Below the pieces are notes generated by a model. The model ran no database searches and was not told the origin of the DNA. It saw nothing but the letters and a program-made list of their open reading frames with translations. From the NCBI GenBank assembly GCA_029258725.1, contig JAPDKE010000006.1, positions 1-64,000 of the forward strand: a DNA stretch of 64,000 nucleotides, written 5' to 3'. The position numbers and the translations under genes were made by a program. The DNA is from a bacterium. GTDB taxonomy: Bacteria > Hydrothermota > UBA3072 > JAPDKE01. Of this stretch, positions 1 to 64,000 are shown one piece after another. How positions within the stretch are numbered: the first letter of the stretch is position 1; each line of letters opens with the position of its first letter.

Positions 1-3000
1 CCTCCTGGGGAATGGAGGGAACAGAAGGAAGAGAAAGAACAGTATCCCTTTTGTCTTTCTCAACCACTGCCATCCCGGTCCAGTTTATCCCATCAAAGGA
101 ATAGTAAACCTCAAAGTGGTCAATGGTTCCATCATCATGGGTATGCCAGGAAAGATGAAGGTTATCATTCACCATGAACCTCTCCCCTTCCTGAGGGGAA
201 AGAACAAGAACCCTGGGAGGCAGGGTATCCTTTATCAAAGAGAAGTGGTCAAACCAGGCACGACCCTGAGCAGAATCTATTATCATGGCACTTATCCTCA
301 CAGAATCATTCTGGGGAACAAAGGAGGCATAGGCATACTTCCAGGAAGTCCTCCCGGTAAGATTGTCAAAATGAGCAGAATTGCCAAGGTAATCTCCTAT
401 GACCAGCTTCGCCTTGCCCTGAGTGAAGTCGGTCCTAATCCATCCACACAACCAGTAAGTCTCACCACGAACAACAGGTATTCCTCCCTGTCCCACCCTC
501 CAGTACCACCTGGAACCATCCCCCTCTATCCTTAAACACGAATCCCCATAAAGCCCCGGAGAATCAATAGCCACCTTCCCATAATCCGTAGCCTCACCCC
601 AGCAACATAGCCCTTCCTCAAAGGAAGGATTGAATACCAGATCATGAGTGAGGATAAATGGCTCTGAATACCCACTACCGGAATCCCCAGTGGCAGTTCT
701 CACAAATACCTCTATCATATACTCTCCAGGAACAATACTGTCCGTATCCCAGAAATAAAGCGTATCCCTCCGGTTCAGAAGAGAATCAGGAACTATCAAC
801 TTCAACCTCTCCTTATTCACATCACATAACCATATCTCAGGAGCCTTATGAGCAAAGAAACTGTTTATTCTCCATCTTATTTTCATCGTTTCCCCAATTC
901 TCCACTTTCTGCAATTATTGTCATAAGCAGAAGGCTCCAGAACAAGAACTTCAGGCACAAGACGACCTTTAAGATACCCTATGGTATAAGGATCATCTCC
1001 ATTGGTCCATATGCAGTGGAAATATTCTCCATCTGCAGAAATAGCAAGATGAGGATATACAGCACGATCCACAGTGACAACAGTTTCCGGGGGCGGAGCC
1101 TCAGGACCCCCAGCACCCACAGGAGGCTTCAAATGTATCTCCCAATCACCGGTAGAATTGTCATGAAAGGCAACAACCTTGCCAGCAACTATAACAGGAT
1201 ATTCTGAATCTCCATCATTCTTCGTGAGTCTCTTCTTCCCTCCCTCACCAATTCCAGGGACATACTTTTTATAATAAATCTCCCTATCGCTTTCATCCAA
1301 AGGAACCTCACTCCATACAAGATGCAGTGCACCATCACCCCAGCCTATGCTCAACTGATCACCCTTGTTAATGCCAGAAAATGTCCCTCCCTCAAGAACA
1401 GTGCCATCCCTATCCCTTAACTGCCAGTGAAACGGGCCCGATGTCCCCTTTCTCCACACCGCATATATCTTCCCATCATCGGTAGAAGTGATAACACCTC
1501 CATCTATTGCGTCGTCTATATAACCATCATTGATATTAGGAGAAGTAGGAACCACAAAAAATACAAGGGTGTCATTAAGGTTATTTTTCCTGAAACGCAG
1601 TATTCGGAAGGTTCTATCGTAATCCGAACCCTGCCACTGGAAGTAATATGATTCCTTGTATCCAACGAATCCATACTCATCATTTATTGCAAGGGTAAGA
1701 GGACCGAAAGTTGTCCGATGGATATTCCTTCCACCCACGCAGTACCTTCGTGGATATGCCCATACCCGTGCTCCTATTTGTGGATCATAGTAATTCTTCC
1801 TCACATTTATTGCATAACCAACAAAAACCCCTTTGGAATAAGTGGTAGTCCAGGACACCCATAACTCATCTCCATAAGTTGCCAGGGTAGCAAGGTAAGG
1901 ACCTGATATCGTGTCCAAGAAAAAGTCAGGCTTCCATGTTACACCGCCATCCTCCGAATATGTATACCACAAAGAGTCGTTATGAACGTAAATAACATGC
2001 AATACACCATCCGAGGTCTCCGCTATTTTCCTTTCATTGTTATAGGCAGTGGCATGAGAATAAGAGGTTGTAAAATGGTCTTTTAAAGGAAGCACAAAGT
2101 CAATAGAATCGCTGAAAACCGAAACCCTCACACCATTCGTTGTCTTCATTTTATACCTTCCATCAGGATTACCCGTTATAGGACCCCATATATGTTCACA
2201 AATACTCCCTGCACCAGGAGCCCCGGGAAGGAAAAACAAAACATTCCCATCTTTATAGATATAATACCCTCCCTGAGGATTATCCGTTTCATGGTAAGAC
2301 CTGTCCCTCCACTTGAAACGCACATACTCATGATTAAGGGCATAAACCTCTAAAAATTTTGGAGGGTTAAGCACGCTCAAAGTATAAGGCCAGTTCCTCA
2401 CAGGATCATGCAACGGATTCTCCCCTATTTCCCGATAAGGATTTCCCCCTTTCAGAATATCCTGATAGTAAGGATTATCGTGTATCTCAGGATGCTCCCC
2501 ATAGGTATCACGATAGTTGGAAGAAATCATGCGAGCATAGTTTGTAGTGAAGAATTTATGTCGGGTCTTTATCTCAAAGGAAATCTCGGATACATTCGGG
2601 GACTGAGGAATATCAACCGTAAAGTTCCCTTCATGCCTCTGGACCCCCTCAAGCAATGTGTCTCCTATTTTATTTCCATCTTCTCCGTTGGATAGAACCT
2701 CCCATAACTGTATCTTGGTAGGTCCAAATGTTATAACATCGTAGTGGAGGTTAACGGTGTTGAAACTTATATCAGGAGCATCCAGGGTGGTTAAAACCTC
2801 ATTGTTTCCTTCAAAGAACATCTTTATAACCCCGGGCTGGTCATAATAGTAAGGATCATCTATAGGATAAATCCCTCCCACCACCCCTGCCTTCCTGGAG
2901 ATGGCATATATACTGACTTTCTTGGTAGGGTCATACTCTGGGATTATCATTGTATAGTCCAGATACTGGGGGCCCTGTAAGACATTCTGAGCCCAAACCG

Positions 3001-4456
3001 AGAGTAATGAAATCGCCCTGTTTAACTCTTCAGCATATGAACTCCTGAGGTTCGGTTTTTTGTAATCTCCGTAAGTATCAAGAAACTCCACTATCCTCCT
3101 CGCCTTTGCATATCCCTTGGAAAAACTCACTCCATCAATAATTTCAACATTCTGCTCACTCGAAGGAAGCGCATTATACACGAGGTCCATCATTTCAGGC
3201 GTCTCAAGATACCTGTACCACGGCTCTTTAAAACCACTTCTCAAATAATAAAGATCTATTCCCCATGTATCCTTTACATACTGAGCAAGGGCAGTCCAGA
3301 ATACTTCCTTTATTATGTGATTTAATATAATACCTCTACAAATTCCTACAATTCCATCCTTGGCATTCCATAACCAGTACCAGAGCTCCGCAACGTCCTT
3401 AAGAAGGTAGAGATCGTTTAATAAATCATCGGATAAAACATTTCTTATGGCCATCTCTTCATAATACTGTATTATACTATCACTCGGCGTCCATTGAGGA
3501 TGCAAAGGAACGCCCCCAGCCTTCCTTCCATCAGGAAGTGCCCCGTAAATAAAGTATAACGCTATGGCAGTCCCATGCAGATATGCCTTTAGCCTATCCG
3601 GAGTAAGGTTGTCAATATCATACCCCACAGCCTGAGCAGCCTCCACAAATCTGTCTATAGGAGGATAATCTTTGTCATACCAGCCCTCTATATATCTTCC
3701 TGTAATATCATACTCCACAAGATATTGAAATGATTTATATGCAGGGTGCATACTTACTTTAGCTCCTATCTCATCTTCGCTATAACACGTCCATAAATAC
3801 ATAAGAATACTCTCGGGATGCGGAACATAGGTTTCAACAAAGAGTTCATAATATCCCTCAGGAGCCTGCAATATATCTGTTCCCAAAGCACTGTCCGCCA
3901 GTATAGAGTATCCATATCCAAAAAGAGAAGGAATAAGAACCATATGAGCATACAAATCCTGAAGAACATGCATAAAAGCCCCGTAAATAAGAGACTTCTC
4001 ATAGGGACTCCATCCCTGCTGGTTTGCATACTGCACCATTGCGTATAACTTCTCAAAGTTATGATTCAAATCAGGCTCGTTAAATTTGATAAGTTGCCGT
4101 GTCTGATTATATATCTCATCGCTGATCTTTAACCCTTCTGGCTCTATAGCATATTCCGCATACCAGGGAATATTGTATAAAATATCTATAAGCTCTGATA
4201 TTCCCCTCTGAGCATCCTCATCCAGAAGATCAGGCAGCATCGTTCCAATATAGTAAAACTTCTTGGTCATCATATCTATAAAATCATTCCAAGTACCTTC
4301 GACTTTCCAGGGTTTTCCCAACACATCCCTGAAATCACTGTCAAACCCAGCCCATACATCCTTTGTCTTCATTGAAATATAAATATGGGTGAACGGAGCA
4401 AAGGCATAAAGGGAAACAAAAAAGAAAAATGAGAGAAGAAAAGATGCCCTTTTCAT
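1..4456 (-). CDS. Large secreted protein: zinc phospholipase C-like N-terminus plus sialidase/CBM-like modules (3' end outside window)
   Basis: An open frame runs from the ATG at 4456 to the window edge (1485 codons, no stop), with a good ribosome site just upstream. Residues 1-19 form a signal peptide. About residues 20-330 are helical with spaced histidines (NHNFEKLY, FMHVLQDLYAHMV), recalling the zinc-dependent phospholipase C / S1-P1 nuclease fold. A fibronectin III-like segment lies near 690-740. Sialidase (BNR)-like strands such as DGVLHVIYVHNDSLWYTYSE and GALHLVWSE lie near 790-1150. A Kre9/KNH-like Ig segment is near 1170-1220 and a carbohydrate-binding-like module, opening with NPSFEEG, is near 1270-1400. 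It follows a sialidase-like gene by 18 bp, so co-transcription is likely. Export is well supported; the enzymatic reading is inference from spacing of histidines. A T9SS sorting domain could lie beyond the window. Confidence 0.75.
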   Translation of the reverse strand, partial: MKRASFLLSFFFFVSLYAFAPFTHIYISMKTKDVWAGFDSDFRDVLGKPWKVEGTWNDFIDMMTKKFYYIGTMLPDLLDEDAQRGISELIDILYNIPWYAEYAIEPEGLKISDEIYNQTRQLIKFNEPDLNHNFEKLYAMVQYANQQGWSPYEKSLIYGAFMHVLQDLYAHMVLIPSLFGYGYSILADSALGTDILQAPEGYYELFVETYVPHPESILMYLWTCYSEDEIGAKVSMHPAYKSFQYLVEYDITGRYIEGWYDKDYPPIDRFVEAAQAVGYDIDNLTPDRLKAYLHGTAIALYFIYGALPDGRKAGGVPLHPQWTPSDSIIQYYEEMAIRNVLSDDLLNDLYLLKDVAELWYWLWNAKDGIVGICRGIILNHIIKEVFWTALAQYVKDTWGIDLYYLRSGFKEPWYRYLETPEMMDLVYNALPSSEQNVEIIDGVSFSKGYAKARRIVEFLDTYGDYKKPNLRSSYAEELNRAISLLSVWAQNVLQGPQYLDYTMIIPEYDPTKKVSIYAISRKAGVVGGIYPIDDPYYYDQPGVIKMFFEGNNEVLTTLDAPDISFNTVNLHYDVITFGPTKIQLWEVLSNGEDGNKIGDTLLEGVQRHEGNFTVDIPQSPNVSEISFEIKTRHKFFTTNYARMISSNYRDTYGEHPEIHDNPYYQDILKGGNPYREIGENPLHDPVRNWPYTLSVLNPPKFLEVYALNHEYVRFKWRDRSYHETDNPQGGYYIYKDGNVLFFLPGAPGAGSICEHIWGPITGNPDGRYKMKTTNGVRVSVFSDSIDFVLPLKDHFTTSYSHATAYNNERKIAETSDGVLHVIYVHNDSLWYTYSEDGGVTWKPDFFLDTISGPYLATLATYGDELWVSWTTTYSKGVFVGYAINVRKNYYDPQIGARVWAYPRRYCVGGRNIHRTTFGPLTLAINDEYGFVGYKESYYFQWQGSDYDRTFRILRFRKNNLNDTLVFFVVPTSPNINDGYIDDAIDGGVITSTDDGKIYAVWRKGTSGPFHWQLRDRDGTVLEGGTFSGINKGDQLSIGWGDGALHLVWSEVPLDESDREIYYKKYVPGIGEGGKKRLTKNDGDSEYPVIVAGKVVAFHDNSTGDWEIHLKPPVGAGGPEAPPPETVVTVDRAVYPHLAISADGEYFHCIWTNGDDPYTIGYLKGRLVPEVLVLEPSAYDNNCRKWRIGETMKIRWRINSFFAHKAPEIWLCDVNKERLKLIVPDSLLNRRDTLYFWDTDSIVPGEYMIEVFVRTATGDSGSGYSEPFILTHDLVFNPSFEEGLCCWGEATDYGKVAIDSPGLYGDSCLRIEGDGSRWYWRVGQGGIPVVRGETYWLCGWIRTDFTQGKAKLVIGDYLGNSAHFDNLTGRTSWKYAYASFVPQNDSVRISAMIIDSAQGRAWFDHFSLIKDTLPPRVLVLSPQEGERFMVNDNLHLSWHTHDDGTIDHFEVYYSFDGINWTGMAVVEKDKRDTVLSLPSVPSIPQE

Positions 4457-4474
4457 CTCTCCCTCCTTTTTACT

Positions 4475-5665
4475 TCATTTTACATTCTCCACCCTGAATA
4501 CAACTTCAAAGTTCTTGGGCTCCATCTCCTCTATCCAGACAAGATAAAGCCTCCCATCCCGGATAACCCCCGATGGGGTCATGGAAAAATAAGGAGTCTC
4601 AATCCTGTGAGTCTCAAACTCATTCCCATCCCAGGCACTCCAGTAAAGATCAGCAGTACTCCCCTCTATCTTCCACCATAAAAGATAAAGGTCAGAACCA
4701 TGGAAAAATATCCTGTCAAGCCTCGGCTTACCACACATGGGAAAGGTATCAACAGAAGACCATGAAGTATCCTCCTTGACCATATAGGCAATGTTATAAG
4801 TCCCAAAACCACAGTGAAAATGAGGATCATGCCAGGTAACAACAAGCCTCCCATCCCTGCTCAAGGCAATCCTTGGCCACTCCGCACTTGCAGAACCATA
4901 TATCATCTCAGAAATATACCAGCCATCCTTATCACCATAAGAATAGAAAATGCTCCCGCCCCCTTCCACAAGGTGAACCTTCCCATCACCGTCAATAACA
5001 AACCTGAGATTGTCAGCCCTTGCCGGAAGTTCATACGGTCCTTCCCAGCTTCCATCGGGATTGCGAATAAGATAATGATAAACAATCCCGCCCGAAAAAG
5101 GCTCGTATATCAAATGAAACCTGTTCTCCCTATCACATTGAGCATACCATAACCATGTCCGCTCAGGAAGAACCTCAAGGTCTCCCCATTCACCACCAAA
5201 AGGCTTGCAGGCATAGAAAAGGGTCCCGGGCTCCCAGTCTCTGTAAAGCAAATGAAGATTTCCAAGAGAGTCCATCCTGAGCGTGGGCCATGCAGCCTCA
5301 CCCCTATCATATACCACAACAGGCTCAGACCAGTTACGCTCAGAAATATCCCTCCAGGAATACATTATCCTCCAGTCCCCTGTTGTAACATCACTGTCAG
5401 CCCAGACAACATGAATAATACCATCAGGAGTAATAGCAATCTCAGGACAGACAGAATTTCCAGGGGTATTGGAAATCACCTGAAAAGGCAGATTTTCTCC
5501 ATCCTCCCTCTGACAGAAACTGCCTGAAAAAAGAAAAAGAAGTAAAACAAGAAAAAGTGCTCTTAGCCCGTACCCGACTCTAATAAAAATCTTCCCACCT
5601 TTTCCTTCCTTACGGGAGGAAGAAGAAACAGCGTAAATCACCAAATCTCTTCTATGCTTGCTCAT
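4475..5665 (-). CDS. Secreted sialidase-like (BNR) beta-propeller protein
   Basis: A 396-residue exported protein of unknown substrate. A charged stretch of about 30 residues precedes a hydrophobic core (ALFLVLLLFLFSGSF) ending in a Cys at about 51, so it may be a lipoprotein, although the lipobox is imperfect. The body has at least five propeller-like repeats pairing an Asp-box-like turn with hydrophobic strands (DGIIHVVWADSD, LGNLHLLYRD, DGKVHLVEGGG, DGRLVVTWHD). Catalytic sialidase residues are not evident, so a binding or structural role is as likely as hydrolysis. The ATG at 5665 follows AAGAGGG. It is the first gene behind leader cassette copy 1 and is followed after 18 bp by the large secreted protein. 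Confidence 0.72.
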   Translation of the reverse strand: MSKHRRDLVIYAVSSSSRKEGKGGKIFIRVGYGLRALFLVLLLFLFSGSFCQREDGENLPFQVISNTPGNSVCPEIAITPDGIIHVVWADSDVTTGDWRIMYSWRDISERNWSEPVVVYDRGEAAWPTLRMDSLGNLHLLYRDWEPGTLFYACKPFGGEWGDLEVLPERTWLWYAQCDRENRFHLIYEPFSGGIVYHYLIRNPDGSWEGPYELPARADNLRFVIDGDGKVHLVEGGGSIFYSYGDKDGWYISEMIYGSASAEWPRIALSRDGRLVVTWHDPHFHCGFGTYNIAYMVKEDTSWSSVDTFPMCGKPRLDRIFFHGSDLYLLWWKIEGSTADLYWSAWDGNEFETHRIETPYFSMTPSGVIRDGRLYLVWIEEMEPKNFEVVFRVENVK

Positions 5666-5714
5666 TTTTGCCCTCTTTTAAATTTTTAAAATTTTTCCCA
5701 CTTTGTCAACCCCT

Positions 5715-5840
5715 CGATTTTTCCTTCCACCACTCAGTAACAGGAAGGGGTAAGATGGATGAGCATGAAATTTTTATCAACACTCATTTCTCTCCTCTTC
5801 CAAGTATAGAATACAATATCTTTTATCACTCTGTCAAGGG
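5715..5840 (-). promoter_or_regulatory. Leader cassette copy 1: -35 box, short ORF, degenerate hairpin
   Basis: On the minus strand the block starts with TTGACA (5832-5837), continues with a GGAAGAGGAGAGAA ribosome site and a short ORF starting at 5787, and ends in CCCCTTCCTGT...GGAAGG. It aligns with four other copies (near 6.5, 9.5, 10.4 and 31.0 kb). This copy is the most divergent: the inner CCC/GGG hairpin is lost, there is no U-tract, and the -10 box is unclear. A second TTGACA lies at 5704-5709. It precedes the sialidase-like gene at 5665. Confidence 0.7.
5734..5787 (-). CDS. Leader ORF 1 (17 aa), cassette short ORF
   Basis: Seventeen codons (MSVDKNFMLIHLTPSCY) behind a GAGGAGAG ribosome site. 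The core NFM-IHL-PSC matches the short ORFs of the other four copies. Unlike them it stops early, about 70 nt before the next gene. The product may have no function of its own; translation itself could be what matters. Whether it is translated is not known. Confidence 0.4.
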   Translation of the reverse strand: MSVDKNFMLIHLTPSCY

Positions 5841-5997
5841 TTCCATTTTCCTCAAGAATAATGGGGCCCAAAGTGGATTTGTTTCTTCAGATTTTTGGTT
5901 GAATCAAAAAACTTTTGAAACCGTATGAATGCCCTTCACCATTTTGTTTTTGTGGGCAGAATTGTTAACTGTTAATGATTAACCCCCAAAATCATAG

Positions 5998-6017
5998 TGA
6001 GAAGCGATTTCTTCTCA
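5998..6017 (-). terminator. Weak hairpin after the carboxypeptidase-regulatory-like gene
   Basis: Minus-strand TGAGAAG-AAATCG-CTTCTCA forms a 7-bp stem 3 nt past the stop at 6020. There is no U-tract, so termination is only possible. The remaining stretch up to 5841 holds a GTTAAC-rich inverted repeat (about 5963-5982) and no gene that I can support. Confidence 0.3.
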
Positions 6018-6019
6018 TT

Positions 6020-6472
6020 TCAATCACCTCCTTTTGGTTGAAGATTGAAATTTAAGGTAGTGGTATCTTCCATTATAATGAAAGATTTCACTTTGAAGTA
6101 ATAACCCTCTTTATAAGCACTCACATATACCTTAGTATTTACATATCCAGCAATGCATGCATAATATCCATTTTCATTAGTATACGCATATGGAGTATGA
6201 ATTACAGAATCTGCAGGATAACTTCTCGAAATCCCTATACACACACTATCCAAAGGTTCTTCCGTTTGAGCATCATGCACATACCCATCGATCCAACCAA
6301 CGGGTGGCTCAGGTGGCTCTGGCTCCTTAATATCGCAAGCAGTTCCCCAAAAGATCAGTGCTCCCACAATGACTATTCTTGAAATCCATGTATAAACACT
6401 TACTCCGATTATCCTCCATAAAGGTATATCCTGATTATCCCCCGCTGATAAAAGCAAAAATAGAACTCTCAT
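6020..6472 (-). CDS. Lipoprotein with carboxypeptidase-regulatory-like domain
   Basis: A 150-residue exported protein. A long N-terminal hydrophobic segment ends in a lipobox-like FWGTAC (Cys near 46), followed by a Pro/Glu linker (EPEPPEPP) and a beta-sandwich of the carboxypeptidase-regulatory-like / peptidase-associated type: GWIDGYVHDAQTEEPLDSV, then TNENGYYACIAG, then a C-terminal strand with FNLQPKGG. Such domains usually mediate surface binding or structure, not catalysis. The ATG at 6472 overlaps the TGA of leader ORF 2 (ATGA), which suggests translational coupling. The signal region begins unusually far (about 30 residues) inside the protein, so an internal start is possible. Confidence 0.65.
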   Translation of the reverse strand: MRVLFLLLSAGDNQDIPLWRIIGVSVYTWISRIVIVGALIFWGTACDIKEPEPPEPPVGWIDGYVHDAQTEEPLDSVCIGISRSYPADSVIHTPYAYTNENGYYACIAGYVNTKVYVSAYKEGYYFKVKSFIIMEDTTTLNFNLQPKGGD

Positions 6473-6585
6473 CGCTCCCTCCTTTCCTTCGCATTATAAA
6501 TCAAAAAAATTCCTTCCTCCTTTACCTCCCTCTCGGGACAGGAAGGGGCAGGACGGATAACCATGAAATTTTTACAGGTATTCAT
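6469..6585 (-). CDS. Leader ORF 2 (38 aa), overlaps next start by ATGA
   Basis: Begins MNTCKNFMVI, continues RPAPSCPEREVKEEG and ends KERRER. It matches leader ORFs 1, 3, 4 and 5 over about 25 residues. Its TGA (6469-6471) overlaps the ATG of the lipoprotein gene at 6472. The sequence between the PSCP and KEEG codons is also a GC-rich hairpin, so peptide and RNA conservation cannot be separated by eye. Confidence 0.45.
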   Translation of the reverse strand: MNTCKNFMVIRPAPSCPEREVKEEGIFLIYNAKERRER

Positions 6586-6640
6586 TTTTCCCATCCTTCA
6601 TTCACAGGGTAAAACATTTTCTACTTCTCTGTCAAGCCCC
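6503..6640 (-). promoter_or_regulatory. Leader cassette copy 2: -35 box, short ORF, GAGA-loop hairpin, U-tract
   Basis: Minus strand: TTGACA (6630-6635), a purine-rich ribosome site, the short ORF from 6585, then a hairpin with outer arms CCTTCC/GGAAGG (6541-6546 and 6512-6517), inner CCC-GAGA-GGG and a run of seven T (6503-6510). GAGA is a GNRA tetraloop. The hairpin plus U-tract has the form of an intrinsic terminator or attenuator placed before the coding sequence. Confidence 0.75.
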
Positions 6641-6653
6641 TCACATTCAGTTT

Positions 6654-7487
6654 CTATTCTTCCAGAACATCTCTCAATATCCATATTTCAAGATTTATGA
6701 GCCTGCACCCCGGGTCAATACAGCCTATCATTTCTCCTGCTGAGAAAATCACATCCTTACCAGACGGGTCCCAGGAGGGAAATTTTATTCCGCTATTACA
6801 ATAAGGCCTTGCATCAAGTCTGATAGTATCACCTGTAGAAAGAGAGAAAAGATAAAGTCCACCTCCTTCTGTTATCAAATATTGAGAATTTGTGGGATTT
6901 AAAGAGGGATAAGAACCCATGAGCACGATGGTATCCGCAACAACCTCAAAACCATCAAATCCCATTTCTTCGTAAGGTTTAACAAACTCCTCTTCCCCGG
7001 TATACAGGTTCAAGCGATAAAAACCCCGTTGAGAACGGCCTCCACCCCATGCATAGTAATAAAGAAAAGTATCCTCATGGCCAAATCTTAAACATTCCAC
7101 ATAAGGTTGAGAATGATAAATGGTATCAAGAACTTCACCCTCAGGGGTTATAAGGAGAATTATTGTGTCATTTGTCACCGCAATCTTTGAACCATCATCT
7201 GAGAGGTCAAAATAAGTCCATAAACCATCTATCACCTCTCTTTCGTCCGTCCCATCAAGGTTTACTACCTTTAATGTGCCATAGCCCCACCAGGGCTCCG
7301 CAATCTTCTCAAGATAGAAAATTCTGTCATCGGGACTCCACCGGGGAAAACACAGGTATGCATTTTCTTTTGTCAGCACCAGTTCAAGTTTTGAATTCCT
7401 GTGGAAAAACAGGCATTCCCAATCACAACCTCCGGTAAGAAGGGCAAGATTGAAGAGGAAAAGATAGAGTAAGTATCTGGGCTTCAT
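6654..7487 (-). CDS. TolB-like beta-propeller lipoprotein, paralogue 1
   Basis: A 277-residue lipoprotein (lipobox LTGGC, Cys near 21). Repeats follow the TolB/WD40-like pattern in which a strand reading 'xWSPDGRIxYxx' reports a value: PRWSPDDRIFYLEK near 50, a block ending LRFGHEDTFLYYYAWG mid-protein and FPSWDPSGKDVIFSAGE near the C-terminus. It ends in W-I-L-(R/K)-D-V-L-E-like residues, shared with the next two proteins. It is the last of three tandem paralogues; its ATG overlaps the upstream stop by 4 bp. Ligand and partner are unknown; TolB-like propellers commonly bind proteins at the outer membrane. Confidence 0.75.
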   Translation of the reverse strand: MKPRYLLYLFLFNLALLTGGCDWECLFFHRNSKLELVLTKENAYLCFPRWSPDDRIFYLEKIAEPWWGYGTLKVVNLDGTDEREVIDGLWTYFDLSDDGSKIAVTNDTIILLITPEGEVLDTIYHSQPYVECLRFGHEDTFLYYYAWGGGRSQRGFYRLNLYTGEEEFVKPYEEMGFDGFEVVADTIVLMGSYPSLNPTNSQYLITEGGGLYLFSLSTGDTIRLDARPYCNSGIKFPSWDPSGKDVIFSAGEMIGCIDPGCRLINLEIWILRDVLEE

Positions 7488-8383
7488 TTTTTATCTCCCT
7501 CGCTTTCTAAAACATCCTTTAAAATCCAGATCTCAAACCATGTAGGTCTTACAGGGTCTCCTACACATTTAGCAGAGGAAAAAACCACATCTTTTCCCAA
7601 AGGAGACCAAGAAGGATAAAGTATCACAGCACAGGGATAAGGTGCTGTATCTAAGGTATCCATTTCACCACTCAGAAAGTTTAATAAAATAAGCCCTTCA
7701 CCTTTTTCTACGCTTCCAAATAAGTATTGTGGAGATATTATATATTGGTGGTCTACAGGGTTAAAACTTTGCATTCCTTCCACAATCTCCCCATCAGGAG
7801 TAACCTCAAAACCCATTATATTTAAATCTCTGCATTGTTCAATAAACTTCTCTTCCCAGGTATAAAGATTAATCCTGTAAAAGCCCCAGGAAGAATCATT
7901 TTCACTCCCATAAGCGTAGTAGTAAAGAAATGTATCACTCCAGCCAAATCTACACGTAAGAACATAAGGCTGAGAAGTGGGTACCGTGTCCAGTATCTCA
8001 CCATCAGGAGTAAGGAGAATTAAAATTCCTCCACTGTCTATATATACTCCCCAATACTCAACACTTAATTTGCCTTTAATTACTGCCAGGTTTGTTCCAT
8101 CCCTTGACATAGTAAGGTATGACCATGCGCCATCAATTACCTTCTTTTTTCCAGAACCATCAGCATTCACCACCATAAGTGTTCCTGCATCACTCCCTGC
8201 TATCTCGAGATAAAATATCTTACCATCCGGATGCCAGCAGGGCATAATAAGATGGCAATTTTCCTCTGATATTACAGATTTCAGATTGGGATTCCTGCGA
8301 AAGATAAACCAGGAAAACCAATCCACACCGCAACCTTTCAGGAAAACGAGTAAGCCCAGACCTATAAAAAACTTTGCCTTCAT
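7484..8383 (-). CDS. TolB-like beta-propeller lipoprotein, paralogue 2
   Basis: A 299-residue lipoprotein with lipobox FLKGC. It shares with both neighbours PCWHPDGKIFYLE near the N-terminus, a central FGWSDTFLYYYAYG, YPSWSPLGKDVVFSS near the end and the terminal WILKDVLES motif. The ATG at 8383 follows AAAGGAGGTGTGAG. The 80-nt gap upstream contains an AATCCTTA/TAAGGATT inverted repeat (8402-8409 and 8442-8449) followed on the minus strand by a T-run, a possible weak terminator or processing site between paralogues 3 and 2. No catalytic motif is visible. Confidence 0.75.
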   Translation of the reverse strand: MKAKFFIGLGLLVFLKGCGVDWFSWFIFRRNPNLKSVISEENCHLIMPCWHPDGKIFYLEIAGSDAGTLMVVNADGSGKKKVIDGAWSYLTMSRDGTNLAVIKGKLSVEYWGVYIDSGGILILLTPDGEILDTVPTSQPYVLTCRFGWSDTFLYYYAYGSENDSSWGFYRINLYTWEEKFIEQCRDLNIMGFEVTPDGEIVEGMQSFNPVDHQYIISPQYLFGSVEKGEGLILLNFLSGEMDTLDTAPYPCAVILYPSWSPLGKDVVFSSAKCVGDPVRPTWFEIWILKDVLESEGDKK

Positions 8384-8463
8384 CTCACACCTCCTTTAAA
8401 AAATCCTTAATATCCAACCCCACCTTAAAAACAAAAAGAAATAAGGATTAAAAAATTTCCTTT

Positions 8464-9459
8464 TCATTTCTCACCTCCTTCCAGACTTTCCCAGACGTCA
8501 TGCAAAATCCAGAGTTCTAAAATTCCTACACTCGCTTCAACGCAGCCACCGTAAACCTCTCCAACACTTATAACCAATTTCTCACCATCAGGAGACCAGT
8601 ATGCAGATTCAAAGCCAGACAGGTCTTCCGGTGGACCAAATGGGTCTGCATCTAACTCTATCAGTGTATGAGTAGAAAGGTTTAGAAGATACAAATCAGC
8701 GATTCCTGGACCCATACTGTATCCATTCAGAAAGACAAGGTAATTCTCGTGTACAGGATTTAATTTGGGAGAGCAGAAACATCCCGGATAAGCAAGAGAA
8801 TCTATATTTCCATAGCATATAGAGTCACCGTAACAGAGGCAAAACCCGGCTCCCCACTTCATCATTGATACATCTCCTTCCTCTTTTACCAGTTCCTCAC
8901 CACTCCCATCCAGATTTATCCGGTAAAAGCCAAAGGGAATGCCTGTATACACCTTGTCATAGGCATAATAATACAACTTTGAATCGTCTGACCCGAATTC
9001 AACATCCAGAACCAGAGGTAAACCCGTGGGAAGGGTATCAAGGATATTTCCAGATGTATCCACAAGTATCAATGGACCTCCATCCCATTCAAGTTCATTA
9101 TCACCTGTCTCATAACTCAAGGCAAGTAAACTTCCATCATGAGAAATAGCAAGAGAACAAAAAGGACCCTTTAAAAGAAATTTACTCTCCCTCGTATCAA
9201 GATTTATTTTCCATAATTCCCCACCTATGCCAAGGGATGTTGCATAGGTAATACGATTATTTCTATGTGTCCTTAAATAATAAATAAACCTTCCATCAGG
9301 ACTCCATACGGGATTGAAAAGACAGCATGAGTCATCCCTTACCAGAAGTTCCAGATCAGGATTTCTCTCCCACTTCTCCCCAAAAGGCCAGAGTGAGCAT
9401 CCTGTTAAAATGAGTATTGCAGGAAGAAAATAAGTGCTATTTAAACGATTCCAGAACAC
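8464..9459 (-). CDS. TolB-like beta-propeller lipoprotein, paralogue 3
   Basis: A 331-residue lipoprotein (lipobox ILTGC). Propeller repeats include NPVWSPDGRFIYYLRT, a central FGSDDSKLYYYAYDK and ESAYWSPDGEKLVISVGE, with the shared C-terminal WILHDVWES. The GTG start at 9459 follows AGGAGG by 6 nt and sits immediately after the stop of leader ORF 3 (TGA then GTG, no gap). It is the first gene of the three-paralogue unit driven by cassette copy 3. The three genes probably arose by tandem duplication; the shared central 'F-YYYA' segment supports this. Confidence 0.75.
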   Translation of the reverse strand: MFWNRLNSTYFLPAILILTGCSLWPFGEKWERNPDLELLVRDDSCCLFNPVWSPDGRFIYYLRTHRNNRITYATSLGIGGELWKINLDTRESKFLLKGPFCSLAISHDGSLLALSYETGDNELEWDGGPLILVDTSGNILDTLPTGLPLVLDVEFGSDDSKLYYYAYDKVYTGIPFGFYRINLDGSGEELVKEEGDVSMMKWGAGFCLCYGDSICYGNIDSLAYPGCFCSPKLNPVHENYLVFLNGYSMGPGIADLYLLNLSTHTLIELDADPFGPPEDLSGFESAYWSPDGEKLVISVGEVYGGCVEASVGILELWILHDVWESLEGGEK

Positions 9460-9573
9460 TCAAGGCCTCCTGTTTTGGGTTTTCCATAAAAGCAAACCCC
9501 CTTCCTCCTTTGCCTCCCTTTCGGGATGGGAAGGGGTAAGATGGAAGAATTTAAAGTTTTCACAGCCATTCAT
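9460..9573 (-). CDS. Leader ORF 3 (37 aa), abuts next start codon
   Basis: Starts MNGCENFKFFHLTPSHPERE and continues AKEEGGLLLWKTQNRRP. Its TGA (9460-9462) is directly followed by the GTG at 9459. Compared with leader 4, most codon differences change the amino acid (for example GAA/AAA, AAA/ATG, TTC/ATC), so selection may act on the RNA or on the act of translation more than on the peptide. Confidence 0.45.
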   Translation of the reverse strand: MNGCENFKFFHLTPSHPEREAKEEGGLLLWKTQNRRP

Positions 9574-9625
9574 TTTCCTCTCCCCTTACAGGTTAAAACA
9601 TTTTTTACATTTTTGTCAAGGGTGC
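9490..9625 (-). promoter_or_regulatory. Leader cassette copy 3: -35 box, short ORF, GAAA-loop hairpin
   Basis: Minus strand: TTGACA (9614-9619), ribosome site GGGGAGAGG, short ORF from 9573, hairpin arms at 9528-9536 and 9497-9505 (CCCCTTCC/GGAAGGGG), inner CCC-GAAA-GGG (a GNRA loop), then GTTTGCTTTT. The -10 box is weak. It precedes the TolB-like triplet. Confidence 0.72.
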
Positions 9626-9648
9626 GAGATTGTAAAAGGTATCTTCCA

Positions 9649-10290
9649 TCATTCTTTCACAAGTTCCCCTATTTTTCTCAATTCTCCATAAACCCACTGA
9701 CGAACTGTATTCTCATCTTTTGTTTTAAGCATTTCCTTAGCTTCTTCATAAATAGTATCTATTTTAGCATCTACGATATCGGGATATTCAATAGCAGATT
9801 TTATAATTCCTTTAGCAATCTCAAGGGGTATTCCAAACTTCTTTATTCCAAATTGCTCAAACCTGACCGTATCCTTGCGTATGGCATATTTCCCAAATTC
9901 TGAACATGCTACCTCCATGGTATCTCCTCCCAGCCACGGACACCTGGAACATCGGGGGTGAAGCTCCGCCCATTTCTCCGAATCCTGAACAAAAACAAGA
10001 ACTGTTTCTGCAGGAGAAAATAATGACCCTGATGTAGTTTTGAGAGTAAGTAGTGAATCTTTCCATACACCCATTATATCCTCAGACACCAACAGATTTA
10101 TAACAATTAACCAGCGGTCCCATTTTTCTTCATAGCCACCCTTTGTCGACTCCACTATACCCACAATTATTGCGGAAGAGTGTTTGCATAAAAATCCAAT
10201 CGTATAAGGAGTTTTTAACCCATACTCCTTATCAGGCGCAACGTATGCACTTAATACAAAAAGTCCTGAAAGAAAAAATCCATGCATCAT
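9649..10290 (-). CDS. Secreted protein of unknown function
   Basis: About 213 residues when started at 10290, where AAGGAGGTG lies 4 nt upstream; a signal peptide follows (MMHGFFLSGLFVLSAYVA). The frame is open further upstream through leader ORF 4, so a longer form starting at 10407 is possible. The N-terminal half reads like a secreted beta-barrel found in many bacteria (ADVVVVGTV-like: SSAIIVGIVESTKGG, then LLVSEDIMGVWKDSLLTLKT, then ETVLVFVQD). A CSRCPW segment near 127 could form a disulfide or bind metal. The last 80 residues are charged and helical. No function can be assigned. Confidence 0.65.
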   Translation of the reverse strand: MMHGFFLSGLFVLSAYVAPDKEYGLKTPYTIGFLCKHSSAIIVGIVESTKGGYEEKWDRWLIVINLLVSEDIMGVWKDSLLTLKTTSGSLFSPAETVLVFVQDSEKWAELHPRCSRCPWLGGDTMEVACSEFGKYAIRKDTVRFEQFGIKKFGIPLEIAKGIIKSAIEYPDIVDAKIDTIYEEAKEMLKTKDENTVRQWVYGELRKIGELVKE

Positions 10291-10407
10291 TTTGCACCTC
10301 CTTTCCTTTCCTGTCTTTAAAAAAACAAAAACCCCTTCCTCCTTTACCTCCCTTAAGGGACAGGAAGGGGCAAGATGGATGACCATGAAATCTTTACAAT
10401 TTCCCAT
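10291..10407 (-). other. Leader ORF 4, in frame with the downstream gene
   Basis: Thirty-nine codons from the ATG at 10407 (MGNCKDFMVIHLAPSCPLRE, then VKEEGVFVFLKTGKERRCK), behind AAGGAGGAAAGGA. In this copy no stop separates it from the secreted protein, so translation would continue into that gene and give an N-terminal extension in front of the signal peptide, or be reinitiated at 10290. Confidence 0.45.
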
Positions 10408-10460
10408 TCCTTTCCTCCTTACATTTTTATTGTACCCCGCTTTTTCCATCTGTCAACCTC
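10319..10460 (-). promoter_or_regulatory. Leader cassette copy 4: promoter, short ORF, hairpin with U-tract
   Basis: The clearest copy. Minus strand: TTGACA (10451-10456), 16-nt spacer, TACAAT (10429-10434), predicted start near 10422, ribosome site AAGGAGG, ATG at 10407, hairpin arms CCCCTTCC/GGAAGGGG (10363-10370 and 10332-10339) with inner CCC-TTAA-GGG, then TTTTTGTTTTTTT (10319-10331). The hairpin and U-tract look like an intrinsic terminator located inside the transcription unit. Confidence 0.78.
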
Positions 10461-10637
10461 GATTCGGGTGTATAACAAAATATCTTGTAAATATCCAGGG
10501 TTATCCAGGGATATTGAGAACTCATAGCCCTTGCAGGGGTGCTTGATGCAGGAATGAGGATAGAGAAAGACACCCTTAAAGAAATCCCGGAAGACCCCTT
10601 CACCGATAGTGACGTCCAAAGATATGGGCTTCTCCCC
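10461..10637 (+). other. Intergenic stretch with a possible coding remnant
   Basis: Between the divergent leader cassette and the rsmD promoter, the plus frame reads ALAGVLDAGMRIEKDTLKEI then PEDPFTDSDVQRYGLLP, which looks like real protein but lacks a start, signal and stop in keeping with a gene. The 'PEDPFT' ending recalls C-termini of exported pilin-like or secreted proteins. It is probably a decayed fragment. Confidence 0.3.
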
Positions 10638-10665
10638 TTGACACCTCTCCCCTCTTCCCTATACT
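10638..10665 (+). promoter_or_regulatory. Sigma-70-type promoter of the rsmD operon (leaderless)
   Basis: TTGACA (10638-10643), 16-nt spacer, TATACT (10660-10665). The expected transcription start (about 10672) lies within 2 nt of the ATG at 10674, so there is no room for a Shine-Dalgarno site. Confidence 0.75.
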
Positions 10666-10673
10666 TTCAACCG

Positions 10674-11183
10674 ATGACAAGAATTTGCGGAGGGAAATGG
10701 AAGGGGAGGAAACTTTCTTCCCCTTCTGGAATAAGACTCACATCGGGAAGGGTGAAGGAGGCCCTCTTTTCAATGGTGGATGTGGAGGGGAAGGATTTTC
10801 TGGACCTCTTTGCAGGAAGCGGAGCCGTTGGAATAGAGGCACTTTCAAGAGGGGCAAAAAATGCAGTCTTTGTTGAAAAAAGAAGAGAGATTGTGAAAAT
10901 AATAAAAAAGAACCTTGAAAACCTCGGAGGAGTGGGTAAGGTTATAAGAGGAGACGCCGAACGTGTTGTGAGGAAAATGGAAGAAAAATTTGATGTAATC
11001 TTCATGGACCCTCCATACGAGAGGGGATATGTTGAGAGAGTACTTCCCCTCCTTCCTTCTCTTTTAAGGGAAGAAGGGATTATAGTTGTGGAGCACTCAA
11101 AAAGAGAGCCCGCGGAACTTCCTGGGTTTGAAAAGAAGGAAAAAATCTATAACGATACCGTTCTCACCCTTTTCTGGAGGTAA
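10674..11183 (+). CDS. rsmD: 16S rRNA (guanine966-N2)-methyltransferase RsmD
   Basis: S-adenosylmethionine-dependent methyltransferase modifying guanine 966 of 16S rRNA during 30S assembly. The 169-residue form from 10674 starts TRICGGKWKGRKL and carries the family motifs: TSGRVKEALFSMV, SAM-binding FLDLFAGSGAVGIEALSRGA (about 41-60) and the catalytic DPPY (FMDPPYERG, about 112). The frame is open further upstream to 10539, but that extension has no homologous look and the promoter sits just before 10674. First gene of a nine-gene overlapping operon; coaD follows after 2 nt. Confidence 0.92.
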   Translation: MTRICGGKWKGRKLSSPSGIRLTSGRVKEALFSMVDVEGKDFLDLFAGSGAVGIEALSRGAKNAVFVEKRREIVKIIKKNLENLGGVGKVIRGDAERVVRKMEEKFDVIFMDPPYERGYVERVLPLLPSLLREEGIIVVEHSKREPAELPGFEKKEKIYNDTVLTLFWR

Positions 11184-11185
11184 AA

Positions 11186-11658
11186 ATGAAAATAGCGGTC
11201 TATCCCGGAACATTTGACCCCATAACCAACGGACACCTGGATGTCATAAAAAGGGCACTCAAGATCTTTGACCGCCTCATAGTTCTTGTCGCACATCATC
11301 CGGAGAAAAACACGCTTTTTTCTGTGGAGGAAAGGCTTGAGATGATTAAAGAGGTCCTGAAGGATATGAAAAACGTTGAAGTTGACGCATACGATGGACT
11401 GCTTGTTGATTATGTGAAGAAGAAAAACGCAATAGCAATCATAAGGGGAATGAGGGCTGTTTCCGATTTTGAATTTGAATTCCAGATGGCGCTCATGAAC
11501 CGCCACCTTTACCCTGATATTGAAATTCTCTTCCTTTTTCCCGACGAGAGATATACGTACCTTTCATCAAGCCTGATAAAGGAGGTCATATCCCTTGGAG
11601 GGGATGTATCTTCCTTTGTTCCCCCCTCCGTTCTCGAAAGACTGAGGAGGAAACTCAT

Positions 11659-11662
<4 letters not shown>
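11186..11662 (+). CDS. coaD: Phosphopantetheine adenylyltransferase
   Basis: Transfers AMP from ATP to 4'-phosphopantetheine, the penultimate step of coenzyme A synthesis. The 158 residues match the family length. Visible motifs are the nucleotidyltransferase YPGTFDPITNGHLDVIKRA at the N-terminus (with the T/HxGH pair) and SSSLIKEV near 130 (the ISSTxxR/K-like ATP loop). Its stop overlaps the next ATG by 4 bp. Another CoA gene, coaX, lies five genes downstream in the same operon. Confidence 0.95.
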
Positions 11663-14221
<2,559 letters not shown>

Positions 14222-14225
<4 letters not shown>

Positions 14226-15271
14226 TAGAATGGGTGAGGCTCTCCTTCCTGGACCTGGGGAAGGAACGGGTAAAGGAAATTCTCGAAAAAACCGGCTCTC
14301 TTTCTCAATTTTTCTCCCTTTCAAGGAATGACCTTCTTTCCCTCGGATTTGATGAGGAGGAGGCAGATGAGATTTTAAATCCCCCACCTGCACTTGAAGA
14401 TGCAGTAAAAAAGATAGAAAAACTCAATATAAAGGTCATACCCTTCATATCCCCTGCCTATCCAGCATCCTTAAACGTTTTTCCAGCATCTCCCCCTGTC
14501 CTTTTTGTGAGAGGTGAAATAAAGCCGGAAGACGAAAATGCATGCGGGATAGTTGGAACCCGCCTTCCATCGGATTACGGAAGGAAGATTGCCTATGATA
14601 CCGCAAGAAAACTTGCAGAGAGAGGGGTTACTGTTGTAAGCGGACTTGCAAGGGGAATAGACACGCAGGCACATCTCGGGGCCCTGGAGGGGAATGGAAG
14701 AACCATTGGTGTCCTGGGATGCGGCCCTGACAGAATCTATCCTGCATCGGCAAGGGCGATAGCAGAAAGGATAATGGAAAATGGGGCTATTGTGAGTGAA
14801 TTCCCTCCGGGAACACCCCCTCTCAAGCATCACTTTCCCAGGAGAAACAGAATAATAAGCGGTCTCTCAAGAGTTTTGCTTGTTGTTGAGGCAACCATGC
14901 GGAGTGGGACATTTTCAACTGTTAGCTGGGCACTTGAACAGGGTAAGGAGGTATTTGCGGTTCCGGGGGATATAACAAGAAGGACATCGGAGGGGACAAA
15001 CTATCTTATAAAATCAGGGGCAAGAGTATTTACATCCTGGGAGGACCTTTCATCCTTTTTAAATCTCACTCCTCCTGAAAGGAAACCTGTTGAACTCTCC
15101 CAGGAGGAAAAACTCATTCTTTCCCTGCTTGAAGAACCCAGAACACTTGATTATCTTATAGCAAAGACAGACCTTTCACCCCAGCGCCTTTTCTCCCTTC
15201 TCCTCCTGCTGGAGGTGAAGGGGAAGATAAGAGAGATAGGAGGAAAAAGATGGGAAAGGATAGAGTTCTGA
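14222..15271 (+). CDS. dprA: DNA-processing protein DprA/Smf
   Basis: Binds incoming single-stranded DNA and loads RecA during natural transformation. In the 349 residues the Rossmann-like domain (about 90-300) shows GIVGTRLPSDYGRK, TVVSGLARGIDTQAH, GVLGCGPDRIYP, SEFPPGTPP and FPRRNRIISGLS, all diagnostic. The N-terminal 70 residues resemble a SAM/HhH region and the C-terminal 70 (LSLLEEPRTLDYLIAKTDLS) a winged helix. With comEC and pilT elsewhere in the window it suggests DNA uptake ability. Confidence 0.93.
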
Positions 15272-16008
15272 GTGTGGACATAGGAAACAACCGGATTCAC
15301 TTCGGGGTTGTGGAGAAAAGGCAGATTCTCTCAACCCTGAACACGTATCTTTCCGGTCTTGAGAAAAAGGAGCGCGAGATAATAACCCGATGGCTGAAGG
15401 AGAAAGAGTTTGACTCGGTTGCCATATCATCTGTTGTCCCGGAAACAACATCAAAACTTGAATCCCTGCTTGAAAGGATAAACTTTCAGGGAGAGGTCTT
15501 TCATCTGACGCGGGAAACGAGCCCCATACCCCTGAACTACGAGGGAACCCTTGGACCGGACCGGATAGCAAATGCGGTTGCCGGATTCTACCTCTTTGAA
15601 AAGCCAGCATGCATTATAGACTTTGGGACCGCAATTACCATAGACAGGGTTGAGGAGGATGGATTTGCAGGAGGGGTTATCCTTCCAGGGATGGAACTCC
15701 AGATGAGGAGCCTTGAGGAGAAGACAGCGCTCATAAAGGATGTAAGGTGGAAGAAGGGAGGGGTTACAGGAAAAAACACAGAGGAGGCAATTAGTTCTGG
15801 GGTCTTTTACTCCATAGTGGGAGGGATAAAGGAGATACTGAAAAGAATGGACGAAGAGAGAGGAAAAACCAGAAGTGTTGTTTTGACAGGAGGATATGCA
15901 AACCTCTTCCATCCCTACACCGGAGGAATTGTTGTTGAGGGATTGACCTTAATAGGACTCTCCATTGCGTATGAAATACATAACTCACTCAGAGAAAGAA
16001 ACGATTGA
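15250..16008 (+). CDS. coaX: Type III pantothenate kinase
   Basis: Phosphorylates pantothenate in the first step of CoA synthesis. The 252 residues show the ASKHA-fold motifs of CoaX: LSVDIGNNRIHFGV at the N-terminus (phosphate 1), GTLGPDRIANAVAGF (about 97), IDFGTAITID (about 122) and VVLTGGYA near 210. It overlaps dprA by 22 bp and tsaE by 38 bp. With coaD upstream the operon holds two CoA pathway genes. Confidence 0.93.
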   Translation: MGKDRVLSVDIGNNRIHFGVVEKRQILSTLNTYLSGLEKKEREIITRWLKEKEFDSVAISSVVPETTSKLESLLERINFQGEVFHLTRETSPIPLNYEGTLGPDRIANAVAGFYLFEKPACIIDFGTAITIDRVEEDGFAGGVILPGMELQMRSLEEKTALIKDVRWKKGGVTGKNTEEAISSGVFYSIVGGIKEILKRMDEERGKTRSVVLTGGYANLFHPYTGGIVVEGLTLIGLSIAYEIHNSLRERND

Positions 16009-16381
16009 ACTCGGTGCACAGCTGGGAAAGCAAATAGAAAATCCTGTGGTTGTTGCCCTTTTTGGTGAACTCGGTTCCGGAAAGACCGTATTTGTGCGTG
16101 GGCTTGCAAGAGGGCTTGATGTCAGGGAAAAGGTCCAGAGCCCGAGTTTTGTTATAATGAGGATATATCAGGGAAGATTACCCGTTTACCACCTTGACCT
16201 CTACCGTGTCTTCTCCCCTGAGGAGATTTATGGGTATGAGGAGTATCTCTATGGAGATGGGGTATGTGTTATTGAGTGGGCAGAGAGGATAAGAGAACTC
16301 TTACCTTCTGAAAGGATAGAGGTGAGATTGAAAATAAGGGGAGAGAAGGAAAGGGAGATTGAGATAGAATGGGTAAAGTGA
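15971..16381 (+). CDS. tsaE: tRNA t6A synthesis ATPase TsaE
   Basis: P-loop ATPase that works with TsaB and TsaD in N6-threonylcarbamoyladenosine formation at A37 of tRNAs. About 136 residues from the ATG at 15971 (an in-frame TTG lies 6 nt upstream). Walker A is LFGELGSGKTVFVRGLARGL (about 31-50), followed by VQSPSFVI and YHLDLYR, and ends with VIEWAER. It lies inside the 3' end of coaX and overlaps the TsaB-RimI gene by 13 bp, in line with a shared pathway. Confidence 0.93.
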   Translation: MKYITHSEKETIELGAQLGKQIENPVVVALFGELGSGKTVFVRGLARGLDVREKVQSPSFVIMRIYQGRLPVYHLDLYRVFSPEEIYGYEEYLYGDGVCVIEWAERIRELLPSERIEVRLKIRGEKEREIEIEWVK

Positions 16382-17421
16382 TAGGAATAGATACATCCGA
16401 GAGGATACCAAATATAACTATCCTGGAGAAGGAGAAAATAGTCCTCATGGAAAAAATAGAAAAAGATTTCCATGAGGATATTCCATACTTTCTGGAAAAA
16501 AAGGGAATAAAACCTGAGGAATTAACAGGGATTGGTGTTGCAATAGGTCCCGGTTCCTTCACGGGTTTGAGGGTTGGGCTTTCCTTTGCAACCGCACTCT
16601 CCCTTGCCCTGAAAATCCCGATAAAGGGAGTGATAACACTTGAAGGAATGGTTGCCTCGGTTGAAAAGGATGGAGTCTACTTTCCAATGATATACGCAAG
16701 GAGTGGAACCGTGTTCTGCGGGAAGTATGAAAAGAAGGGAGGCAGGATAAGGGTGATTGAGGGACCAATGGTGAAAGAGGTTAAGGAAATAAGAGAAGAA
16801 AACATGTTCGGTTCGGGATACGAGAAATTTAAGGAACTTTTGCCTCCATCTCCTCCAATCTCTTATTTCACCTCCCTTGGAATTGCACGGATTGCAAAAG
16901 AGAAAATAGAAAGGGGAGAGGTGGATTCCATTTTCTCACTTGAGCCCCTTTACCTTTCCCCATCAGAGGCGGAGAGGAAGAGAAGGGGGGAGGTTGAGAT
17001 AAGGGAAATGAAGAAAGAGGATTTACCCCAGGTCATGGAGATAGAAAGGGAATCCTTCAGGCTTCCCTGGAGCATGGAGGAGTTTTTATACGTTCTTTCC
17101 TTACGTGGCGTTCTTGCCCTTGTTGCATGTGAAGATAACAGGATAATCGGTTATACCGTGGGAAAAGAAATCGGGGATAAGATGTATCTTATGAACATGG
17201 CGGTGAGGAAGGGTAAAAGAAGAAGGGGAATCGGGAAGGCACTGCTTTTTGAGTTTATAAAGGAATGCGAAAAAAAGGGGATGAAAGAGATTTATCTTGA
17301 AGTAAGAATATCAAATGAACCTGCAATTGAACTTTATAAACTATTCGGTTTCAGGATAGATGGAATTATTCCATTTTACTATGAGGACGAGGATGGGGTG
17401 AGGATGAGGCTTTACCTGTAA
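16369..17421 (+). CDS. tsaB-rimI: TsaB-RimI fusion: t6A synthesis subunit plus ribosomal protein N-acetyltransferase
   Basis: A 350-residue two-domain protein. Residues 1-200 are TsaB (VIGIDTSERIPNI, then GIGVAIGPGSFTGLRVGLSF near 60-78), the ASKHA partner of TsaD. Residues about 205-350 are a GNAT acetyltransferase of the RimI type: VEIREMKKEDLPQVMEIE, FRLPWSMEEF, MAVRKGKRRRGIGKALL (acetyl-CoA loop) and LEVRISNEPAIELYKLFGF. TsaB and RimI genes are often neighbours; here they are one reading frame with no gap. The substrate of RimI is typically the N-terminus of ribosomal protein S18. It ends 10 bp inside the convergent nadD. Confidence 0.92.
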   Translation: MGKVIGIDTSERIPNITILEKEKIVLMEKIEKDFHEDIPYFLEKKGIKPEELTGIGVAIGPGSFTGLRVGLSFATALSLALKIPIKGVITLEGMVASVEKDGVYFPMIYARSGTVFCGKYEKKGGRIRVIEGPMVKEVKEIREENMFGSGYEKFKELLPPSPPISYFTSLGIARIAKEKIERGEVDSIFSLEPLYLSPSEAERKRRGEVEIREMKKEDLPQVMEIERESFRLPWSMEEFLYVLSLRGVLALVACEDNRIIGYTVGKEIGDKMYLMNMAVRKGKRRRGIGKALLFEFIKECEKKGMKEIYLEVRISNEPAIELYKLFGFRIDGIIPFYYEDEDGVRMRLYL

Positions 17422-17963
17422 AGATTTCTTTCCTGTATGTATTCCCACACACCCGGGGGTAAAAGGTGCCTTACCTCTTTTTTATTCTTTATCCTGTTCC
17501 TTATCTCGGTTGATGATATGTCTATCCTTCTTGAAGGAAGGATTTTAAAAGGGAAGTTTTTATCCGGTTTGAATCCCTCCCTTGCAAATACACAAACTCT
17601 GGCAAGTTTTACTATCTCATGGGGCTCCTTCCATGTTGAAAAACTCTCTGCCTGGTCAGCCCCTATGAGTAAAACGAGTTTATCCTCCTTCTTTTTGAGT
17701 TCCCTCAGGGTATCAACCGTATATGAAGTTCCCTTTCTCTTTCCTTCAATATCAAGAACCTTTATGAATGGATAGGGGGATGCGGCTATTTCCGTCATCC
17801 TTAATCTATCCTCAAACGATGCAACCGGTGGAGACTTGTGGGGTGGAAGATAAAGGGGAATGAAAAAAATCTCTGTGAGATTAAGATATTCGCGTGCATC
17901 CACAGCAAGGACTATGTGTCCAAGATGAGGAGGGTCAAACGCCCCTCCAAGTACTCCCTTCAT
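17412..17963 (-). CDS. nadD: Nicotinate-nucleotide adenylyltransferase
   Basis: Adenylates nicotinate mononucleotide to form deamido-NAD. The 183 residues contain the N-terminal GGAFDPPHLGHIVLAVDA nucleotidyltransferase motif, LLIGADQAESFSTWKE (about 100) and the C-terminal ISSTEIRNRI (about 150), all characteristic of NadD. It is last in the LKR-PNP-TPR-BamD-NadD unit and its start overlaps the upstream stop by 4 bp. It converges on, and overlaps by 10 bp, the TsaB-RimI gene; no terminator hairpin is seen between them. Confidence 0.93.
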   Translation of the reverse strand: MKGVLGGAFDPPHLGHIVLAVDAREYLNLTEIFFIPLYLPPHKSPPVASFEDRLRMTEIAASPYPFIKVLDIEGKRKGTSYTVDTLRELKKKEDKLVLLIGADQAESFSTWKEPHEIVKLARVCVFAREGFKPDKNFPFKILPSRRIDISSTEIRNRIKNKKEVRHLLPPGVWEYIQERNLYR

Positions 17964-18589
17964 TTTTGAGCCTGCTCTATTATTCTGGTTGCCTCTTCCT
18001 TCAGGTCGGGATAGTCCTCAATATATGGGCTTCCCAGGACAGACTTTGCATAAATCACAGCAGATTCAGGTCTGTTCCATTTGAGATAGAGTTTAGCAAT
18101 CGTGAGTTTTTTATGGAGGAGTTTTTTCCTCAGCCTCTTTATTCCCTCCTGTGCATCCTTCACGTATTTTGAGTATGGAAACCTGGTCATGAACTCCTCG
18201 TATGCACTTATTGCCTCTTTCGTCTTTGCCTGGTCCCTGTCCTCTCCCGGGGAGAGTTTTTCAAGGCACACTGCACGCCTGAAGTATGCCTCCTCCCTGT
18301 GCCTGCTTTCAGGGAAGTTTTCAAGCAAAAATTCATACTCCATCAGTGCACTTTCGTAGTCCTTCTCCCGGAAGTAGCATTCCGCAAGGTAAAACTGTGC
18401 ATCATCCGTGTATTTGCTTCCCGGGTAAACATTGAAGAAGTCCTCAAATAGTTTTCTTGCGTGTTTGTAATCCTTCTTTTCGTAAAGTTCCATTGCCTTT
18501 TTGTAGTCCTCCTCCGGGTCTCCCGAGAAGGAAACCCTGTATTCCTTCGTGCATCCAAGAAGAATAAGAATAAGTAAAAGTCTTCTCAT
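17960..18589 (-). CDS. bamD: BamD-like outer membrane assembly lipoprotein
   Basis: A 209-residue lipoprotein (lipobox LILLGC, Cys near 13) with five tetratricopeptide-like repeats: DYKKAMELYEKKDYKHARKL, DDAQFYLAECYFREKDYESA, REEAYFRRAVCLEKL and so on. Spacing, with 'F...YP.S.Y...A...LA.CYF....Y..A', is that of BamD/YfiO, the essential TPR lipoprotein of the beta-barrel assembly complex at the inner face of the outer membrane. BamA is not in the window, so a related TPR lipoprotein is an alternative. The start overlaps the upstream TPR gene by 4 bp. Confidence 0.82.
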   Translation of the reverse strand: MRRLLLILILLGCTKEYRVSFSGDPEEDYKKAMELYEKKDYKHARKLFEDFFNVYPGSKYTDDAQFYLAECYFREKDYESALMEYEFLLENFPESRHREEAYFRRAVCLEKLSPGEDRDQAKTKEAISAYEEFMTRFPYSKYVKDAQEGIKRLRKKLLHKKLTIAKLYLKWNRPESAVIYAKSVLGSPYIEDYPDLKEEATRIIEQAQK

Positions 18590-19437
18590 CCTCCCTCCAT
18601 TTTTTCAATGGTCTCAAGCACCTTCTCCGCCTCCCTCACTATCTTCCTTCCACGGGTGAAGGGGTTGAGCTCTATCACCTTCCGCATACACACCTTTGCC
18701 TCTTTGTATTTCCCCTTTGAGAGATATATCTCGCCAAGATAGAAAAAGGCATCATCCTGATATACCTCAGGCAGTCCTGTTGCTATGGTCTTCTGTAGGT
18801 AAATCATTGCATCCTCACCCTTCCCTTCCTTTATAAGGTCCATTGCTATTTCAAATAAAAACTTTCCTTTGAGATAAAGAAGCTGCCACTCCATCTTTCG
18901 GGTTATCCCGCTTTCAACCACATGGAGTGCCTCTTCCTTCTTTCCAAGCCTCCAGTATGCATATGCAAGTTTCACCCTTGCATCCACGTTTTCAGGCTCT
19001 ATGTAAAGTCCCTTTTCAAAAAGGGGTATCGCCATATCGTATTTTTCCCTATCATAGTACCAGGATGCCAGGTATATGAAGTTTTTCCCCAGGTCGTGGG
19101 TCGGGTCAAGGGATAAAATCTCAGAAAAAAGCCTGCAACTTGCCTCTTTCCTTCCTCTTCTTCTCAGCTTCTCCGCCTCCTCGTAGAGGAGAGATACAAC
19201 CTTCCCTTTATAGGAAGGGTCTTTTTTAATGAGTTTTTTCAGTGCTTTGAGTGCATCCGTGGGGTGGTCTATTTTAAAGTATATCTTTGCCCTCAGCCAG
19301 AGTGCCTTTGGAGAATCACTGCCCTCAAGGAGGAGGATTGCCTCCATGGGTCTGTTTTTCTGTAAGAGAAGCAGTGCCTTTTTTTCAACGTCTCCGGTGC
19401 AGCCTGCAAGGATTAAAAGTAAGAGAATTCTTCTCAA
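18586..19437 (-). CDS. TPR-repeat lipoprotein
   Basis: A 283-residue lipoprotein (lipobox LILAGC). It contains about six TPR-like helix pairs, for example PKALWLRAKIYFKIDHPTDA, FIYLASWYYDREKYDMAIPL and DDAFFYLGEIYLSKGKYKEA. Probably periplasmic and protein-binding. It sits directly before the BamD-like gene with a 4-bp overlap and may act with it in envelope assembly; that is inference from position. Starts from the ATG at 19437, which overlaps the PNP stop. Confidence 0.75.
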   Translation of the reverse strand: MRRILLLLILAGCTGDVEKKALLLLQKNRPMEAILLLEGSDSPKALWLRAKIYFKIDHPTDALKALKKLIKKDPSYKGKVVSLLYEEAEKLRRRGRKEASCRLFSEILSLDPTHDLGKNFIYLASWYYDREKYDMAIPLFEKGLYIEPENVDARVKLAYAYWRLGKKEEALHVVESGITRKMEWQLLYLKGKFLFEIAMDLIKEGKGEDAMIYLQKTIATGLPEVYQDDAFFYLGEIYLSKGKYKEAKVCMRKVIELNPFTRGRKIVREAEKVLETIEKMEGG

Positions 19438-20258
19438 AGCCTCTCCACTATCTTTTCCATTAGTTTTGTAAGAAGGGGTTCTGCCTTCCCTGCGTTTGTT
19501 ATTACCTTCTCAAGGCTCAGGGGTTCAAGGGCATCTGGAAGTCCCATGTCGGTTATAACCGATATTCCCAGGACCTTTATCCCCATGTGTCTTGCAACCA
19601 CAACCTCAGGAACCGTGGACATCCCAACTGCATCTGCACCCAGGATTCTCAGCATCCTGTATTCCGCAGCAGTTTCCAGGTTTGGACCGGGAACATAAAC
19701 ATAAACCCCTCTCTCAACCTTTATTTTTTCCTTCAGTGCAATCTCAAGGGCAAGGTTTACAAGGTCCTTATCATAGCAGTTGTACATGTCGGGGAACCTG
19801 GGACCGAATTCATCCTCATTCTCTCCCCTCAGTGGATTCTCAGGCATAAACAATCCTATATGGTCGGTTATTATCATCAAAGAGGGCGCTGTGAACTGAG
19901 GATTCAGTCCTCCTGCTGCATTTGACACAAGCAGGGTTTTAACCCCGAGGAGTTTCATCACCCTCACGGGAAACGTAACCTCACGCATGGAGTATCCCTC
20001 GTAGTAGTGAAATCTTCCCTGCATCGCAACCACGTCTTTCTTCCCGAGTTTTCCAAAAATCAGCCTTCCTGCATGTGTCTCAACCGTAGATACAGGGAAG
20101 TGAGGAATATCTTTGTAGGATATCACCTTTTTGTTTTTTATTCTTTCCGCAAGTTTTCCAAGCCCTGTTCCAAGGATTATTCCTATCTTTGGTTTTGTTT
20201 TCACTTCTTTCCTTATTGCCTTTACCGCCTCCTTTGCCTTCTCAAGTATTTCTCCCAT
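19434..20258 (-). CDS. punA: Purine nucleoside phosphorylase
   Basis: Phosphorolysis of purine (deoxy)nucleosides to base and ribose-1-phosphate. The 274 residues match the trimeric PNP family: GIILGTGLGKLAERI (phosphate loop, about 25), AMQGRFHYYEGYSMREV (about 78), LLVSNAAGGLNPQF (about 109), the MRILGADAVGMSTVPEVVVA active-site stretch (about 200) and VITDMG near 240. It has a GGAGG ribosome site. It lies 11 nt after LKR and overlaps the TPR gene by 4 bp. Confidence 0.93.
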   Translation of the reverse strand: MGEILEKAKEAVKAIRKEVKTKPKIGIILGTGLGKLAERIKNKKVISYKDIPHFPVSTVETHAGRLIFGKLGKKDVVAMQGRFHYYEGYSMREVTFPVRVMKLLGVKTLLVSNAAGGLNPQFTAPSLMIITDHIGLFMPENPLRGENEDEFGPRFPDMYNCYDKDLVNLALEIALKEKIKVERGVYVYVPGPNLETAAEYRMLRILGADAVGMSTVPEVVVARHMGIKVLGISVITDMGLPDALEPLSLEKVITNAGKAEPLLTKLMEKIVERL

Positions 20259-20269
20259 GGAACCTCCTT

Positions 20270-21556
20270 TTACAGATACTTTTCAAGATACCTGTAGTCG
20301 GGTGTGAGTTCCCCTTTATAGACAATCACCGCCCTCTTTAGAACAGGAGGGAGGGTGCAGTTTTCAAACCCAGGGGGATAGGATGCATTCACTATATCAG
20401 GGACAAATCCCTTGAGAATATGACTGAAGTAAATAGAGGCATCCCTTGGAACCTCACTGGGAAGTATATCCACTGCAAGAACAACCACACCATCTCCTTT
20501 GTATCCCATGGTTATCTCTTCCTTCTGTGGATTGTAAACATAAACCGGTTCGTCAGGTTCTGTTGCCCTGAGAGTGCACTCAACCCCTCCCTCAATGTCG
20601 CAACTTATATCCCCTATAACCTTTAATTTACTCTTTCCTGGCTCGTAGTTCTCTTTGAGATACTTCTTTGTAACAAGCCTTGGATACCTTTCATCCCAGT
20701 ATATTGCATTGACAAGGACTGTAAGATAGGGAAGGTATTTCTCAAAAACCCCTTTATACTTTTCAGGATGGTGATAATATTCCTGAAGTTCAAAAGGCCC
20801 ACCATCCTTTCTTTCAACCATGTGCTCTTCCTTGAAAACAACCTTGTAGATCGTATATCTATCGTCCTTCAATGTAAAGAGTTCCTCAGGGGTTATTTCC
20901 TTTACCGGCAGAAGGTCAAGAACCTCCTGAGCCCCTGTTGAGACATTTCCATATCCTGCAAATCCAACAACAAACGGAGTTATCTCAGGGGGAAGCCCCT
21001 CTTCCTTTATCTCCCTCCCTATCTTTTCACTCTCTTCCTCAAGTTCCTTAACCGAATGATACTCATACGCCCTCTTTATGTGAAGGAATGGGGTCTTCAA
21101 TCCCTCCCACTCAAGCCTCTTCCCGAGGGCCCACAGTGTATCAATCATTCCTGCAATTCCTGCAAACTTTCCAAAGGCAATCAGCCTTCTTCCGTTGTCA
21201 TCCACTATGCGCTCGTAGTCTATAAGGGTTGTTTTGAGTTCGAGCATCCTTTTGAGCATTGGCATGTTGTAGGGCTGTCCCTTTATTGTGTGGGAGAAGA
21301 ATATATAGGTCTTCCCCTCCTCAAAAACATGCACCGGAATTTCCTTTATTCCGAAAACAAAGGGGGCATCGGGTTTATCGCTTATTATCGCCCCTGCCTC
21401 CCTATACTCCTCATCCTTAAACACCCTTATGGGGGAACTCTGAACAACGGTTTCTATACCATGCTTTTCTTTAAGTTCCCTCACATCCTCGGGAACAAGG
21501 GGTGCCCTTCTTTCCCACCTGCTTTTGTCTTCCTTTCTTATCGCTATTCTCTTCAT
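20270..21556 (-). CDS. Lysine-ketoglutarate reductase (saccharopine dehydrogenase, lysine-forming type)
   Basis: A 428-residue protein of the alanine dehydrogenase/PNT-related LKR family, which condenses lysine and 2-oxoglutarate to saccharopine. Motifs: IAIRKEDKSRWERRAPLVPED at the N-terminus, PYNMPMLKRM (about 98), TLIDYERIVDDNGRRLIAFG (about 110), FVVGFAGYGNVSTGAQEVL (about 197), YWDERYPRL and GDISCDIEGGVECT (about 315). No saccharopine dehydrogenase partner is nearby, so the physiological direction or pathway is uncertain. The gene lacks a ribosome site; its promoter places the RNA 5' end at the ATG. Confidence 0.88.
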   Translation of the reverse strand: MKRIAIRKEDKSRWERRAPLVPEDVRELKEKHGIETVVQSSPIRVFKDEEYREAGAIISDKPDAPFVFGIKEIPVHVFEEGKTYIFFSHTIKGQPYNMPMLKRMLELKTTLIDYERIVDDNGRRLIAFGKFAGIAGMIDTLWALGKRLEWEGLKTPFLHIKRAYEYHSVKELEEESEKIGREIKEEGLPPEITPFVVGFAGYGNVSTGAQEVLDLLPVKEITPEELFTLKDDRYTIYKVVFKEEHMVERKDGGPFELQEYYHHPEKYKGVFEKYLPYLTVLVNAIYWDERYPRLVTKKYLKENYEPGKSKLKVIGDISCDIEGGVECTLRATEPDEPVYVYNPQKEEITMGYKGDGVVVLAVDILPSEVPRDASIYFSHILKGFVPDIVNASYPPGFENCTLPPVLKRAVIVYKGELTPDYRYLEKYL

Positions 21557-21562
21557 GGCTTT

Positions 21563-21590
21563 ATAATATCGTAAGAGAAAGTTTTGTCAA
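21563..21590 (-). promoter_or_regulatory. Promoter of the LKR operon (leaderless)
   Basis: Minus strand TTGACA (21585-21590), 16-nt spacer, TATTAT (21563-21568), then 6 nt to the ATG at 21556. The predicted start of transcription coincides with the start codon. Confidence 0.78.
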
Positions 21591-21596
21591 GGGATT

Positions 21597-22062
21597 TCAG
21601 GCTGTTACTTTTTCTATAATAAACCCCATAAGGATTACAAAAAAGGCAAGGGCAATTCCCCTTATCCCTGATGTTTTTCCCAGGTATTTCATGACCATCT
21701 CTTTTGAAACAAAAACAGCGAACAATCCCATGAGTATCATTACGGCTGGAAGAATTGCAATCATCTCCTTGAAGAAATTCCAGGATGTGAAGAGGACAGG
21801 TTTTCTTTTTTCAGGAAATACAATCAGAAGAATCCATGCAAGTACAAGAACAAGTATGAGTGTGATTATATCCTTTGGGTTCTCTTTTTTCCTCACAGTA
21901 TCACCCCCATGAGTAACCCTATGAGAATCGCAATGATAAAACTTATCCCATTTCTTAAAAGTGCAAATTTTTTCCTCAGGAACAAATCCCATGAGCAACC
22001 CTATGAGAACTATAATAATAAGAATCACTGGAAGTATACGAATGAAAAAGGTGAGGTATCCA
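21597..22062 (-). pseudogene. Remnant of a two-part YraQ/ArsP-like permease
   Basis: Two pieces of a permease of the DUF318/ArsP_1 type survive. The upstream piece reads FFIRILPVILIIIVLIGLLM then GFVPEEK, and after one extra A in an A6 run (GAGGAAAAAATTTG) continues in another frame as ALLRNGISFIIAILIGLLMG and VIL-stop. The second piece starts at a GTG (VRKKENPKDIITLILVLVLA), keeps AILPAVMILMGLFAVFVSKE and SGIRGIALAFF, then jumps to VILMGFIIEKVTA-stop. Comparison with the usual family layout suggests that the middle of each half is deleted. It follows yfiH directly. Not expected to be functional. Confidence 0.65.
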
Positions 22063-22695
22063 CTACCACAGTTCAATCCATGCAATGTTTCTTTCGGTAT
22101 CCCCTCTTCTCTTGGAATAAAATTCTTCATGGATAAATGTATCCCACCGGGGAGGGATTATTTCTTTCACTCCCTCTTTTTCCAGTGAGATTCTGTTTGC
22201 AAGATACAGGTCAACATAATACCTTCCGTTTCTCTCCTCAACAGCCTCAGGAAATTTCTTTAAAAAGAGTTCATATACCTCCTTTCCCACCGTGTAACTT
22301 TCTTTACCTATTCCTGCCCCCAAAAGAACCCAAATGGAAGAAGGAAGGCAATCAAACACCTCCTTCATCACCCTCACCGCCTCTCTTCCTATCTCAAGCA
22401 GCGTTCCCCTCCATCCTGCATGGTATATCCCGCATATTCTTTTGTCAGAATCGTAAAGAAAAACCGGATAGCAATCCGCAGTTTTGACCACGAGAGGAAG
22501 CCCGGGAACAGAGGTCACAAGACCATCCCCAACCACCTTCACGGGTTTATTCACAACCCTCACAATGGAGGAGTGTATCTGATAGAGTTCAGCATACTCC
22601 CTTCCCTTAAGAGGAAAGATATGTCTTACCCCCTGAACTATCTTGCATCCTTCCCATTTCTTCCATTCATACCCGTATTCTTTACGCTCCCACAT
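22063..22695 (-). CDS. YfiH/PgeF family purine nucleoside phosphorylase-oxidoreductase
   Basis: About 210 residues from MWERKEYG at 22695; a start at 22719 is also possible. The family (DUF152, formerly polyphenol oxidase) has adenosine phosphorylase/deaminase activity and removes mis-incorporated residues from peptidoglycan precursors in E. coli. Metal ligands are visible: His in LYQIHSS, Cys in KTADCYPVFLYD and His in IYHAGWRGT, followed by LGAGIGKESYTVG. The usual 'CT..' turn near the C-terminus reads WDTFIHEEFYSKRRG, so that Cys is missing. It overlaps recJ and sits in an operon with ruvX and mltG. Confidence 0.88.
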   Translation of the reverse strand: MWERKEYGYEWKKWEGCKIVQGVRHIFPLKGREYAELYQIHSSIVRVVNKPVKVVGDGLVTSVPGLPLVVKTADCYPVFLYDSDKRICGIYHAGWRGTLLEIGREAVRVMKEVFDCLPSSIWVLLGAGIGKESYTVGKEVYELFLKKFPEAVEERNGRYYVDLYLANRISLEKEGVKEIIPPRWDTFIHEEFYSKRRGDTERNIAWIELW

Positions 22696-24334
22696 TCCTC
22701 CTCCTGGGGCTATCCTCAAGATAAAGGGTTATCCTCTCCCTTCCCATGTATGTATCCTTCACGATTCTGAACACAATGTCAAGCCTTTCTCCCCTCTGAG
22801 GAACATCTTCCATATTAAATCCGAGTACAGGAATCCCCTCATTTCCCTTTCTTATTCTGAATTTTACATGCCTTCCTCCAATTTTACCCGGATACCCCAC
22901 AACCTCTGCATCCCTTATGAGAAAAACAGGTCTTTCATTTCCCGGACCAAAGGGGGAGAAGAGGTCAAGATAGGAAAGGACCTCATGGGTTATCTCCTCA
23001 GGGAAAATCTCGGCATCTATATGAATCACAGGGACAGGCTCCTTTCCTCTAAGTTCCTCTTGGACAGCCTCATTGAATCTCATTTCAAGTTCTGGAATTT
23101 TATTTCTCTCTATGGTGAACCCGCATGCGAGGGTGTGCCCTCCAAAGGAAATAAAAAGGTCCCTGCATTTCTCCATAACCCTGTAAAGATTCACTTCAGG
23201 AATACTCCTCCCTGAACCCTTCCCCTTATCCCCCTTCAGGGCAATCAAAAGGGTGGGTCTGTAAAATTCCTCCGCTATCCTGCCTGCAACTATCCCTATA
23301 ACCCCCTCATGCCACCCTTCTCCTGCAAGGACTATCCCATAAGGAAGAGGGGATGGGATTTTTGAAAATGCCTCCTCACTTATTTTTTCATCAAGTTTTC
23401 TCCTTTTGAGATTTAAACTCTCAAGTTCTTTTGCAAACTTCCCTGCGTGCTCATGACCCGATAAAAGAAGTCTGAGTGCCCTTCCTGCATGTGCGATTCT
23501 TCCAGAGGCATTTATTCTGGGGGCAAGAATGTATCCTATTCCCCACGCATCCACACGCTCAATCCCGGCTGTCTTCATCAGTGCCTTTAATCCTGGTTTT
23601 TTTGTCCGGTTTATTATCTCAAGGCCAAGTTTAACAAGCGTTCTGTTTTCTCCCGTTAAGGGAACAATGTCTGCCACGGTTCCCAGGGCAACTAGGTCCA
23701 GCTGCCAGAAAAGAAACCTTTTCTTTCTTTCATCCTCTCCCATCAGTGCCTGGGCGAGTTTGAATGCGGTTCCAACACCTGAGAGTTCACGGTAGGGGTA
23801 GGTTTCTGAAAGTTTGGGGTTTATTATAGAGTGGGCGGAGGGAAGAATTTCAGGTGGCTCGTGATGGTCTGTTATTATGACATCCATTCCGTAGAGGTCC
23901 GCAAGTTCAACCTCTTTTTTTGAAGATACTCCGGTATCCACGGTGATGATGAGAGAAACACCAAGGGATTTCGCCTGCTCAACCCCCTCCCTTGAAAGTC
24001 CATAACCCTCCTCTATCCGGTGGGGAATGTATGCAACGGCATCCCCTCCTAAGTATTTCAAAATTTTCAAAAGCAGTGCTGTTGCAGTTATTCCATCCGC
24101 ATCGTAGTCTCCGTGAACCATTATTTTTTCTTTTCTATCAATTGCAAGTTTTATCCTTGATACTGCACGCTCCATATCTTCAAATAAAAAGGGAGAATGA
24201 AGATGGGAGGGGGATGGATGGAAGAAAATATTAGGATTTTCAATTCCTCTTGCGCACAGGAGTTTTTCTATAAGTGAAGGATATCTGCCTCTGGGAGTAA
24301 AATTTATTCTTCTTAACTCCCACCTCTTTTCCAT
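22682..24334 (-). CDS. recJ: Single-stranded-DNA exonuclease RecJ
   Basis: 5'-3' exonuclease of recombination and repair. The 550 residues are in the normal range. The DHH phosphoesterase motifs are clear: I, VHGDYDADGITATALLLKIL (76-81 DYDADG); II, ITVDTGVSS; III, DVIITDHHEPPE (about 150-160). DHHA1 features follow (GIVAGRIAEEFYRPTLLI, then GSGRSIPEVNLY and FISFGGHTLACGFTI), with an OB-like C-terminal region (FGPGNERPVFL). It overlaps mltG by 22 bp and yfiH by about 14. Confidence 0.95.
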   Translation of the reverse strand: MEKRWELRRINFTPRGRYPSLIEKLLCARGIENPNIFFHPSPSHLHSPFLFEDMERAVSRIKLAIDRKEKIMVHGDYDADGITATALLLKILKYLGGDAVAYIPHRIEEGYGLSREGVEQAKSLGVSLIITVDTGVSSKKEVELADLYGMDVIITDHHEPPEILPSAHSIINPKLSETYPYRELSGVGTAFKLAQALMGEDERKKRFLFWQLDLVALGTVADIVPLTGENRTLVKLGLEIINRTKKPGLKALMKTAGIERVDAWGIGYILAPRINASGRIAHAGRALRLLLSGHEHAGKFAKELESLNLKRRKLDEKISEEAFSKIPSPLPYGIVLAGEGWHEGVIGIVAGRIAEEFYRPTLLIALKGDKGKGSGRSIPEVNLYRVMEKCRDLFISFGGHTLACGFTIERNKIPELEMRFNEAVQEELRGKEPVPVIHIDAEIFPEEITHEVLSYLDLFSPFGPGNERPVFLIRDAEVVGYPGKIGGRHVKFRIRKGNEGIPVLGFNMEDVPQRGERLDIVFRIVKDTYMGRERITLYLEDSPRRRNVGA

Positions 24335-25311
24335 TTCCTTTTTACCCTCCTCTTTGCGTTTATATGTTCTCTTGCAGTCCTTGTGAATATATGGGTTCCA
24401 TCCCCTCTTGAGACATAGTAAAGATAGTCAGTTCTTGCAGGATGGATTGCTGCACGGATGGACTTTATTCCAGGGGATGCAATTGGTCCGGGAGGGAGTC
24501 CCCTGTGCAGGTATGTGTTGTAGGGAGACTCAATCCTTAAATCTTTATAAAGAAGCCTTGGCTTGTGATGGGGAAGGGCATACTGCACCGTTGCGTCTAT
24601 CTGGAGTGGCATACCGCGTTTTAACCGGTTGTAAATCACCGATGCGATGATGGGTCTTTCTTCATCCACCTGCGCCTCCTCCTCTATGAGCGATGCTATG
24701 GTGAGCAGCTGATGGATATTGAGCCCCATCTCACCTGCCCTTAATGGTATTGAATCGTCAAGAACCTCAAACATTCTCTTCACCATAACCCTTAAAACAA
24801 ATCTCGCATCCTCTCCCTTTGCAAATACATAGGTTTCAGGATAAATGTATCCCTCAAGGGAGGGAGCGTCATAAACCCCGCATTCCTCCATGAATCTTTT
24901 ATCATGGGCAAGTTTCAGAAACTCAAGGGAATCTATGCCAAGTGCTTTTTCAACAATTCCTGCAATTTCTCTTAAATTTGAACCAGGGGGAATGGAAACC
25001 GGAACCATCACCCTTTTTCCCCGGGTGAGTATATCTATTACCTCTTCCGGTTCTATCCCTCTTTTCATCCGGTACCATCCTGAAATGAGTTTCCTTTCCG
25101 CATTCTTTATTCTCAAAAGAAGGAAAAAACCAAGTTCGTCCTCTATGATGCCCTCTTTTTTCAGTATTTTGGCTATCTCCTTTGCAGTAAGCCCTTTTGG
25201 GATGTGGACTATAACCTCCTCTCTCTTTTCTATGAGAACCAGGAATATTCCAAAAAATGTAACGGATAAAAGGAGTAAAAGTGCAGGGAGGGGAAGTTTT
25301 TTAACCCTCAT
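24313..25311 (-). CDS. mltG: Endolytic murein transglycosylase MltG
   Basis: Cleaves nascent glycan strands in the periplasm and sets their length. The 332 residues have an N-terminal membrane anchor (LPALLLLLSVTFFGIFLVLI), a LysM-like domain (VHIPKGLTAKEIAKILKKEG) and the YceG catalytic domain: FMEECGVYDAPSLEGYIYPE, LTIASLIEEEAQVDEERPII (catalytic Glu region) and SPYNTYLHRGLPPGPIASPG. It overlaps ruvX by 11 bp, a gene pair conserved in many bacteria. Confidence 0.95.
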   Translation of the reverse strand: MRVKKLPLPALLLLLSVTFFGIFLVLIEKREEVIVHIPKGLTAKEIAKILKKEGIIEDELGFFLLLRIKNAERKLISGWYRMKRGIEPEEVIDILTRGKRVMVPVSIPPGSNLREIAGIVEKALGIDSLEFLKLAHDKRFMEECGVYDAPSLEGYIYPETYVFAKGEDARFVLRVMVKRMFEVLDDSIPLRAGEMGLNIHQLLTIASLIEEEAQVDEERPIIASVIYNRLKRGMPLQIDATVQYALPHHKPRLLYKDLRIESPYNTYLHRGLPPGPIASPGIKSIRAAIHPARTDYLYYVSRGDGTHIFTRTAREHINAKRRVKRKWKRGGS

Positions 25312-25705
25312 TTTTTCTCAGGAAACTCTCAAGGATCAGGGATGCAGCCACCATATCCACCTTTTCCTTCTCTCTCGAGGGTTTTCTCCCGAGTTCCCTC
25401 ATTATCCTCTCTGCCTCAACGGTTGTCAGTCTCTCATCCCACAGCTCAACCCTCACCCCAAGAGACCTCAACTGTTCGACAAATTCTTCAACCCTTTTTG
25501 CCCTTTTCCCCCTCTCTCCCTTCATGGATACCGGATATCCAACAACGATTCCCTCAATCTCATATTCTCCAACGAGTTCCTGAAGAACCCTTATTGCATC
25601 CCCTCTATCCACTGTTTTATAAGGCATGGGGATTTTACCGAGTTCGTCGGTCATGGCAATCCCCACCCTCTTTTCTCCGTAGTCCACTCCTATCCATCTC
25701 CCCAT
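25301..25705 (-). CDS. ruvX: Holliday-junction resolvase-like YqgF/RuvX
   Basis: A 134-residue RNase H-fold nuclease involved in 16S rRNA 5' processing and possibly junction resolution. Motifs are WIGVDYGEKRVGIAMTDELG (first Asp) at the N-terminus, VVGYPVSMKGERG (about 58), ELWDERLTTVEAERI (about 92) and DMVAASLILESFL (C-terminal Asp). First gene of ruvX-mltG-recJ-yfiH. The ATG at 25705 lacks a ribosome site and is 6 nt from the -10 box. Confidence 0.93.
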   Translation of the reverse strand: MGRWIGVDYGEKRVGIAMTDELGKIPMPYKTVDRGDAIRVLQELVGEYEIEGIVVGYPVSMKGERGKRAKRVEEFVEQLRSLGVRVELWDERLTTVEAERIMRELGRKPSREKEKVDMVAASLILESFLRKNEG

Positions 25706-25711
25706 GGGGAT

Positions 25712-25740
25712 ATTATACAGAGAAGGAAAGAAAATGACAA
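25712..25740 (-). promoter_or_regulatory. Promoter of the ruvX operon (leaderless)
   Basis: Minus strand TTGTCA (25735-25740), 17-nt spacer, TATAAT (25712-25717), then ATCCCC and the ATG. The predicted RNA starts at the ATG. Confidence 0.78.
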
Positions 25741-25757
25741 GGGGGAGGATTCCCCTT
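25739..25757 (-). terminator. Possible terminator hairpin after the gingipain gene
   Basis: AAGGGG/CCCCTT arms (25739-25744, 25752-25757) start directly after the gingipain stop; the minus strand continues GTCATTTTCTTT. The U-tract is imperfect, and the hairpin overlaps the -35 box of ruvX. Confidence 0.4.
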
Positions 25758-28700
25758 TTATCTTGCTATTATCACCTTCTCACATGCCTTATCGGCCCCT
25801 GCCTCAAGATAGATGAAGTATATCCCGGAAGAGAGAGAGGAAACATCCAGAGTTCTCCTGTAAATACCGGGCTTCGCCTCTCTATCCACAAGCGTAAGAA
25901 CCTTCCTTCCACTCACGTCATAAACACCGAGTTTCACCCTGGATGCCTGAGGTATCGTATACTGAATAACACAGGACCCTGTAAGCACATTTCCACCTTT
26001 GAGTTCCATGCCAAACCTCAAAACCTTACCGGCAACCACAGTCTCAGGACCGTACCACTCAATAGCACCGGCTTTCCTTACACAAAGCCAGTACTGATAA
26101 ACCCTCCCCTCCTTAACCCGCCTGTCAAGATATGAATACTCACCCTCACGGGCCGGAACCAGCGAGAATATCAATTCCTTACCACCACCCTCAGAACGAT
26201 AAACCCGGTACTCCTCAACACCATATTCAGTACAAGGATTCCACCTCAGCATGACACCAGAAGAAGTAGCATACGCACGGAAATCCATACCGATACCAGA
26301 TGGGACTTCGGAAAGATTTCCAACCTCAACCGAGATAAGAGCAGGATGCGTGGATGCCTTCGTAAGAGAAGTCCTGTAAAGAGATATCCTGAGCCTTATG
26401 GTATCATAAACAGATGGGTCAAGAGAATCTATGGAGAACCAGCCTCCCCGCTCTGAAGTGAAGAAACCGGAGGAATTACCGGGAAGGTCGGCATCAGGAA
26501 CAGGAGACCATGCACCAGAGGAAAGGTACTCAACCTGAACCCCTATGGAATCATCAGGTTGTGCCTTGTGCCACACCACCTTACCCCATGTGCTCCTTCC
26601 ATCAACATATGCAAGTTCAGCAAAGGAAACAGGAGGCGTAACCACCACACCAAGGGTGTTAACAACAGCGCTCCTCCCCTCAATAAGAACATTGTCCACA
26701 GCAGCAGCCCAACCCCATCCTCCCTGGTCATCGTACAGCCACTGAACCTGAACACTCTCAGCAGGCAAATAAGACGTAAGATTTATAACATCAACACCAC
26801 TTCCATCTGCATCATGAGAAGCAACAGTAGACCAGCTACCCCACATACTTCCATCATGAAACCTGACCTGCGTATAAAGGATCTCAGACTCATACCGGCA
26901 AAAGCCCCAACCATAAAGAAGATAAAGAGACTCAGGTGAACCAACATAAACAGAAGGAGAAATCAAATACTCCTCAGCAGTCCCATTCGTAGAACCAGCA
27001 TCATCATCAGAATAATAAGCATAGTAGGAACCGGCATTAGGAGGTTCATTTCCCCAGAGGTCATCCTGACCCGTAGTCGCTATATACCAGGTATACCCAT
27101 CGGCATCGCCATCAACAACACTCCAGCCAGATGGTAAAACACCACTCTCAAAATTCTCAAAGAAGATGGTGTCATGAAGAACGCCCGAATACGGAGGCAG
27201 AACTATACTGTCTCCATCTATCACCGCATTTATAAAGGAACATGCCTGCCATTGCTCAGCATCGGTCAGGTACCATGAGCAGGTTCCAGAGGGAAGAAGG
27301 GTATCAACCGTAAAACTCCTGACAGAGGAAAACAAACCCCAGTAACCCGAACCATAAGGGTCACGTCCCTTCACCTTCCAGTAATAAGTCTCACCATGAA
27401 CAAGAGGCGAAGAGAATGTGAAGGTTGCGACCTCGCCAGAGTTAAAGGTTCCGGTAATGGCACTGTCAGGGGAAGAGAATGATGGGTCGTCATCCCAGTA
27501 AACCATGTACTCTATCTCATCCCCCTCTGGGTCCGTACTCACAAACTCAAGCGCAGGAGTAAGAGAAGAAACCTTTGCCTTGTCAAAAAGAGAAATAATT
27601 GTGGGAACAGAAGGACAACCAAGGTCAACCAGAGCGTAACCCTCGTAAGGCAAATAATTATGCTTTGTTACGGTAACCCACATGGTATCATTGCTTATAG
27701 AAGGAGCAATATACAAAGTAACTTTTCCCGATGCATCTGTATAACCCCTTACATACATACCCTCATCGAGTTTGCACCACAGACAGACATATGCACTCTC
27801 AACAGGTGTTGTCCCATCTTTCTCATACACAGTAACTGTAAAGTTCATGGGGCCCAAAACAGTATCATCGTGAATCACCACCAGGGAATCAGGCACATCT
27901 GTCCACATTTCAAGTGCAGGGTCTCCGTAAAGATTGTACTCGAGCATACACCACAATGCCCATGTATCCCAGGTAGTGTAGGGAACGCACTGGTCATTCA
28001 TCCTGTCCCTTGCATCACCTATGCGGTAATACCCCTCCTGCGACCACGCCTTTGTAAACCATATATTCTGCCACTCCGACCTTCCAGGATAATCAAGGGT
28101 TCCAAACCCATACCTGTAGTTGAGCATGCATGCAACAGCACCATCATTTGAAAGGGTCATGAGATGCTCTGCATAGGAATCGTAATCATAAGCACCGGGG
28201 AAACAGGAGATAGCATAGAATATGTAAAGTTTTCCATTGGTGTTAAGGTCGTTTTCTATAGTGGATACCTGAATCGGATCCCCACTCCCGTACATATAAC
28301 CGGTTTCGTTTCCATGGGCAGCCCCATGATGGAATCCATATCCTGTATTTAAAGACTCTATGGTGGCAGCAGAACTGTAATTCCCGGTTTCATCGTAGCA
28401 TTTTGCATCATAAAATATGGAAGGGTCATACTTCGCGATAGAATCAGAAACAAAAGCACCATCATATTCTGATGATGTTCCACAGTCAAAGAGACACTCT
28501 GATGTAAGAAGTATCTTGGGCTGATAACCTGATGGAGGATTTTTTTCGTATCTCAACGTTCTTTCAACAAAGAGGGAGCATGCAGTATAAGCCTCACCTG
28601 CCTCATCGAAGAGAACCCTTCCAACATAAACATCCATGTAACGGTCCCCATTCCAGTCAGAGAACCAGAAGTCTGCTGCTATGGTATCCTCGTCCTGATA

Positions 28701-29687
28701 ATATCCCAATCCCGTTGTGGCAATGCATACGTCCTTCCTCGGAAACCATGTTCCAACATCGGATTCAGCGTAGTAGGAATCATCAGAATCCCCATCATCC
28801 TCTCCCACAAAAAGTGCATACATCACTCCCCACGCAGTATCAGCGTAGGCAAGGAAATTTCTTATCTTATCCTGAACCGTCGCACCATCGAAATTTGCTT
28901 CTATCCAGTCAAGTGTTACTATCCTCGTCGGGATTCCCCTTTTGGTCTTCCAGTAAGCGAGAGGTTTCATCGCCTTGAGTATTTCAGGATGGTTATCGGA
29001 AGAAGGTCCCACATCGGATGTATCAACAAGAATCACGTATTCAATTATGGTATCCGGAAGGTCCTTTCTTACACGGGGAGAAAATCTATCAACATCTTCA
29101 GGATTCACCACCAGTTGCCTCACCATCTTTTTCGCGAGAGAGATTTCATGAGGGAAGATTTTCATCACTTTTTCCTTCCCTTCCTCAAACAGCAGCCTTA
29201 TTTTTATCCTTCTTCTCAAAAACAGCTCTCCTGTAGCAGGATGGTATTCTAAAGGAGCCAAAGAAACGGTTACAAGTTTGAAACCATGCTTTTTACCGCT
29301 GTGTATGACTTTAGCAATGTAATCCGGATAGACAGGAAGGGAATACATTTCGGGGTCGGGTTCAATCCATTCAGGAGTGTAATCCCTTATAAAAGGCCTG
29401 GGAGGCTGAACAGGATAAATTCTATAATTCCCCAGAAACTCCTTCTCCACAGAAAGAACTTCTATACCGGTAACCTTTGCATCCGGAGGTATACAAAAGG
29501 TGTGGTTCATTACAGGGACCTTCGGAGCTCCTTCACGAAAAATATAACCGGCGTTTTTCATCCGCACCACATCGTATCCATTTTGTCTGGTGAATGAGAG
29601 GTCGAAGGAAGAATAAGTGAACTCCCGTTCAATAGTGCCCCCAAGGAGCACAAATGAAAACCCCAGAAGCATCAGTATCCTGCGCAT
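25758..29687 (-). CDS. Gingipain-type (C25) cysteine protease with T9SS C-terminal sorting domain
   Basis: Started at the ATG at 29687 (ribosome site GGGAGGTG) the protein has about 1309 residues and a signal peptide (MRRILMLLGFSFVLLGG). A propeptide-like region is followed by a C25 peptidase domain with catalytic His in GYGFHHGAAHGNETG and catalytic Cys in YAISCFPGAYD. Ig/FN3-like modules (TPALEFVSTDPEGDEIEYMV, YYWKVKGRDPYG), a MAM/cleaved-adhesin-like jelly-roll (GYTWYIATTGQDD, EEYLISPSVYV) and another FN3 follow. The last 80 residues are a type A T9SS sorting domain: VKLGVYDVSGRKVLTLVD, then LSSGIYFIYLEAG and KVIIAR. It is predicted to be a cell-surface or secreted protease. No T9SS machinery gene is in the window. 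Confidence 0.9.
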   Translation of the reverse strand: MRRILMLLGFSFVLLGGTIEREFTYSSFDLSFTRQNGYDVVRMKNAGYIFREGAPKVPVMNHTFCIPPDAKVTGIEVLSVEKEFLGNYRIYPVQPPRPFIRDYTPEWIEPDPEMYSLPVYPDYIAKVIHSGKKHGFKLVTVSLAPLEYHPATGELFLRRRIKIRLLFEEGKEKVMKIFPHEISLAKKMVRQLVVNPEDVDRFSPRVRKDLPDTIIEYVILVDTSDVGPSSDNHPEILKAMKPLAYWKTKRGIPTRIVTLDWIEANFDGATVQDKIRNFLAYADTAWGVMYALFVGEDDGDSDDSYYAESDVGTWFPRKDVCIATTGLGYYQDEDTIAADFWFSDWNGDRYMDVYVGRVLFDEAGEAYTACSLFVERTLRYEKNPPSGYQPKILLTSECLFDCGTSSEYDGAFVSDSIAKYDPSIFYDAKCYDETGNYSSAATIESLNTGYGFHHGAAHGNETGYMYGSGDPIQVSTIENDLNTNGKLYIFYAISCFPGAYDYDSYAEHLMTLSNDGAVACMLNYRYGFGTLDYPGRSEWQNIWFTKAWSQEGYYRIGDARDRMNDQCVPYTTWDTWALWCMLEYNLYGDPALEMWTDVPDSLVVIHDDTVLGPMNFTVTVYEKDGTTPVESAYVCLWCKLDEGMYVRGYTDASGKVTLYIAPSISNDTMWVTVTKHNYLPYEGYALVDLGCPSVPTIISLFDKAKVSSLTPALEFVSTDPEGDEIEYMVYWDDDPSFSSPDSAITGTFNSGEVATFTFSSPLVHGETYYWKVKGRDPYGSGYWGLFSSVRSFTVDTLLPSGTCSWYLTDAEQWQACSFINAVIDGDSIVLPPYSGVLHDTIFFENFESGVLPSGWSVVDGDADGYTWYIATTGQDDLWGNEPPNAGSYYAYYSDDDAGSTNGTAEEYLISPSVYVGSPESLYLLYGWGFCRYESEILYTQVRFHDGSMWGSWSTVASHDADGSGVDVINLTSYLPAESVQVQWLYDDQGGWGWAAAVDNVLIEGRSAVVNTLGVVVTPPVSFAELAYVDGRSTWGKVVWHKAQPDDSIGVQVEYLSSGAWSPVPDADLPGNSSGFFTSERGGWFSIDSLDPSVYDTIRLRISLYRTSLTKASTHPALISVEVGNLSEVPSGIGMDFRAYATSSGVMLRWNPCTEYGVEEYRVYRSEGGGKELIFSLVPAREGEYSYLDRRVKEGRVYQYWLCVRKAGAIEWYGPETVVAGKVLRFGMELKGGNVLTGSCVIQYTIPQASRVKLGVYDVSGRKVLTLVDREAKPGIYRRTLDVSSLSSGIYFIYLEAGADKACEKVIIAR

Positions 29688-29715
29688 AAAACACCTCCCT
29701 TTTGTTTTTGGAAAG

Positions 29716-29744
29716 ATTATATACAAAATCCATTTCAGAATCAA
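29716..29744 (-). promoter_or_regulatory. Promoter of the gingipain gene
   Basis: Minus strand TTGATT (29739-29744), 17-nt spacer, TATAAT (29716-29721). The predicted start is about 20 nt before the ATG at 29687, leaving room for the GGGAGGTG ribosome site. Confidence 0.72.
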
Positions 29745-29908
29745 CCACCAGATTTTCCTCATACACCCTTTCCACAAAAATCGCTCAATTTAGGATTTAT
29801 CGTGTTGTAAAAAATTCCAGGCACATTTACTTTTAGCGAGAGAAAGTCCATATTTGCTTTTAAACTTTACAAAATGGCTCTCCTGAATTGGCGTCAAATG
29901 CAATCCAG

Positions 29909-30820
29909 TTACCTCCTTTTTTGAAGACGAAGAATATATCCCCTCTCACCCACTATCCATACGCAATTGGGTGCCAGTGCAAAAACTGAACACAGGTTGT
30001 GGTTTGTCTCTAACATCAATTTCCACTCATTTTTCCCATAATAATAAATGTGCCCAAAGTTCGGACTTCCATATACTGCCCATCCTTCGTCACTATCCGC
30101 AAATGAAATTGAAGTCACTGAATAAAAGACACCTTCGCTAACTTTTCTCCATTCTTTGCCATCAAAATGTAAAATGGGGAGCATTCCTTTACCTTTCAGT
30201 CCTGCCCAGCCGTTCGAAGAAGATGTGAAATACACAGAAGTTACTGGGTTGATAAAAATGGAATCAATCAAAGTCCATTTACCGTTTAAGTAACGAAGAA
30301 TACAGCCACATCCTCCCCTACTACCCACAATCCATCCTTCATCTGATGATAGAAAACATAAGTCTTCCCAGACTATAGTGGTATCTCCGTAAATTATCTT
30401 CCACTCGAGAGTATTATAGTGGAGTATTATTCCATATTTGCCAACTGCCCAACCTTCATATTCACTTGTAAATTGTACATTACTTAAATCTGCATCTACT
30501 GGAGAATGCACTTCCTTCCATGCAGTGCCAACCCATCGCAATATTGTTCCAGAGTCTCCAACTACCCAGCCATTATCCTCGTTTACAAAAAATACTCCGT
30601 TCAACTTTTTTGTCGTTGGGCTTTCTACCAGACTCCATTTTTCTCCATCCCAGTGAATTATCACACCGGAATCTCCCACTGCCCAGGCATCATTCTCAGA
30701 AAGGGCAAAAACCGAATATAGATCTTTTGTGGTGGGGCTTTCTACTTCAACCCATTCAATCTTCTCAAAAAGCCTGCATCCCGAGAAAAATATCAGTAAC
30801 AAAAAAATAAATTTCCACAT
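29909..30820 (-). CDS. Ycf48/BNR-like beta-propeller lipoprotein
   Basis: A 303-residue lipoprotein (lipobox FFSGC, Cys near 15). It consists of six or seven repeats of about 45 residues with the pattern 'L..V.F.....GWAVGD.G.I...': YSVFALSENDAWAVGDSGVI, NGVFFVNEDNGWVVGDSGTI, SNVQFTSEYEGWAVGKYGII, CFLSSDEGWIVGSRGG and VFALAPNCVWIVGERGYI. This is the photosynthesis-assembly Ycf48-like/BNR propeller found in many secreted bacterial proteins. Function unknown. It lies behind leader cassette copy 5; leader ORF 5 overlaps its first 28 nt. Confidence 0.8.
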   Translation of the reverse strand: MWKFIFLLLIFFSGCRLFEKIEWVEVESPTTKDLYSVFALSENDAWAVGDSGVIIHWDGEKWSLVESPTTKKLNGVFFVNEDNGWVVGDSGTILRWVGTAWKEVHSPVDADLSNVQFTSEYEGWAVGKYGIILHYNTLEWKIIYGDTTIVWEDLCFLSSDEGWIVGSRGGCGCILRYLNGKWTLIDSIFINPVTSVYFTSSSNGWAGLKGKGMLPILHFDGKEWRKVSEGVFYSVTSISFADSDEGWAVYGSPNFGHIYYYGKNEWKLMLETNHNLCSVFALAPNCVWIVGERGYILRLQKRR

Positions 30821-31077
30821 GCATCACTCCTTTTCATTCTTTTCTCTTTTGTCAAGCAAGCGATTTTCCTCCCGCATTCTTTACGATATTCAGGATGCCT
30901 CTCCCACCACTCAGCAATCTGTTGAGCGAGTTTAAGATTCCCTTTCCTGTACTCCCTTGAATACTCCTTTCTCTTATTCTTTCCCTTATTCTCTCTTCCT
31001 ATTCTTTCCTCCTTTATCTTCCTTAAGGGAGAGGAGGAGGCAAGATGGATGAGCATGAAATCTTTACAATTTCTCAT
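30793..31077 (-). CDS. Leader ORF 5 (94 aa), overlaps the next gene
   Basis: Begins MRNCKDFMLIHLASSSPLRK behind AGGGGAGGAAAGGA, matching leaders 2-4 for about 25 residues. It then continues through a basic stretch (ERIGRENKGKNKRKEYSREY) and WWERHPEYRKECGRKIAC. Its stop lies 28 nt inside the lipoprotein gene. The second half may be a captured remnant of another small protein. Confidence 0.4.
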   Translation of the reverse strand: MRNCKDFMLIHLASSSPLRKIKEERIGRENKGKNKRKEYSREYRKGNLKLAQQIAEWWERHPEYRKECGRKIACLTKEKRMKRSDACGNLFFCY

Positions 31078-31135
31078 TCCTTTCCTCCCCTTATATTTTT
31101 ATTATGACCTGCTTTTTTTCATCTGTCAACCCCCC
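31000..31135 (-). promoter_or_regulatory. Leader cassette copy 5: strong promoter and short ORF
   Basis: Minus strand TTGACA (31124-31129), 17-nt spacer, CATAAT (31101-31106), ribosome site GGGGAGG and ATG at 31077. The hairpin region reads CTCCCTTAAGGAAGAT and is degenerate; no U-tract follows. It lies about 20 kb from the other four copies but has the same orientation relative to its gene. Confidence 0.72.
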
Positions 31136-31140
31136 GATTC

Positions 31141-31400
31141 TCCTGTCGCCACCAGCCTTATCACCCTGAGGAATAAATTGAGTGTAAACATATCTCCATT
31201 CGTTATCTTCCCTTAAATTCCACACAGGGAAAAATAAATTTCATGCATGAATCCCCATGAACCGCCCCGGGGAGAAGAAATCCGGGAGCTTATTAGACAA
31301 CCTGGAGAATAGCTCCCGGTAAAAACCAGAACCTGTATTCAAAAACACCTCCAGACACTGAACCTTATGTTCATGAAACCGAAAAGATTGCCTTGAATAA
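31141..31400 (-). pseudogene. Decayed carbohydrate-binding-like module
   Basis: Minus-strand pieces in different frames resemble the CBM-like module of the large protein at 1-4456: GAVHGDSCMKF (there GLYGDSCLRI) near 31250, and EWRYVYTQFIPQGDK (there SWKYAYASFVPQNDS) near 31165-31205, in the same order. Stops and a frame change separate them. A 9-bp inverted repeat, CCGGGAGCT/AGCTCCCGG, occupies 31282-31290 and 31311-31319. Confidence 0.4.
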
Positions 31401-31433
31401 AATTTACGAGTCTCAATTCTGCAAGGTTATGCT

Positions 31434-32133
31434 TTAAAATTTTGTCTTGAGAAGTTCAGAGTCGAGGAGCCTCCTCTCCACCTTTATCCAATCCGGTGGT
31501 ATATCCACCTCAAAGGTTCCTTCAGAAAATGCGGGGTCAAATTCGATACTTTCACACTCATAGGTCTCGTGAATCAACATCAATCCTCCTGCTTCTACCG
31601 TGTGTTCCTTCTTGAGAAGAAGATTTTTTTTCTTTATCAACCCAGTAGGTAAGGGTTACATATCCCTTATCATATTTTCCTCCGGTCTGGAGGACCTTAC
31701 AAACTCTGCCTGCTATTATATCCTCTCTTCCTGTCTCTTGTGGTGGAGGAAAAGGGTCCGTCCGGGAAGGGATTTTCCAGAATGGCTCCATCCCCGACCC
31801 TTTTATCCCAAACCAGTGTGCCTGTTTTTGAGAGGAGAGAATCTGCCAGAGCACCTTTCCATCGTATATCCATTCCTCAGTCCGCCTTTCACCAGGAGGA
31901 TTGGCTTCTGTCCATCTGGCAACCAAATGAAATCTTTTTCCATTTACTTCTATATATATCCTGGTTCTCACCGAATATGTGAACTGTCCCGAAATTTGAG
32001 ATTTGTAAACCCACCTGCCCCTGAAACTTTTATCATCCGCATTTACCTTTTTTATAAATGACACTCCCTGTTTTACCCCTCCACATCCATAAATAAAGAG
32101 TATAAAAGAAAGCAAAGAAATTCTTTTAACCAT
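31434..32133 (-). pseudogene. Lipoprotein interrupted by a frameshift in an A8 run
   Basis: The frame from 32133 encodes a lipoprotein (lipobox FIYGC) with beta-rich body: FRGRWVYKSQISGQFTYSVR, HLVARWTEANPPGERRTEEW, GREDIIAGRVCKV and VTLTYWVDKEKK. At a run of eight A (31624-31631 on the plus strand as T) the natural continuation NLLLKKEHTVEAGGLMLIHE, then YECESIEFDPAFSEGTFEVD, lies in another frame and ends at 31434. The body resembles lipoproteins of the LolA/sigma-E regulatory type in which a 'YWVD' strand precedes a stored phenotype; I cannot name it. A sequencing error, a true mutation or transcriptional slippage would all fit. Confidence 0.6.
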
Positions 32134-33028
32134 CGTCCACCTCCTTTTCCTTTATCCTGATTATTTTGCTCCAGCTTTTTCCCCCATCCTCAGATTTTAA
32201 ATAGAATACATGGTACTCAAGAGGGCGGAAAACAGCAGGGCTTGCTCCCTGAAAAATTAAATAGATAGTCCTGCCAGCGAAGATTATGTGAGGCTCCCTG
32301 ACCATCACAGGTAATTCACCGGTTGTTTCGGTGTGCCAGTTTTTTCCTCTATCCTTTGAGCAAGATAAGAAGATAATGTTTTTCCTTTCCCCACCCACAT
32401 AAACCAGCCATATGGTGCCATCCGGTCCAACCCCGATGGAAAGGTCTTCTCCCTCTCCAATCCGTATATCTTCACCCCAGTTTTCTCCCCCGTCATTGGA
32501 ACTGCAGAAATAGATTCCCGATGCCCTGCATTCACCTGAAACGGCTGTCTCTTTTTCCTCTGACCATGCAACAAAGATATTCTTCCCCTCCATGGCAATC
32601 ACTGGATAATTTCTCTGGGCCGGGACATCCTCATTTACCGGAACCGGTTCAGTCCATGTGTTACAGTTATCCAGGGATTTTGTAAAGTAAACTGCTTTTT
32701 TCCCTTTACCGGTTCCAATATAAACCAGAGCAAATGTATTTCTGCCATCGGAGACCAGGGAATAACCCCATGCCTCATAAACTTCATGTTCGGGGATGGG
32801 AATCCTGCTAACCCTCTCCCAGCCCTTCCCATCCGTGGACCTATAAACAGATATCTCAGAACCATAAAGAACCCTCTCTTTGAACACTATTCTATATTGA
32901 TTTCCCTTACCATCCTGAACCAGATTCCGCTTCCGGTAGCCGGTAAGAAGAAAATCACTTTCCCTTCTGCATCCTGAAAGGAACAAAACCACTCCCAAAA
33001 AGATTAATCCGGTTCTCAGCAATTTCAC
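32126..33028 (-). CDS. Sialidase-like (BNR) lipoprotein
   Basis: A 300-residue lipoprotein (lipobox FLSGC, Cys near 20) built from BNR repeats with clear Asp boxes: SVYRSTDGKGWERV, YFTKSLDNCNTWTEPV, YFCSSNDGGENWGED, FLSCSKDRGKNWHTE and YLKSEDGGKSWSKI. A six-bladed sialidase-like propeller is likely. The sialidase arginine triad and FRIP motif are not obvious, so it is more probably a binding protein. It overlaps the methyltransferase stop by 4 bp and the frameshifted lipoprotein by 8 bp. Confidence 0.75.
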   Translation of the reverse strand: MKLLRTGLIFLGVVLFLSGCRRESDFLLTGYRKRNLVQDGKGNQYRIVFKERVLYGSEISVYRSTDGKGWERVSRIPIPEHEVYEAWGYSLVSDGRNTFALVYIGTGKGKKAVYFTKSLDNCNTWTEPVPVNEDVPAQRNYPVIAMEGKNIFVAWSEEKETAVSGECRASGIYFCSSNDGGENWGEDIRIGEGEDLSIGVGPDGTIWLVYVGGERKNIIFLSCSKDRGKNWHTETTGELPVMVREPHIIFAGRTIYLIFQGASPAVFRPLEYHVFYLKSEDGGKSWSKIIRIKEKEVDDG

Positions 33029-33768
33029 ATTGTCTCCTTATATCTGGTCCTTCTTGCAATGATACTGTATATGGTGCCTGCATATATCGTTTCATCTTCG
33101 TCAACCTGGTTGAGTATTTCAGTTGCCTGAGACAGCATCTCTCTTCTCAAATTTTCATTCCTGAGTTTCTTGCACTCATTTTCTATTACTTCAAGATGTT
33201 CTTCAAGCAGTTCTTTTTCCCATGGAGTTTTATCATACATCAATTCTATGGTTTCAATTCTCCAGCCCAGGAGTTTGAGTAAATCCGCGATGTATTCGGA
33301 TGGATACCACACTAATGCAGGTTTACCATTTGTAAGGTAATAAACAGCATTTTCAATTCTAAATAGTTCCTCTACAATATGAGACCTCTCTGTTTGATAA
33401 CTGGATAAAGGATTATAGTCATTAACCACTATAAGTGCATTATTTTTTGCTACTCTTGTTAATTCTTTAAATATAAGAAACACATCTACAGGCGTAACAA
33501 CATTTACGAGCATATGGGCTGTTATAAGGTCTATTGTTTCATCTTCTAAGAAGTCCAATCTCCGCAAATCCGCTTTTATAAATCTGACATTTTTAATGTG
33601 CTTTTTGGGAAGCTCTTTGCGAGCGCAATCCAGGTGTTCTTGATTGTTGCTTATTGAATAAACTAACTTTGCTCCCCTTCTGGCTAAATAGCAAGTCATG
33701 TGACCCGCACCAGTTCCCGCCTCGAGACATATCAGGCCCTTTATATTGAGCCTGTCCATTGCGCTCAT
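33025..33768 (-). CDS. Class I SAM-dependent methyltransferase
   Basis: 247 residues. The SAM-binding core shows motif I ICLEAGTGAGHMTCYLARRG (about 14-32), the acidic residue after it (YSISNNQEHLDCA), FIKADLRRLDFLEDETIDLI (about 62-82) and VNVVTPVDVFLIFKELTRVA. The C-terminal half is helical with a CKKLRNENLRREML stretch. The substrate is unknown; small-molecule or quinone methyltransferases look alike. It has its own promoter and leads a unit with the BNR and frameshifted lipoproteins. A GGAGG lies 7 nt before the ATG at 33768. Confidence 0.82.
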   Translation of the reverse strand: MSAMDRLNIKGLICLEAGTGAGHMTCYLARRGAKLVYSISNNQEHLDCARKELPKKHIKNVRFIKADLRRLDFLEDETIDLITAHMLVNVVTPVDVFLIFKELTRVAKNNALIVVNDYNPLSSYQTERSHIVEELFRIENAVYYLTNGKPALVWYPSEYIADLLKLLGWRIETIELMYDKTPWEKELLEEHLEVIENECKKLRNENLRREMLSQATEILNQVDEDETIYAGTIYSIIARRTRYKETM

Positions 33769-33820
33769 GTCCCATCCTCCAATTTCAGCAATCCCCTATT
33801 TGTGCCTATTGCTTTGCATA

Positions 33821-33849
33821 AAAATATGCAGGAAAAATCAAAAAGTCAA
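33821..33849 (-). promoter_or_regulatory. Promoter of the methyltransferase gene
   Basis: Minus strand TTGACT (33844-33849), 17-nt spacer, TATTTT (33821-33826). It is back to back with the FBP aldolase/phosphatase promoter. Confidence 0.6.
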
Positions 33850-33873
33850 GTTAACGGATAAATGGATTTTTAT

Positions 33874-33902
33874 TTGACAAACTCCAAAAAAAGTTTTATG
33901 AT
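33874..33902 (+). promoter_or_regulatory. Promoter of the FBP aldolase/phosphatase gene
   Basis: TTGACA (33874-33879), 17-nt spacer, TATGAT (33897-33902), close to consensus. An AAAGGAGGTGAAGG ribosome site precedes the ATG at 33924. Confidence 0.8.
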
Positions 33903-33923
33903 GGGAAAAAAAGGAGGTGAAGG

Positions 33924-35018
33924 ATGAAGGTCACTTTTAGCGTTATAAAGGCGGATATTGGAGGATATGTTGGGCATTCCTCCATGCATCCTGAACTCAA
34001 GGAGGTTGCAAAGACCTCCCTTGAGGAGGCAAAGAAGAAGGGACTGCTTATTGATTTCTGTGTCCTCGCATGCGGGGACGACCTTGAACTCATAATGACA
34101 CACACAAAAGGGGTGGACAATTCCGAGATTCATGGACTTGCATGGGAAACATTCAAAAAGTGCACGGATAAGGCAAAGGAACTGAAACTCTATGGTGCAG
34201 GGCAGGACCTTCTTTCCGATGCATTTTCCGGAAATGTGAAGGGAATGGGACCCGGTGTTGCGGAGATGGAGTTTGAGGAGAGGAAGAGCGAGCCCGTTAT
34301 AGTTTTCATGGCGGACAAGACCTCACCCGGTGCCTGGAACATGATTCTCTACAAGATTTTTGCCGACCCCTTCAACACGGCAGGACTTGTCATTGACCCG
34401 TCCATGCACGATGGATTCAAATTTGAAATCCTTGATGTTTACGAGCACAAGGTTATAACCTTCTCCATGCCTGAGGAACTCTACGATATGCTTGTGTTTA
34501 TCGGTGCTATGGAGCACTTCATAATAAAGAGGGTCTACAGAAAGAGGGATGGGGAGATAGCCGCTGTTTCATCCACCGAAAAACTCAACTTCCTTGCAGG
34601 AAAGTATGTTGGTAAGGATGACCCCGTGCTCGTTATAAGGTGCCAGTCCGGATTCCCTGCAGTGGGAGAGGTCCTTGAGCCATTTGCTTTCCCCCACATG
34701 GTTGCGGGATGGATGAGGGGTTCCCATCACGGTCCCCTGATGCCGGTATCCTTCAGGGAGGCAAATCCATCAAGGTTTGATGGGCCTCCAAGAGTCATAG
34801 GTGCAGGGTTCCAGCTTGCGGATGGAAAACTCATAGGGCCCAGGGATATGTTTGACGACCCATCCTTTGATGAGGCAAGAAGGATGGCAAATGTTATTTC
34901 GGACTACATAAGGAGACACGGTCCCTTTGAGCCTCACAGGCTGCCTTTGGAGGAGATGGAATACACAACACTTCCCCAGGTGATGGAGCGTCTCAAGGAC
35001 AGGTTTCAGAAAGCCTGA
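33924..35018 (+). CDS. fbp: Bifunctional fructose-1,6-bisphosphate aldolase/phosphatase
   Basis: Condenses glyceraldehyde-3-phosphate and dihydroxyacetone phosphate and dephosphorylates the product to fructose-6-phosphate, committing carbon to gluconeogenesis. The 364 residues match the archaeal/deep-branching family: VTFSVIKADIGGYVGHSSMH at the N-terminus (metal and phosphate sites), FCVLACGDDLELIMTHTKG, YGAGQDLLSDAFSGNVKGMG, GAWNMILYKIFADPFNTAG, the region with the Schiff-base Lys (AVSSTEKLNFLAGKYVGKDD) and MRGSHHGPLMPV. The family is typical of thermophiles. Monocistronic with a near-consensus promoter; it overlaps comEC by 26 bp at its 3' end. Confidence 0.95.
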   Translation: MKVTFSVIKADIGGYVGHSSMHPELKEVAKTSLEEAKKKGLLIDFCVLACGDDLELIMTHTKGVDNSEIHGLAWETFKKCTDKAKELKLYGAGQDLLSDAFSGNVKGMGPGVAEMEFEERKSEPVIVFMADKTSPGAWNMILYKIFADPFNTAGLVIDPSMHDGFKFEILDVYEHKVITFSMPEELYDMLVFIGAMEHFIIKRVYRKRDGEIAAVSSTEKLNFLAGKYVGKDDPVLVIRCQSGFPAVGEVLEPFAFPHMVAGWMRGSHHGPLMPVSFREANPSRFDGPPRVIGAGFQLADGKLIGPRDMFDDPSFDEARRMANVISDYIRRHGPFEPHRLPLEEMEYTTLPQVMERLKDRFQKA

Positions 35019-36270
35019 GGAGGTAAAGTCCAAGTCCCAGGATAAGGATTCCCAGAGTAAGGGATGGAAAAAGAGAAACCTCCGCCCTCCCCGCAGATAA
35101 GGGGAGGGTGTAAAATATTTTTACAATTTTAAGGAAAAGCCCGGTTTCAAGTATGAGCAATTTTTCTGTCGGGATGCCGAGCATGAAAATAAAACCGGTT
35201 GCAAGAATGCATCCCAGAAGGGGAACGAGCAGGATATTGGAGAAAAGGGAAAGGCATGGAATGATACCAAAGAGATGGGAGGTTATGGGAAGGGTTCCCA
35301 GGGTGGCGGATATGGAGGCAGTTAAGGGATAGGTGAAGAAATTTTTTACCCATCTCTTTTTCACCTTCCTGAACAAAAACCGGTGAATGGGGTCGGAAAA
35401 AAGAAGAATGGATGTGGTTGCTGCGAAGGTTAACTGGAAGGAGGGGGTGTATAAGGAGAGGGGAGATATTAAAAGAAGAAAAACACCGGATATTCCCAGA
35501 AGATTCAGCATGGAGGATGGGCGTTCAATTAGAAAGGAGAGGGAGAAAAGGAGGGAGAGAAAAAAGGCTCTCAGAACAGGAATCCTTCCTCCTGAAAGCA
35601 CGACATAAACGGCGGTGAAGAGGAGACAGAGGATTATTCTTTTCTTAAAAGGCACAAAGAAAAGGAATAAATAGAGCATGTAAAATGCAATCCCTATGTG
35701 AAGACCACTTACCGCAAGCAGATGAGCAAGACCCGTTTCCCTGAAGAGATAGTAAAATTCCCTTATTTTTTCTCTTTCTCCGGTGAGGAGTGCAAGGGCA
35801 ATCCCATCGTGAGGGGATGGAAGAGAGGAGAGTCTTCTTTTCATTCTTTCCCTCATGACAAAAACAGGAAAAAGGGGAGTTATTTTTTCTTTGTTGATTT
35901 TTACAACCCTGAATCTTCCATTAAACCTGCCCGAGAATTCAATCCATTTTCCTGGAGGGAGCCATTTTCCGTATGCATAAAAGGTCCCCGCTCCCGGAAT
36001 GTAGATTTTGTTCCTTTCCAGGGCAAGCCCTGAAAAGTGGAATTTTTCTGACAGTTCTTCTTCCTTTCTTTCCTTTACATGAAGCACAAGAGAGGAATAG
36101 AAAAAGAAAGTGGAAAAAACAAGCATAAGGGAAGAATATTTCCATTTTTTAAGAAGAATAAGGGAAAGAAGAATTAGAGGAAAAGAACAGTAAAAAGGGA
36201 AAAAATACCCTCCCCCTCCTCCGAGAACAAGGAGGATGAATAAAACAAATCCCGGATACCTCCTTATCAT
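34993..36270 (-). CDS. comEC: ComEC/Rec2-type DNA-uptake channel, short form
   Basis: Inner-membrane channel for single-stranded DNA in natural transformation. The 425 residues carry several N-terminal membrane spans, a DUF4131-like OB region (FHFSGLALERNKIYIPG), and the Competence domain with the diagnostic ETGLAHLLAVSGLHIGIAFY (about 185-205), followed by at least six hydrophobic segments. The metallo-beta-lactamase-like C-terminal nuclease domain found in most ComEC proteins is absent, as in the short variants of some lineages. Last gene of the lutA-comEC operon. Confidence 0.87.
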   Translation of the reverse strand: MIRRYPGFVLFILLVLGGGGGYFFPFYCSFPLILLSLILLKKWKYSSLMLVFSTFFFYSSLVLHVKERKEEELSEKFHFSGLALERNKIYIPGAGTFYAYGKWLPPGKWIEFSGRFNGRFRVVKINKEKITPLFPVFVMRERMKRRLSSLPSPHDGIALALLTGEREKIREFYYLFRETGLAHLLAVSGLHIGIAFYMLYLFLFFVPFKKRIILCLLFTAVYVVLSGGRIPVLRAFFLSLLFSLSFLIERPSSMLNLLGISGVFLLLISPLSLYTPSFQLTFAATTSILLFSDPIHRFLFRKVKKRWVKNFFTYPLTASISATLGTLPITSHLFGIIPCLSLFSNILLVPLLGCILATGFIFMLGIPTEKLLILETGLFLKIVKIFYTLPLSAGRAEVSLFPSLTLGILILGLGLYLLRLSETCP

Positions 36271-36635
36271 GAAAGGAGAGAATTCACATCCTGGGAGAGC
36301 TTCTTCAGTTCAAACCTGGCAAGCCCGAGGTTTTGAAGTTCTCCTCCGAGAAGGATAAAAACAAAGTAATCGGCATTCACCATCCTTGCAACAAGTGTCA
36401 GTTCCTTTGCCCTTACAAAGACTTCCTCAAAATCTCCTCCCTTGGCGTCCAGGGCAAGCCTTCTTGCCTCTGCAACAATGCTTGCAAGTTCTGCCTCTGC
36501 AATGGAGAGGTCAAGTTCTGCTTCTTCCTTTTTGAATTCCGCAACTGGAATCCCATCTATTCCAACCACCCCGGCCGCAACAGCACCCATAACCCTCCCA
36601 ATTGCATCGTTCAGTCTTTCCTGAAGCTGCTCCAT
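36267..36635 (-). CDS. Roadblock/LC7 domain protein
   Basis: A 122-residue protein of the MglB/roadblock type: GAVAAGVVGIDGIPVAEFKK at the N-terminus (strand-turn-strand of the fold), an acidic helix (EEAELDLSIAEAELASIVAE) and a central strand with DYFVFILLGGELQNLGLARF. MglB-like proteins act as GTPase-activating partners of small Ras-like GTPases controlling polarity and type IV pilus switching; no MglA is in the window. Its place beside pilT and comEC fits a pilus-related role (inference). It overlaps comEC by 4 bp. Confidence 0.8.
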   Translation of the reverse strand: MEQLQERLNDAIGRVMGAVAAGVVGIDGIPVAEFKKEEAELDLSIAEAELASIVAEARRLALDAKGGDFEEVFVRAKELTLVARMVNADYFVFILLGGELQNLGLARFELKKLSQDVNSLLS

Positions 36636-36636
36636 C

Positions 36637-37257
36637 TCATCCCCCTTTCTTTTTGAATATCATACCAAATATTGACGATGATTTCAAGTCGTCTATTTCC
36701 CGCTGTATCTTTTTTGAGTGAGGATTTAGTTCCTTTGCCTCTTTTAAGACCTGAAGAGCAAGCCTCCTTTTCCCCAGTTCTTTGTAAACTATTCCAAGAT
36801 TGTAGCATATCTCCCATGAAAGTTTATCTTCATTGTAAGCCCTTTCACATTCTTCAAGACCTCTTTCCTTATGCCCTGTGAGGAAGAGAGAAAGACCGTA
36901 GTAACTCCTTATTATTGGCTTTGGATAAATCTGGAAGGCAGCCCTCAGGTACCGGTACGCCCTTTGAGGATTTTTCTTGATAAGGGAGATTCCTTCCTTC
37001 AATAACTTCTCTGCCTGTTTTCTTTTTTCCTTTTCAAGTTCATCCTCAAACTCACCCGATTTTAACTGCCTTATGTATTCCTTTCTCTTCTCGTCGTCTA
37101 TAAGGGTCTCATATGCCTTTGTTATTAAGACAAACTTCTCCTCCATCCCCCTGTGGTGGTCAGGATGGTATAACTTGGCAAGCCTGAAGTAGGCTTTTTT
37201 AATCTCTTCCTTGGTCGCGTCCTCCTTAACGCCAAGCACCTTAAAGTAGTTTATCAT
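36637..37257 (-). CDS. J-domain protein with TPR-like C-terminus
   Basis: 206 residues. Residues 1-65 are a J domain with the HPD tripeptide at 31-33 (AKLYHPDHHRG), which stimulates DnaK-type ATPases. A charged linker (DELEKEKRKQAEKLL) leads to three TPR-like repeats (RAYRYLRAAFQIYPKPIIRS, WEICYNLGIVYKELGKRRLA). This makes it a specialised co-chaperone with a protein-binding arm and no zinc-finger. It overlaps the GT4 gene by 4 bp. Confidence 0.85.
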   Translation of the reverse strand: MINYFKVLGVKEDATKEEIKKAYFRLAKLYHPDHHRGMEEKFVLITKAYETLIDDEKRKEYIRQLKSGEFEDELEKEKRKQAEKLLKEGISLIKKNPQRAYRYLRAAFQIYPKPIIRSYYGLSLFLTGHKERGLEECERAYNEDKLSWEICYNLGIVYKELGKRRLALQVLKEAKELNPHSKKIQREIDDLKSSSIFGMIFKKKGG

Positions 37258-38384
37258 GGCAGAAACCTCTTTTTTCTCTCCAGAAATTTTCTGTATTCCC
37301 TATCAACGATCCGCTTTATCTTCTTTTTGAACTCCTCCTTCCCGAATTTCTTTGCATGTTTCACAAGAACATCCGGGTCGAATTTTCCAGGGTCAAATCT
37401 TTTGACCGCCTCAACAAGTGCCTCCGGGGACTGAGGATGGAAGAAAGTACCGGTTTTTCCTTCTATCACAGATTCCACTGCACCCCCTCCACGAAATGCA
37501 ATCACCGGTGTCCCACAGGCCTGTGCCTCCAGGGGAACAATTCCGAAATCCTCAAGGGTTGGAAATATAAGTGCCTGTGCCCTGCGGTAGTAAGAGGCAA
37601 TTATTTTATCTCCCTCTCTTCCCTTCATATCTCCCAGGAAGTGTATGTTGGGACGTGCCATTCTCATAAGTCTCCCTTTTTCAGGACCATCCCCTATGAT
37701 AACAAGGGGTAGTCCAAGGCGGTTAAATGCCTCAACTGCTATGTCTATTCTCTTGTAAGGCTTGAGCCTGGAGACAACCAGGAAAAAGTCCTCTTTTTTT
37801 GTGGAAGGGTCGGGGGTGAAGGTCTCCGTATCCACCGGACAGTACACTACATCCGCATCCCTTCCATAGTATTTTTTAATCCTTTCCTTAACGATGGTTG
37901 ATATGGCAATGAAGTGGTCAACCCTTCTGGAGGATGCAACATCCCATGTTCTCAGGTAATGGAGAACCGGAATGAGCAATCTCCTGTAAAACTTTCCTTT
38001 ATTCTCAAGCGTGAGGTGGTACATATCCCATGCAAACCTCATGGGAGTATAACAATACGAGATGTGAAGGGTCCCGGGACCGGTTATTATCCCCTTCACC
38101 CATGCGCTTGAATCGCTTATAACCAGGTCATACTCATCAAAGTTGAACGATTCCACAGCCAGGGGAAAAAGGGGGAGATATTTCTCATAATGCTTTTTCA
38201 CAAAAGGGAGGTCGTTGAGAAACGATGTTCTTATATCCCAGTCCCTGAACCTGGGAGGCAAATTTTCAGGAGTGTGGATAATGGTATAGATGGGTGCATC
38301 TGGAAAAAGTTCGCGCAATGCCTCAAGCACCCTTTCTGCCCCACCATACTGATTTAAATAGTCGTGGACCAGTGCAACCCTCAT
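37254..38384 (-). CDS. Family 4 glycosyltransferase
   Basis: A GT-B glycosyltransferase of 376 residues. N-terminal VHDYLNQYGGAERVLEALRE is typical of the mannosyl/WbaZ-like group. The C-terminal donor domain shows FFLVVSRLKPYKRIDIAVEA (about 205), IIGDGPEKGRL, ALIFPTLEDFGIVPLEAQAC (E-X7-E pattern) and GTPVIAFRGGG. It probably adds a hexose to an envelope polysaccharide or pilin. Acceptor unknown. It starts at the same base at which pilT stops and overlaps the J-domain gene. Confidence 0.9.
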   Translation of the reverse strand: MRVALVHDYLNQYGGAERVLEALRELFPDAPIYTIIHTPENLPPRFRDWDIRTSFLNDLPFVKKHYEKYLPLFPLAVESFNFDEYDLVISDSSAWVKGIITGPGTLHISYCYTPMRFAWDMYHLTLENKGKFYRRLLIPVLHYLRTWDVASSRRVDHFIAISTIVKERIKKYYGRDADVVYCPVDTETFTPDPSTKKEDFFLVVSRLKPYKRIDIAVEAFNRLGLPLVIIGDGPEKGRLMRMARPNIHFLGDMKGREGDKIIASYYRRAQALIFPTLEDFGIVPLEAQACGTPVIAFRGGGAVESVIEGKTGTFFHPQSPEALVEAVKRFDPGKFDPDVLVKHAKKFGKEEFKKKIKRIVDREYRKFLERKKRFLP

Positions 38385-39796
38385 TACCTGGATAGTTTTA
38401 CAGAATAACCTGCCGATGTCAACATTTCGTACATCGTGCTTTTGTCTGGAGCACGCAGGTATGCCTCCTCAGGTTCTATTATCCCCTTTCTCACAAGTTC
38501 CATCAGTGCATCGTGCATGCTTATCATTCCGAGCTGTCTCTGGGTCTGGATGATGGAGGGAATCTGATATGTCTTCCCTTCCCTTATGAGATTTGAAACC
38601 GCGGGTGTGACTATCAGTATCTCCATTGCCGCAACCCTCCCCCCTCCCTTTCTCTTGCAGAGGGTCTGGGAAATCACCGCCTTCAACTCACTTGCAAGCA
38701 TTGTTCTTATCTGCTCCTGCTCCCCCTGAGGAAACTGGTCTATTATCCGGTCAACAGTGGTTGCCGCTGTCGTTGTGTGGAGGGTTGCGAATACAAGATG
38801 ACCTGTCTCTGCTGTTTCAAGCGCAATTTTCACGGTCTCAAGGTCTCGCATCTCTCCTATGAGGACAACATCCGGGTCTTCACGCAGGGCAGCCCTCAGC
38901 GCCCTTGCAAATGACTTTGTGTGGGTCCCCACCTCCCTCTGGGTGACAAGGCATTTTTTATTCTCATGAATAAATTCAATGGGGTCCTCAATGGTCAAAA
39001 TGTGGTCATGGCGGGTTGAGTTTATGAGGTCTATGAGGGCACACAGGGTGGTTGATTTTCCACTGCCTGTTGGTCCTGTGACAAGAACAAGCCCCTTTGT
39101 GAGATAGCAGAGGTTCCTCACAGCAGCTGGAAGCTTGAGGTCATCGGCAGTCACCACCTTGTAGGGAATAAATCTGAATGCTCCTCCCATCCCCCTCCTC
39201 TCCATGTATACATTTACTCTGAACCTTGCAACTCCTTTTATTTCATATGAAAAGTCAGTTTCATGATGCTCGGCAAACTCCTTCTTGTACCTTTCCTCCA
39301 TGATTCCAAAAAGCATCCTTTCGGTGTCTTCCGGAGTGAAGGAGGGAAAGTCCGTGAGTCTTACGAGGTCTCCATCCACCCTTATTATGGGAGGTTCTCC
39401 CGGGGTTATATGCAAATCAGACCCCTTTTTTTCAACAAGAACCTTTAAATATCTGTCTATCTCATTCTTTTCCTCCCACCCAACCTCTTCTTTCCCGGGA
39501 ACTCTCTCAAAAACAGCCCATACCCTTCCTGCAACGTTTGATACCGTAACCCTGAAGGTGTCTATTCTTAATTTATAGGTCCTCTTGAGTTCTCTTGTGA
39601 GGTTTATCTCCTCCTCTATATTGGGAAAAATGCCATCGGAGAGGATGGTGATTATCTGCTGGTTTGTCAATTCCTGGGTTCCAAGTGCCCTTTTCTCCTT
39701 CCCTCTTTCCATCCATGGGACCTTCCCTGCCTCAAGGACAAGCCGCGTATATCCCTCCTCTATGAGTTTCTCAAGCAGTATATCTATTTTTGCCAT
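38384..39796 (-). CDS. pilT: PilT-type retraction ATPase with an extra N-terminal domain
   Basis: Hexameric ATPase that powers type IV pilus retraction. 470 residues, about 110 more than usual. Residues 120-470 are a full PilT: KGSDLHITPGEPPIIRVDGD, Walker A GPTGSGKST (241-249), the Asp box and Walker B (DPDVVLIGEMRDLETV), His box (GHLVFATLHT) and SELKAVISQTLCKR (the AIRAEL-like region). Residues 1-105 look like a degenerate second PilT N-terminal domain (LVLEAGKVPWMERGKEK, then FRVTVSNVAGRVWAVFERV). It overlaps the neighbouring small gene, which may be its partner. Confidence 0.9.
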   Translation of the reverse strand: MAKIDILLEKLIEEGYTRLVLEAGKVPWMERGKEKRALGTQELTNQQIITILSDGIFPNIEEEINLTRELKRTYKLRIDTFRVTVSNVAGRVWAVFERVPGKEEVGWEEKNEIDRYLKVLVEKKGSDLHITPGEPPIIRVDGDLVRLTDFPSFTPEDTERMLFGIMEERYKKEFAEHHETDFSYEIKGVARFRVNVYMERRGMGGAFRFIPYKVVTADDLKLPAAVRNLCYLTKGLVLVTGPTGSGKSTTLCALIDLINSTRHDHILTIEDPIEFIHENKKCLVTQREVGTHTKSFARALRAALREDPDVVLIGEMRDLETVKIALETAETGHLVFATLHTTTAATTVDRIIDQFPQGEQEQIRTMLASELKAVISQTLCKRKGGGRVAAMEILIVTPAVSNLIREGKTYQIPSIIQTQRQLGMISMHDALMELVRKGIIEPEEAYLRAPDKSTMYEMLTSAGYSVKLSR

Positions 39797-40245
39797 GGAT
39801 GGACTCCCTTTATGTGTTCTCTGTTGACTATGAATATACCTTTTTGGGTTTTTACAGGGAAGAAGGTTTCGGAAAGGTTCAGAAAATCAAGCAACCTCAT
39901 CCGGTATGGAACCCTCTCTATCCCTATCTCCCCCTCTATCTCCCTTCCATCCACCATCACAATCTTTACCTTTTCCATCCTGGAGCCAGGGCAGAAGCAG
40001 AATCTCTCCTCCTGCACATCCTCCACCTCAACCATGAGGACATGCTTCTTATTCAAGAACTCAACCCCTTCCTCTGTCCCAAAGGCAAAGAAGGAATTTT
40101 CGTCATTGAAAAACTCAAGAACAGTTTCTCTTCCCTCATGATACCTGCTTGAGGGGCTGAGAAAAACATGCCCGGTCCTTTTCTCTCCCTCCCGGAGAAA
40201 GAGAACAACCCTTATCTTTTTCTTTTCTATCCTGAGACCTTCCAT
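39784..40245 (-). CDS. Unrecognised 153-aa protein with a duplicated domain, next to pilT
   Basis: No family recognised. Two halves look homologous: FLREGEKRTGHVFLS...FFND ENSFFAF then GVEFLNKKHVLMVEV, and MVDGREIEGEIGIE...DFLNLSETFFPV then GIFIVNREHIKGV. Each half is a small beta domain opening with a 'G-x(2)-R/E-x-G' strand and closing with an '(F/L)-(L/V)-N-(K/R)-(K/E)-H-(V/I)' strand. No signal or membrane segment, so cytoplasmic. The start overlaps nothing upstream (lutB-like stops at 40246) and its end overlaps pilT by 13 bp, suggesting coupled translation and a shared pilus task. Confidence 0.65.
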   Translation of the reverse strand: MEGLRIEKKKIRVVLFLREGEKRTGHVFLSPSSRYHEGRETVLEFFNDENSFFAFGTEEGVEFLNKKHVLMVEVEDVQEERFCFCPGSRMEKVKIVMVDGREIEGEIGIERVPYRMRLLDFLNLSETFFPVKTQKGIFIVNREHIKGVHPWQK

Positions 40246-41499
40246 TCAGTAAGGAACTCCCTCTTTCACCACCCTTTCGGCCATCTCCTTTGCAAACCGG
40301 GGTAGAAGCCCCTTTTCTTTCAGAAGTTTTCTTATATGCTCAACAACGGCAGGGGTGTCTATCTCCATCGGGCAGTAAAGTCTGCATCTTCCACACATGG
40401 TGCATGTGAAGGCAAGGGGGGCTGCCTCTTCAGGACCGCCAGCCACATAGTAGGTCCATGGTATTCCAATTCCTCCCATGTACTTGTATCCCCAGTATCC
40501 GGTTGTTATGGGATAGACACAGCACTCATACATACATGCACCACATCTTATGCACCTTAAAGCCTGTTTTGCCACCGGGTCCTTAGCCATTTCCTTTCTT
40601 CCATTATCAAGCAGAATCACATGGAGTTCCTGTGGACCATGTGCACCATAGACCACGGTTTTTTCAATGTCTCCGGTCTTTGATGGACCTGATATCATGG
40701 AAACATAGGTCATGGCAAGGTATCCTGCGTATCTTGCAACAACCTCAACCAGCCTCATTCCGTCCTTTAAAGTGGGCAGTATCTTTTCTATTCCTATGAG
40801 TGCTATGTGAACAGGAGGGGCGGAGGTTGAAAACCTTATATTTCCCTCATTCTCCACCAGAAATATCGTCCCGGTATCCGCAGTTATTGCATTTGCACCC
40901 GTTATCCCGACATCCGCCTTAACGAACTTCTCCCTTAAATACTCCCTGGCAAACTTCGTGAGAAATGTGGGGTCATCAGGGAGTTCTTTTCCTGCAAGTT
41001 TTGAGAAGAGTTCGCTCACCTTCTCCCGCGGAATATTTACAGCCGGGGCGAGGATGTGCATTGGTCTTGAGCCAAGCAGCTGCACAATGAATTCTCCAAG
41101 GTCGGTCTCATAGACCTCATTTCCCCATTCCTCTAAGTGATGATTGAGGTCAAGTTCCTCAGAAGTTATTGACTTTCCCTTAACAATTGTCTTCCCGCTT
41201 CCTATTATCTTTTTCATTATCCCAAGCGCCTCCTCACTATCCTTTGCGTAGTACGCATGGGCGTGCATCTTCTCAAGGGAGGAAAGAGTGCGTTCAACCC
41301 ATGTATCAAAATTTTCTATAACCTCGTTTTTTGTCTCTATGAGTTTTTTCTTCTCCTCCTCAACATACGGGAAGGCATCAAGGGCTTTGTTCCTTGCAGA
41401 ACGGAATGAATCAACAGCCCTTCTCAGTGCCTTCCTGGTAAACTCATCCCTTGTTATCCTGTATATCGTCTTCTTGAATTCCCTGTATTTCTTCTCCAT
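40246..41499 (-). CDS. LutB-like LUD-domain iron-sulfur protein
   Basis: 417 residues. The LUD/LutB domain (about 60-300) shows the AYYAKDSEEALGIMKKIIGS start, KGKSITSEELDLNHHLEEWG and TGANAITADTGTIFLVENEG, all typical. The C-terminus carries two 4Fe-4S clusters: CIRCGACMYECCVYPITTG (about 317) and CTMCGRCRLYCPM (about 367). Together with the LutA-like gene 1 nt upstream it may form a lactate oxidation or heterodisulfide-type electron-transfer module; LutC is not seen as a separate gene. Cytoplasmic or peripheral membrane. Confidence 0.88.
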   Translation of the reverse strand: MEKKYREFKKTIYRITRDEFTRKALRRAVDSFRSARNKALDAFPYVEEEKKKLIETKNEVIENFDTWVERTLSSLEKMHAHAYYAKDSEEALGIMKKIIGSGKTIVKGKSITSEELDLNHHLEEWGNEVYETDLGEFIVQLLGSRPMHILAPAVNIPREKVSELFSKLAGKELPDDPTFLTKFAREYLREKFVKADVGITGANAITADTGTIFLVENEGNIRFSTSAPPVHIALIGIEKILPTLKDGMRLVEVVARYAGYLAMTYVSMISGPSKTGDIEKTVVYGAHGPQELHVILLDNGRKEMAKDPVAKQALRCIRCGACMYECCVYPITTGYWGYKYMGGIGIPWTYYVAGGPEEAAPLAFTCTMCGRCRLYCPMEIDTPAVVEHIRKLLKEKGLLPRFAKEMAERVVKEGVPY

Positions 41500-41500
41500 A

Positions 41501-42211
41501 TCACTCCTCCATAAGGCTTAAAAGCAGTGATGGAAGGTCATAAACCTCTATTTCCTTTCCTTCGGCTCCCTCCGCAAGATTCACATAGCAGAACGGACAG
41601 GAGGTCACAATCCCATCAACACCAAGAGGAATCACCTGCCTCTCTATCTTCTCCTCTGCAACCGTTCTTGAGAGTTTTGGAAGGTATGCACGGAGCAATC
41701 CTCCTCCTCCACAGCAGGTTGAACGTTCCCTGGAAAGGGGGAGTTCTCTGAATTCCACTCCCTTTATTGCCTTTATCACCTCCCTTGGCTCCTCGTATAT
41801 TCCGTCTCCCTGGCGTCCAACATAACAGGGGTCGTGGTAGGTCAGGGTCTTTTTCAGCTCCTTCTTCAGGGTTATCTTGCCTTCCTTTACAAGTTCATGG
41901 GCAAAGGCGGAGAAGTGCACAACCTTAAAGGGATTTTCATCGCCAAGGAGGTGGGGATACTCTTTCTTTAAGGTGGTATAGCAGTGAGGACACGGGGTTA
42001 TTATAACATCAATCCCCTCAGCACTTTCCCTCACCTTTCCTGCCTGTTCCCTTGCCTCCTCCATGTGCCCGGTCAATAACAGTGGAGCACCACAGCAGAG
42101 GTCCTTTCCCAGGGGCTTGTATTCAACCCCTGCAAGCTCCAGAAATCTCTCAAGAGGTTCAATAAGCAAAGGATTTGAACGTGTTGTGCATCCAAAGAAT
42201 ACTCCTTTCAT
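41501..42211 (-). CDS. LutA-like CCG-domain protein
   Basis: About 236 residues from the ATG at 42211, which is preceded by AAGGAG; a GTG 6 nt upstream is less likely. Two CCG (heterodisulfide-reductase-type) cysteine motifs are present: GKDLCCGAPLLLTGH with CPHCYTTL, and ERSTCCGGGGLLRAY with CPFCYVNL. These bind an unusual 4Fe-4S cluster in HdrB/LutA/GlpC proteins. It pairs with the LutB-like protein next door. It leads an eight-gene operon that runs to comEC, which is an odd mix of redox and pilus genes. Confidence 0.88.
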   Translation of the reverse strand: MKGVFFGCTTRSNPLLIEPLERFLELAGVEYKPLGKDLCCGAPLLLTGHMEEAREQAGKVRESAEGIDVIITPCPHCYTTLKKEYPHLLGDENPFKVVHFSAFAHELVKEGKITLKKELKKTLTYHDPCYVGRQGDGIYEEPREVIKAIKGVEFRELPLSRERSTCCGGGGLLRAYLPKLSRTVAEEKIERQVIPLGVDGIVTSCPFCYVNLAEGAEGKEIEVYDLPSLLLSLMEE

Positions 42212-42231
42212 TTCCACTCCTTTTTTTCGGG

Positions 42232-42260
42232 ATTTTATCGGGAAAATTCCTTTTAGTCAA
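42232..42260 (-). promoter_or_regulatory. Promoter of the lutA-comEC operon
   Basis: Minus strand TTGACT (42255-42260), 17-nt spacer, TAAAAT (42232-42237), about 20 nt before the ATG at 42211. It is divergent from the TonB-receptor promoter. Confidence 0.72.
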
Positions 42261-42273
42261 GAAAGTTCTTGAC
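42256..42273. promoter_or_regulatory. Palindromic operator candidate between divergent promoters
   Basis: GTCAAGAA-AG-TTCTTGAC is a perfect 8-2-8 inverted repeat whose outer bases form both divergent -35 boxes. The inner AAGAA/TTCTT arms go beyond what the -35 boxes require. A dimeric regulator bound here would block both promoters; the regulator is unknown. Confidence 0.5.
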
Positions 42274-42297
42274 ATAAAATGCTGACTCTTTTAAAAT
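42269..42297 (+). promoter_or_regulatory. Promoter of the TonB receptor-SBP-YfiR-MCP operon
   Basis: TTGACA (42269-42274), 17-nt spacer, TAAAAT (42292-42297). GGGAGG follows 5 nt before the ATG at 42319. Confidence 0.78.
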
Positions 42298-42318
42298 CTT
42301 TTAAAAAGGGAGGTGGGT

Positions 42319-44214
42319 ATGATGGTTCTTTTATTTCTGCTCTCGCAGTATGAGACTCTTTCTCTTGCAGAGCTTCTTGAAATCCAGGTGGTCACCGCAA
42401 TGAAAAAACCCCTTGAGTTGAAGGAAGTTCCGGTTCCAATAAGTGTGATAACACACGATATGATGGAGGGATATAGAAGTGTTGCGGAGGTTCTGGAGGA
42501 TGAGGCGGGGATATATGTGAATCGGGACCTGGTATTTGAGGATGTGGGTCTGAGAGGGATTGTGAGCGGAATGAGGGGATATTCAAGGGGATGGAAGATA
42601 CTCATAAATGGAATGCCTGTAAGTTACAGGGTTTCCTCGATAAAGTCCCTTGGCGATGAGTTCATACCTCTGGATGCTGTGGAAAGGATTGAGATTGTAA
42701 AGGGACCCTCCTCTGCGCTCTATGGTGCCAATGCATTCCTGGGGGTTATAAACATAATCACCCGAAAAGAGAGTGCATTCCGTGTGAGCGGAAATATGAA
42801 AGGATGGGAAGAAAATGTGGTTTTATGGAAGGAGGGGTTTCTTTTTGTTGAGAGGGGAGGATACAGGGACAGGAGCGGACTTTCTGTCCCTTCTGAGTCT
42901 CCTGCCTCGGAATTCTTTGAGGGAGAAAGTGAAAACGATACCAGGTCCCCTCTTTTTCTGTATTACAGATTTGAAAAGGAGGGATTCTTCTTTGACCACC
43001 TCTATCAGCGAACCGAAACGCATGGAGAGTTCACGGATTGGGGTAAACTCACCCATGAGAATATAATCTCTTTTGAAAATTCACACATGAGAATAGGGGT
43101 GGATAAGGAATGGAAAATGATGAGGTTCACAACCTCCCTCATGTACTCCTATGGTTCTCCCACGGATGAGGAGCATCTTTATACAGGAGAGGATTACTAT
43201 GTGGTGAAGGACGTTGCATATCAGGGTATGGATTTTTCCGGGGAGGTTAAGTTAACGGGAGAGAAGGGCGAATTTCTTGCGGGTTACGACCTTTCAGTGG
43301 ACAGACATTCCCTCCCAAATGTGTATCATGTGGATAGTCTTGGAAACTGGGAGATAGAGAGGAGATATCCACCCGTGCCTCAGGGAGATACCCTTTTCAT
43401 CAACCATGGTGTCTATGCCCAGGGGCTTTTGAGGTTAACCGATAAATTCCTTCTTGGAGGTGGGGTGAGGGAGGATATTCAGAACATTTATGGAAACTTC
43501 CTCTCCTACCGTGCAGGAATATCCTTCACCCCGGGAAACTTCTACATAAAACTCTTTACGGGAACATCCTTTAAGGCACCCCCTCCTGATCTTCTCTTTG
43601 GAAGACCGATAAGGGAGTACGGAGGAGTTCTTCCTAACCCATCTCTCAAGCCTGAAAAGGCATCTGAGGCTGAAATCACTGCAGGAGGAGCATTTGGCAG
43701 TGTTTCCTCTTTTCTCTCTCTTTATTACCTCATGGTGAACGATAAGGTTGAGCTTGTTCCGTCGGGAGAGGCTTACCGTCCACGCAACATAGCATCTCTT
43801 TCAGGATACGGGGTTGAGTTTGGAATAAAGGGAAGATTCTCCTTCGTGAGGCCTTACATGAATGTCTCCTGGACAAGGATGGAGGATGAGGATGGAAACA
43901 GAACAGCGGTCTATCCTGAATTCATGGTGAAGGGTGGATTGCAGTTTGTATTTTCTCCCTTAAAGGGATACATTCGTGGAAGATATGTGGGTGAAAGAAG
44001 GGCTTCCCTTACCAACATGAGAGAGTATGGAGAATACACACTTTCTCCATATCCTGTTCTCGACGCCGGGATAGGGATTGATATGGGAAGATGTTCCATA
44101 GAGATTGATGTTAAGAATATCCTTGACGAAGGATACACCTATCCCGGTTATGGAGGGATTGATGTTCCATCCCTCCCGAGGGAGTTTCATGCATCGTTAA
44201 TCTTCAAACCATGA
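42319..44214 (+). CDS. TonB-dependent outer membrane receptor
   Basis: About 631 residues from the ATG at 42319 (a second ATG follows at once). A short signal peptide (MMVLLFLLSQYETLSLA) leads to a plug domain (about 25-145): VPVPISVITHDMMEGY, VEDVGLRGI-like FEDVGLRGIVSGMRGYSR, VERIEIVKGPSSALYGANAF and GVINIITRK. The remaining 480 residues form beta strands of the barrel, with FTGTSFKAPPPDLLFGRP and LPNPSLKPEKASEAEITAGG before the C-terminus. The barrel ends FHASLIFKP. The substrate is unknown; the neighbours suggest a sensory role. First gene of a five-gene run. Confidence 0.9.
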   Translation: MMVLLFLLSQYETLSLAELLEIQVVTAMKKPLELKEVPVPISVITHDMMEGYRSVAEVLEDEAGIYVNRDLVFEDVGLRGIVSGMRGYSRGWKILINGMPVSYRVSSIKSLGDEFIPLDAVERIEIVKGPSSALYGANAFLGVINIITRKESAFRVSGNMKGWEENVVLWKEGFLFVERGGYRDRSGLSVPSESPASEFFEGESENDTRSPLFLYYRFEKEGFFFDHLYQRTETHGEFTDWGKLTHENIISFENSHMRIGVDKEWKMMRFTTSLMYSYGSPTDEEHLYTGEDYYVVKDVAYQGMDFSGEVKLTGEKGEFLAGYDLSVDRHSLPNVYHVDSLGNWEIERRYPPVPQGDTLFINHGVYAQGLLRLTDKFLLGGGVREDIQNIYGNFLSYRAGISFTPGNFYIKLFTGTSFKAPPPDLLFGRPIREYGGVLPNPSLKPEKASEAEITAGGAFGSVSSFLSLYYLMVNDKVELVPSGEAYRPRNIASLSGYGVEFGIKGRFSFVRPYMNVSWTRMEDEDGNRTAVYPEFMVKGGLQFVFSPLKGYIRGRYVGERRASLTNMREYGEYTLSPYPVLDAGIGIDMGRCSIEIDVKNILDEGYTYPGYGGIDVPSLPREFHASLIFKP

Positions 44215-44225
44215 GGAGGTGGGGC

Positions 44226-45425
44226 ATGAGGAAACTTCTTTTAATCCCCCTTGTCCTTTTACTTGTGGGATGCCCAGGAGGTGAAAAAGAAACGGTGAAA
44301 ATAGGAGCGCTCATACCGCTTACCGGAGGTCTTGCATCCTACGGTGAGTACATGCAGTATGCAATAGATGTTGCCGTGGAGGAAATCAACGAAAATGGAG
44401 GGGTTCTCGGGAAGGAGGTTGAGGTTGTTGTGAAAAACACGGAAACAAATCCGGATGTTGCAAGGGAGGCAGCGCAGGAACTTGTTGATGAGGGAATAAG
44501 AATTATAATCGGTGCAGCGGCAAGCAGTTCAACAATAGAGGCGTCAGAGGTTACCATTCCAAATGAATGTGTTCTTATTGCTCCCCCTTCCACATCCCCT
44601 GATATAACCACCCTTGATGACAATGACCTTGTATTCAGAACATGCCCTTCAGACCTCTTCCAGGGAAAGGTTATGGCAAAGTATCTCCATGATCAGGGTA
44701 AGACAAGTATCGTTGCGCTCTACATCAACAATTCGTACGGGACAGGACTTAAGAATGTTCTCTATCAGGAATTTGCAGCACTTGGTGGAGAGACCCTCAA
44801 GAGTGTCTCCTATCCTGAGGAGTTCAGCATCCTTCCTCCTGAGAGCATAGATTTCCTTCCCTATATAGATACTCTCTATGCAAGAAATGCAGATGTTGTT
44901 GTTCTCATTGCATATGATGAGGGAGGAATTGCGGTCCACAAGGAGGCGGAGGAGAGGGATGATGTTATAGAGTGGTTTGGATGTGATGGTATAATGACCC
45001 AGGGATTCCTGGATAATGCAGGAACCTACGCTGAGGGAATAAAGGGAACTGCTCCCTATCACGAGGAGGATGAGTATTACGACGACTTCAGAGAAAGATA
45101 CAGCGAAAAGGCAGGATGCGACCCCATAACCTTCATACCCAACACCTACGATGCTGTAATTCTTGCAGCCCTTGCCATTGAACATGCTGGAACATGGGAG
45201 GATGGAATTGCAATAAGAGATGCACTGAGGGAGGTTGCGTCCGGAGGAACGGCTGTGAGGACATTTGCAGACGCTGTTGAAAAACTGCAGGCTGGTGAGG
45301 ACATAGATTACAACGGGATTTCAGGAACACTTGATTTTGACGAGAATGGGGATGTGGAGGCTCCCTACGAAATCTGGGAGGTTCAGTCAGGTGAGTTTGT
45401 GCATGTTGAGGTGGTGACACCATGA
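44226..45425 (+). CDS. Periplasmic substrate-binding lipoprotein (branched-chain amino acid type)
   Basis: About 399 residues from the ATG at 44226, chosen because GAGGAGG lies upstream and a lipoprotein signal begins there (lipobox LLVGC). The Peripla_BP_6 fold is clear: VKIGALIPLTGGLASYGEYM, DVAVEEINENGGVLGKEVEV, IIIGAAASSSTIEASEV, DLVFRTCPSDLFQGKVMAKY and FIPNTYDAVILAALAIEHAG. No ABC permease or ATPase is adjacent, so it probably serves as a ligand sensor, not a transporter. It stops inside the YfiR-like start (4-bp overlap). Confidence 0.9.
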   Translation: MRKLLLIPLVLLLVGCPGGEKETVKIGALIPLTGGLASYGEYMQYAIDVAVEEINENGGVLGKEVEVVVKNTETNPDVAREAAQELVDEGIRIIIGAAASSSTIEASEVTIPNECVLIAPPSTSPDITTLDDNDLVFRTCPSDLFQGKVMAKYLHDQGKTSIVALYINNSYGTGLKNVLYQEFAALGGETLKSVSYPEEFSILPPESIDFLPYIDTLYARNADVVVLIAYDEGGIAVHKEAEERDDVIEWFGCDGIMTQGFLDNAGTYAEGIKGTAPYHEEDEYYDDFRERYSEKAGCDPITFIPNTYDAVILAALAIEHAGTWEDGIAIRDALREVASGGTAVRTFADAVEKLQAGEDIDYNGISGTLDFDENGDVEAPYEIWEVQSGEFVHVEVVTP

Positions 45426-45919
45426 TGGGAATAAAGGTATTGCTTGCCCTCCACCTCCTCATGGGGGTGGAGGGTGTCCCATATGACCTCCAGAGTGCGA
45501 TAATTCTCAAATCCCTCCCGTATGTTTTGAATTTTGAGAAAAAGGAAGAGATAGTGATTGGATTCCTGGGGGGAGAGAAAAAGGAACTCATATCCCTCTT
45601 CAGGGATAAAAAGGCGGGAGAGAAGCCTGTGAAGACTGTGGAGGTGAAAAAGATAGAGGAGATAAAGGGGATTGATGTTCTTGTTCTTCTTCCAGGGGTG
45701 AAGGATGGGGAGCTGGATAGGATAATAAAAAAGACAAGGGAGAACAAAATCTTTTCAATAACCATGATAAACCCGGAAAGGTTTGTGAAGAAGGGAATAA
45801 GCATGGGGATAACGGTGGAAGGCGGGAAGCCAAGGATAATTATAAACCCGGAGGGAATCAGGGAGGAGGAAATATCTCTTGATGCCAGGTTTCTCAAGCT
45901 CGTGAAACTGATTGAGTGA
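45422..45919 (+). CDS. YfiR-like (DUF4154) periplasmic protein
   Basis: 165 residues with an N-terminal signal (IKVLLALHLLMGVEG). The body follows the YfiR/HmsC fold: LQSAIILKSLPYVLNF, an alternating strand EIVIGFLGG, IDVLVLLPGV, KIFSITMINPERFVKKG and the closing RIIINPEGIREEEISLDARF-LKLVK. YfiR proteins in Pseudomonas sense redox/envelope state and repress a membrane diguanylate cyclase. Here the downstream membrane partner is a chemoreceptor, which is unusual. Its stop overlaps the chemoreceptor start (TGATG). Confidence 0.75.
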   Translation: MMGIKVLLALHLLMGVEGVPYDLQSAIILKSLPYVLNFEKKEEIVIGFLGGEKKELISLFRDKKAGEKPVKTVEVKKIEEIKGIDVLVLLPGVKDGELDRIIKKTRENKIFSITMINPERFVKKGISMGITVEGGKPRIIINPEGIREEEISLDARFLKLVKLIE

Positions 45920-47481
45920 TGAGGATATCCCATCGTATAGTAAGGCTCAATATCCTCACGAGTTCCATCCTCTTCCTTTTCCTCTTTTCTCTTTTTTACC
46001 TCATGGGGAGGAGGCTATCCTACCGTATAGTTGAGGATGAGATGAAAAACTTCGCCGGGCTCATTGCCTACCAGATAGCACCTTCCCTGGAATTTGGAGA
46101 CACTGTATCCGTGAAAAACACGCTTCTTTCTCTCAGGAACTATCCAATAATAAGGTTTGTGAAGGTGTTTGACCTTTTTGGGGAGGAGTTCGTTTCTGTG
46201 GAGTTTTCCTCAGGAAAATCCCTTACCGTGATGGAAAGCGTGAAGAGTGGAGAGACCCCAATAGGTGGAATATCCATCGGGATAGACCCCTCCTTTATTG
46301 AAAAGGAGTTCAGGAATTTTCTCATTTTCTCCCTTCTTCCTGCACTTTTAATCCTGGGAATCTCCCTCTACCCTGCATATGCAATGGGAAAGAAAATATC
46401 CGAGCCCATTCTGAGGGTGAGGGATTCTCTTTCTTCCATTGCAAAAGGAGAGGGTGATTTAACCATGAGGCTTCCGGAGGAAGGAGAGGACGAGATTGGG
46501 GAACTCTCCAGGAGTTTCAATCAATTTGTGGAAGGGATAGAGAAGATAGTAAAGAGCATAAAGAAAACAACAGGAGAGGTGGAGTATCACGTTCACGATG
46601 TTTCTTCCTCCATTGAGGAACTCACGGCAACTGTTGAGGAGATATCGGCATCCATGAACAATGTTGTGGAAAATGTGGAGGAACAGAAGGGGGAACTTGA
46701 GAAAATGGAAGACAGGGCTGGAGAGATGGGAGAGCGCACGGAAGGGGTATGGAGGGAGGCAAAGGATGTAGAGGAGATGTCCATTTCCATTATGGAGAAG
46801 GCAGGGGAGGGAATGGAGGTTGTGGAAAGGGTGGAGAAGGGGCTTGTGGAGATGGAAGGTGCATTGAGAGAAGTAAGAGAGAAGGGGGAGAGTGTAACCA
46901 ATCTTGCCTCATCCCTTTTTGAGATAAGCCGCAGAATAACCGAGATAGCAAAAAATATAGAACTGCTTTCTCTAAATGCCGCGATTGAGGCGTCAAGATT
47001 GAAGGAAAAGGGAGGAGGATTCAAGGTGATATCCGATGAGATAAGGAATCTTTCCCAGAAAACAAGGGAATTTGCAAGGAACACAGTGGAGCAGTTACAG
47101 CAGATGGTTGGGCATATTGAGGAGTTGAGTGGAAGGACTGAGAGAACCTTCAGGGTATTTATGGAATGGGAAAAGGAAACGGAGACCCTGCTCAAAACAT
47201 TTTCTGAGATAAAGCAGTCAATGGAGGTTCTTTCACGGAAGAAAATGGGTAAAATGATTGAGGAATACAACACCATGAAGGAAAGGATTGAGGAGATGAT
47301 AAAAGGAATAAAAAGTCTTGCCCGGCTTGGAGACCGGATAGCCTCCTCCTCTCAGGAGGTATCAGCCGCAATGGAGGAGGAAAGTGCAAGTTTCCAGGAG
47401 ATAGCAATGAGGGCATCCAATATATCCCTTCAGATGCAGAGATTACAGGATGAGGTCAAGAAATTCAGGGTGAGAGAGTGA
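45919..47481 (+). CDS. Methyl-accepting chemotaxis protein
   Basis: About 520 residues. Two membrane spans (about 9-30 and 135-155) flank a periplasmic domain of about 100 residues (NFAGLIAYQIAPSLEFGDTV), of the CHASE8-like type. A HAMP domain (GKKISEPILRVRDSLSSIAK) and a long coiled coil follow. The signalling tip reads NIELLSLNAAIEASRLKEKG-GGFKVISDEIRNLS, recognisable but with several departures from the usual ARAGE.GRGF motif. No CheA/CheW is in the window. It shares the YfiR stop by a TGATG overlap, implying coupling and a shared pathway. Confidence 0.9.
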   Translation: MRISHRIVRLNILTSSILFLFLFSLFYLMGRRLSYRIVEDEMKNFAGLIAYQIAPSLEFGDTVSVKNTLLSLRNYPIIRFVKVFDLFGEEFVSVEFSSGKSLTVMESVKSGETPIGGISIGIDPSFIEKEFRNFLIFSLLPALLILGISLYPAYAMGKKISEPILRVRDSLSSIAKGEGDLTMRLPEEGEDEIGELSRSFNQFVEGIEKIVKSIKKTTGEVEYHVHDVSSSIEELTATVEEISASMNNVVENVEEQKGELEKMEDRAGEMGERTEGVWREAKDVEEMSISIMEKAGEGMEVVERVEKGLVEMEGALREVREKGESVTNLASSLFEISRRITEIAKNIELLSLNAAIEASRLKEKGGGFKVISDEIRNLSQKTREFARNTVEQLQQMVGHIEELSGRTERTFRVFMEWEKETETLLKTFSEIKQSMEVLSRKKMGKMIEEYNTMKERIEEMIKGIKSLARLGDRIASSSQEVSAAMEEESASFQEIAMRASNISLQMQRLQDEVKKFRVRE

Positions 47482-49088
47482 AAAAAATAGGTTTTGTTCT
47501 TCATTCCCATCTTCCCTATCTTTTGGGACACGGAACATGGCCCCATGGGGTTGAGTGGCTTTATGAGGCGGCATGTGAGACATACATACCACTTTTAAGG
47601 GTTTTTAAGAGACTGAAAAAAGAGGGAATTCCATTTGGGGTTACCATAAACTTCACCCCGGTCCTTTCCGAACAGCTGAAGGATGAAAGATTTGAAAAGG
47701 GATTCATTGAGTATCTGGAAAGCAAGATAGAATTTGCAAAAAAGGACCTTCCATTATTTGGGGAACTTGCTAAATTCTGGCTTGAGTTTTACGAAGGGGT
47801 GCTCAGGGAGTTTGAGGAGGAGAGAGATATAGTTGGGGCAATGAGGGAACTTCAGGAGGATGGAGTCATTGAAATACTTACATCCGCTGCAACCCATGGA
47901 TATCTTCCTTTGCTGGGTTTTGATGAGTCTGTGAAGGGGCAGGTAAAGGAGGGGGTAAGGAGTTACAAAAAGAACTTCGGGAAAGAGCCCTCAGGGATAT
48001 GGCCTCCTGAACTGGGATACAGACCATCATATATATGGGCTCCACATAATGGTATGCTTCCACCCAGGAAAAGAAAAGGGCTTGAGGAGGTATACCAGGA
48101 GGAGGGGATAAAATTCTTCCTTGTGGATGCCCATCTTTTAAAGGGAGGGAAACCCATAGGGACGTATCTTTCCCTTTTTGAGGGATTGAAGATTCTGTGG
48201 GAGCAGTCAGGAAGGGGAATAGAAATGGAGGAGAAGGAACTTTCCCCCTACTCAATCTATCTTGCCTCATCCGATGGTATTGCACTCCCATTCTTCACAC
48301 GCGACCCTGAGACCGCCCTCCAGGTATGGTCAAAGGACTGTGGATATCCGGGGGATGCAAACTATCTTGAATTTCACAAGAAGCACTTTCCAGGAGGATT
48401 GAGATACTGGAGGATAACATCCCCATCAAGGGACCTTGGAGAAAAGGACCTTTATCATCCCGAATGGGCGGAGGATTCTCTGAGAAAACATGCAGAGCAC
48501 TTCGTTTCACTTCTTTCAGGAATAAAGGGAGAACTTGTCATAGCACCCTATGATACCGAACTCTTCGGGCACTGGTGGTTTGAGGGACCTGAGTGGCTTT
48601 ACCTGGTTATTAAAAAGATACACGAGCACGGAATGGGGACTGAAACACTTTCCAGAATTCTTGAGGAAAACCCTCCATCTTTGGTTCTCAGGCTTCCTGA
48701 GGGTTCATGGGGGGAGGGAGGTTTTCACTGGGTCTGGTTGAACGAGTGGACGGAGTGGACGTGGAGACATATTTATGAATGTGAAAAAAAATTCTTTGGC
48801 ATGGCTGGAAAGATAAAGGGAGAACTGAAGGAGAGGATATTGAAACAGCTTGCAAGGGAACTTTTACTGCTACAGTCTTCTGACTGGCAGTTTCTGATAA
48901 CAACCTGGAGTGCAAGGGATTATGCAGAAAGAAGGTTCTGTGAGCATCTTGAGAATTTTGAGCGTCTTTATTCCTTCCTTGAGAAAGAATCCCTGAGTGC
49001 CCGTGAGGTTTCATACCTTGAGGAACTGGAATCCCGCGACTCCCTCTTCCCGGACATAAATCCTCATGATTGGCTTTCTTCTGCTTGA
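47478..49088 (+). CDS. GH57 / DUF1957 alpha-glucan branching-type enzyme
   Basis: 536 residues from a GTG at 47478. The GH57 fold starts IGFVLHSHLPYLLGHGTWPH. The nucleophile Glu sits in GIWPPELGYRPSY (about 175) and the acid/base Asp in VIAPYDTELFGHWWFEGPEW (about 355). The C-terminal half has FHWVWLNEWTEWTWRHIYE and LQSSDWQFLITTWSARDYAE, as in GH57 1,4-alpha-glucan branching enzymes (EC 2.4.1.18). A role in glycogen-like storage is likely. Its start overlaps the chemoreceptor stop by 4 bp, so it is co-transcribed with the sensory genes. Confidence 0.9.
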   Translation: MKKIGFVLHSHLPYLLGHGTWPHGVEWLYEAACETYIPLLRVFKRLKKEGIPFGVTINFTPVLSEQLKDERFEKGFIEYLESKIEFAKKDLPLFGELAKFWLEFYEGVLREFEEERDIVGAMRELQEDGVIEILTSAATHGYLPLLGFDESVKGQVKEGVRSYKKNFGKEPSGIWPPELGYRPSYIWAPHNGMLPPRKRKGLEEVYQEEGIKFFLVDAHLLKGGKPIGTYLSLFEGLKILWEQSGRGIEMEEKELSPYSIYLASSDGIALPFFTRDPETALQVWSKDCGYPGDANYLEFHKKHFPGGLRYWRITSPSRDLGEKDLYHPEWAEDSLRKHAEHFVSLLSGIKGELVIAPYDTELFGHWWFEGPEWLYLVIKKIHEHGMGTETLSRILEENPPSLVLRLPEGSWGEGGFHWVWLNEWTEWTWRHIYECEKKFFGMAGKIKGELKERILKQLARELLLLQSSDWQFLITTWSARDYAERRFCEHLENFERLYSFLEKESLSAREVSYLEELESRDSLFPDINPHDWLSSA

Positions 49089-49376
49089 CTTTGCAGAAAG
49101 GAATGGCTTAGAGAGGAAATTAAAAAGTGGAAAGAAGAAAATATCATAAATGAGGAACAGGCGCGTTTACTTATAGAAAGGTATTCTCTTGATGAAGAAT
49201 CTGTTGGGGGAACGATAAGGAGTCTGGTTATACTTGGGAGCATACTTTTGGGTATTGGGCTCATTGCTTTCTTCATAAAGGACATTGTAAATCTTTCCCT
49301 CTTTGCAATCCCGATTATCACAATCATTCTCTTCTCTATTGCCTATTCTGTTGGCTTTTATCTCAAATACATCTGA
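49089..49376 (+). pseudogene. DUF2157-like membrane protein fragment
   Basis: Immediately after the GH57 stop the same frame reads WLREEIKKWKEENIINEEQA, RLLIERYSLDEES, then SLVILGSILLGIGLIAFFIK and a second span, ending at 49376. This is the helix-plus-membrane start of DUF2157 proteins (usually several hundred residues), but there is no start codon and only two spans remain. Confidence 0.55.
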
Positions 49377-50083
49377 CATCCTGAAAAACCTGCTTTCTCC
49401 CTTACGCATTGAACACCTCCCCTCTGTGCTTATAAAAGACTATCCCCGCAAGGAAGATCTAATCTCCCTCAAAACCCTCATAGATAACATCCAGGAACAA
49501 ATTGGAAAATTAATGCTTTTATCCAGCCTCTTTTCATAGATAATAAAAGGGGGTGTTAAATCGAACGGAGAATGGAAGTGAGTTTTATAAGTAGGAAGCA
49601 TGGATGTTCGAGGCGTGACCAAGTTTTGGAGATGCAAATAATGAAGAATTTCTGGATATTACCACGACATCTTACGAGGATGCCTTGTTATGGACAAAAT
49701 CTTATACATTCTTTCCGAATTATATACCTACTCTTGAACGGTGTGATTAAAGAAACGAAATTGAATACTATGTAAGAAAATCAGTCAACGTCTGTTTGCC
49801 TTCCTTCTTTCATAAGTTTTCTCCCAATGTTAAGGTCGCAACACCCTCACCATCTCCATCCCAAATTTTTATTGTAGACACCACGGTCCATTGTGGGTGG
49901 AAGGGCGGAAAAAAATATTTTTCTTAAAAACAAGACTTGTGTGAATCGAATTTTTGCTTTCCCCTATTGTCCTTGTCTCTCATATCCTTTTTCCGTGCAT
50001 GTGGATAAAATCATGAAGAATCAAACCGCATAATATGATTTTCCAGCCGCTTATCCTTTTGGCTACCACTATGTGCATAGGAG
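49377..50083. other. Decayed intergenic region
   Basis: No intact gene. Plus-strand pieces look like fossil coding sequence: DILKNLLSPLRIEHLPSVLI and KDYPRKEDLISLKTLIDNIQ up to 49539, and NNEEFLDITTTSYEDALLWT with KSYTFFPNYIPTLERCD around 49636-49748. The rest shows nothing I can name. There is no terminator or promoter of note. Confidence 0.5.
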
Positions 50084-50686
50084 TTATGAGAGGAGGAGAA
50101 CACCTTTAAAAACGAGGGTATCCGAGTTTGAGGCTAAGGATATAAATTCATCTAAAAAGTTGATATGATTTTCAAGTATATTCATTTGAGTAAGATATCT
50201 TAATAAAGGCAATACCAAATTTTTGGGAGAGAACATACCCAATATGTGTCTTTTTCCCTTAATCCAATACGCTGGGGCTGTAAGTTCTATTCTTTCTCTT
50301 ATATTTGTTGAAAGGTCCCAGGCGTTAGGAATAAGAAATTCTATTAGATACAGTGGGTTAATCATAAATGCAATCATATCTTTATGTTCTGATGATGGTG
50401 GTAATTGAAATTCTATAGAGAATCTTTCCCCTGCTTCAATCTCCGGTTGAAATAGTGGAGTTTCTGTATTCTTTCTTATTCTCACATTTAAAGAATCTTT
50501 TATTTTGTCAACTCTATCTAAAATTTTTTCAACTTTTTCTTTCCTTTTCTTTAACTCTTCTTCTTTCACTGCATTTAAAATCCAGCCTTCTGGCTCGTGT
50601 CCCCCGGCAATTTTTACAAGCCAGTCCCAAGTCCCCGTATCCTTTGGATTTTTTATATAGGTGTCGAGCATATCCCAGAAACTCAT
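50084..50686 (-). CDS. Unrecognised cytoplasmic protein, 200 aa (third of an unknown trio)
   Basis: No family recognised. No signal or membrane segment. Residues 1-70 are helical with a basic/acidic stretch (EEELKKRKEKVEKILDRVDK); the middle has a beta-like part (FSIEFQLPPSSEHKDMIAFM) and a run of aromatic/hydrophobic residues near NPLYLIEFLIPNAWDL; the C-terminus is helical (LRYLTQMNILENHINFLDEF). Start chosen at ATG 50686. It is last in a unit of three unknown genes driven by the promoter at 52464-52492. Confidence 0.6.
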   Translation of the reverse strand: MSFWDMLDTYIKNPKDTGTWDWLVKIAGGHEPEGWILNAVKEEELKKRKEKVEKILDRVDKIKDSLNVRIRKNTETPLFQPEIEAGERFSIEFQLPPSSEHKDMIAFMINPLYLIEFLIPNAWDLSTNIRERIELTAPAYWIKGKRHILGMFSPKNLVLPLLRYLTQMNILENHINFLDEFISLASNSDTLVFKGVLLLS

Positions 50687-50693
50687 TTCTTCT

Positions 50694-51476
50694 CTACCTT
50701 TCTATCCATCCCAGTGTGACCGCCTCAGGATTTACATAGGCCAGGCCCTCTGGTACATCTTCTGATGAGAGGAGTTCTTGGATGGGAAGTTCTATTTTTA
50801 TTTTCCCATCGGAAAGAGGATGAAGTTCATAATTCTCAAATTCTATACCCACCTCTTCATCCCATTTTCCTAATATAAGAATTACTTTCTTTATATCGGA
50901 TGGTGGTGAAGATTTTATAGTGAATACAAGACGTATATCCCTTTCTGAGCGAGCATAAATCCATGGAGCCTCCTCGTTTATAGAATTTTTAGAAACGCAG
51001 TTATCCAACAGCACCTTTCGCGCCCTTTCTCTTTTTTCTCTTTCAATCTCTTCTTCAATTTTATCTTTTTTACCTCCCCGTGCAATAGCAAGTAGTTCAG
51101 CGTGCTCTTGGGAGCCAAACCCGCTTTTAATAGCAAAATAAACCCTCTTTCCAAAAAATACTCTATATTCACCTGGCTGAATATCGTCTATTAGACATTC
51201 GTTTTCCGACAGATAGGTGGTTATTTCCTGAGGGCCTGATAATGTTATTGTAACTCCTTTTTTCTGAAGAGCATCCTGAACTTCATCAAAGACCGAGTCC
51301 ATCCAAATCCAGAGATATCTTTCACGGCCTTCCCATCCCATAATAAGTCTTACTCCTTCTGGAGACGGATACATCCGAAAAAAGTCAACCCCTTCTTTAA
51401 GGGAAAGAGAAAGTCCATCAAATTTATATTTTATTTCTTTCCATATTTTATATATAAGATTCCTCTTCATCGCCAT
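50694..51476 (-). CDS. Unrecognised cytoplasmic protein, 260 aa (second of an unknown trio)
   Basis: No family recognised. The N-terminal half alternates beta strands (GVRLIMGWEGRERYLWIWMD) with a helix; a FGKRVYFAIKSGFGSQEHAE segment lies near 130, followed by a long charged helix (KIEEEIEREKRERARKVLLD). A beta-sandwich-like C-terminal part (DIRLVFTIKSSPPSDIKKVI) ends near VNPEAVTLGWIER. It overlaps the upstream gene by 29 bp (or 23 bp if the second ATG is used), implying coupling. No catalytic motif seen. Confidence 0.6.
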   Translation of the reverse strand: MAMKRNLIYKIWKEIKYKFDGLSLSLKEGVDFFRMYPSPEGVRLIMGWEGRERYLWIWMDSVFDEVQDALQKKGVTITLSGPQEITTYLSENECLIDDIQPGEYRVFFGKRVYFAIKSGFGSQEHAELLAIARGGKKDKIEEEIEREKRERARKVLLDNCVSKNSINEEAPWIYARSERDIRLVFTIKSSPPSDIKKVILILGKWDEEVGIEFENYELHPLSDGKIKIELPIQELLSSEDVPEGLAYVNPEAVTLGWIER

Positions 51477-52440
51477 CCTCCTGTTCTTGGTTAAGGTTTC
51501 CAGGATACAGAGGCTTCACATCCTCTTCCATTATATCCTTAATTTCCTTATCAACACCCTCTCCATATATTGATAAGGTGGTTGAGGATGGAATCTCTTT
51601 AGGAAGTTCTCCCTTCCGTTCTTCCATAAGAATATTTAGTGCATTATCGAGTGCCTCTTTCCAATTTTTAACCGTTCTTACCTGTATCCTCTTACCGCAT
51701 AACATACGAAGTTGCTGAAGATCCTGTGTTATATCTTCGTTTTTATCTAAGGCATCAAATAACCTTTTCACAACATTTACAAGTTGATCTGAAACCGCTG
51801 AAGGCGAAAAGATGCATTCCAACAAAACCCTAATGGCATCATTAATACTCCAGTGGATTAAGTCCTTAAGTTTGTTTTTCACACGCCGGGTTAGTGAGTA
51901 GATTGATGATGGTTTATCTTTATAAAATATTTTTCGAATCACATCATGTATTTGATGGATATATGTCTTTTGTACAGAAAGATATAACCCAATATCTTCC
52001 ATTTTTGTATTTATATAGGCTCCAATCATTCTATCTTTCAGAAATCTATCAAGTACTGCAAGTGGATCGGGATACTCGATTCTTCGAGACAGATTGCCCT
52101 CGTCTATCTCCTTTCGGGTAGGCTCTGGCGTGCGCGGTGGAATTGAAAACTCTTCTAAATGATTTGCAATGTATTTATAAAGTTTTATTGACCCCGTCTC
52201 TACCATACGATTTAAAATTAAATATACCGCAAGTTGTACTTCAGGTGTCTTTTCAATCAAATTTTTATCATTGTCATTATAAGGAGGGCCTGATAAAAAC
52301 TGAAGTGTATTCTTTCTAAACGCCAGATTTCCTAATCTCCCATTATGACCTTTAAACATCTTCAGCCATGGCATACTTATTTCCATTTCCTCCACATAAT
52401 AGCTTAATCCTTCCAAAAGCATCCTATCTCTTTCGTTCAT
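51448..52440 (-). CDS. Unrecognised cytoplasmic protein, about 330 aa (first of an unknown trio)
   Basis: Start placed at ATG 52440, after GGGAGGTGTAAA; the frame is open to 52473. No family recognised. Mostly helical, with YYVEEMEISMPWLKMFKGHN near the start, LAVLDRFLKDRMIGAYINTK mid-protein, and a HWSINDAIRVLLECIFSPSA stretch. The last 50 residues are acidic (EQEDGDEEESYI). No signal peptide. With the next two genes it is a candidate new module placed beside a peptidoglycan/ExbBD operon. Confidence 0.6.
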   Translation of the reverse strand: MNERDRMLLEGLSYYVEEMEISMPWLKMFKGHNGRLGNLAFRKNTLQFLSGPPYNDNDKNLIEKTPEVQLAVYLILNRMVETGSIKLYKYIANHLEEFSIPPRTPEPTRKEIDEGNLSRRIEYPDPLAVLDRFLKDRMIGAYINTKMEDIGLYLSVQKTYIHQIHDVIRKIFYKDKPSSIYSLTRRVKNKLKDLIHWSINDAIRVLLECIFSPSAVSDQLVNVVKRLFDALDKNEDITQDLQQLRMLCGKRIQVRTVKNWKEALDNALNILMEERKGELPKEIPSSTTLSIYGEGVDKEIKDIMEEDVKPLYPGNLNQEQEDGDEEESYI

Positions 52441-52463
52441 TTTACACCTCCCATTGTAATTAA

Positions 52464-52492
52464 ACTCTAACATATTTCTCCTCTCCTGTCAA
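52464..52492 (-). promoter_or_regulatory. Internal promoter before the unknown trio
   Basis: Minus strand TTGACA (52487-52492, overlapping the TonB-like stop), 17-nt spacer, TAGAGT (52464-52469). It separates the three unknown genes from the ExbBD operon, although read-through is possible. Confidence 0.55.
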
Positions 52493-53247
52493 GGTCTTTT
52501 TATCCCTTTGTATATTTCTACTCTGTCTGGATAAAGTTCGCCTTCCATAAATTCATATGCGTCAAGCGATGTGCCCTCTTTTTCTGCAAAGGAGATACAC
52601 GCGTTATAAACCAGGTATTTGGGAATCAAAATATATGCCTCATCGGCCTCAATACTGTAATTTCTTAACTCTTTCAGAACCTCGGGGGTAGTAATGTCTA
52701 TTTTCACGAAGAACCCAATGGGATTTTCCATCTTCCAGGTTCTCGGATTAATATCAACTCTTTCTCCTTTGACAGTATACACCCTCAGATAGTAGTTCCG
52801 GGACTGTCTTAAAACCTCTAAAGGATTGCTCCAGTGGAGATATACACTTGGAAGCCCACCTCCACCCCCTGTTCCATGTAAACTGCTCACCGGCCCATTG
52901 GTAAATGCCTGAGTGGGGGGTGAACCTGACTTTACTGGTGGATTATTTGCTGCCTTTTTCTTTATCTCCGATTTTGTTTTGGGCTTTCCTCCTGGCTTTG
53001 TCTTTTCTGCACTTTTCGCCATCTTCTTCTTTTCTTTTCCCCTTTTTTTCTTTGCTGACTTTTCATCTTTCGGGTTTTTCTTCTTATACCTCTCTTTCAC
53101 ATTTTTTTTCTTATTCTCTTCTTTCTCAATCCTGCTAATCTCTACAGGAAGACTGATTCTTTTGGTTAAAATCACCGAGGCAAAAAAGGGGAGATAAAGA
53201 AGGAGTCCTAATGCAAATCCCTTCCCCAGTACTTTCCACTTCATTTT
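52489..53247 (-). CDS. TonB-like membrane-anchored protein
   Basis: About 252 residues from ATG 53247 (GGGAGGT upstream); the frame is open farther, but upstream sequence holds a terminator-like hairpin. One N-terminal span (GKGFALGLLLYLPFFASVIL) is followed by a very Lys-rich linker (about 40-115) and a Gly-rich hinge (HGTGGGGG). The C-terminal 120 residues (YLHWSNPLEVLRQSRNYYLR, DEAYILIPKYLVYNAC) form a compact alpha/beta domain unlike the standard TonB C-terminus. Anchor-rigid linker-periplasmic domain is the TonB/TolA plan, and ExbB/ExbD-like genes lie upstream. Assignment is by architecture and context. Confidence 0.6.
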   Translation of the reverse strand, partial: KMKWKVLGKGFALGLLLYLPFFASVILTKRISLPVEISRIEKEENKKKNVKERYKKKNPKDEKSAKKKRGKEKKKMAKSAEKTKPGGKPKTKSEIKKKAANNPPVKSGSPPTQAFTNGPVSSLHGTGGGGGLPSVYLHWSNPLEVLRQSRNYYLRVYTVKGERVDINPRTWKMENPIGFFVKIDITTPEVLKELRNYSIEADEAYILIPKYLVYNACISFAEKEGTSLDAYEFMEGELYPDRVEIYKGIKRP

Positions 53248-53260
53248 TACCTCCCTTCCA

Positions 53261-53292
53261 TTAAAAGAGGGGAGGGGGACATCCCTCCCCTC
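53261..53292 (-). terminator. Terminator-like hairpin inside the ExbBD operon
   Basis: Minus strand: GAGGGGAGGG (53283-53292), 6-nt loop, CCCTCCCCTC (53267-53276), then TTTTAA. A 10-bp GC-rich stem with a short U-run between the coiled-coil gene and the TonB-like gene. It could terminate or attenuate transcription. Confidence 0.6.
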
Positions 53293-53305
53293 TGCTGGAT
53301 TAAAA

Positions 53306-54070
53306 TTAAAATGGATAGAACGGATCCTCGCCCTCTGTTCCATCAGGTGGAAGTTCCTCCTCCTCTTCCTTACCCATTCCTTCCTCAAGTATCGCCACTG
53401 TGGTGAGGACAGCTTCGTCTTCATGCTGCTCAGCAAGCCTTTCATAATAACATGCCCATGCATACGCTATCATGCTCTTCACCATTCCTCTCTGATACAT
53501 TTCAAGTAAGTGCTTCTCCCAGCCATCTCTTGAGCCTCCTCTGTTCTTCCCAAGCCAGTTTTTGATCCTGCTCACAACCGAATTTTCGGTTGCCTTTGTG
53601 ATTTGCACTACAAATTCAGGTTTTATGTGTTTCAGAATCTCTCGTTTGCGGTTATCCTCATCTTCAAACTCACGGATTATCTTCCTAAGAGCTTTTTCAT
53701 ATGCACTTCCATAGCGGCCTTTCACTCCGTTAAGCCATTTTTCTCTGGCCTGTTTTGCTTTTTTTCTTAAGAGTTCTGCCTCTTCTGCCTTGAGCCTTGC
53801 AAGTTCTCGATATCCGTTGGCTGCATTTTCATGTGCCTGCCTTTTGAGTTCCATTTTACTCTGCGGGTCGGAGGTTTTATTATATGCTTCTCGCAGTGAC
53901 TGAGCGGTTGCCTTATGCTCTTCAAAGACGTGCTTCTGACGTTCCTCATTTTCGTATAACCTCCTGTCGATTTCCGCCCACTCCTCCATCAACTCCCTAA
54001 CTACGCTTTTACCGCTTGTAGCAGATGGGAGAATCCACAAAATACTGAGAAGAAAAAGTGCGTGGGTCAT
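53306..54070 (-). CDS. Secreted coiled-coil protein
   Basis: 254 residues with a signal peptide (MTHALFLLSILWILPSATSG). The mature protein is charged and helical, with long heptad-like stretches (EEHKATAQSLREAYNKTSDP, ARLKAEEAELLRKKAKQARE, KALRKIIREFEDEDNRKREI) and an acidic tail ending GTEGEDPFYPF. Probably a periplasmic structural or spacer protein for the ExbBD-TonB-like assembly. The ATG at 54070 overlaps the upstream lipoprotein stop by 4 bp. Family not recognised. Confidence 0.65.
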   Translation of the reverse strand: MTHALFLLSILWILPSATSGKSVVRELMEEWAEIDRRLYENEERQKHVFEEHKATAQSLREAYNKTSDPQSKMELKRQAHENAANGYRELARLKAEEAELLRKKAKQAREKWLNGVKGRYGSAYEKALRKIIREFEDEDNRKREILKHIKPEFVVQITKATENSVVSRIKNWLGKNRGGSRDGWEKHLLEMYQRGMVKSMIAYAWACYYERLAEQHEDEAVLTTVAILEEGMGKEEEEELPPDGTEGEDPFYPF

Positions 54071-54747
54071 CTTACACCTCCGTTATGGGTTGGTGGAGTT
54101 GTAAAAAGAAAGGTGGTCTCCAGGGTCTGGGAGACACAGAAGATGTGATAAAGAAAAGAGCCCGGAGAAAATTTAACGCAAGAAGGAAGTCTGGATACCT
54201 CCTGGTAATTTGCCTCCATCAACCTCAAAAGGAAAACGGCATCATTATACTTGAAAGTCCATTCCTCAATCTCATCACTGTGGGAAACCTCAAGAAGATA
54301 ACCGAAATCATAATCTCCTGATGGAACACTGGATATCTTTCTCATTGCCTTCTCCCATAAGGATGGGCGATTCAAAAGAAGCCCAAGGTTTGCCTGAAGA
54401 ACTAAGATGCAATCAGCATCCGGAATATAGCGTCTTGCAATATCAAAGTCCTGGTATGCTCTCTGTATCAGGTTGTGGTCGTAGCATCTGTTCACAGCGG
54501 AAAGGATAAGGAGGCGGGCACGCTCAGCGTAAAGAAGCCCCTGAAGGGAGGGAGAGTAAGAGTGAACAGTGTCATCAAGAATACGGGTAAGGCATTCAAT
54601 TCCCTGCCCTCTTTCCTCGCACCTCAGGATCTGGTGAATAAGTCGGTCTCGGTCGGATGCATCTATTCTTGAGGGATGGGTGACATCCATTGTGGTGGCA
54701 CAGCCGGTGAGGAGAAAGACACCAATGAGAAAAAGTTTCTTCCTCAT
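54067..54747 (-). CDS. Lipoprotein with TPR-like helices
   Basis: About 226 residues from ATG 54747 (GGAGG 6 nt upstream). Lipobox LLTGC. The body is helical with repeat-like segments (GLLYAERARLLILSAVNRCY, IQRAYQDFDIARRYIPDADC, LQANLGLLLNRPSLWEKAMR), suggesting a TPR-related fold; Cys residues are more frequent than in neighbours. Probably an outer or inner membrane-anchored scaffold in the same complex. Overlaps the coiled-coil gene by 4 bp. Confidence 0.65.
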   Translation of the reverse strand: MRKKLFLIGVFLLTGCATTMDVTHPSRIDASDRDRLIHQILRCEERGQGIECLTRILDDTVHSYSPSLQGLLYAERARLLILSAVNRCYDHNLIQRAYQDFDIARRYIPDADCILVLQANLGLLLNRPSLWEKAMRKISSVPSGDYDFGYLLEVSHSDEIEEWTFKYNDAVFLLRLMEANYQEVSRLPSCVKFSPGSFLYHIFCVSQTLETTFLFTTPPTHNGGVR

Positions 54748-54771
54748 AAGCACCTCCTTTTTATTCTTTAT

Positions 54772-55695
54772 TTAAGGCAAAAACTTTCTGGTTTCCCTTT
54801 TCCTCACCCATACAACTATCTTTTTCTCAAAGTACCGCTGCTGCCCCACCCATGGGCTCCAGGACGGAAAGCAGTAGAAGAAGTAAGAGGGACGCAGTTG
54901 ACCTATGTTTCCTCGCACATAAAGGGCCACCGAATCGGTGTTAACAGGGCGTAAGACACACTTGAGAATTCCAGTCTGGAGATACAACCATTTCTCAGTC
55001 CAGATCTCAATCACAAGATAGCGGGATGTTACCTGTATTCCATCCTTCCCCCAGAGCCTTGAGCCTGGTGGATATATCTTCACCTTACCATAAAGATTTG
55101 TGGATGTATCAACCACCACGACATTATTCGTGAGAACGGTCACTGTGAGATTTCCACATGTCATCGATGTAGTATTCTTGAGCGAAAGAACGACACAGAA
55201 GGGCTCTCCAGGTGAAAGTGTTTCAGGCGAAACAGAAACAATGAGAGAGGTGTGAAGGTGTTTTTCAATGAGAATTGCCGCTCTCCGTTTGGCCAATTTC
55301 ACTCTTTCAAGGTATCTCAGAGCGCTGCTGTCTCTGGGGTTGGAGAAACCTGCATACAGGAGAAGGGCCTTCTTCTCATTTCCATTACATACCTCAAGAC
55401 ACCACTTAAGATGTTGAATCCCTATTGAGATATTTGTCTCCGGGTCAAAAAGCTTTTGCAGATTGTAAATTCCATAGTGCCTCGCGGTTCGTGGTGATAT
55501 CTGCATCACTCCCCTGCATCCCTTCGAAGAGACTGCATATGGTTTAAACTCAGATTCAGCCCAGGCAACCCCAATAGCAAGGGATAAGTCCACGTGATGC
55601 TTTTTACATTCCCTCACGAAAATGTGGAAAAACGGGATTTCAACAAAGTCTGGTTGAAGAGCGGGAGGAAGATAAAAACAAAGAAATACAATCAT
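54772..55695 (-). CDS. SLT-type lytic transglycosylase with C-terminal beta domain
   Basis: About 307 residues from ATG 55695 (GGGAGGTG upstream). The N-terminal hydrophobic MIVFLCFYLPPAL serves as the signal. The lysozyme-like SLT domain (about 25-140) has catalytic Glu47 in AWAESEFKPYAVSSKGCRG, VMQISPRTARHYGI (62-75), FDPETNISIGIQHLKWCLE and the LLYAGFSNP motif. It cleaves glycan strands with 1,6-anhydro-muropeptide release. The C-terminal 150 residues form a beta-rich, binding-type domain (SLIVSVSPETLSPGEPFCVV). Between exbD-like and a lipoprotein gene. Confidence 0.87.
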   Translation of the reverse strand: MIVFLCFYLPPALQPDFVEIPFFHIFVRECKKHHVDLSLAIGVAWAESEFKPYAVSSKGCRGVMQISPRTARHYGIYNLQKLFDPETNISIGIQHLKWCLEVCNGNEKKALLLYAGFSNPRDSSALRYLERVKLAKRRAAILIEKHLHTSLIVSVSPETLSPGEPFCVVLSLKNTTSMTCGNLTVTVLTNNVVVVDTSTNLYGKVKIYPPGSRLWGKDGIQVTSRYLVIEIWTEKWLYLQTGILKCVLRPVNTDSVALYVRGNIGQLRPSYFFYCFPSWSPWVGQQRYFEKKIVVWVRKRETRKFLP

Positions 55696-55697
55696 TC

Positions 55698-56045
55698 TCA
55701 CCTCCCAGTTGACATAACCGGGATACCTCCATATCGCTTGATGTTCATAAGAAAGGCGGCATAATCCTCCAGGGCAACGCCCTTCTCCCATTCAACAAGC
55801 ACACGCTTGTTCTTCACCAGTTTCTTGAGTTCCTTTTCCTCTATAACCTTTCCTTTCATCTTTACCGTACCATCTGCACAAAGAAGAAGAGTGGTTGAAG
55901 ACTTTCCACTGGATGCACCATATTTTGAAACATTAAACTCTATTTTCTCTCCCATCACCATTCCGATCATCAGGATAAAAGCGGTCATTACGGTAAATAG
56001 GGGCGCCACGAAAAGGTCAAATGGGAAGGGAGGCTTGACTTTCAT
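55698..56045 (-). CDS. ExbD/TolR-like protein
   Basis: 115 residues: a short N-terminal segment with PFD just before one membrane span (LFVAPLFTVMTAFILMIGMV), then a periplasmic domain with TTLLLCADGTVKMKGKVIEE and KELKKLVKNKRVLVEWEKGV, ending in the RYGGIPVMSTGR turn. ExbD has the same plan (a PFxD motif at the span, periplasmic alpha/beta domain of about 70 residues). The key Asp is read here at residue 9, at the edge of the span. It overlaps the ExbB-like gene by 4 bp, as expected for a motor pair. Confidence 0.75.
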   Translation of the reverse strand: MKVKPPFPFDLFVAPLFTVMTAFILMIGMVMGEKIEFNVSKYGASSGKSSTTLLLCADGTVKMKGKVIEEKELKKLVKNKRVLVEWEKGVALEDYAAFLMNIKRYGGIPVMSTGR

Positions 56046-56437
56046 GTCTTCTCCTCCTGCTGTGTATTGGTGAGGATTTTGAGGTCAAGAATCACATCCT
56101 CTATATAAGAGAATACGGTGAAAATTATTCCAACCACGGACGAGTACATCGCATGCTGGGTGCCTCTGAAGAGGTTGTAAAGCATGCCGTTGAGGTCTAA
56201 TCCGCTCATTGCCTTAAAGCCCTCACAGATTCCCAGGAAGGTTCCAAGGGCTCCAAGAGGGATATAGGAGACAGCCATGGCGTAGATAAGAGAAGAAAGG
56301 AAACCGTCGGATTTACCTCTGCGAATAAACTCATAGATGGCAACCTGATGAATGCCGAGAAAGATACAGAAGACAGGAAGCGTTGGCCCGATTGCTAGGT
56401 GTATGATTTTGAGAATAAATAGAATACGCATGATCAC
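56042..56437 (-). CDS. ExbB/TolQ/MotA-like proton channel protein
   Basis: 131 residues with three membrane spans (about 5-30, 50-75 and 95-115). The conserved MotA/TolQ/ExbB region is in the middle and end: PLGALGTFLGICEGFKAM, then LFRGTQHAMYSSVVGIIFTV. It would form a proton-driven motor with the ExbD-like protein. It is shorter than ExbB (about 240), lacking the extra cytoplasmic loop. The overlap of 4 bp with nagZ ties peptidoglycan recycling to the motor genes. Confidence 0.78.
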   Translation of the reverse strand: MIMRILFILKIIHLAIGPTLPVFCIFLGIHQVAIYEFIRRGKSDGFLSSLIYAMAVSYIPLGALGTFLGICEGFKAMSGLDLNGMLYNLFRGTQHAMYSSVVGIIFTVFSYIEDVILDLKILTNTQQEEKT

Positions 56438-57864
56438 CTCCTTTGGATTCCGTAGTATTTAATAGGGAAAAAAGTTGCGTAAACCCTTTCATAAAGCACC
56501 TGAAAAAGAAGGCGTAAAGGGTAGTTTCTCTGGAATGTGACAATCCACTCATCGCCATATTTTTTGTAAGGAGAGGCAAGGACCGGTATGCACCTTACAC
56601 CTGTCTTCTTTATTCTGAGCCATGTATCAAAGGAAGGATAGAGAAGGATATAGGTATTTCCAGGTTCAATTTTATCTTTATAGGTAATCCATCTCAGCCC
56701 CATATCCTCCAGAATCTTTCCCTGATATGGATTCTTCACCACCACAACCGTGTTTTTCATATCGAGAGGATACCGGAGACAAATTCTTACACCCCTTCTC
56801 AGTGTTTCTCTTTTAAAATCCCCTGCATACGCAGTATCCACCTTTATAAGCCCATTTCTTATCTTGCACTTTATAATCCTCAAAACCGCCTCATCCACAT
56901 TTTTTCTGAATCTTGAGTCAGTCTCGTAGCAGGAGGTAAGATAGTGAATAAGTTCGCCAGGGTCCACTTTTACACCGTATCTTGATATTAAAATCACATC
57001 CATTCCAGCAAGAATTGCCATCCGCACCACCCTGTGCATGGGATATCTCACAGCATGCATACACATATCGTCCGTTATAAGAACAACCTCATCTCCTGCA
57101 AATTCTCTCAATATCTTTACCGCCCAGGGAGAAAGAGTTGCAGGAAGCGTGTCAAAATCCATTATCTCCAGATGCCCCACCATCACCATATCAACCCCGA
57201 GAAGCACGGCAAGTTTAAATGCCTCAAGTTCTCCTTTCTCAGGAATTATTACAGGAAGAGTTCTGTGTGAGTCCTTGGAGGAACTGCCATGTCCGGGCCA
57301 GTGCTTTACACACGCCATAACTCCCGCAGAGTGAAGCCCCTGAATAAAAGCAACCATATGAGGAACCACCCGTGAATATCTATCGCCAAAGGAGCGGGTT
57401 CCGATTATAGGATTTTTCGGATTTACATTGATGTCCCCAAGAGGAGCGAGAACGAGATTGAATCCCAGTTTCTTAACGAGTTTACCGGTGAGATAACCCG
57501 CATACTCTGTTATATCCCTCTTGTTAATCTCCCCAAGCATTGCAGGAGCAGGGAGTGGGGGATACTGGTAAACGGGCGCCACATCCCCACCTTCCTCGTC
57601 AATCGCGATAAAAAGAGGGATAGGGGACAGTGTATGGAGATAATTGAGTGTCTCAGGTACCATATACCTCCGGTTTTTCTTGAAAAGAATTATACCTCCT
57701 ATGGGAAATTCACCGATTTCCTTTTTCAGTTGAGCAAGAGAATCAAAACCAAGAAGAAGCATCTGGGCAATTTTATCCTCGGGTAACATTCCGGATACAA
57801 TCTCCCTTGCTTTTCTATCAACCACATATGGATTTAAGAGGACAGAAAAAAGAATGTAAGCCAT
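56434..57864 (-). CDS. nagZ: GH3 beta-N-acetylglucosaminidase, NagZ-type
   Basis: 476 residues. The GH3 TIM-barrel domain shows EFPIGGIILFKKN, LFIAIDEEGGDVAPV, NLVLAPLGDINVNPKNPIIG, the KHWPGHGSSSKDSHRTLP loop (His-Asp acid/base dyad typical of NagZ) and VVLITDDMCM with the nucleophile Asp. A C-terminal 130 residues extends past the barrel. The enzyme removes terminal GlcNAc from muropeptides. A hydrophobic N-terminus (MAYILFSVLLNPYVV) may be a signal, so it could act in the periplasm, unlike the cytoplasmic E. coli enzyme. First gene of the ExbBD operon. Confidence 0.9.
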   Translation of the reverse strand: MAYILFSVLLNPYVVDRKAREIVSGMLPEDKIAQMLLLGFDSLAQLKKEIGEFPIGGIILFKKNRRYMVPETLNYLHTLSPIPLFIAIDEEGGDVAPVYQYPPLPAPAMLGEINKRDITEYAGYLTGKLVKKLGFNLVLAPLGDINVNPKNPIIGTRSFGDRYSRVVPHMVAFIQGLHSAGVMACVKHWPGHGSSSKDSHRTLPVIIPEKGELEAFKLAVLLGVDMVMVGHLEIMDFDTLPATLSPWAVKILREFAGDEVVLITDDMCMHAVRYPMHRVVRMAILAGMDVILISRYGVKVDPGELIHYLTSCYETDSRFRKNVDEAVLRIIKCKIRNGLIKVDTAYAGDFKRETLRRGVRICLRYPLDMKNTVVVVKNPYQGKILEDMGLRWITYKDKIEPGNTYILLYPSFDTWLRIKKTGVRCIPVLASPYKKYGDEWIVTFQRNYPLRLLFQVLYERVYATFFPIKYYGIQRR

Positions 57865-57999
57865 AACCTCCTCCTTTTTTAAAGAAATATAGGGAGAAAT
57901 TTTTTATTGATATTTCATTTCCAATTTGTAAAAATGAAAAAAGAAAGAAAGAGATATGATGCGAAGAAAAATTGTTAGCAGTAGAAAAGGAGGTATAAA
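57865..57999. promoter_or_regulatory. Divergent nagZ-PHP intergenic region
   Basis: 135 nt with good ribosome sites at both ends (AAAGGAGGAGG before nagZ, AAAAGGAGGT before the PHP gene). Plus strand TTGATA-N16-TAAAAA near 57917-57944 and minus strand TTTACA-N17-CAATAA are weak promoter candidates. The region is A/T-rich. Confidence 0.35.
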
Positions 58000-59289
58000 A
58001 TGCTCCTTGAAAACTATCGTGTAGCAAAAACTTTCTGGAAAATAGCGAAGGGTATAAGAGAAAAAGACATAAGAAAATCTATCCTCTTCTTCCAGGCCGG
58101 AAAGAGAATCATTACATGCCCTCGCCCATTTCAGGAAGAGGATAAATCCCTTTTAAGGCTGGAAAATGGGATTCTTAACCGGGCATATCAGTTCCTTAAC
58201 GGAACAATCCCGGAAAAATACAGGAAGTACATAGTAGATAAGAATGGATATCCTATGTGGTGTGATAATGACAAAATTTCTCCACTTCTTCAACAGGCAA
58301 TAGAAGAGGGTGTGCCTGAGTTGACTGGGCTTGTCTATCCTTTTGCTTCAAGAATCAAAGAAGAACTGCTTCATGCTGAGGAGATTGAAAGGGTAAAAAT
58401 CAATGGCATTAACAAGGAAATTACTGGAAAAATCGTGTTTTTATGTCAGGTAAAGAGAAGGCCATGTATCCAAGAAATCAAGGGAATGGTAGTTGAGAAA
58501 AAATGCAACACACGGTGGATAGGAAGAATCCGGGGAATAGAAATCCCCTGTGAGATTGTATTTCTCTCCCCAGAGGAATGGGGGGAGACCGAAGATAGTT
58601 TTTCTCTCCAAGGAGACTTGCATGTTCATTCTACCTGGTCTGATGGGTTTAATTCTCTGGAGGAAATAAAATTACATGCCAGGAAGCTCGGGCTGAAATA
58701 CGTTGCAATTACTGACCATTTGGGAAGAAAAAAGGATGAAGATGATACAGCTTTGGAGGAAAAAAAGAAACGTCTTCTGGAACGTAATCGTGTTATTGAG
58801 AAACTTAATAAAGAGGGAGAAGTAAAACTTTTAAAAGGTGTGGAAGTGGATATCGACCTTGATGGGCATCTTGTTTGTGAAGATGAGGCGTTTTTCAAAG
58901 AATTTGATATCATAGTTGCGGGGATTCATTTTAAGGTATCAGAGAACAGGATTGGACGGATAGTGAAAGCAATGGAATATCCATTTGTGCATGGAATTGC
59001 ACACCCTGTAAATCGAGACCTCTTCTTCAATCATGTGGGAATCACATTTAATGAGGTTGAGAAAATCTTTAAGGCGGCTGTTCAGCGCAACAAATGGGTT
59101 GAGATTAATTGTGATTTTAACCGGTTTGAACCCCCGCTGGAATATATCCGGATGGGAAAAAGAATGGGAGTAAAATTTTATCTTGGAACAGATTCCCATA
59201 GTTTATGGATGATGGGTTTGGTATTCCCGGCACTGGCATGGCTTCGCAGTGTCCTTTCCCCTACCGATTTGGTGAATAACTCCATATAA
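58000..59289 (+). CDS. PHP-domain hydrolase, PolX-related
   Basis: 429 residues. Residues about 204-429 are a complete PHP phosphoesterase: GDLHVHSTWSDG (H208, H210, D215), VAITDH (D239, H240), KGVEVDI (E282), AGIH (H310), HPVNRD (H335) and GTDSHS (D398, H400), a full metal set. The best resemblance is the C-terminal PHP of bacterial/archaeal PolX polymerases, but the N-terminal 200 residues lack the nucleotidyltransferase motifs; they start with helices (YRVAKTFWKIAKGIREKDIR) recalling the PolX HhH region. Predicted nuclease or phosphatase. First gene of the cluster leading to the HD and CHAT-NACHT genes. Confidence 0.85.
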   Translation: MLLENYRVAKTFWKIAKGIREKDIRKSILFFQAGKRIITCPRPFQEEDKSLLRLENGILNRAYQFLNGTIPEKYRKYIVDKNGYPMWCDNDKISPLLQQAIEEGVPELTGLVYPFASRIKEELLHAEEIERVKINGINKEITGKIVFLCQVKRRPCIQEIKGMVVEKKCNTRWIGRIRGIEIPCEIVFLSPEEWGETEDSFSLQGDLHVHSTWSDGFNSLEEIKLHARKLGLKYVAITDHLGRKKDEDDTALEEKKKRLLERNRVIEKLNKEGEVKLLKGVEVDIDLDGHLVCEDEAFFKEFDIIVAGIHFKVSENRIGRIVKAMEYPFVHGIAHPVNRDLFFNHVGITFNEVEKIFKAAVQRNKWVEINCDFNRFEPPLEYIRMGKRMGVKFYLGTDSHSLWMMGLVFPALAWLRSVLSPTDLVNNSI

Positions 59290-59498
59290 AGATTGTTATG
59301 ATATTTTGCTCCTTATCAAAAGGCCTGATTATTTTACATTCAGTGTTCTGGGAGATAAAAGTCCTGGAGAGATCATCCAGTAGCTACCTATCTCCTTGAA
59401 ATCCCTTTCTCTCCACCTATAATCCTGGACGATGTCATTGAAGAAATGAGAAAAACTGGAATGTGAGGAAATCGGTCAACCTCCTGTTGAGTAGATGC
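59290..59498 (+). pseudogene. Small coding remnant
   Basis: Plus-frame text HPVATYLLEIPFSPPIILDD, VIEEMRKTGM-stop ends at about 59463 and reads like the C-terminus of a real protein. No start codon or upstream frame remains, so it is taken as a fossil. Confidence 0.3.
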
Positions 59499-59526
59499 TT
59501 GACATCTTGTTCTCGTTCTGTAAGAA
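59499..59526 (+). promoter_or_regulatory. Promoter of the Panacea-like/HD pair
   Basis: TTGACA (59499-59504), 16-nt spacer, TAAGAA (59521-59526); AAAGGAGGAAAGG precedes the ATG at 59553. Confidence 0.6.
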
Positions 59527-59552
59527 TAAATAGGGAAAAAAAGGAGGAAAGG

Positions 59553-60104
59553 ATGAAAAAGAGATTGTCTCTTACCGTGAAGAAAGTTTTAAATACGGTT
59601 TCTCTTCTTACTCAGGAAAACATAAAAGCAAATCGGGAGATTATCCATGAAATTGTGTATCTTTCCCTTCCTTCCCATGCGCGAAAAAAATATTACACAG
59701 CAGGCCTGGAAGGTCCTTACAGTGAAGATGTTGACCTTCTAATCCAGGGTCTTCTTTATAAAAAATCGCTCCGATATGAGAATGGATTTAAGGCCGAGAC
59801 AAATGGTACTCCTGATAGAAGAGAGAAAGTAACCGTTGAGTTTTTGAAAAAGCATCATCTCCTTCAGCATGACAAACTCGCAGAATTCTCCCGGGTTTTC
59901 ATGTTTTTTGATGAACTAAAAGACAAAAAAGAGGAGGAACTGGTAAACTATATTAAAAAAAGAAGCAAATTTCTTGGATGGACAGACCTTTCCAGGAAGA
60001 CCAAAAATGTGATTTTGAGATATCTCAAATACGCTCGCGAACTGGAGAAGGAGTTAAAGGGTGCATCTTCTGGAAGGATGGGAAATAGAGACTCTTCCAG
60101 TTAG
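59553..60104 (+). CDS. Unrecognised 183-aa protein, possibly Panacea/SocA-like
   Basis: Start placed at ATG 59553 because of the AAAGGAGG upstream; the frame is open to 59463. The central YTAGLEGPYSEDVDLLIQGL with LYKKSLRYENG recalls the 'YGPYSexL...L...GLI' core of the Panacea/DUF4065 (SocA-type antitoxin and phage-associated) domain; this is a weak, motif-level match. The flanks are helical (LTVKKVLNTVSLLTQENIKA, DKKEEELVNYIKKRSKFLGW). No signal. It overlaps the HD gene by 44 bp, so the two are probably made together. A regulator or antitoxin role is inference. Confidence 0.55.
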   Translation: MKKRLSLTVKKVLNTVSLLTQENIKANREIIHEIVYLSLPSHARKKYYTAGLEGPYSEDVDLLIQGLLYKKSLRYENGFKAETNGTPDRREKVTVEFLKKHHLLQHDKLAEFSRVFMFFDELKDKKEEELVNYIKKRSKFLGWTDLSRKTKNVILRYLKYARELEKELKGASSGRMGNRDSSS

Positions 60105-61458
60105 AGACCCTATTTACAATTTCATTGAAATACCGCGGGAATTTATCTCTCTTATTGACTCTGAAATATTTCAGAGGTTAAGATGGATTTCTCAAACTCC
60201 ACTGGAACAACTTGTGTATCCGTCGGTGGCTCATTCCAGGTTTGAACATAGTCTGGGAACCATGTATCTTGCGATGACTGCCGCCGTAAGCCTTATCAGA
60301 AACTCCCCAGCAAGGCTGGAGGCAATACTCAAGGAAGATGATGCATTTAGAAGTTTATCTCCAAAGGAAAGAGAACGGCAATTTATTCTCTCAGCCGGGG
60401 CTATTGGGTTACTTCACGACCTTGGGCATCCTCCATTCAGTCATGCTCTGGAAGAAGCATGTGAGTACATATTTGAGGATGAGAAGCATTTTTATAACCA
60501 TGAGATAGTTTCGTATTATTATGCACGGATATTATTGAGACAGAAGAAAGTGAAGACCACACCATGGGGAGAAAAGGCATTGAGTGTTTTAAAGAATAAA
60601 AAGTCAAAGGAGAAGATTAAGCTCTCTCCCGTTGAAAATCTCCTGCTTACCCTTATAGACGGGCCTATTGATGTTGACAAAGGGGATTATCTTTTAAGGG
60701 ATAGTTATCATTGTGGAACCACCTATGGCCTTTATGACAGAGATAGATTGTGGAGAAATATTATAATTACCAAAGACAACCAGCTTGGAGTGCATCCAAA
60801 AGGAGCGGTAGAGGCATGGGCATTGAGAATAGCACGGTATAGACTGGGAACGGGTGTTTATCAGCATCATACACGAAATATAATAGATGCCATGCTTATT
60901 GATATACTCTGTGGAATAAAGGAAGAATGTCTTCCATTAATAATTCCTGATTACAGAAAAAAGGAGAAATTTCTTGGCTGGACCGAACATACATTTCTGA
61001 ATGCACTCATGGAGGCTGGAGACCGTAGAACCAGAAGAAAGGTTGAACGATTGAGAAAAAGGGAACTTTATAAAAGAGGTTTTGAGATTAATTTGATTGA
61101 ATTTCCTGAACTGCTCATAAAAGAGACGGTAACACAGGTAAAAAGAGACCTTCTCTTCTGGAAAGACTCCCTTTCTTCCAGGGTGAAGGATAAGATTATT
61201 TTCCTTGTAGATAGAATCCCTATACCTCCTGTATTTGAAAAGGAGGTCCAGAAGGAAATAATAGTTGAAGAAAATGGTAATGAAAAACCGCTTGCAGAGT
61301 ATCTTGGATTTAAGTTAGAGGAGACACAAATTGTTTCGTGCCCCTGGAGAATTTTTATATTTGTTGACAAAGATTTGAAGGATAACAAAGAAATCCTGGA
61401 AGGGATAGAAAAAGACCTGAGAGAATACCTCGAAAAAATCTCCAAGCCTCTCTCTTGA
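60061..61458 (+). CDS. HD-domain phosphohydrolase (dGTPase/SAMHD1-related)
   Basis: 465 residues from the GTG at 60061 (AAGGAG upstream). An HD-superfamily metal site of the COG1078 type is present: IPREFISLIDSEIFQRLRWI, SVAHSRFEHSLGTMYLA (H63), IGLLHDLGHPPFSHALEE (H119, D120) and DVDKGDYLLRDSYHCGTTYG (D206 or D209). Family members hydrolyse nucleoside triphosphates or related phosphoesters. The C-terminal 200 residues are extra and helical/beta mixed. Such dGTPases can deplete nucleotides against phage; here the role is inferred from the neighbours. It ends just before the CHAT-NACHT promoter. Confidence 0.85.
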   Translation: MHLLEGWEIETLPVRDPIYNFIEIPREFISLIDSEIFQRLRWISQTPLEQLVYPSVAHSRFEHSLGTMYLAMTAAVSLIRNSPARLEAILKEDDAFRSLSPKERERQFILSAGAIGLLHDLGHPPFSHALEEACEYIFEDEKHFYNHEIVSYYYARILLRQKKVKTTPWGEKALSVLKNKKSKEKIKLSPVENLLLTLIDGPIDVDKGDYLLRDSYHCGTTYGLYDRDRLWRNIIITKDNQLGVHPKGAVEAWALRIARYRLGTGVYQHHTRNIIDAMLIDILCGIKEECLPLIIPDYRKKEKFLGWTEHTFLNALMEAGDRRTRRKVERLRKRELYKRGFEINLIEFPELLIKETVTQVKRDLLFWKDSLSSRVKDKIIFLVDRIPIPPVFEKEVQKEIIVEENGNEKPLAEYLGFKLEETQIVSCPWRIFIFVDKDLKDNKEILEGIEKDLREYLEKISKPLS

Positions 61459-61483
61459 CAGAAATTTCTTAATTTTTTATTAT
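61455..61483 (+). promoter_or_regulatory. Promoter of the CHAT-NACHT gene (leaderless)
   Basis: TTGACA (61455-61460, overlapping the HD stop), 17-nt spacer, TATTAT (61478-61483), then TTTACC and the ATG at 61490. The predicted RNA starts at the ATG. Confidence 0.78.
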
Positions 61484-61489
61484 TTTACC

Positions 61490-64000
61490 ATGTGGGTATT
61501 TGAGGTGAAGTTAAGGATTGAAAAAGATGGGAAGTTAACGAGAAGGTATTTTCTGGGGGAGGAGGAGAAGTTTGTTTTCAGTGATAGTTTATGGGAAAAA
61601 GAAGAGATAGAAAAAGATATTGACGATTATTACGAGGCTCTCAAAAAGGGAAATACACCTGCGACGGATAAACTCGGTGTTCTCATTTATAAACTTTTAT
61701 TCCCTCTCCCTGCGCTTCACAGGTTATTTATGGATTATTTCAATGACTGTGGTTCTGGTAATTTTCTTTTCCTGGTGGATATTGAGGAAGAAAATGAACT
61801 TTTGATAAAAATTCCCTATGAACTTGCAGGATGGGGCTCTCTCAATATTGATAATCTGGAGGAGGAGTTATACCCTAACGCCTTTTATGGAGTTTATCCC
61901 GGGATACCCATTGAGAAGAAAAGATACAGATCCTTTCCAGACCGGTCTCTTTCGTGTGATACCTCCATGGTATTTGCCCGCAGGAGTCATAATCGGGATG
62001 TAAACCTGGTGGAAGTTGAAAAGTTGCGGATTCTTATTCTTCGGTCCTCGGAAGGAGTTCCTTATGATGCAAGGGAAATAGGGATTTTCAAGAACATTGA
62101 GCAGGCGGTGGAGGAGAGGATTGAGAAGATTGAAGAAAAGGAAATCTTGTTTTCCACATCTGAGGCTGTAAGACAGGTCATTGAGGATAGCAAACCCCAT
62201 GTGCTTCATGTGATTTCTCATGGTGAAGGAAACGGAAGGATAGGAAATATGGCTCCCAAGGAGTGGGCCGAGATTTGTGAGGGTATTTCAATAGTTTTCT
62301 TTTCCTGCTGTCATGGGCACATACCTGCCTTTTATGCCTCCAGGTTCTGTGGTTGTGCCATAGGGGTTAAGGGAATTGTGGATGGGCGTATGATTGCGAA
62401 AGATGCTGGAGTCTTTTATAGTAACTTGCTTACTTCTTCACATCCTCAAGCACTTTATGATGCATTGAGAAAAACTTTAAAAGGAGATATTTATACCGTT
62501 TATCTCTCCCCCCGTGCCCTCAAACTCTTCCTCTGGCCCGAGGAGAGGGTGGAGAAGAAATTCAGGGAAATGATGAGAGATTATGTATCTCCATTGAAAA
62601 TGGAGACTAAGTTGTATTCAGGGAGGCTGGAGGATGTGTACATTAAAAGAGAACTGGAGGAAAAAAGAGAAGGGAAAGGAAGGCTTGAGGTTAGAGAAAG
62701 AGATAAAGCATTTCCAGGGAAAATACCCGAAGCCCCTTCTGAGGTAATCGCAGATGAAAAATTGATAGGGGAATTGAAAAAGAGCAGGGGTAGGTTTGTG
62801 ATTTCTGGTGCAATGGGCTCCGGAAAGACGATGCTTTTAAAATATCTGGCTTTAAGGCTGTCCTCAGATTCTGAAGCGGTTCCCATTTATATTTCCCTTC
62901 CATCTCTTGACTTAAAATCTTCAGACTTTATGAATGCTGTTGAGATATATGTGAAGGAGCATCTTTCTAAGAAAAAGGAAAAGGAGATTTTATGGGAAGA
63001 AGTGATACTGAAAAAGGGGATATTTCTTCTTGATGGTTATGATGAACTTGGAAAAGAGGAAAGACGAAAACTCAATGAGATGCTGGTAAGAAATGAGGCA
63101 TTAAAAATTCGCCCTCTCGTGATTGCTACAAGACCCGAGTATGAAGGAGAGTTAAAGAAAGACTTCAGGATTTTGAAAATGCGTCCTCTCAAAAACTGGA
63201 AAGAGGGAGTGGAGAAGTATATAAAGGATGAAGAAAAAAGAAAGAATTTTATTGAAGAGATTGAAAAACGAAAAAAGCATTATGTTTCTTTGTTTGAAAC
63301 CCCTCTTTTTCTTGCTATTTTGTGCATAGTTTATGAAAAAAATGGGTGGTTACCTTCCACATGGACAGAGTTGATAAGGGTATATGTTGAATCATCTATC
63401 AGGGATTGGCCTGAGGAGAAAGGGAGAGATAAAATTGATGATATCGGATATAAAAAACTCATTAAAGTGCTTTCCGAGGTTTCTTTTGAGTATTTTAATG
63501 AAAAAATATTGCCTGAAGAGGATTTAATGCAAAGGATGGAAGAAAAGGGCGTTAAAGAGTTTAAGGATTATATAAGGGGGATACTTGTTCCTTTGCGGAA
63601 AATGGAAGAGTACAGGGTAAGGGTTTATTACTCTTTCATTCACGATGCCTTTCTTGAATGGTTTTGTGCCCTATATTTAAAGGAAAATGGATATTTGGAG
63701 TTTCTTAAGGAAAATTATTATCGTCCCGAATACCGAAATGTGTTTATTTTTCTTTCTGGTTTGCTTGAGGATGCGACAGAGATGGTGGAGTTCCTTGAAG
63801 AGAATGGAGCGGTTGAACTTGCGGCATATTGTGTAAGGGAGGGAAAGGTTAAAAAAGAGGTTATTGATAAAGTTGTTAATGACCTTATGGAACTTGTGAG
63901 GATGGAGATAAAATGCGAGGATAATCTTCCCTGGCTTCGTGATGCAGTGTTTGCGGTGAGGGAGCATGTTAAGGTAAAAGATGACTGGGATTTAGGCCTA
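61490..64000 (+). CDS. CHAT protease-NACHT ATPase fusion (3' end outside window)
   Basis: 837 codons are visible, no stop. Residues about 180-335 are a CHAT caspase-like domain: RILILRSSEGVPYDAREIG start, catalytic His244 in VLHVISHGEGNGRIGN and Cys273/274 in IVFFSCCHGHIPAF. A linker with YVSPLKMETKLYSGRLEDVY follows, then a NACHT-type STAND ATPase: Walker A GAMGSGKT (440-447), Walker B with LLDGYDEL (513-520), a VIATRPEYEGE sensor region (about 545) and the helical continuation (YSFIHDAFLEWFCALYLKEN). This is a ligand-gated protease design used in bacterial immunity. The N-terminal 150 residues and the missing C-terminus probably hold sensing parts. Confidence 0.88.
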   Translation, partial: MWVFEVKLRIEKDGKLTRRYFLGEEEKFVFSDSLWEKEEIEKDIDDYYEALKKGNTPATDKLGVLIYKLLFPLPALHRLFMDYFNDCGSGNFLFLVDIEEENELLIKIPYELAGWGSLNIDNLEEELYPNAFYGVYPGIPIEKKRYRSFPDRSLSCDTSMVFARRSHNRDVNLVEVEKLRILILRSSEGVPYDAREIGIFKNIEQAVEERIEKIEEKEILFSTSEAVRQVIEDSKPHVLHVISHGEGNGRIGNMAPKEWAEICEGISIVFFSCCHGHIPAFYASRFCGCAIGVKGIVDGRMIAKDAGVFYSNLLTSSHPQALYDALRKTLKGDIYTVYLSPRALKLFLWPEERVEKKFREMMRDYVSPLKMETKLYSGRLEDVYIKRELEEKREGKGRLEVRERDKAFPGKIPEAPSEVIADEKLIGELKKSRGRFVISGAMGSGKTMLLKYLALRLSSDSEAVPIYISLPSLDLKSSDFMNAVEIYVKEHLSKKKEKEILWEEVILKKGIFLLDGYDELGKEERRKLNEMLVRNEALKIRPLVIATRPEYEGELKKDFRILKMRPLKNWKEGVEKYIKDEEKRKNFIEEIEKRKKHYVSLFETPLFLAILCIVYEKNGWLPSTWTELIRVYVESSIRDWPEEKGRDKIDDIGYKKLIKVLSEVSFEYFNEKILPEEDLMQRMEEKGVKEFKDYIRGILVPLRKMEEYRVRVYYSFIHDAFLEWFCALYLKENGYLEFLKENYYRPEYRNVFIFLSGLLEDATEMVEFLEENGAVELAAYCVREGKVKKEVIDKVVNDLMELVRMEIKCEDNLPWLRDAVFAVREHVKVKDDWDLGL

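Follow-up and report, generated by a model that had tools for sequence, protein, structure and literature searches.

Paralogous CHAT-NACHT-HEAT proteins as candidate NLR-like receptors with putatively diversifying repeat sensors in a bacterial assembly

A gene (copy A) with an NLR-like layout, in which an N-terminal caspase-like CHAT domain is followed by a central NACHT and C-terminal HEAT repeats, was detected at the end of a 64,000-nucleotide window, which is the whole stretch of DNA analyzed here. Two further CHAT-NACHT-HEAT genes (copies B and C) were found on other contigs. We suggest, with a probability of roughly 0.6, that the three are paralogous NLR-like (STAND) receptors with diversifying sensors and with one active protease (copy A), and that the neighboring genes for an HD phosphohydrolase with its small GPYS-motif partner and for a PHP hydrolase are separate from them.

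Gene content of the window

Four plus-strand open frames, for a PHP hydrolase, a small protein, an HD phosphohydrolase and a CHAT-NACHT protein, had been reported at 58000-64000 in the first-pass annotation and were borne out (Table 1). The PHP gene was confirmed by Pfam (PF02811, 2.9e-10) and matched PolX/PRK07945 PHP in NCBIfam (4e-34), and the HD gene was confirmed by Pfam HD (5.4e-9) and HD_assoc_2 (2.2e-11). In the fourth gene the NACHT part stood (Pfam 4.2e-9, 36.9 bits with a cut-off of 26.7, and Walker A and B motifs), whereas the CHAT part remained below the Pfam cut-off (12.4 bits on the N-terminal half, cut-off 24) and is supported instead by its predicted fold. No Rfam RNA was found in the window.

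Table 1. Positions of genes, domains, motifs and promoter-like sequences in the window
Feature	Position	Strand	Basis or remark
PHP hydrolase, PolX-type PHP domain in residues 203-406	58000..59289	+	Pfam, NCBIfam
Promoter-like TTGAAA-N16-TATAAT, upstream of small protein	59396..59423	+	consensus match only
Small protein, 183 aa, LEGPYSED motif, HD partner	59553..60104	+	open frame; position corresponds to that of the GPYS proteins at other HD loci
HD phosphohydrolase, SAMHD1/EF1143/aq_1910 kind	60061..61458	+	Pfam, PDB matches
Promoter-like TTGACA-N17-TATTAT, -10 ending 6 nt before ATG 61490	61455..61483	+	consensus match
CHAT-NACHT-HEAT gene, copy A	61490..64000, continuing to contig end 65237	+	open frame
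CHAT protease core, about residues 171-347	62000..62530	+	Pfam sub-threshold, predicted fold, alignment
CHAT His244	62219-62221	+	
CHAT Cys273/Cys274	62306-62311	+	Cys274 is the one retained in B and C
NACHT NTPase module plus following helical part	62780..63690	+	Pfam, alignment
Walker A GAMGSGKT	62807-62830	+	motif
Walker B LLDGYDEL	63026-63049	+	motif
NACHT-HEAT connector, 80-85% identical among A, B and C	63692..64000	+	alignment

The HD phosphohydrolase and its small partner

The HD gene belongs to the SAMHD1/EF1143 type, with the HD motif and the conserved family core present, and its PDB matches (to 3e-28) take in the RFEHSLG, HDLGH and DYLLRDS stretches. We revised the start of the small protein to the ATG at 59553, which has a good ribosome site. 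The HD gene starts at a GTG within the small-protein gene, and through this 44-nt overlap the two are likely translationally coupled. In a scan of 147 genomes of the phylum, HD homologs were present in 25 other genomes, and an HD gene with an adjacent GPYS small protein occurred at seven loci (the window and six others), in either gene order and mostly overlapping or abutting. At five extended loci that were checked, neither a PHP homolog nor a CHAT-NACHT gene was found alongside. The HD and GPYS genes are probably a separate two-gene module composed of a dNTPase-type HD enzyme and a small partner, and the PHP gene is a third, unrelated unit, outside the CHAT-NACHT unit.

It is possible, at somewhat less than even odds, that this pair acts as a dNTPase module of toxin-antitoxin-like or anti-phage type, with a small Panacea/DarG-like protein that would restrain the HD enzyme. 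The recurrence and arrangement of the pair at seven loci point in this direction, as do the structurally known HD relatives, which include SAMHD1 and EF1143. In addition, GPYS/GPFS-motif small proteins at other HD loci match profiles of the DarG C-terminal region, and one small protein from another locus weakly matches SocA_Panacea (E 0.058). However, the HD family is common and frequently occurs without a partner, including at plasmid loci, and the window small protein has no measurable kinship to the others (hhalign probability 2%). The label "Panacea-like" that this protein had received, and a relationship to DarG, were not supported by sequence comparison: it has no match to the Panacea family (SocA_Panacea/DUF4065) in Pfam, NCBIfam or PADLOC. 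It should be noted that such a module would be compatible with the NLR-like reading of CHAT-NACHT-HEAT, as it concerns a neighboring unit.

Copy A

Beyond 64 kb, the contig (C13) extends to 65237, and the CHAT-NACHT frame stays open all the way via a HEAT array of 12 units of about 99 nt (TRF, 99 nt x 11.8; PF13646 above cut-off). A 126-nt internal repeat with identical copies lies where the contig breaks off. The best PDB match of the predicted fold of residues 1-430 (AlphaFold/Foldseek) was SAVED-CHAT 8tl0 (E 8e-7), with caspases next, and His244 and Cys274 follow consecutive core strands in the predicted structure, the models being of low confidence except for the CHAT core and the HEAT array. 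With both catalytic residues present, the CHAT of copy A is a predicted active protease. Its transcript is predicted to be leaderless and to have its own promoter, and a leaderless-type promoter arrangement was also seen at copy C and at two other window genes. Judged by architecture, the assignment of CHAT-NACHT as a probable conflict or defense protein is well supported, and it may have an anti-phage function. A comparison with PADLOC and NCBIfam gave weak NTPase-level matches only, and no known defense system was matched by an above-cut-off model.

Paralogs B and C

Copy B is located on contig L058 and copy C on contig C17. L058 was binned in another MAG, and its end overlaps that of C17 exactly over 127 nt, which joins the two. 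A direct junction of C13 to C17, considered from their matching HEAT ends, was rejected because L058, not C13, overlaps the first 127 bases of C17 exactly. Horizontal transfer into the archaeon represented by the bin of L058 was also rejected, the simplest reading being a mis-binned contig that is adjacent in the same assembly. No CHAT-NACHT was found in other genomes among the 147 of the phylum, and no relatives beyond NACHT-level matches and L058 were detected in viral contigs, plasmids and 85k genomes, by scans that relied on exact short peptide patterns and that distant relatives may escape.

Walker A and B motifs are present in all three copies, which are mosaics: the CHAT is alike in B and C only (48-100% identity, versus 19-49% for A-B and A-C), the NACHT is about 30% identical (19-40% in every pair), and the connector is highly similar throughout.

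Probable exchange and selection in the HEAT arrays

HEAT units appear to have been swapped between A and B, as they are as similar between the genes as within them: DNA identity is 79% within A, 82% within B and 78% for A versus B. Positional orthology between A and B units was not found, and exact stretches of 126 nt (inside A), of 100 nt and, between A and B, of 81 nt are shared among units. NLR repeats are classed as highly internally conserved (HIC) when their units share >85% identity across a stretch of 100 aa or more (PMC4986451); the A and B units are below this value on average (79-82% in DNA, 59-66% in protein), while the best unit pairs reach 93-99% in DNA.

Selection was inferred from repeat units within one metagenome, because no ortholog was found outside this assembly. 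By counting methods applied to these units, whose pairs are non-independent, pN/pS was 1.45 in A (bootstrap 1.22-1.82) and 1.16 in B (0.95-1.42), compared with 0.55 in copy C and 0.49 in a control HEAT array. At positions 20-33 the values were 1.77 (A) and 1.70 (B). Excess amino-acid change recurs at a set of positions per unit, with 4, 12, 16, 22-24, 26, 29, 30 and 33 as candidate sites, and positions defined by the variability of copy C gave no replacement enrichment in A or B. This suggests that the sensors of A and B may be driven to change at exposed positions and that the sensor of C is not. A precedent for diversification of repeat sensors exists in fungal NLRs (PMC1805685, PMC4986451).

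An unlikely alternative is that the proteins are NLR-like and yet their HEAT arrays are neutral, changing by slippage or gene conversion, so that the pN/pS values reflect few units, shared exchange or mixing in the assembly. Recombination and misassembly readily affect tandem 99-nt units that contain long exact repeats. The arrays were assembled from short reads, with the risk that units were misjoined or mixed between strains; full-length units number only 10-11 per array, and copy C has no signal. Against neutrality, however, the value of A compares with 0.83 (0.56-1.24) in a neutral simulation, and positions chosen in one of the two arrays and tested in the other had pN/pS of 2.92 and 1.75, whereas the remaining positions had 0.8. 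Moreover, the variable positions of A and B correlate (Spearman 0.74), and they lie along a single face of each helix.

Copies without the catalytic His

The catalytic His is missing in B and C (SHG to GEE; IGEEEE), whereas the Cys is retained. Bacterial conflict systems often carry inactive caspase domains (PMC7159879). We consider it doubtful that B and C are pseudogenes in decay, left over from a formerly active family, rather than working pseudoproteases. The loss of His in both copies is consistent with decay, and the reading frame of copy C is broken in two between NACHT and HEAT; since its array is also non-diversifying, C by itself could be decaying. However, dN/dS in the B-C CHAT region is 0.26, which suggests purifying selection on these domains despite the lost His, copy B has an open frame of about 1250 codons, and both frames of C have a ribosome-binding-like sequence (AGGAGG) nearby, with a near-consensus promoter at C. 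In a 1166-aa model of copy B, the only informative part was the HEAT array, which was predicted as a confident helical array (pLDDT mostly 70-89).

Separate units and a possible mechanism

That all four window genes form a single defense system, as first proposed, is very improbable: they are consecutive on one strand, the gap from HD to CHAT-NACHT is only 31 nt and these enzyme classes are known from defense loci, but the proposal was rejected because the neighbors do not co-occur elsewhere in the 147 genomes, an outcome that the first-pass annotation had itself named as refuting it, and in addition the HD loci checked carry neither PHP nor CHAT-NACHT, the units have predicted promoters of their own, and copies B and C are flanked by different genes. 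The other suggestion of the first-pass annotation, drawn from promoter spacing, that HD and the small protein are one unit and CHAT-NACHT another, agrees with the promoter-like sequences. The cluster is composed of separate units, namely the HD and GPYS pair, the unrelated PHP gene and the CHAT-NACHT-HEAT gene.

In the NLR-like reading, the HEAT array would bind an invader-derived or non-self ligand, which would free the NACHT to oligomerize with ATP. Clustering would then turn the CHAT of copy A into an active protease that kills or arrests the infected cell, while B and C might have a sensing, scaffolding or regulatory role, perhaps in a joint assembly with A. The specificity of the sensors could shift as 99-nt units recombine unequally and are exchanged, both inside one gene and from gene to gene, together with positive selection. 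If true, this would be a prokaryotic case of recombination-driven, selected NLR sensor diversification without a diversity-generating retroelement, and the gaining of new specificities by bacterial STAND sensors, an open question, would become testable in one gene family. The arrangement of caspase-like effector, NACHT and HEAT is outside the defense models searched (PADLOC, NCBIfam).

Comparison with known systems

The window HD protein resembles SAMHD1/EF1143/aq_1910-type enzymes, matching 2hek, 2q14, 2o6i and SAMHD1 chains across the catalytic core; it differs in its adjoining coupled GPYS protein, and its dNTPase activity is putative. The proteins beside other HD genes share DarG C-terminal profiles with the Panacea (SocA/PanA) and DarG group, whereas the window small protein has the GPYS region alone in common.

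For copy A, the effector is closest in fold to SAVED-CHAT, with similarly placed His and Cys; there, a SAVED cyclic-nucleotide sensor controls the protease, whereas NACHT-HEAT is predicted to do so here, and two of the three copies lack the His. The bNACHT anti-phage proteins and Avs also have an N-terminal effector, a central STAND/NACHT NTPase and a C-terminal superstructure sensor (PMC12169576, PMC10907252). The window gene differs in its CHAT effector and HEAT array, and no bNACHT/Avs model of PADLOC or NCBIfam scored above cut-off for CHAT-NACHT.

Fungal het-d/het-e (HNWD, Podospora) share the effector-NACHT-repeat layout, near-identical units and exchange within and between paralogs, and in them a few surface positions per unit are under diversifying selection (PMC1805685, PMC12222747); the A and B arrays likewise have positions with excess amino-acid change per unit. 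The fungal proteins have WD40 repeats and fungal effector domains, unlike the HEAT and CHAT found here, and their units are 80-100% identical, compared with a DNA mean of 79-82% in our single assembly. Tentatively, and with less confidence than in the receptor family itself, the three genes may be a bacterial counterpart of het-d/het-e: an NLR network with reshuffled, selected HEAT units, in which A would be the executor and B and C conserved pseudoprotease receptors.

HD protein, small protein and CHAT-NACHT gene

The four window genes that the first-pass annotation proposed as one candidate defence cluster are real open frames. They come from a 2.1-Mb draft genome of 53 contigs, and contig C13 runs 1237 bases past the window, with the CHAT-NACHT gene still open at the contig end. 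The PHP protein matched PF02811 and PolX-type PHP models. The HD protein matched HD and HD_assoc_2 domains, its solved relatives being 2hek, 9mr6, 2q14, 2o6i (EF1143) and SAMHD1; the small protein had no convincing match in the domain and profile libraries searched.

HD homologs were detected in 25 of 147 genomes of the phylum. At seven loci, the window included, a protein of 160-195 aa with a GPYS or GPFS motif adjoins the HD gene, either upstream or downstream. Two of three such small proteins tested gave good matches to the DarG C-terminal region (PADLOC 2e-9, 2e-10; NCBIfam 2e-7, 8e-10), and the third a weak one. No sequence tie was found between the window small protein and the other GPYS proteins (hhalign probability 2%); its place among the GPYS partners of HD rests on position and motif. 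The HD start codon lies inside the small-protein gene, which suggests that the two are translationally coupled. The proposal that all four genes form one system did not hold, as neither PHP nor CHAT-NACHT was found at any of five other extended HD loci, one of them from the same genome and four from other genomes; CHAT-NACHT "hits" there were only short stretches with E above 0.2.

Features of the window and related contigs (C17 carries copy C; L002 holds array A; L087 holds genes downstream of copy C)
Sequence	Positions	Feature	Details
Window	1-150	First bases of the contig	99% match to contig C16, 51133-51282, minus strand
Window	10539-11183	Gene with predicted leaderless start
Window	20270-21556	Gene with predicted leaderless start
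Window	58000-59289	PHP gene	Plus strand
Window	59396-59423	Promoter-like site	Before small protein
Window	59553-60104	Small-protein gene	Plus strand; GPYS motif
Window	60061-61458	HD gene	Plus strand
Window	61455-61483	Promoter-like site	Ends 6 nt from CHAT-NACHT ATG
C13	61490-65237	CHAT-NACHT gene (copy A)	Plus strand; open at contig end
L002	7427-7552, 8111-8236	Longest exact internal repeat of array A
C17	1-385	C-terminal end of copy B array
C17	1399-2616	Pup-ligase/Dop homolog, between copies B and C	PF03136, 4e-55; Dop 2.5e-43, under equivalog cut-off
C17	5560-5760	Insertion between NACHT and HEAT of copy C	Stop, 32-codon frame with own AGGAGG, restart
C17	9364-10635	S8 subtilase	PADLOC subtilase 4e-37
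L087	152-919	Fic-type protein	HPFYDGNGR motif
L087	995-2713	HEAT-array protein	572 aa

Three CHAT-NACHT-HEAT genes

The window gene (copy A) has a clear NACHT domain, and its CHAT domain scores under the Pfam cut-off. In the predicted fold of residues 1-430, whose confidence is low overall and highest in the core, the top PDB match was SAVED-CHAT, with caspases next, and consecutive core strands are followed by His244 and Cys274, respectively. Past the window, the gene runs into 99-nt HEAT repeats (TRF: 11.8 copies). The assembly breaks at the end of C13 because an exact 126-nt internal repeat of copy A finishes precisely there.

A second gene, copy C, is located on contig C17 of the same genome, and a scan of genome contigs revealed a third, copy B, which fills the 3.5-kb contig L058 (JAPDKB010000014.1), placed in an archaeal MAG by the public record. 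The final 127 bases of L058 are exactly bases 1-127 of C17. From this exact overlap we infer that the two are neighboring contigs of one assembly graph, that of this bacterium, and that L058 was likely mis-binned. Beyond NACHT-level similarity, searches of the phylum, viral contigs and plasmids yielded no further relatives.

The three genes are mosaic. In 60-column blocks of the CHAT region, B and C are 100, 63, 52, 65, 60 and 48% identical, and A is 19-49% identical to either; in NACHT, every pair is about 19-40% identical, and in the NACHT-HEAT connector 80-85%. Such identities cannot be explained by a single tree without exchange or very uneven constraint. Both B and C have lost the catalytic His (SHG to GEE) and retained the Cys. 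The dN/dS between their CHAT regions is 0.26, which suggests that the domain is being maintained although inactive. In copy C, CHAT-NACHT and HEAT occupy separate frames, with AGGAGG-like sequences ahead of the restarts; the insertion between them resembles a split of the gene more than a simple nonsense mutation.

Of the promoter-like sites in this region, the two best lie ahead of the small-protein and CHAT-NACHT genes, the latter in a leaderless arrangement that copy C shares (TTGACC-N17-TATAAT, 7 nt, ATG). Two further window genes have the same layout, with near-consensus promoters, -10 boxes 6-8 nt from ATG, and first start codons without a nearby ribosome-binding site. Leaderless starts thus seem to be in use in this genome. 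The Pup-ligase/Dop homolog between B and C sits outside its usual actinobacterial setting, and no Pup was recognized beside it. The region downstream of copy C, which encodes the S8 subtilase, the Fic-type protein and the 572-aa HEAT-array protein, looks like a conflict island.

Probable exchange and diversification of HEAT repeats

The HEAT units are 79% identical in DNA within A, 82% within B and 78% between A and B, with no sign of positional orthology between the A and B arrays. Exact shared stretches reach 126 nt within A, 100 nt within B and 81 nt between them, a signature of repeat exchange. In both arrays the longest exact internal repeats are spaced by 684 nt, equal to six 33-aa units and one 30-aa unit, which suggests higher-order block duplication.

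Pairwise pN/pS among units was 1.45 in A (bootstrap 1.22-1.82) and 1.16 in B (0.95-1.42), rising to 1.77 and 1.70 at unit positions 20-33; it was 0.55 (0.46-0.68) in the copy C array and 0.49 (0.39-0.60) in another HEAT protein that this genome encodes. Since an entropy-based choice within the same array is circular, variable positions picked in A were tested in B, and vice versa. The ratio at these positions was 2.92 for A and 1.75 for B, arrays that are not fully independent because units have been exchanged between them, and the remaining positions gave 0.8; neutral simulation yielded 0.83 (0.56-1.24). This excess of replacements was not reproduced with positions chosen from copy C. These counting-based measures come from one short-read metagenome assembly, three genes and 10-11 full-length units per array.

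In the copy B model, one helix of the unit is made up of positions 25-33 and 1-5, and the other spans 10-20. Variable positions 26, 29, 30, 33 and 4 share one face of the first helix, 12 and 16 share a face of the second, and 22-24 lie in the loop. In this model V27, V31, L2 and I5 look buried, and the variable positions are probably exposed, as read from their spacing rather than from computed accessibility. The putative family of repeat-diversifying receptors is unusual and testable.

Possible function and comparison with known repeat sensors

In the most likely mechanism, the HEAT array would serve as a sensor, NACHT would assemble in an ATP-dependent manner, and the CHAT domain of copy A would be activated by proximity; proteolysis by this domain would lead to cell arrest or death. 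B and C would act as sensors or regulators. STAND proteins of the same tripartite layout in bacteria detect phage proteins and kill (PMC10907252, PMC12169576), and bacterial conflict systems often carry caspase-like domains that are inactive (PMC7159879).

For WD40 proteins of bacteria, high internal conservation has been reported before (Hu 2017, as cited in PMC12222747); a search of open-access text brought up no such report on the HEAT sensors of NACHT proteins in bacteria. In evolutionary terms, the nearest parallel is found in fungi, in the het-d/het-e family: repeats are swapped both inside a gene and among family members, and diversifying selection acts on four surface positions (PMC1805685). 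Similar behavior is shown by TPR-type repeats, a class that includes HEAT, and ANK repeats of fungal NLRs (PMC4986451).
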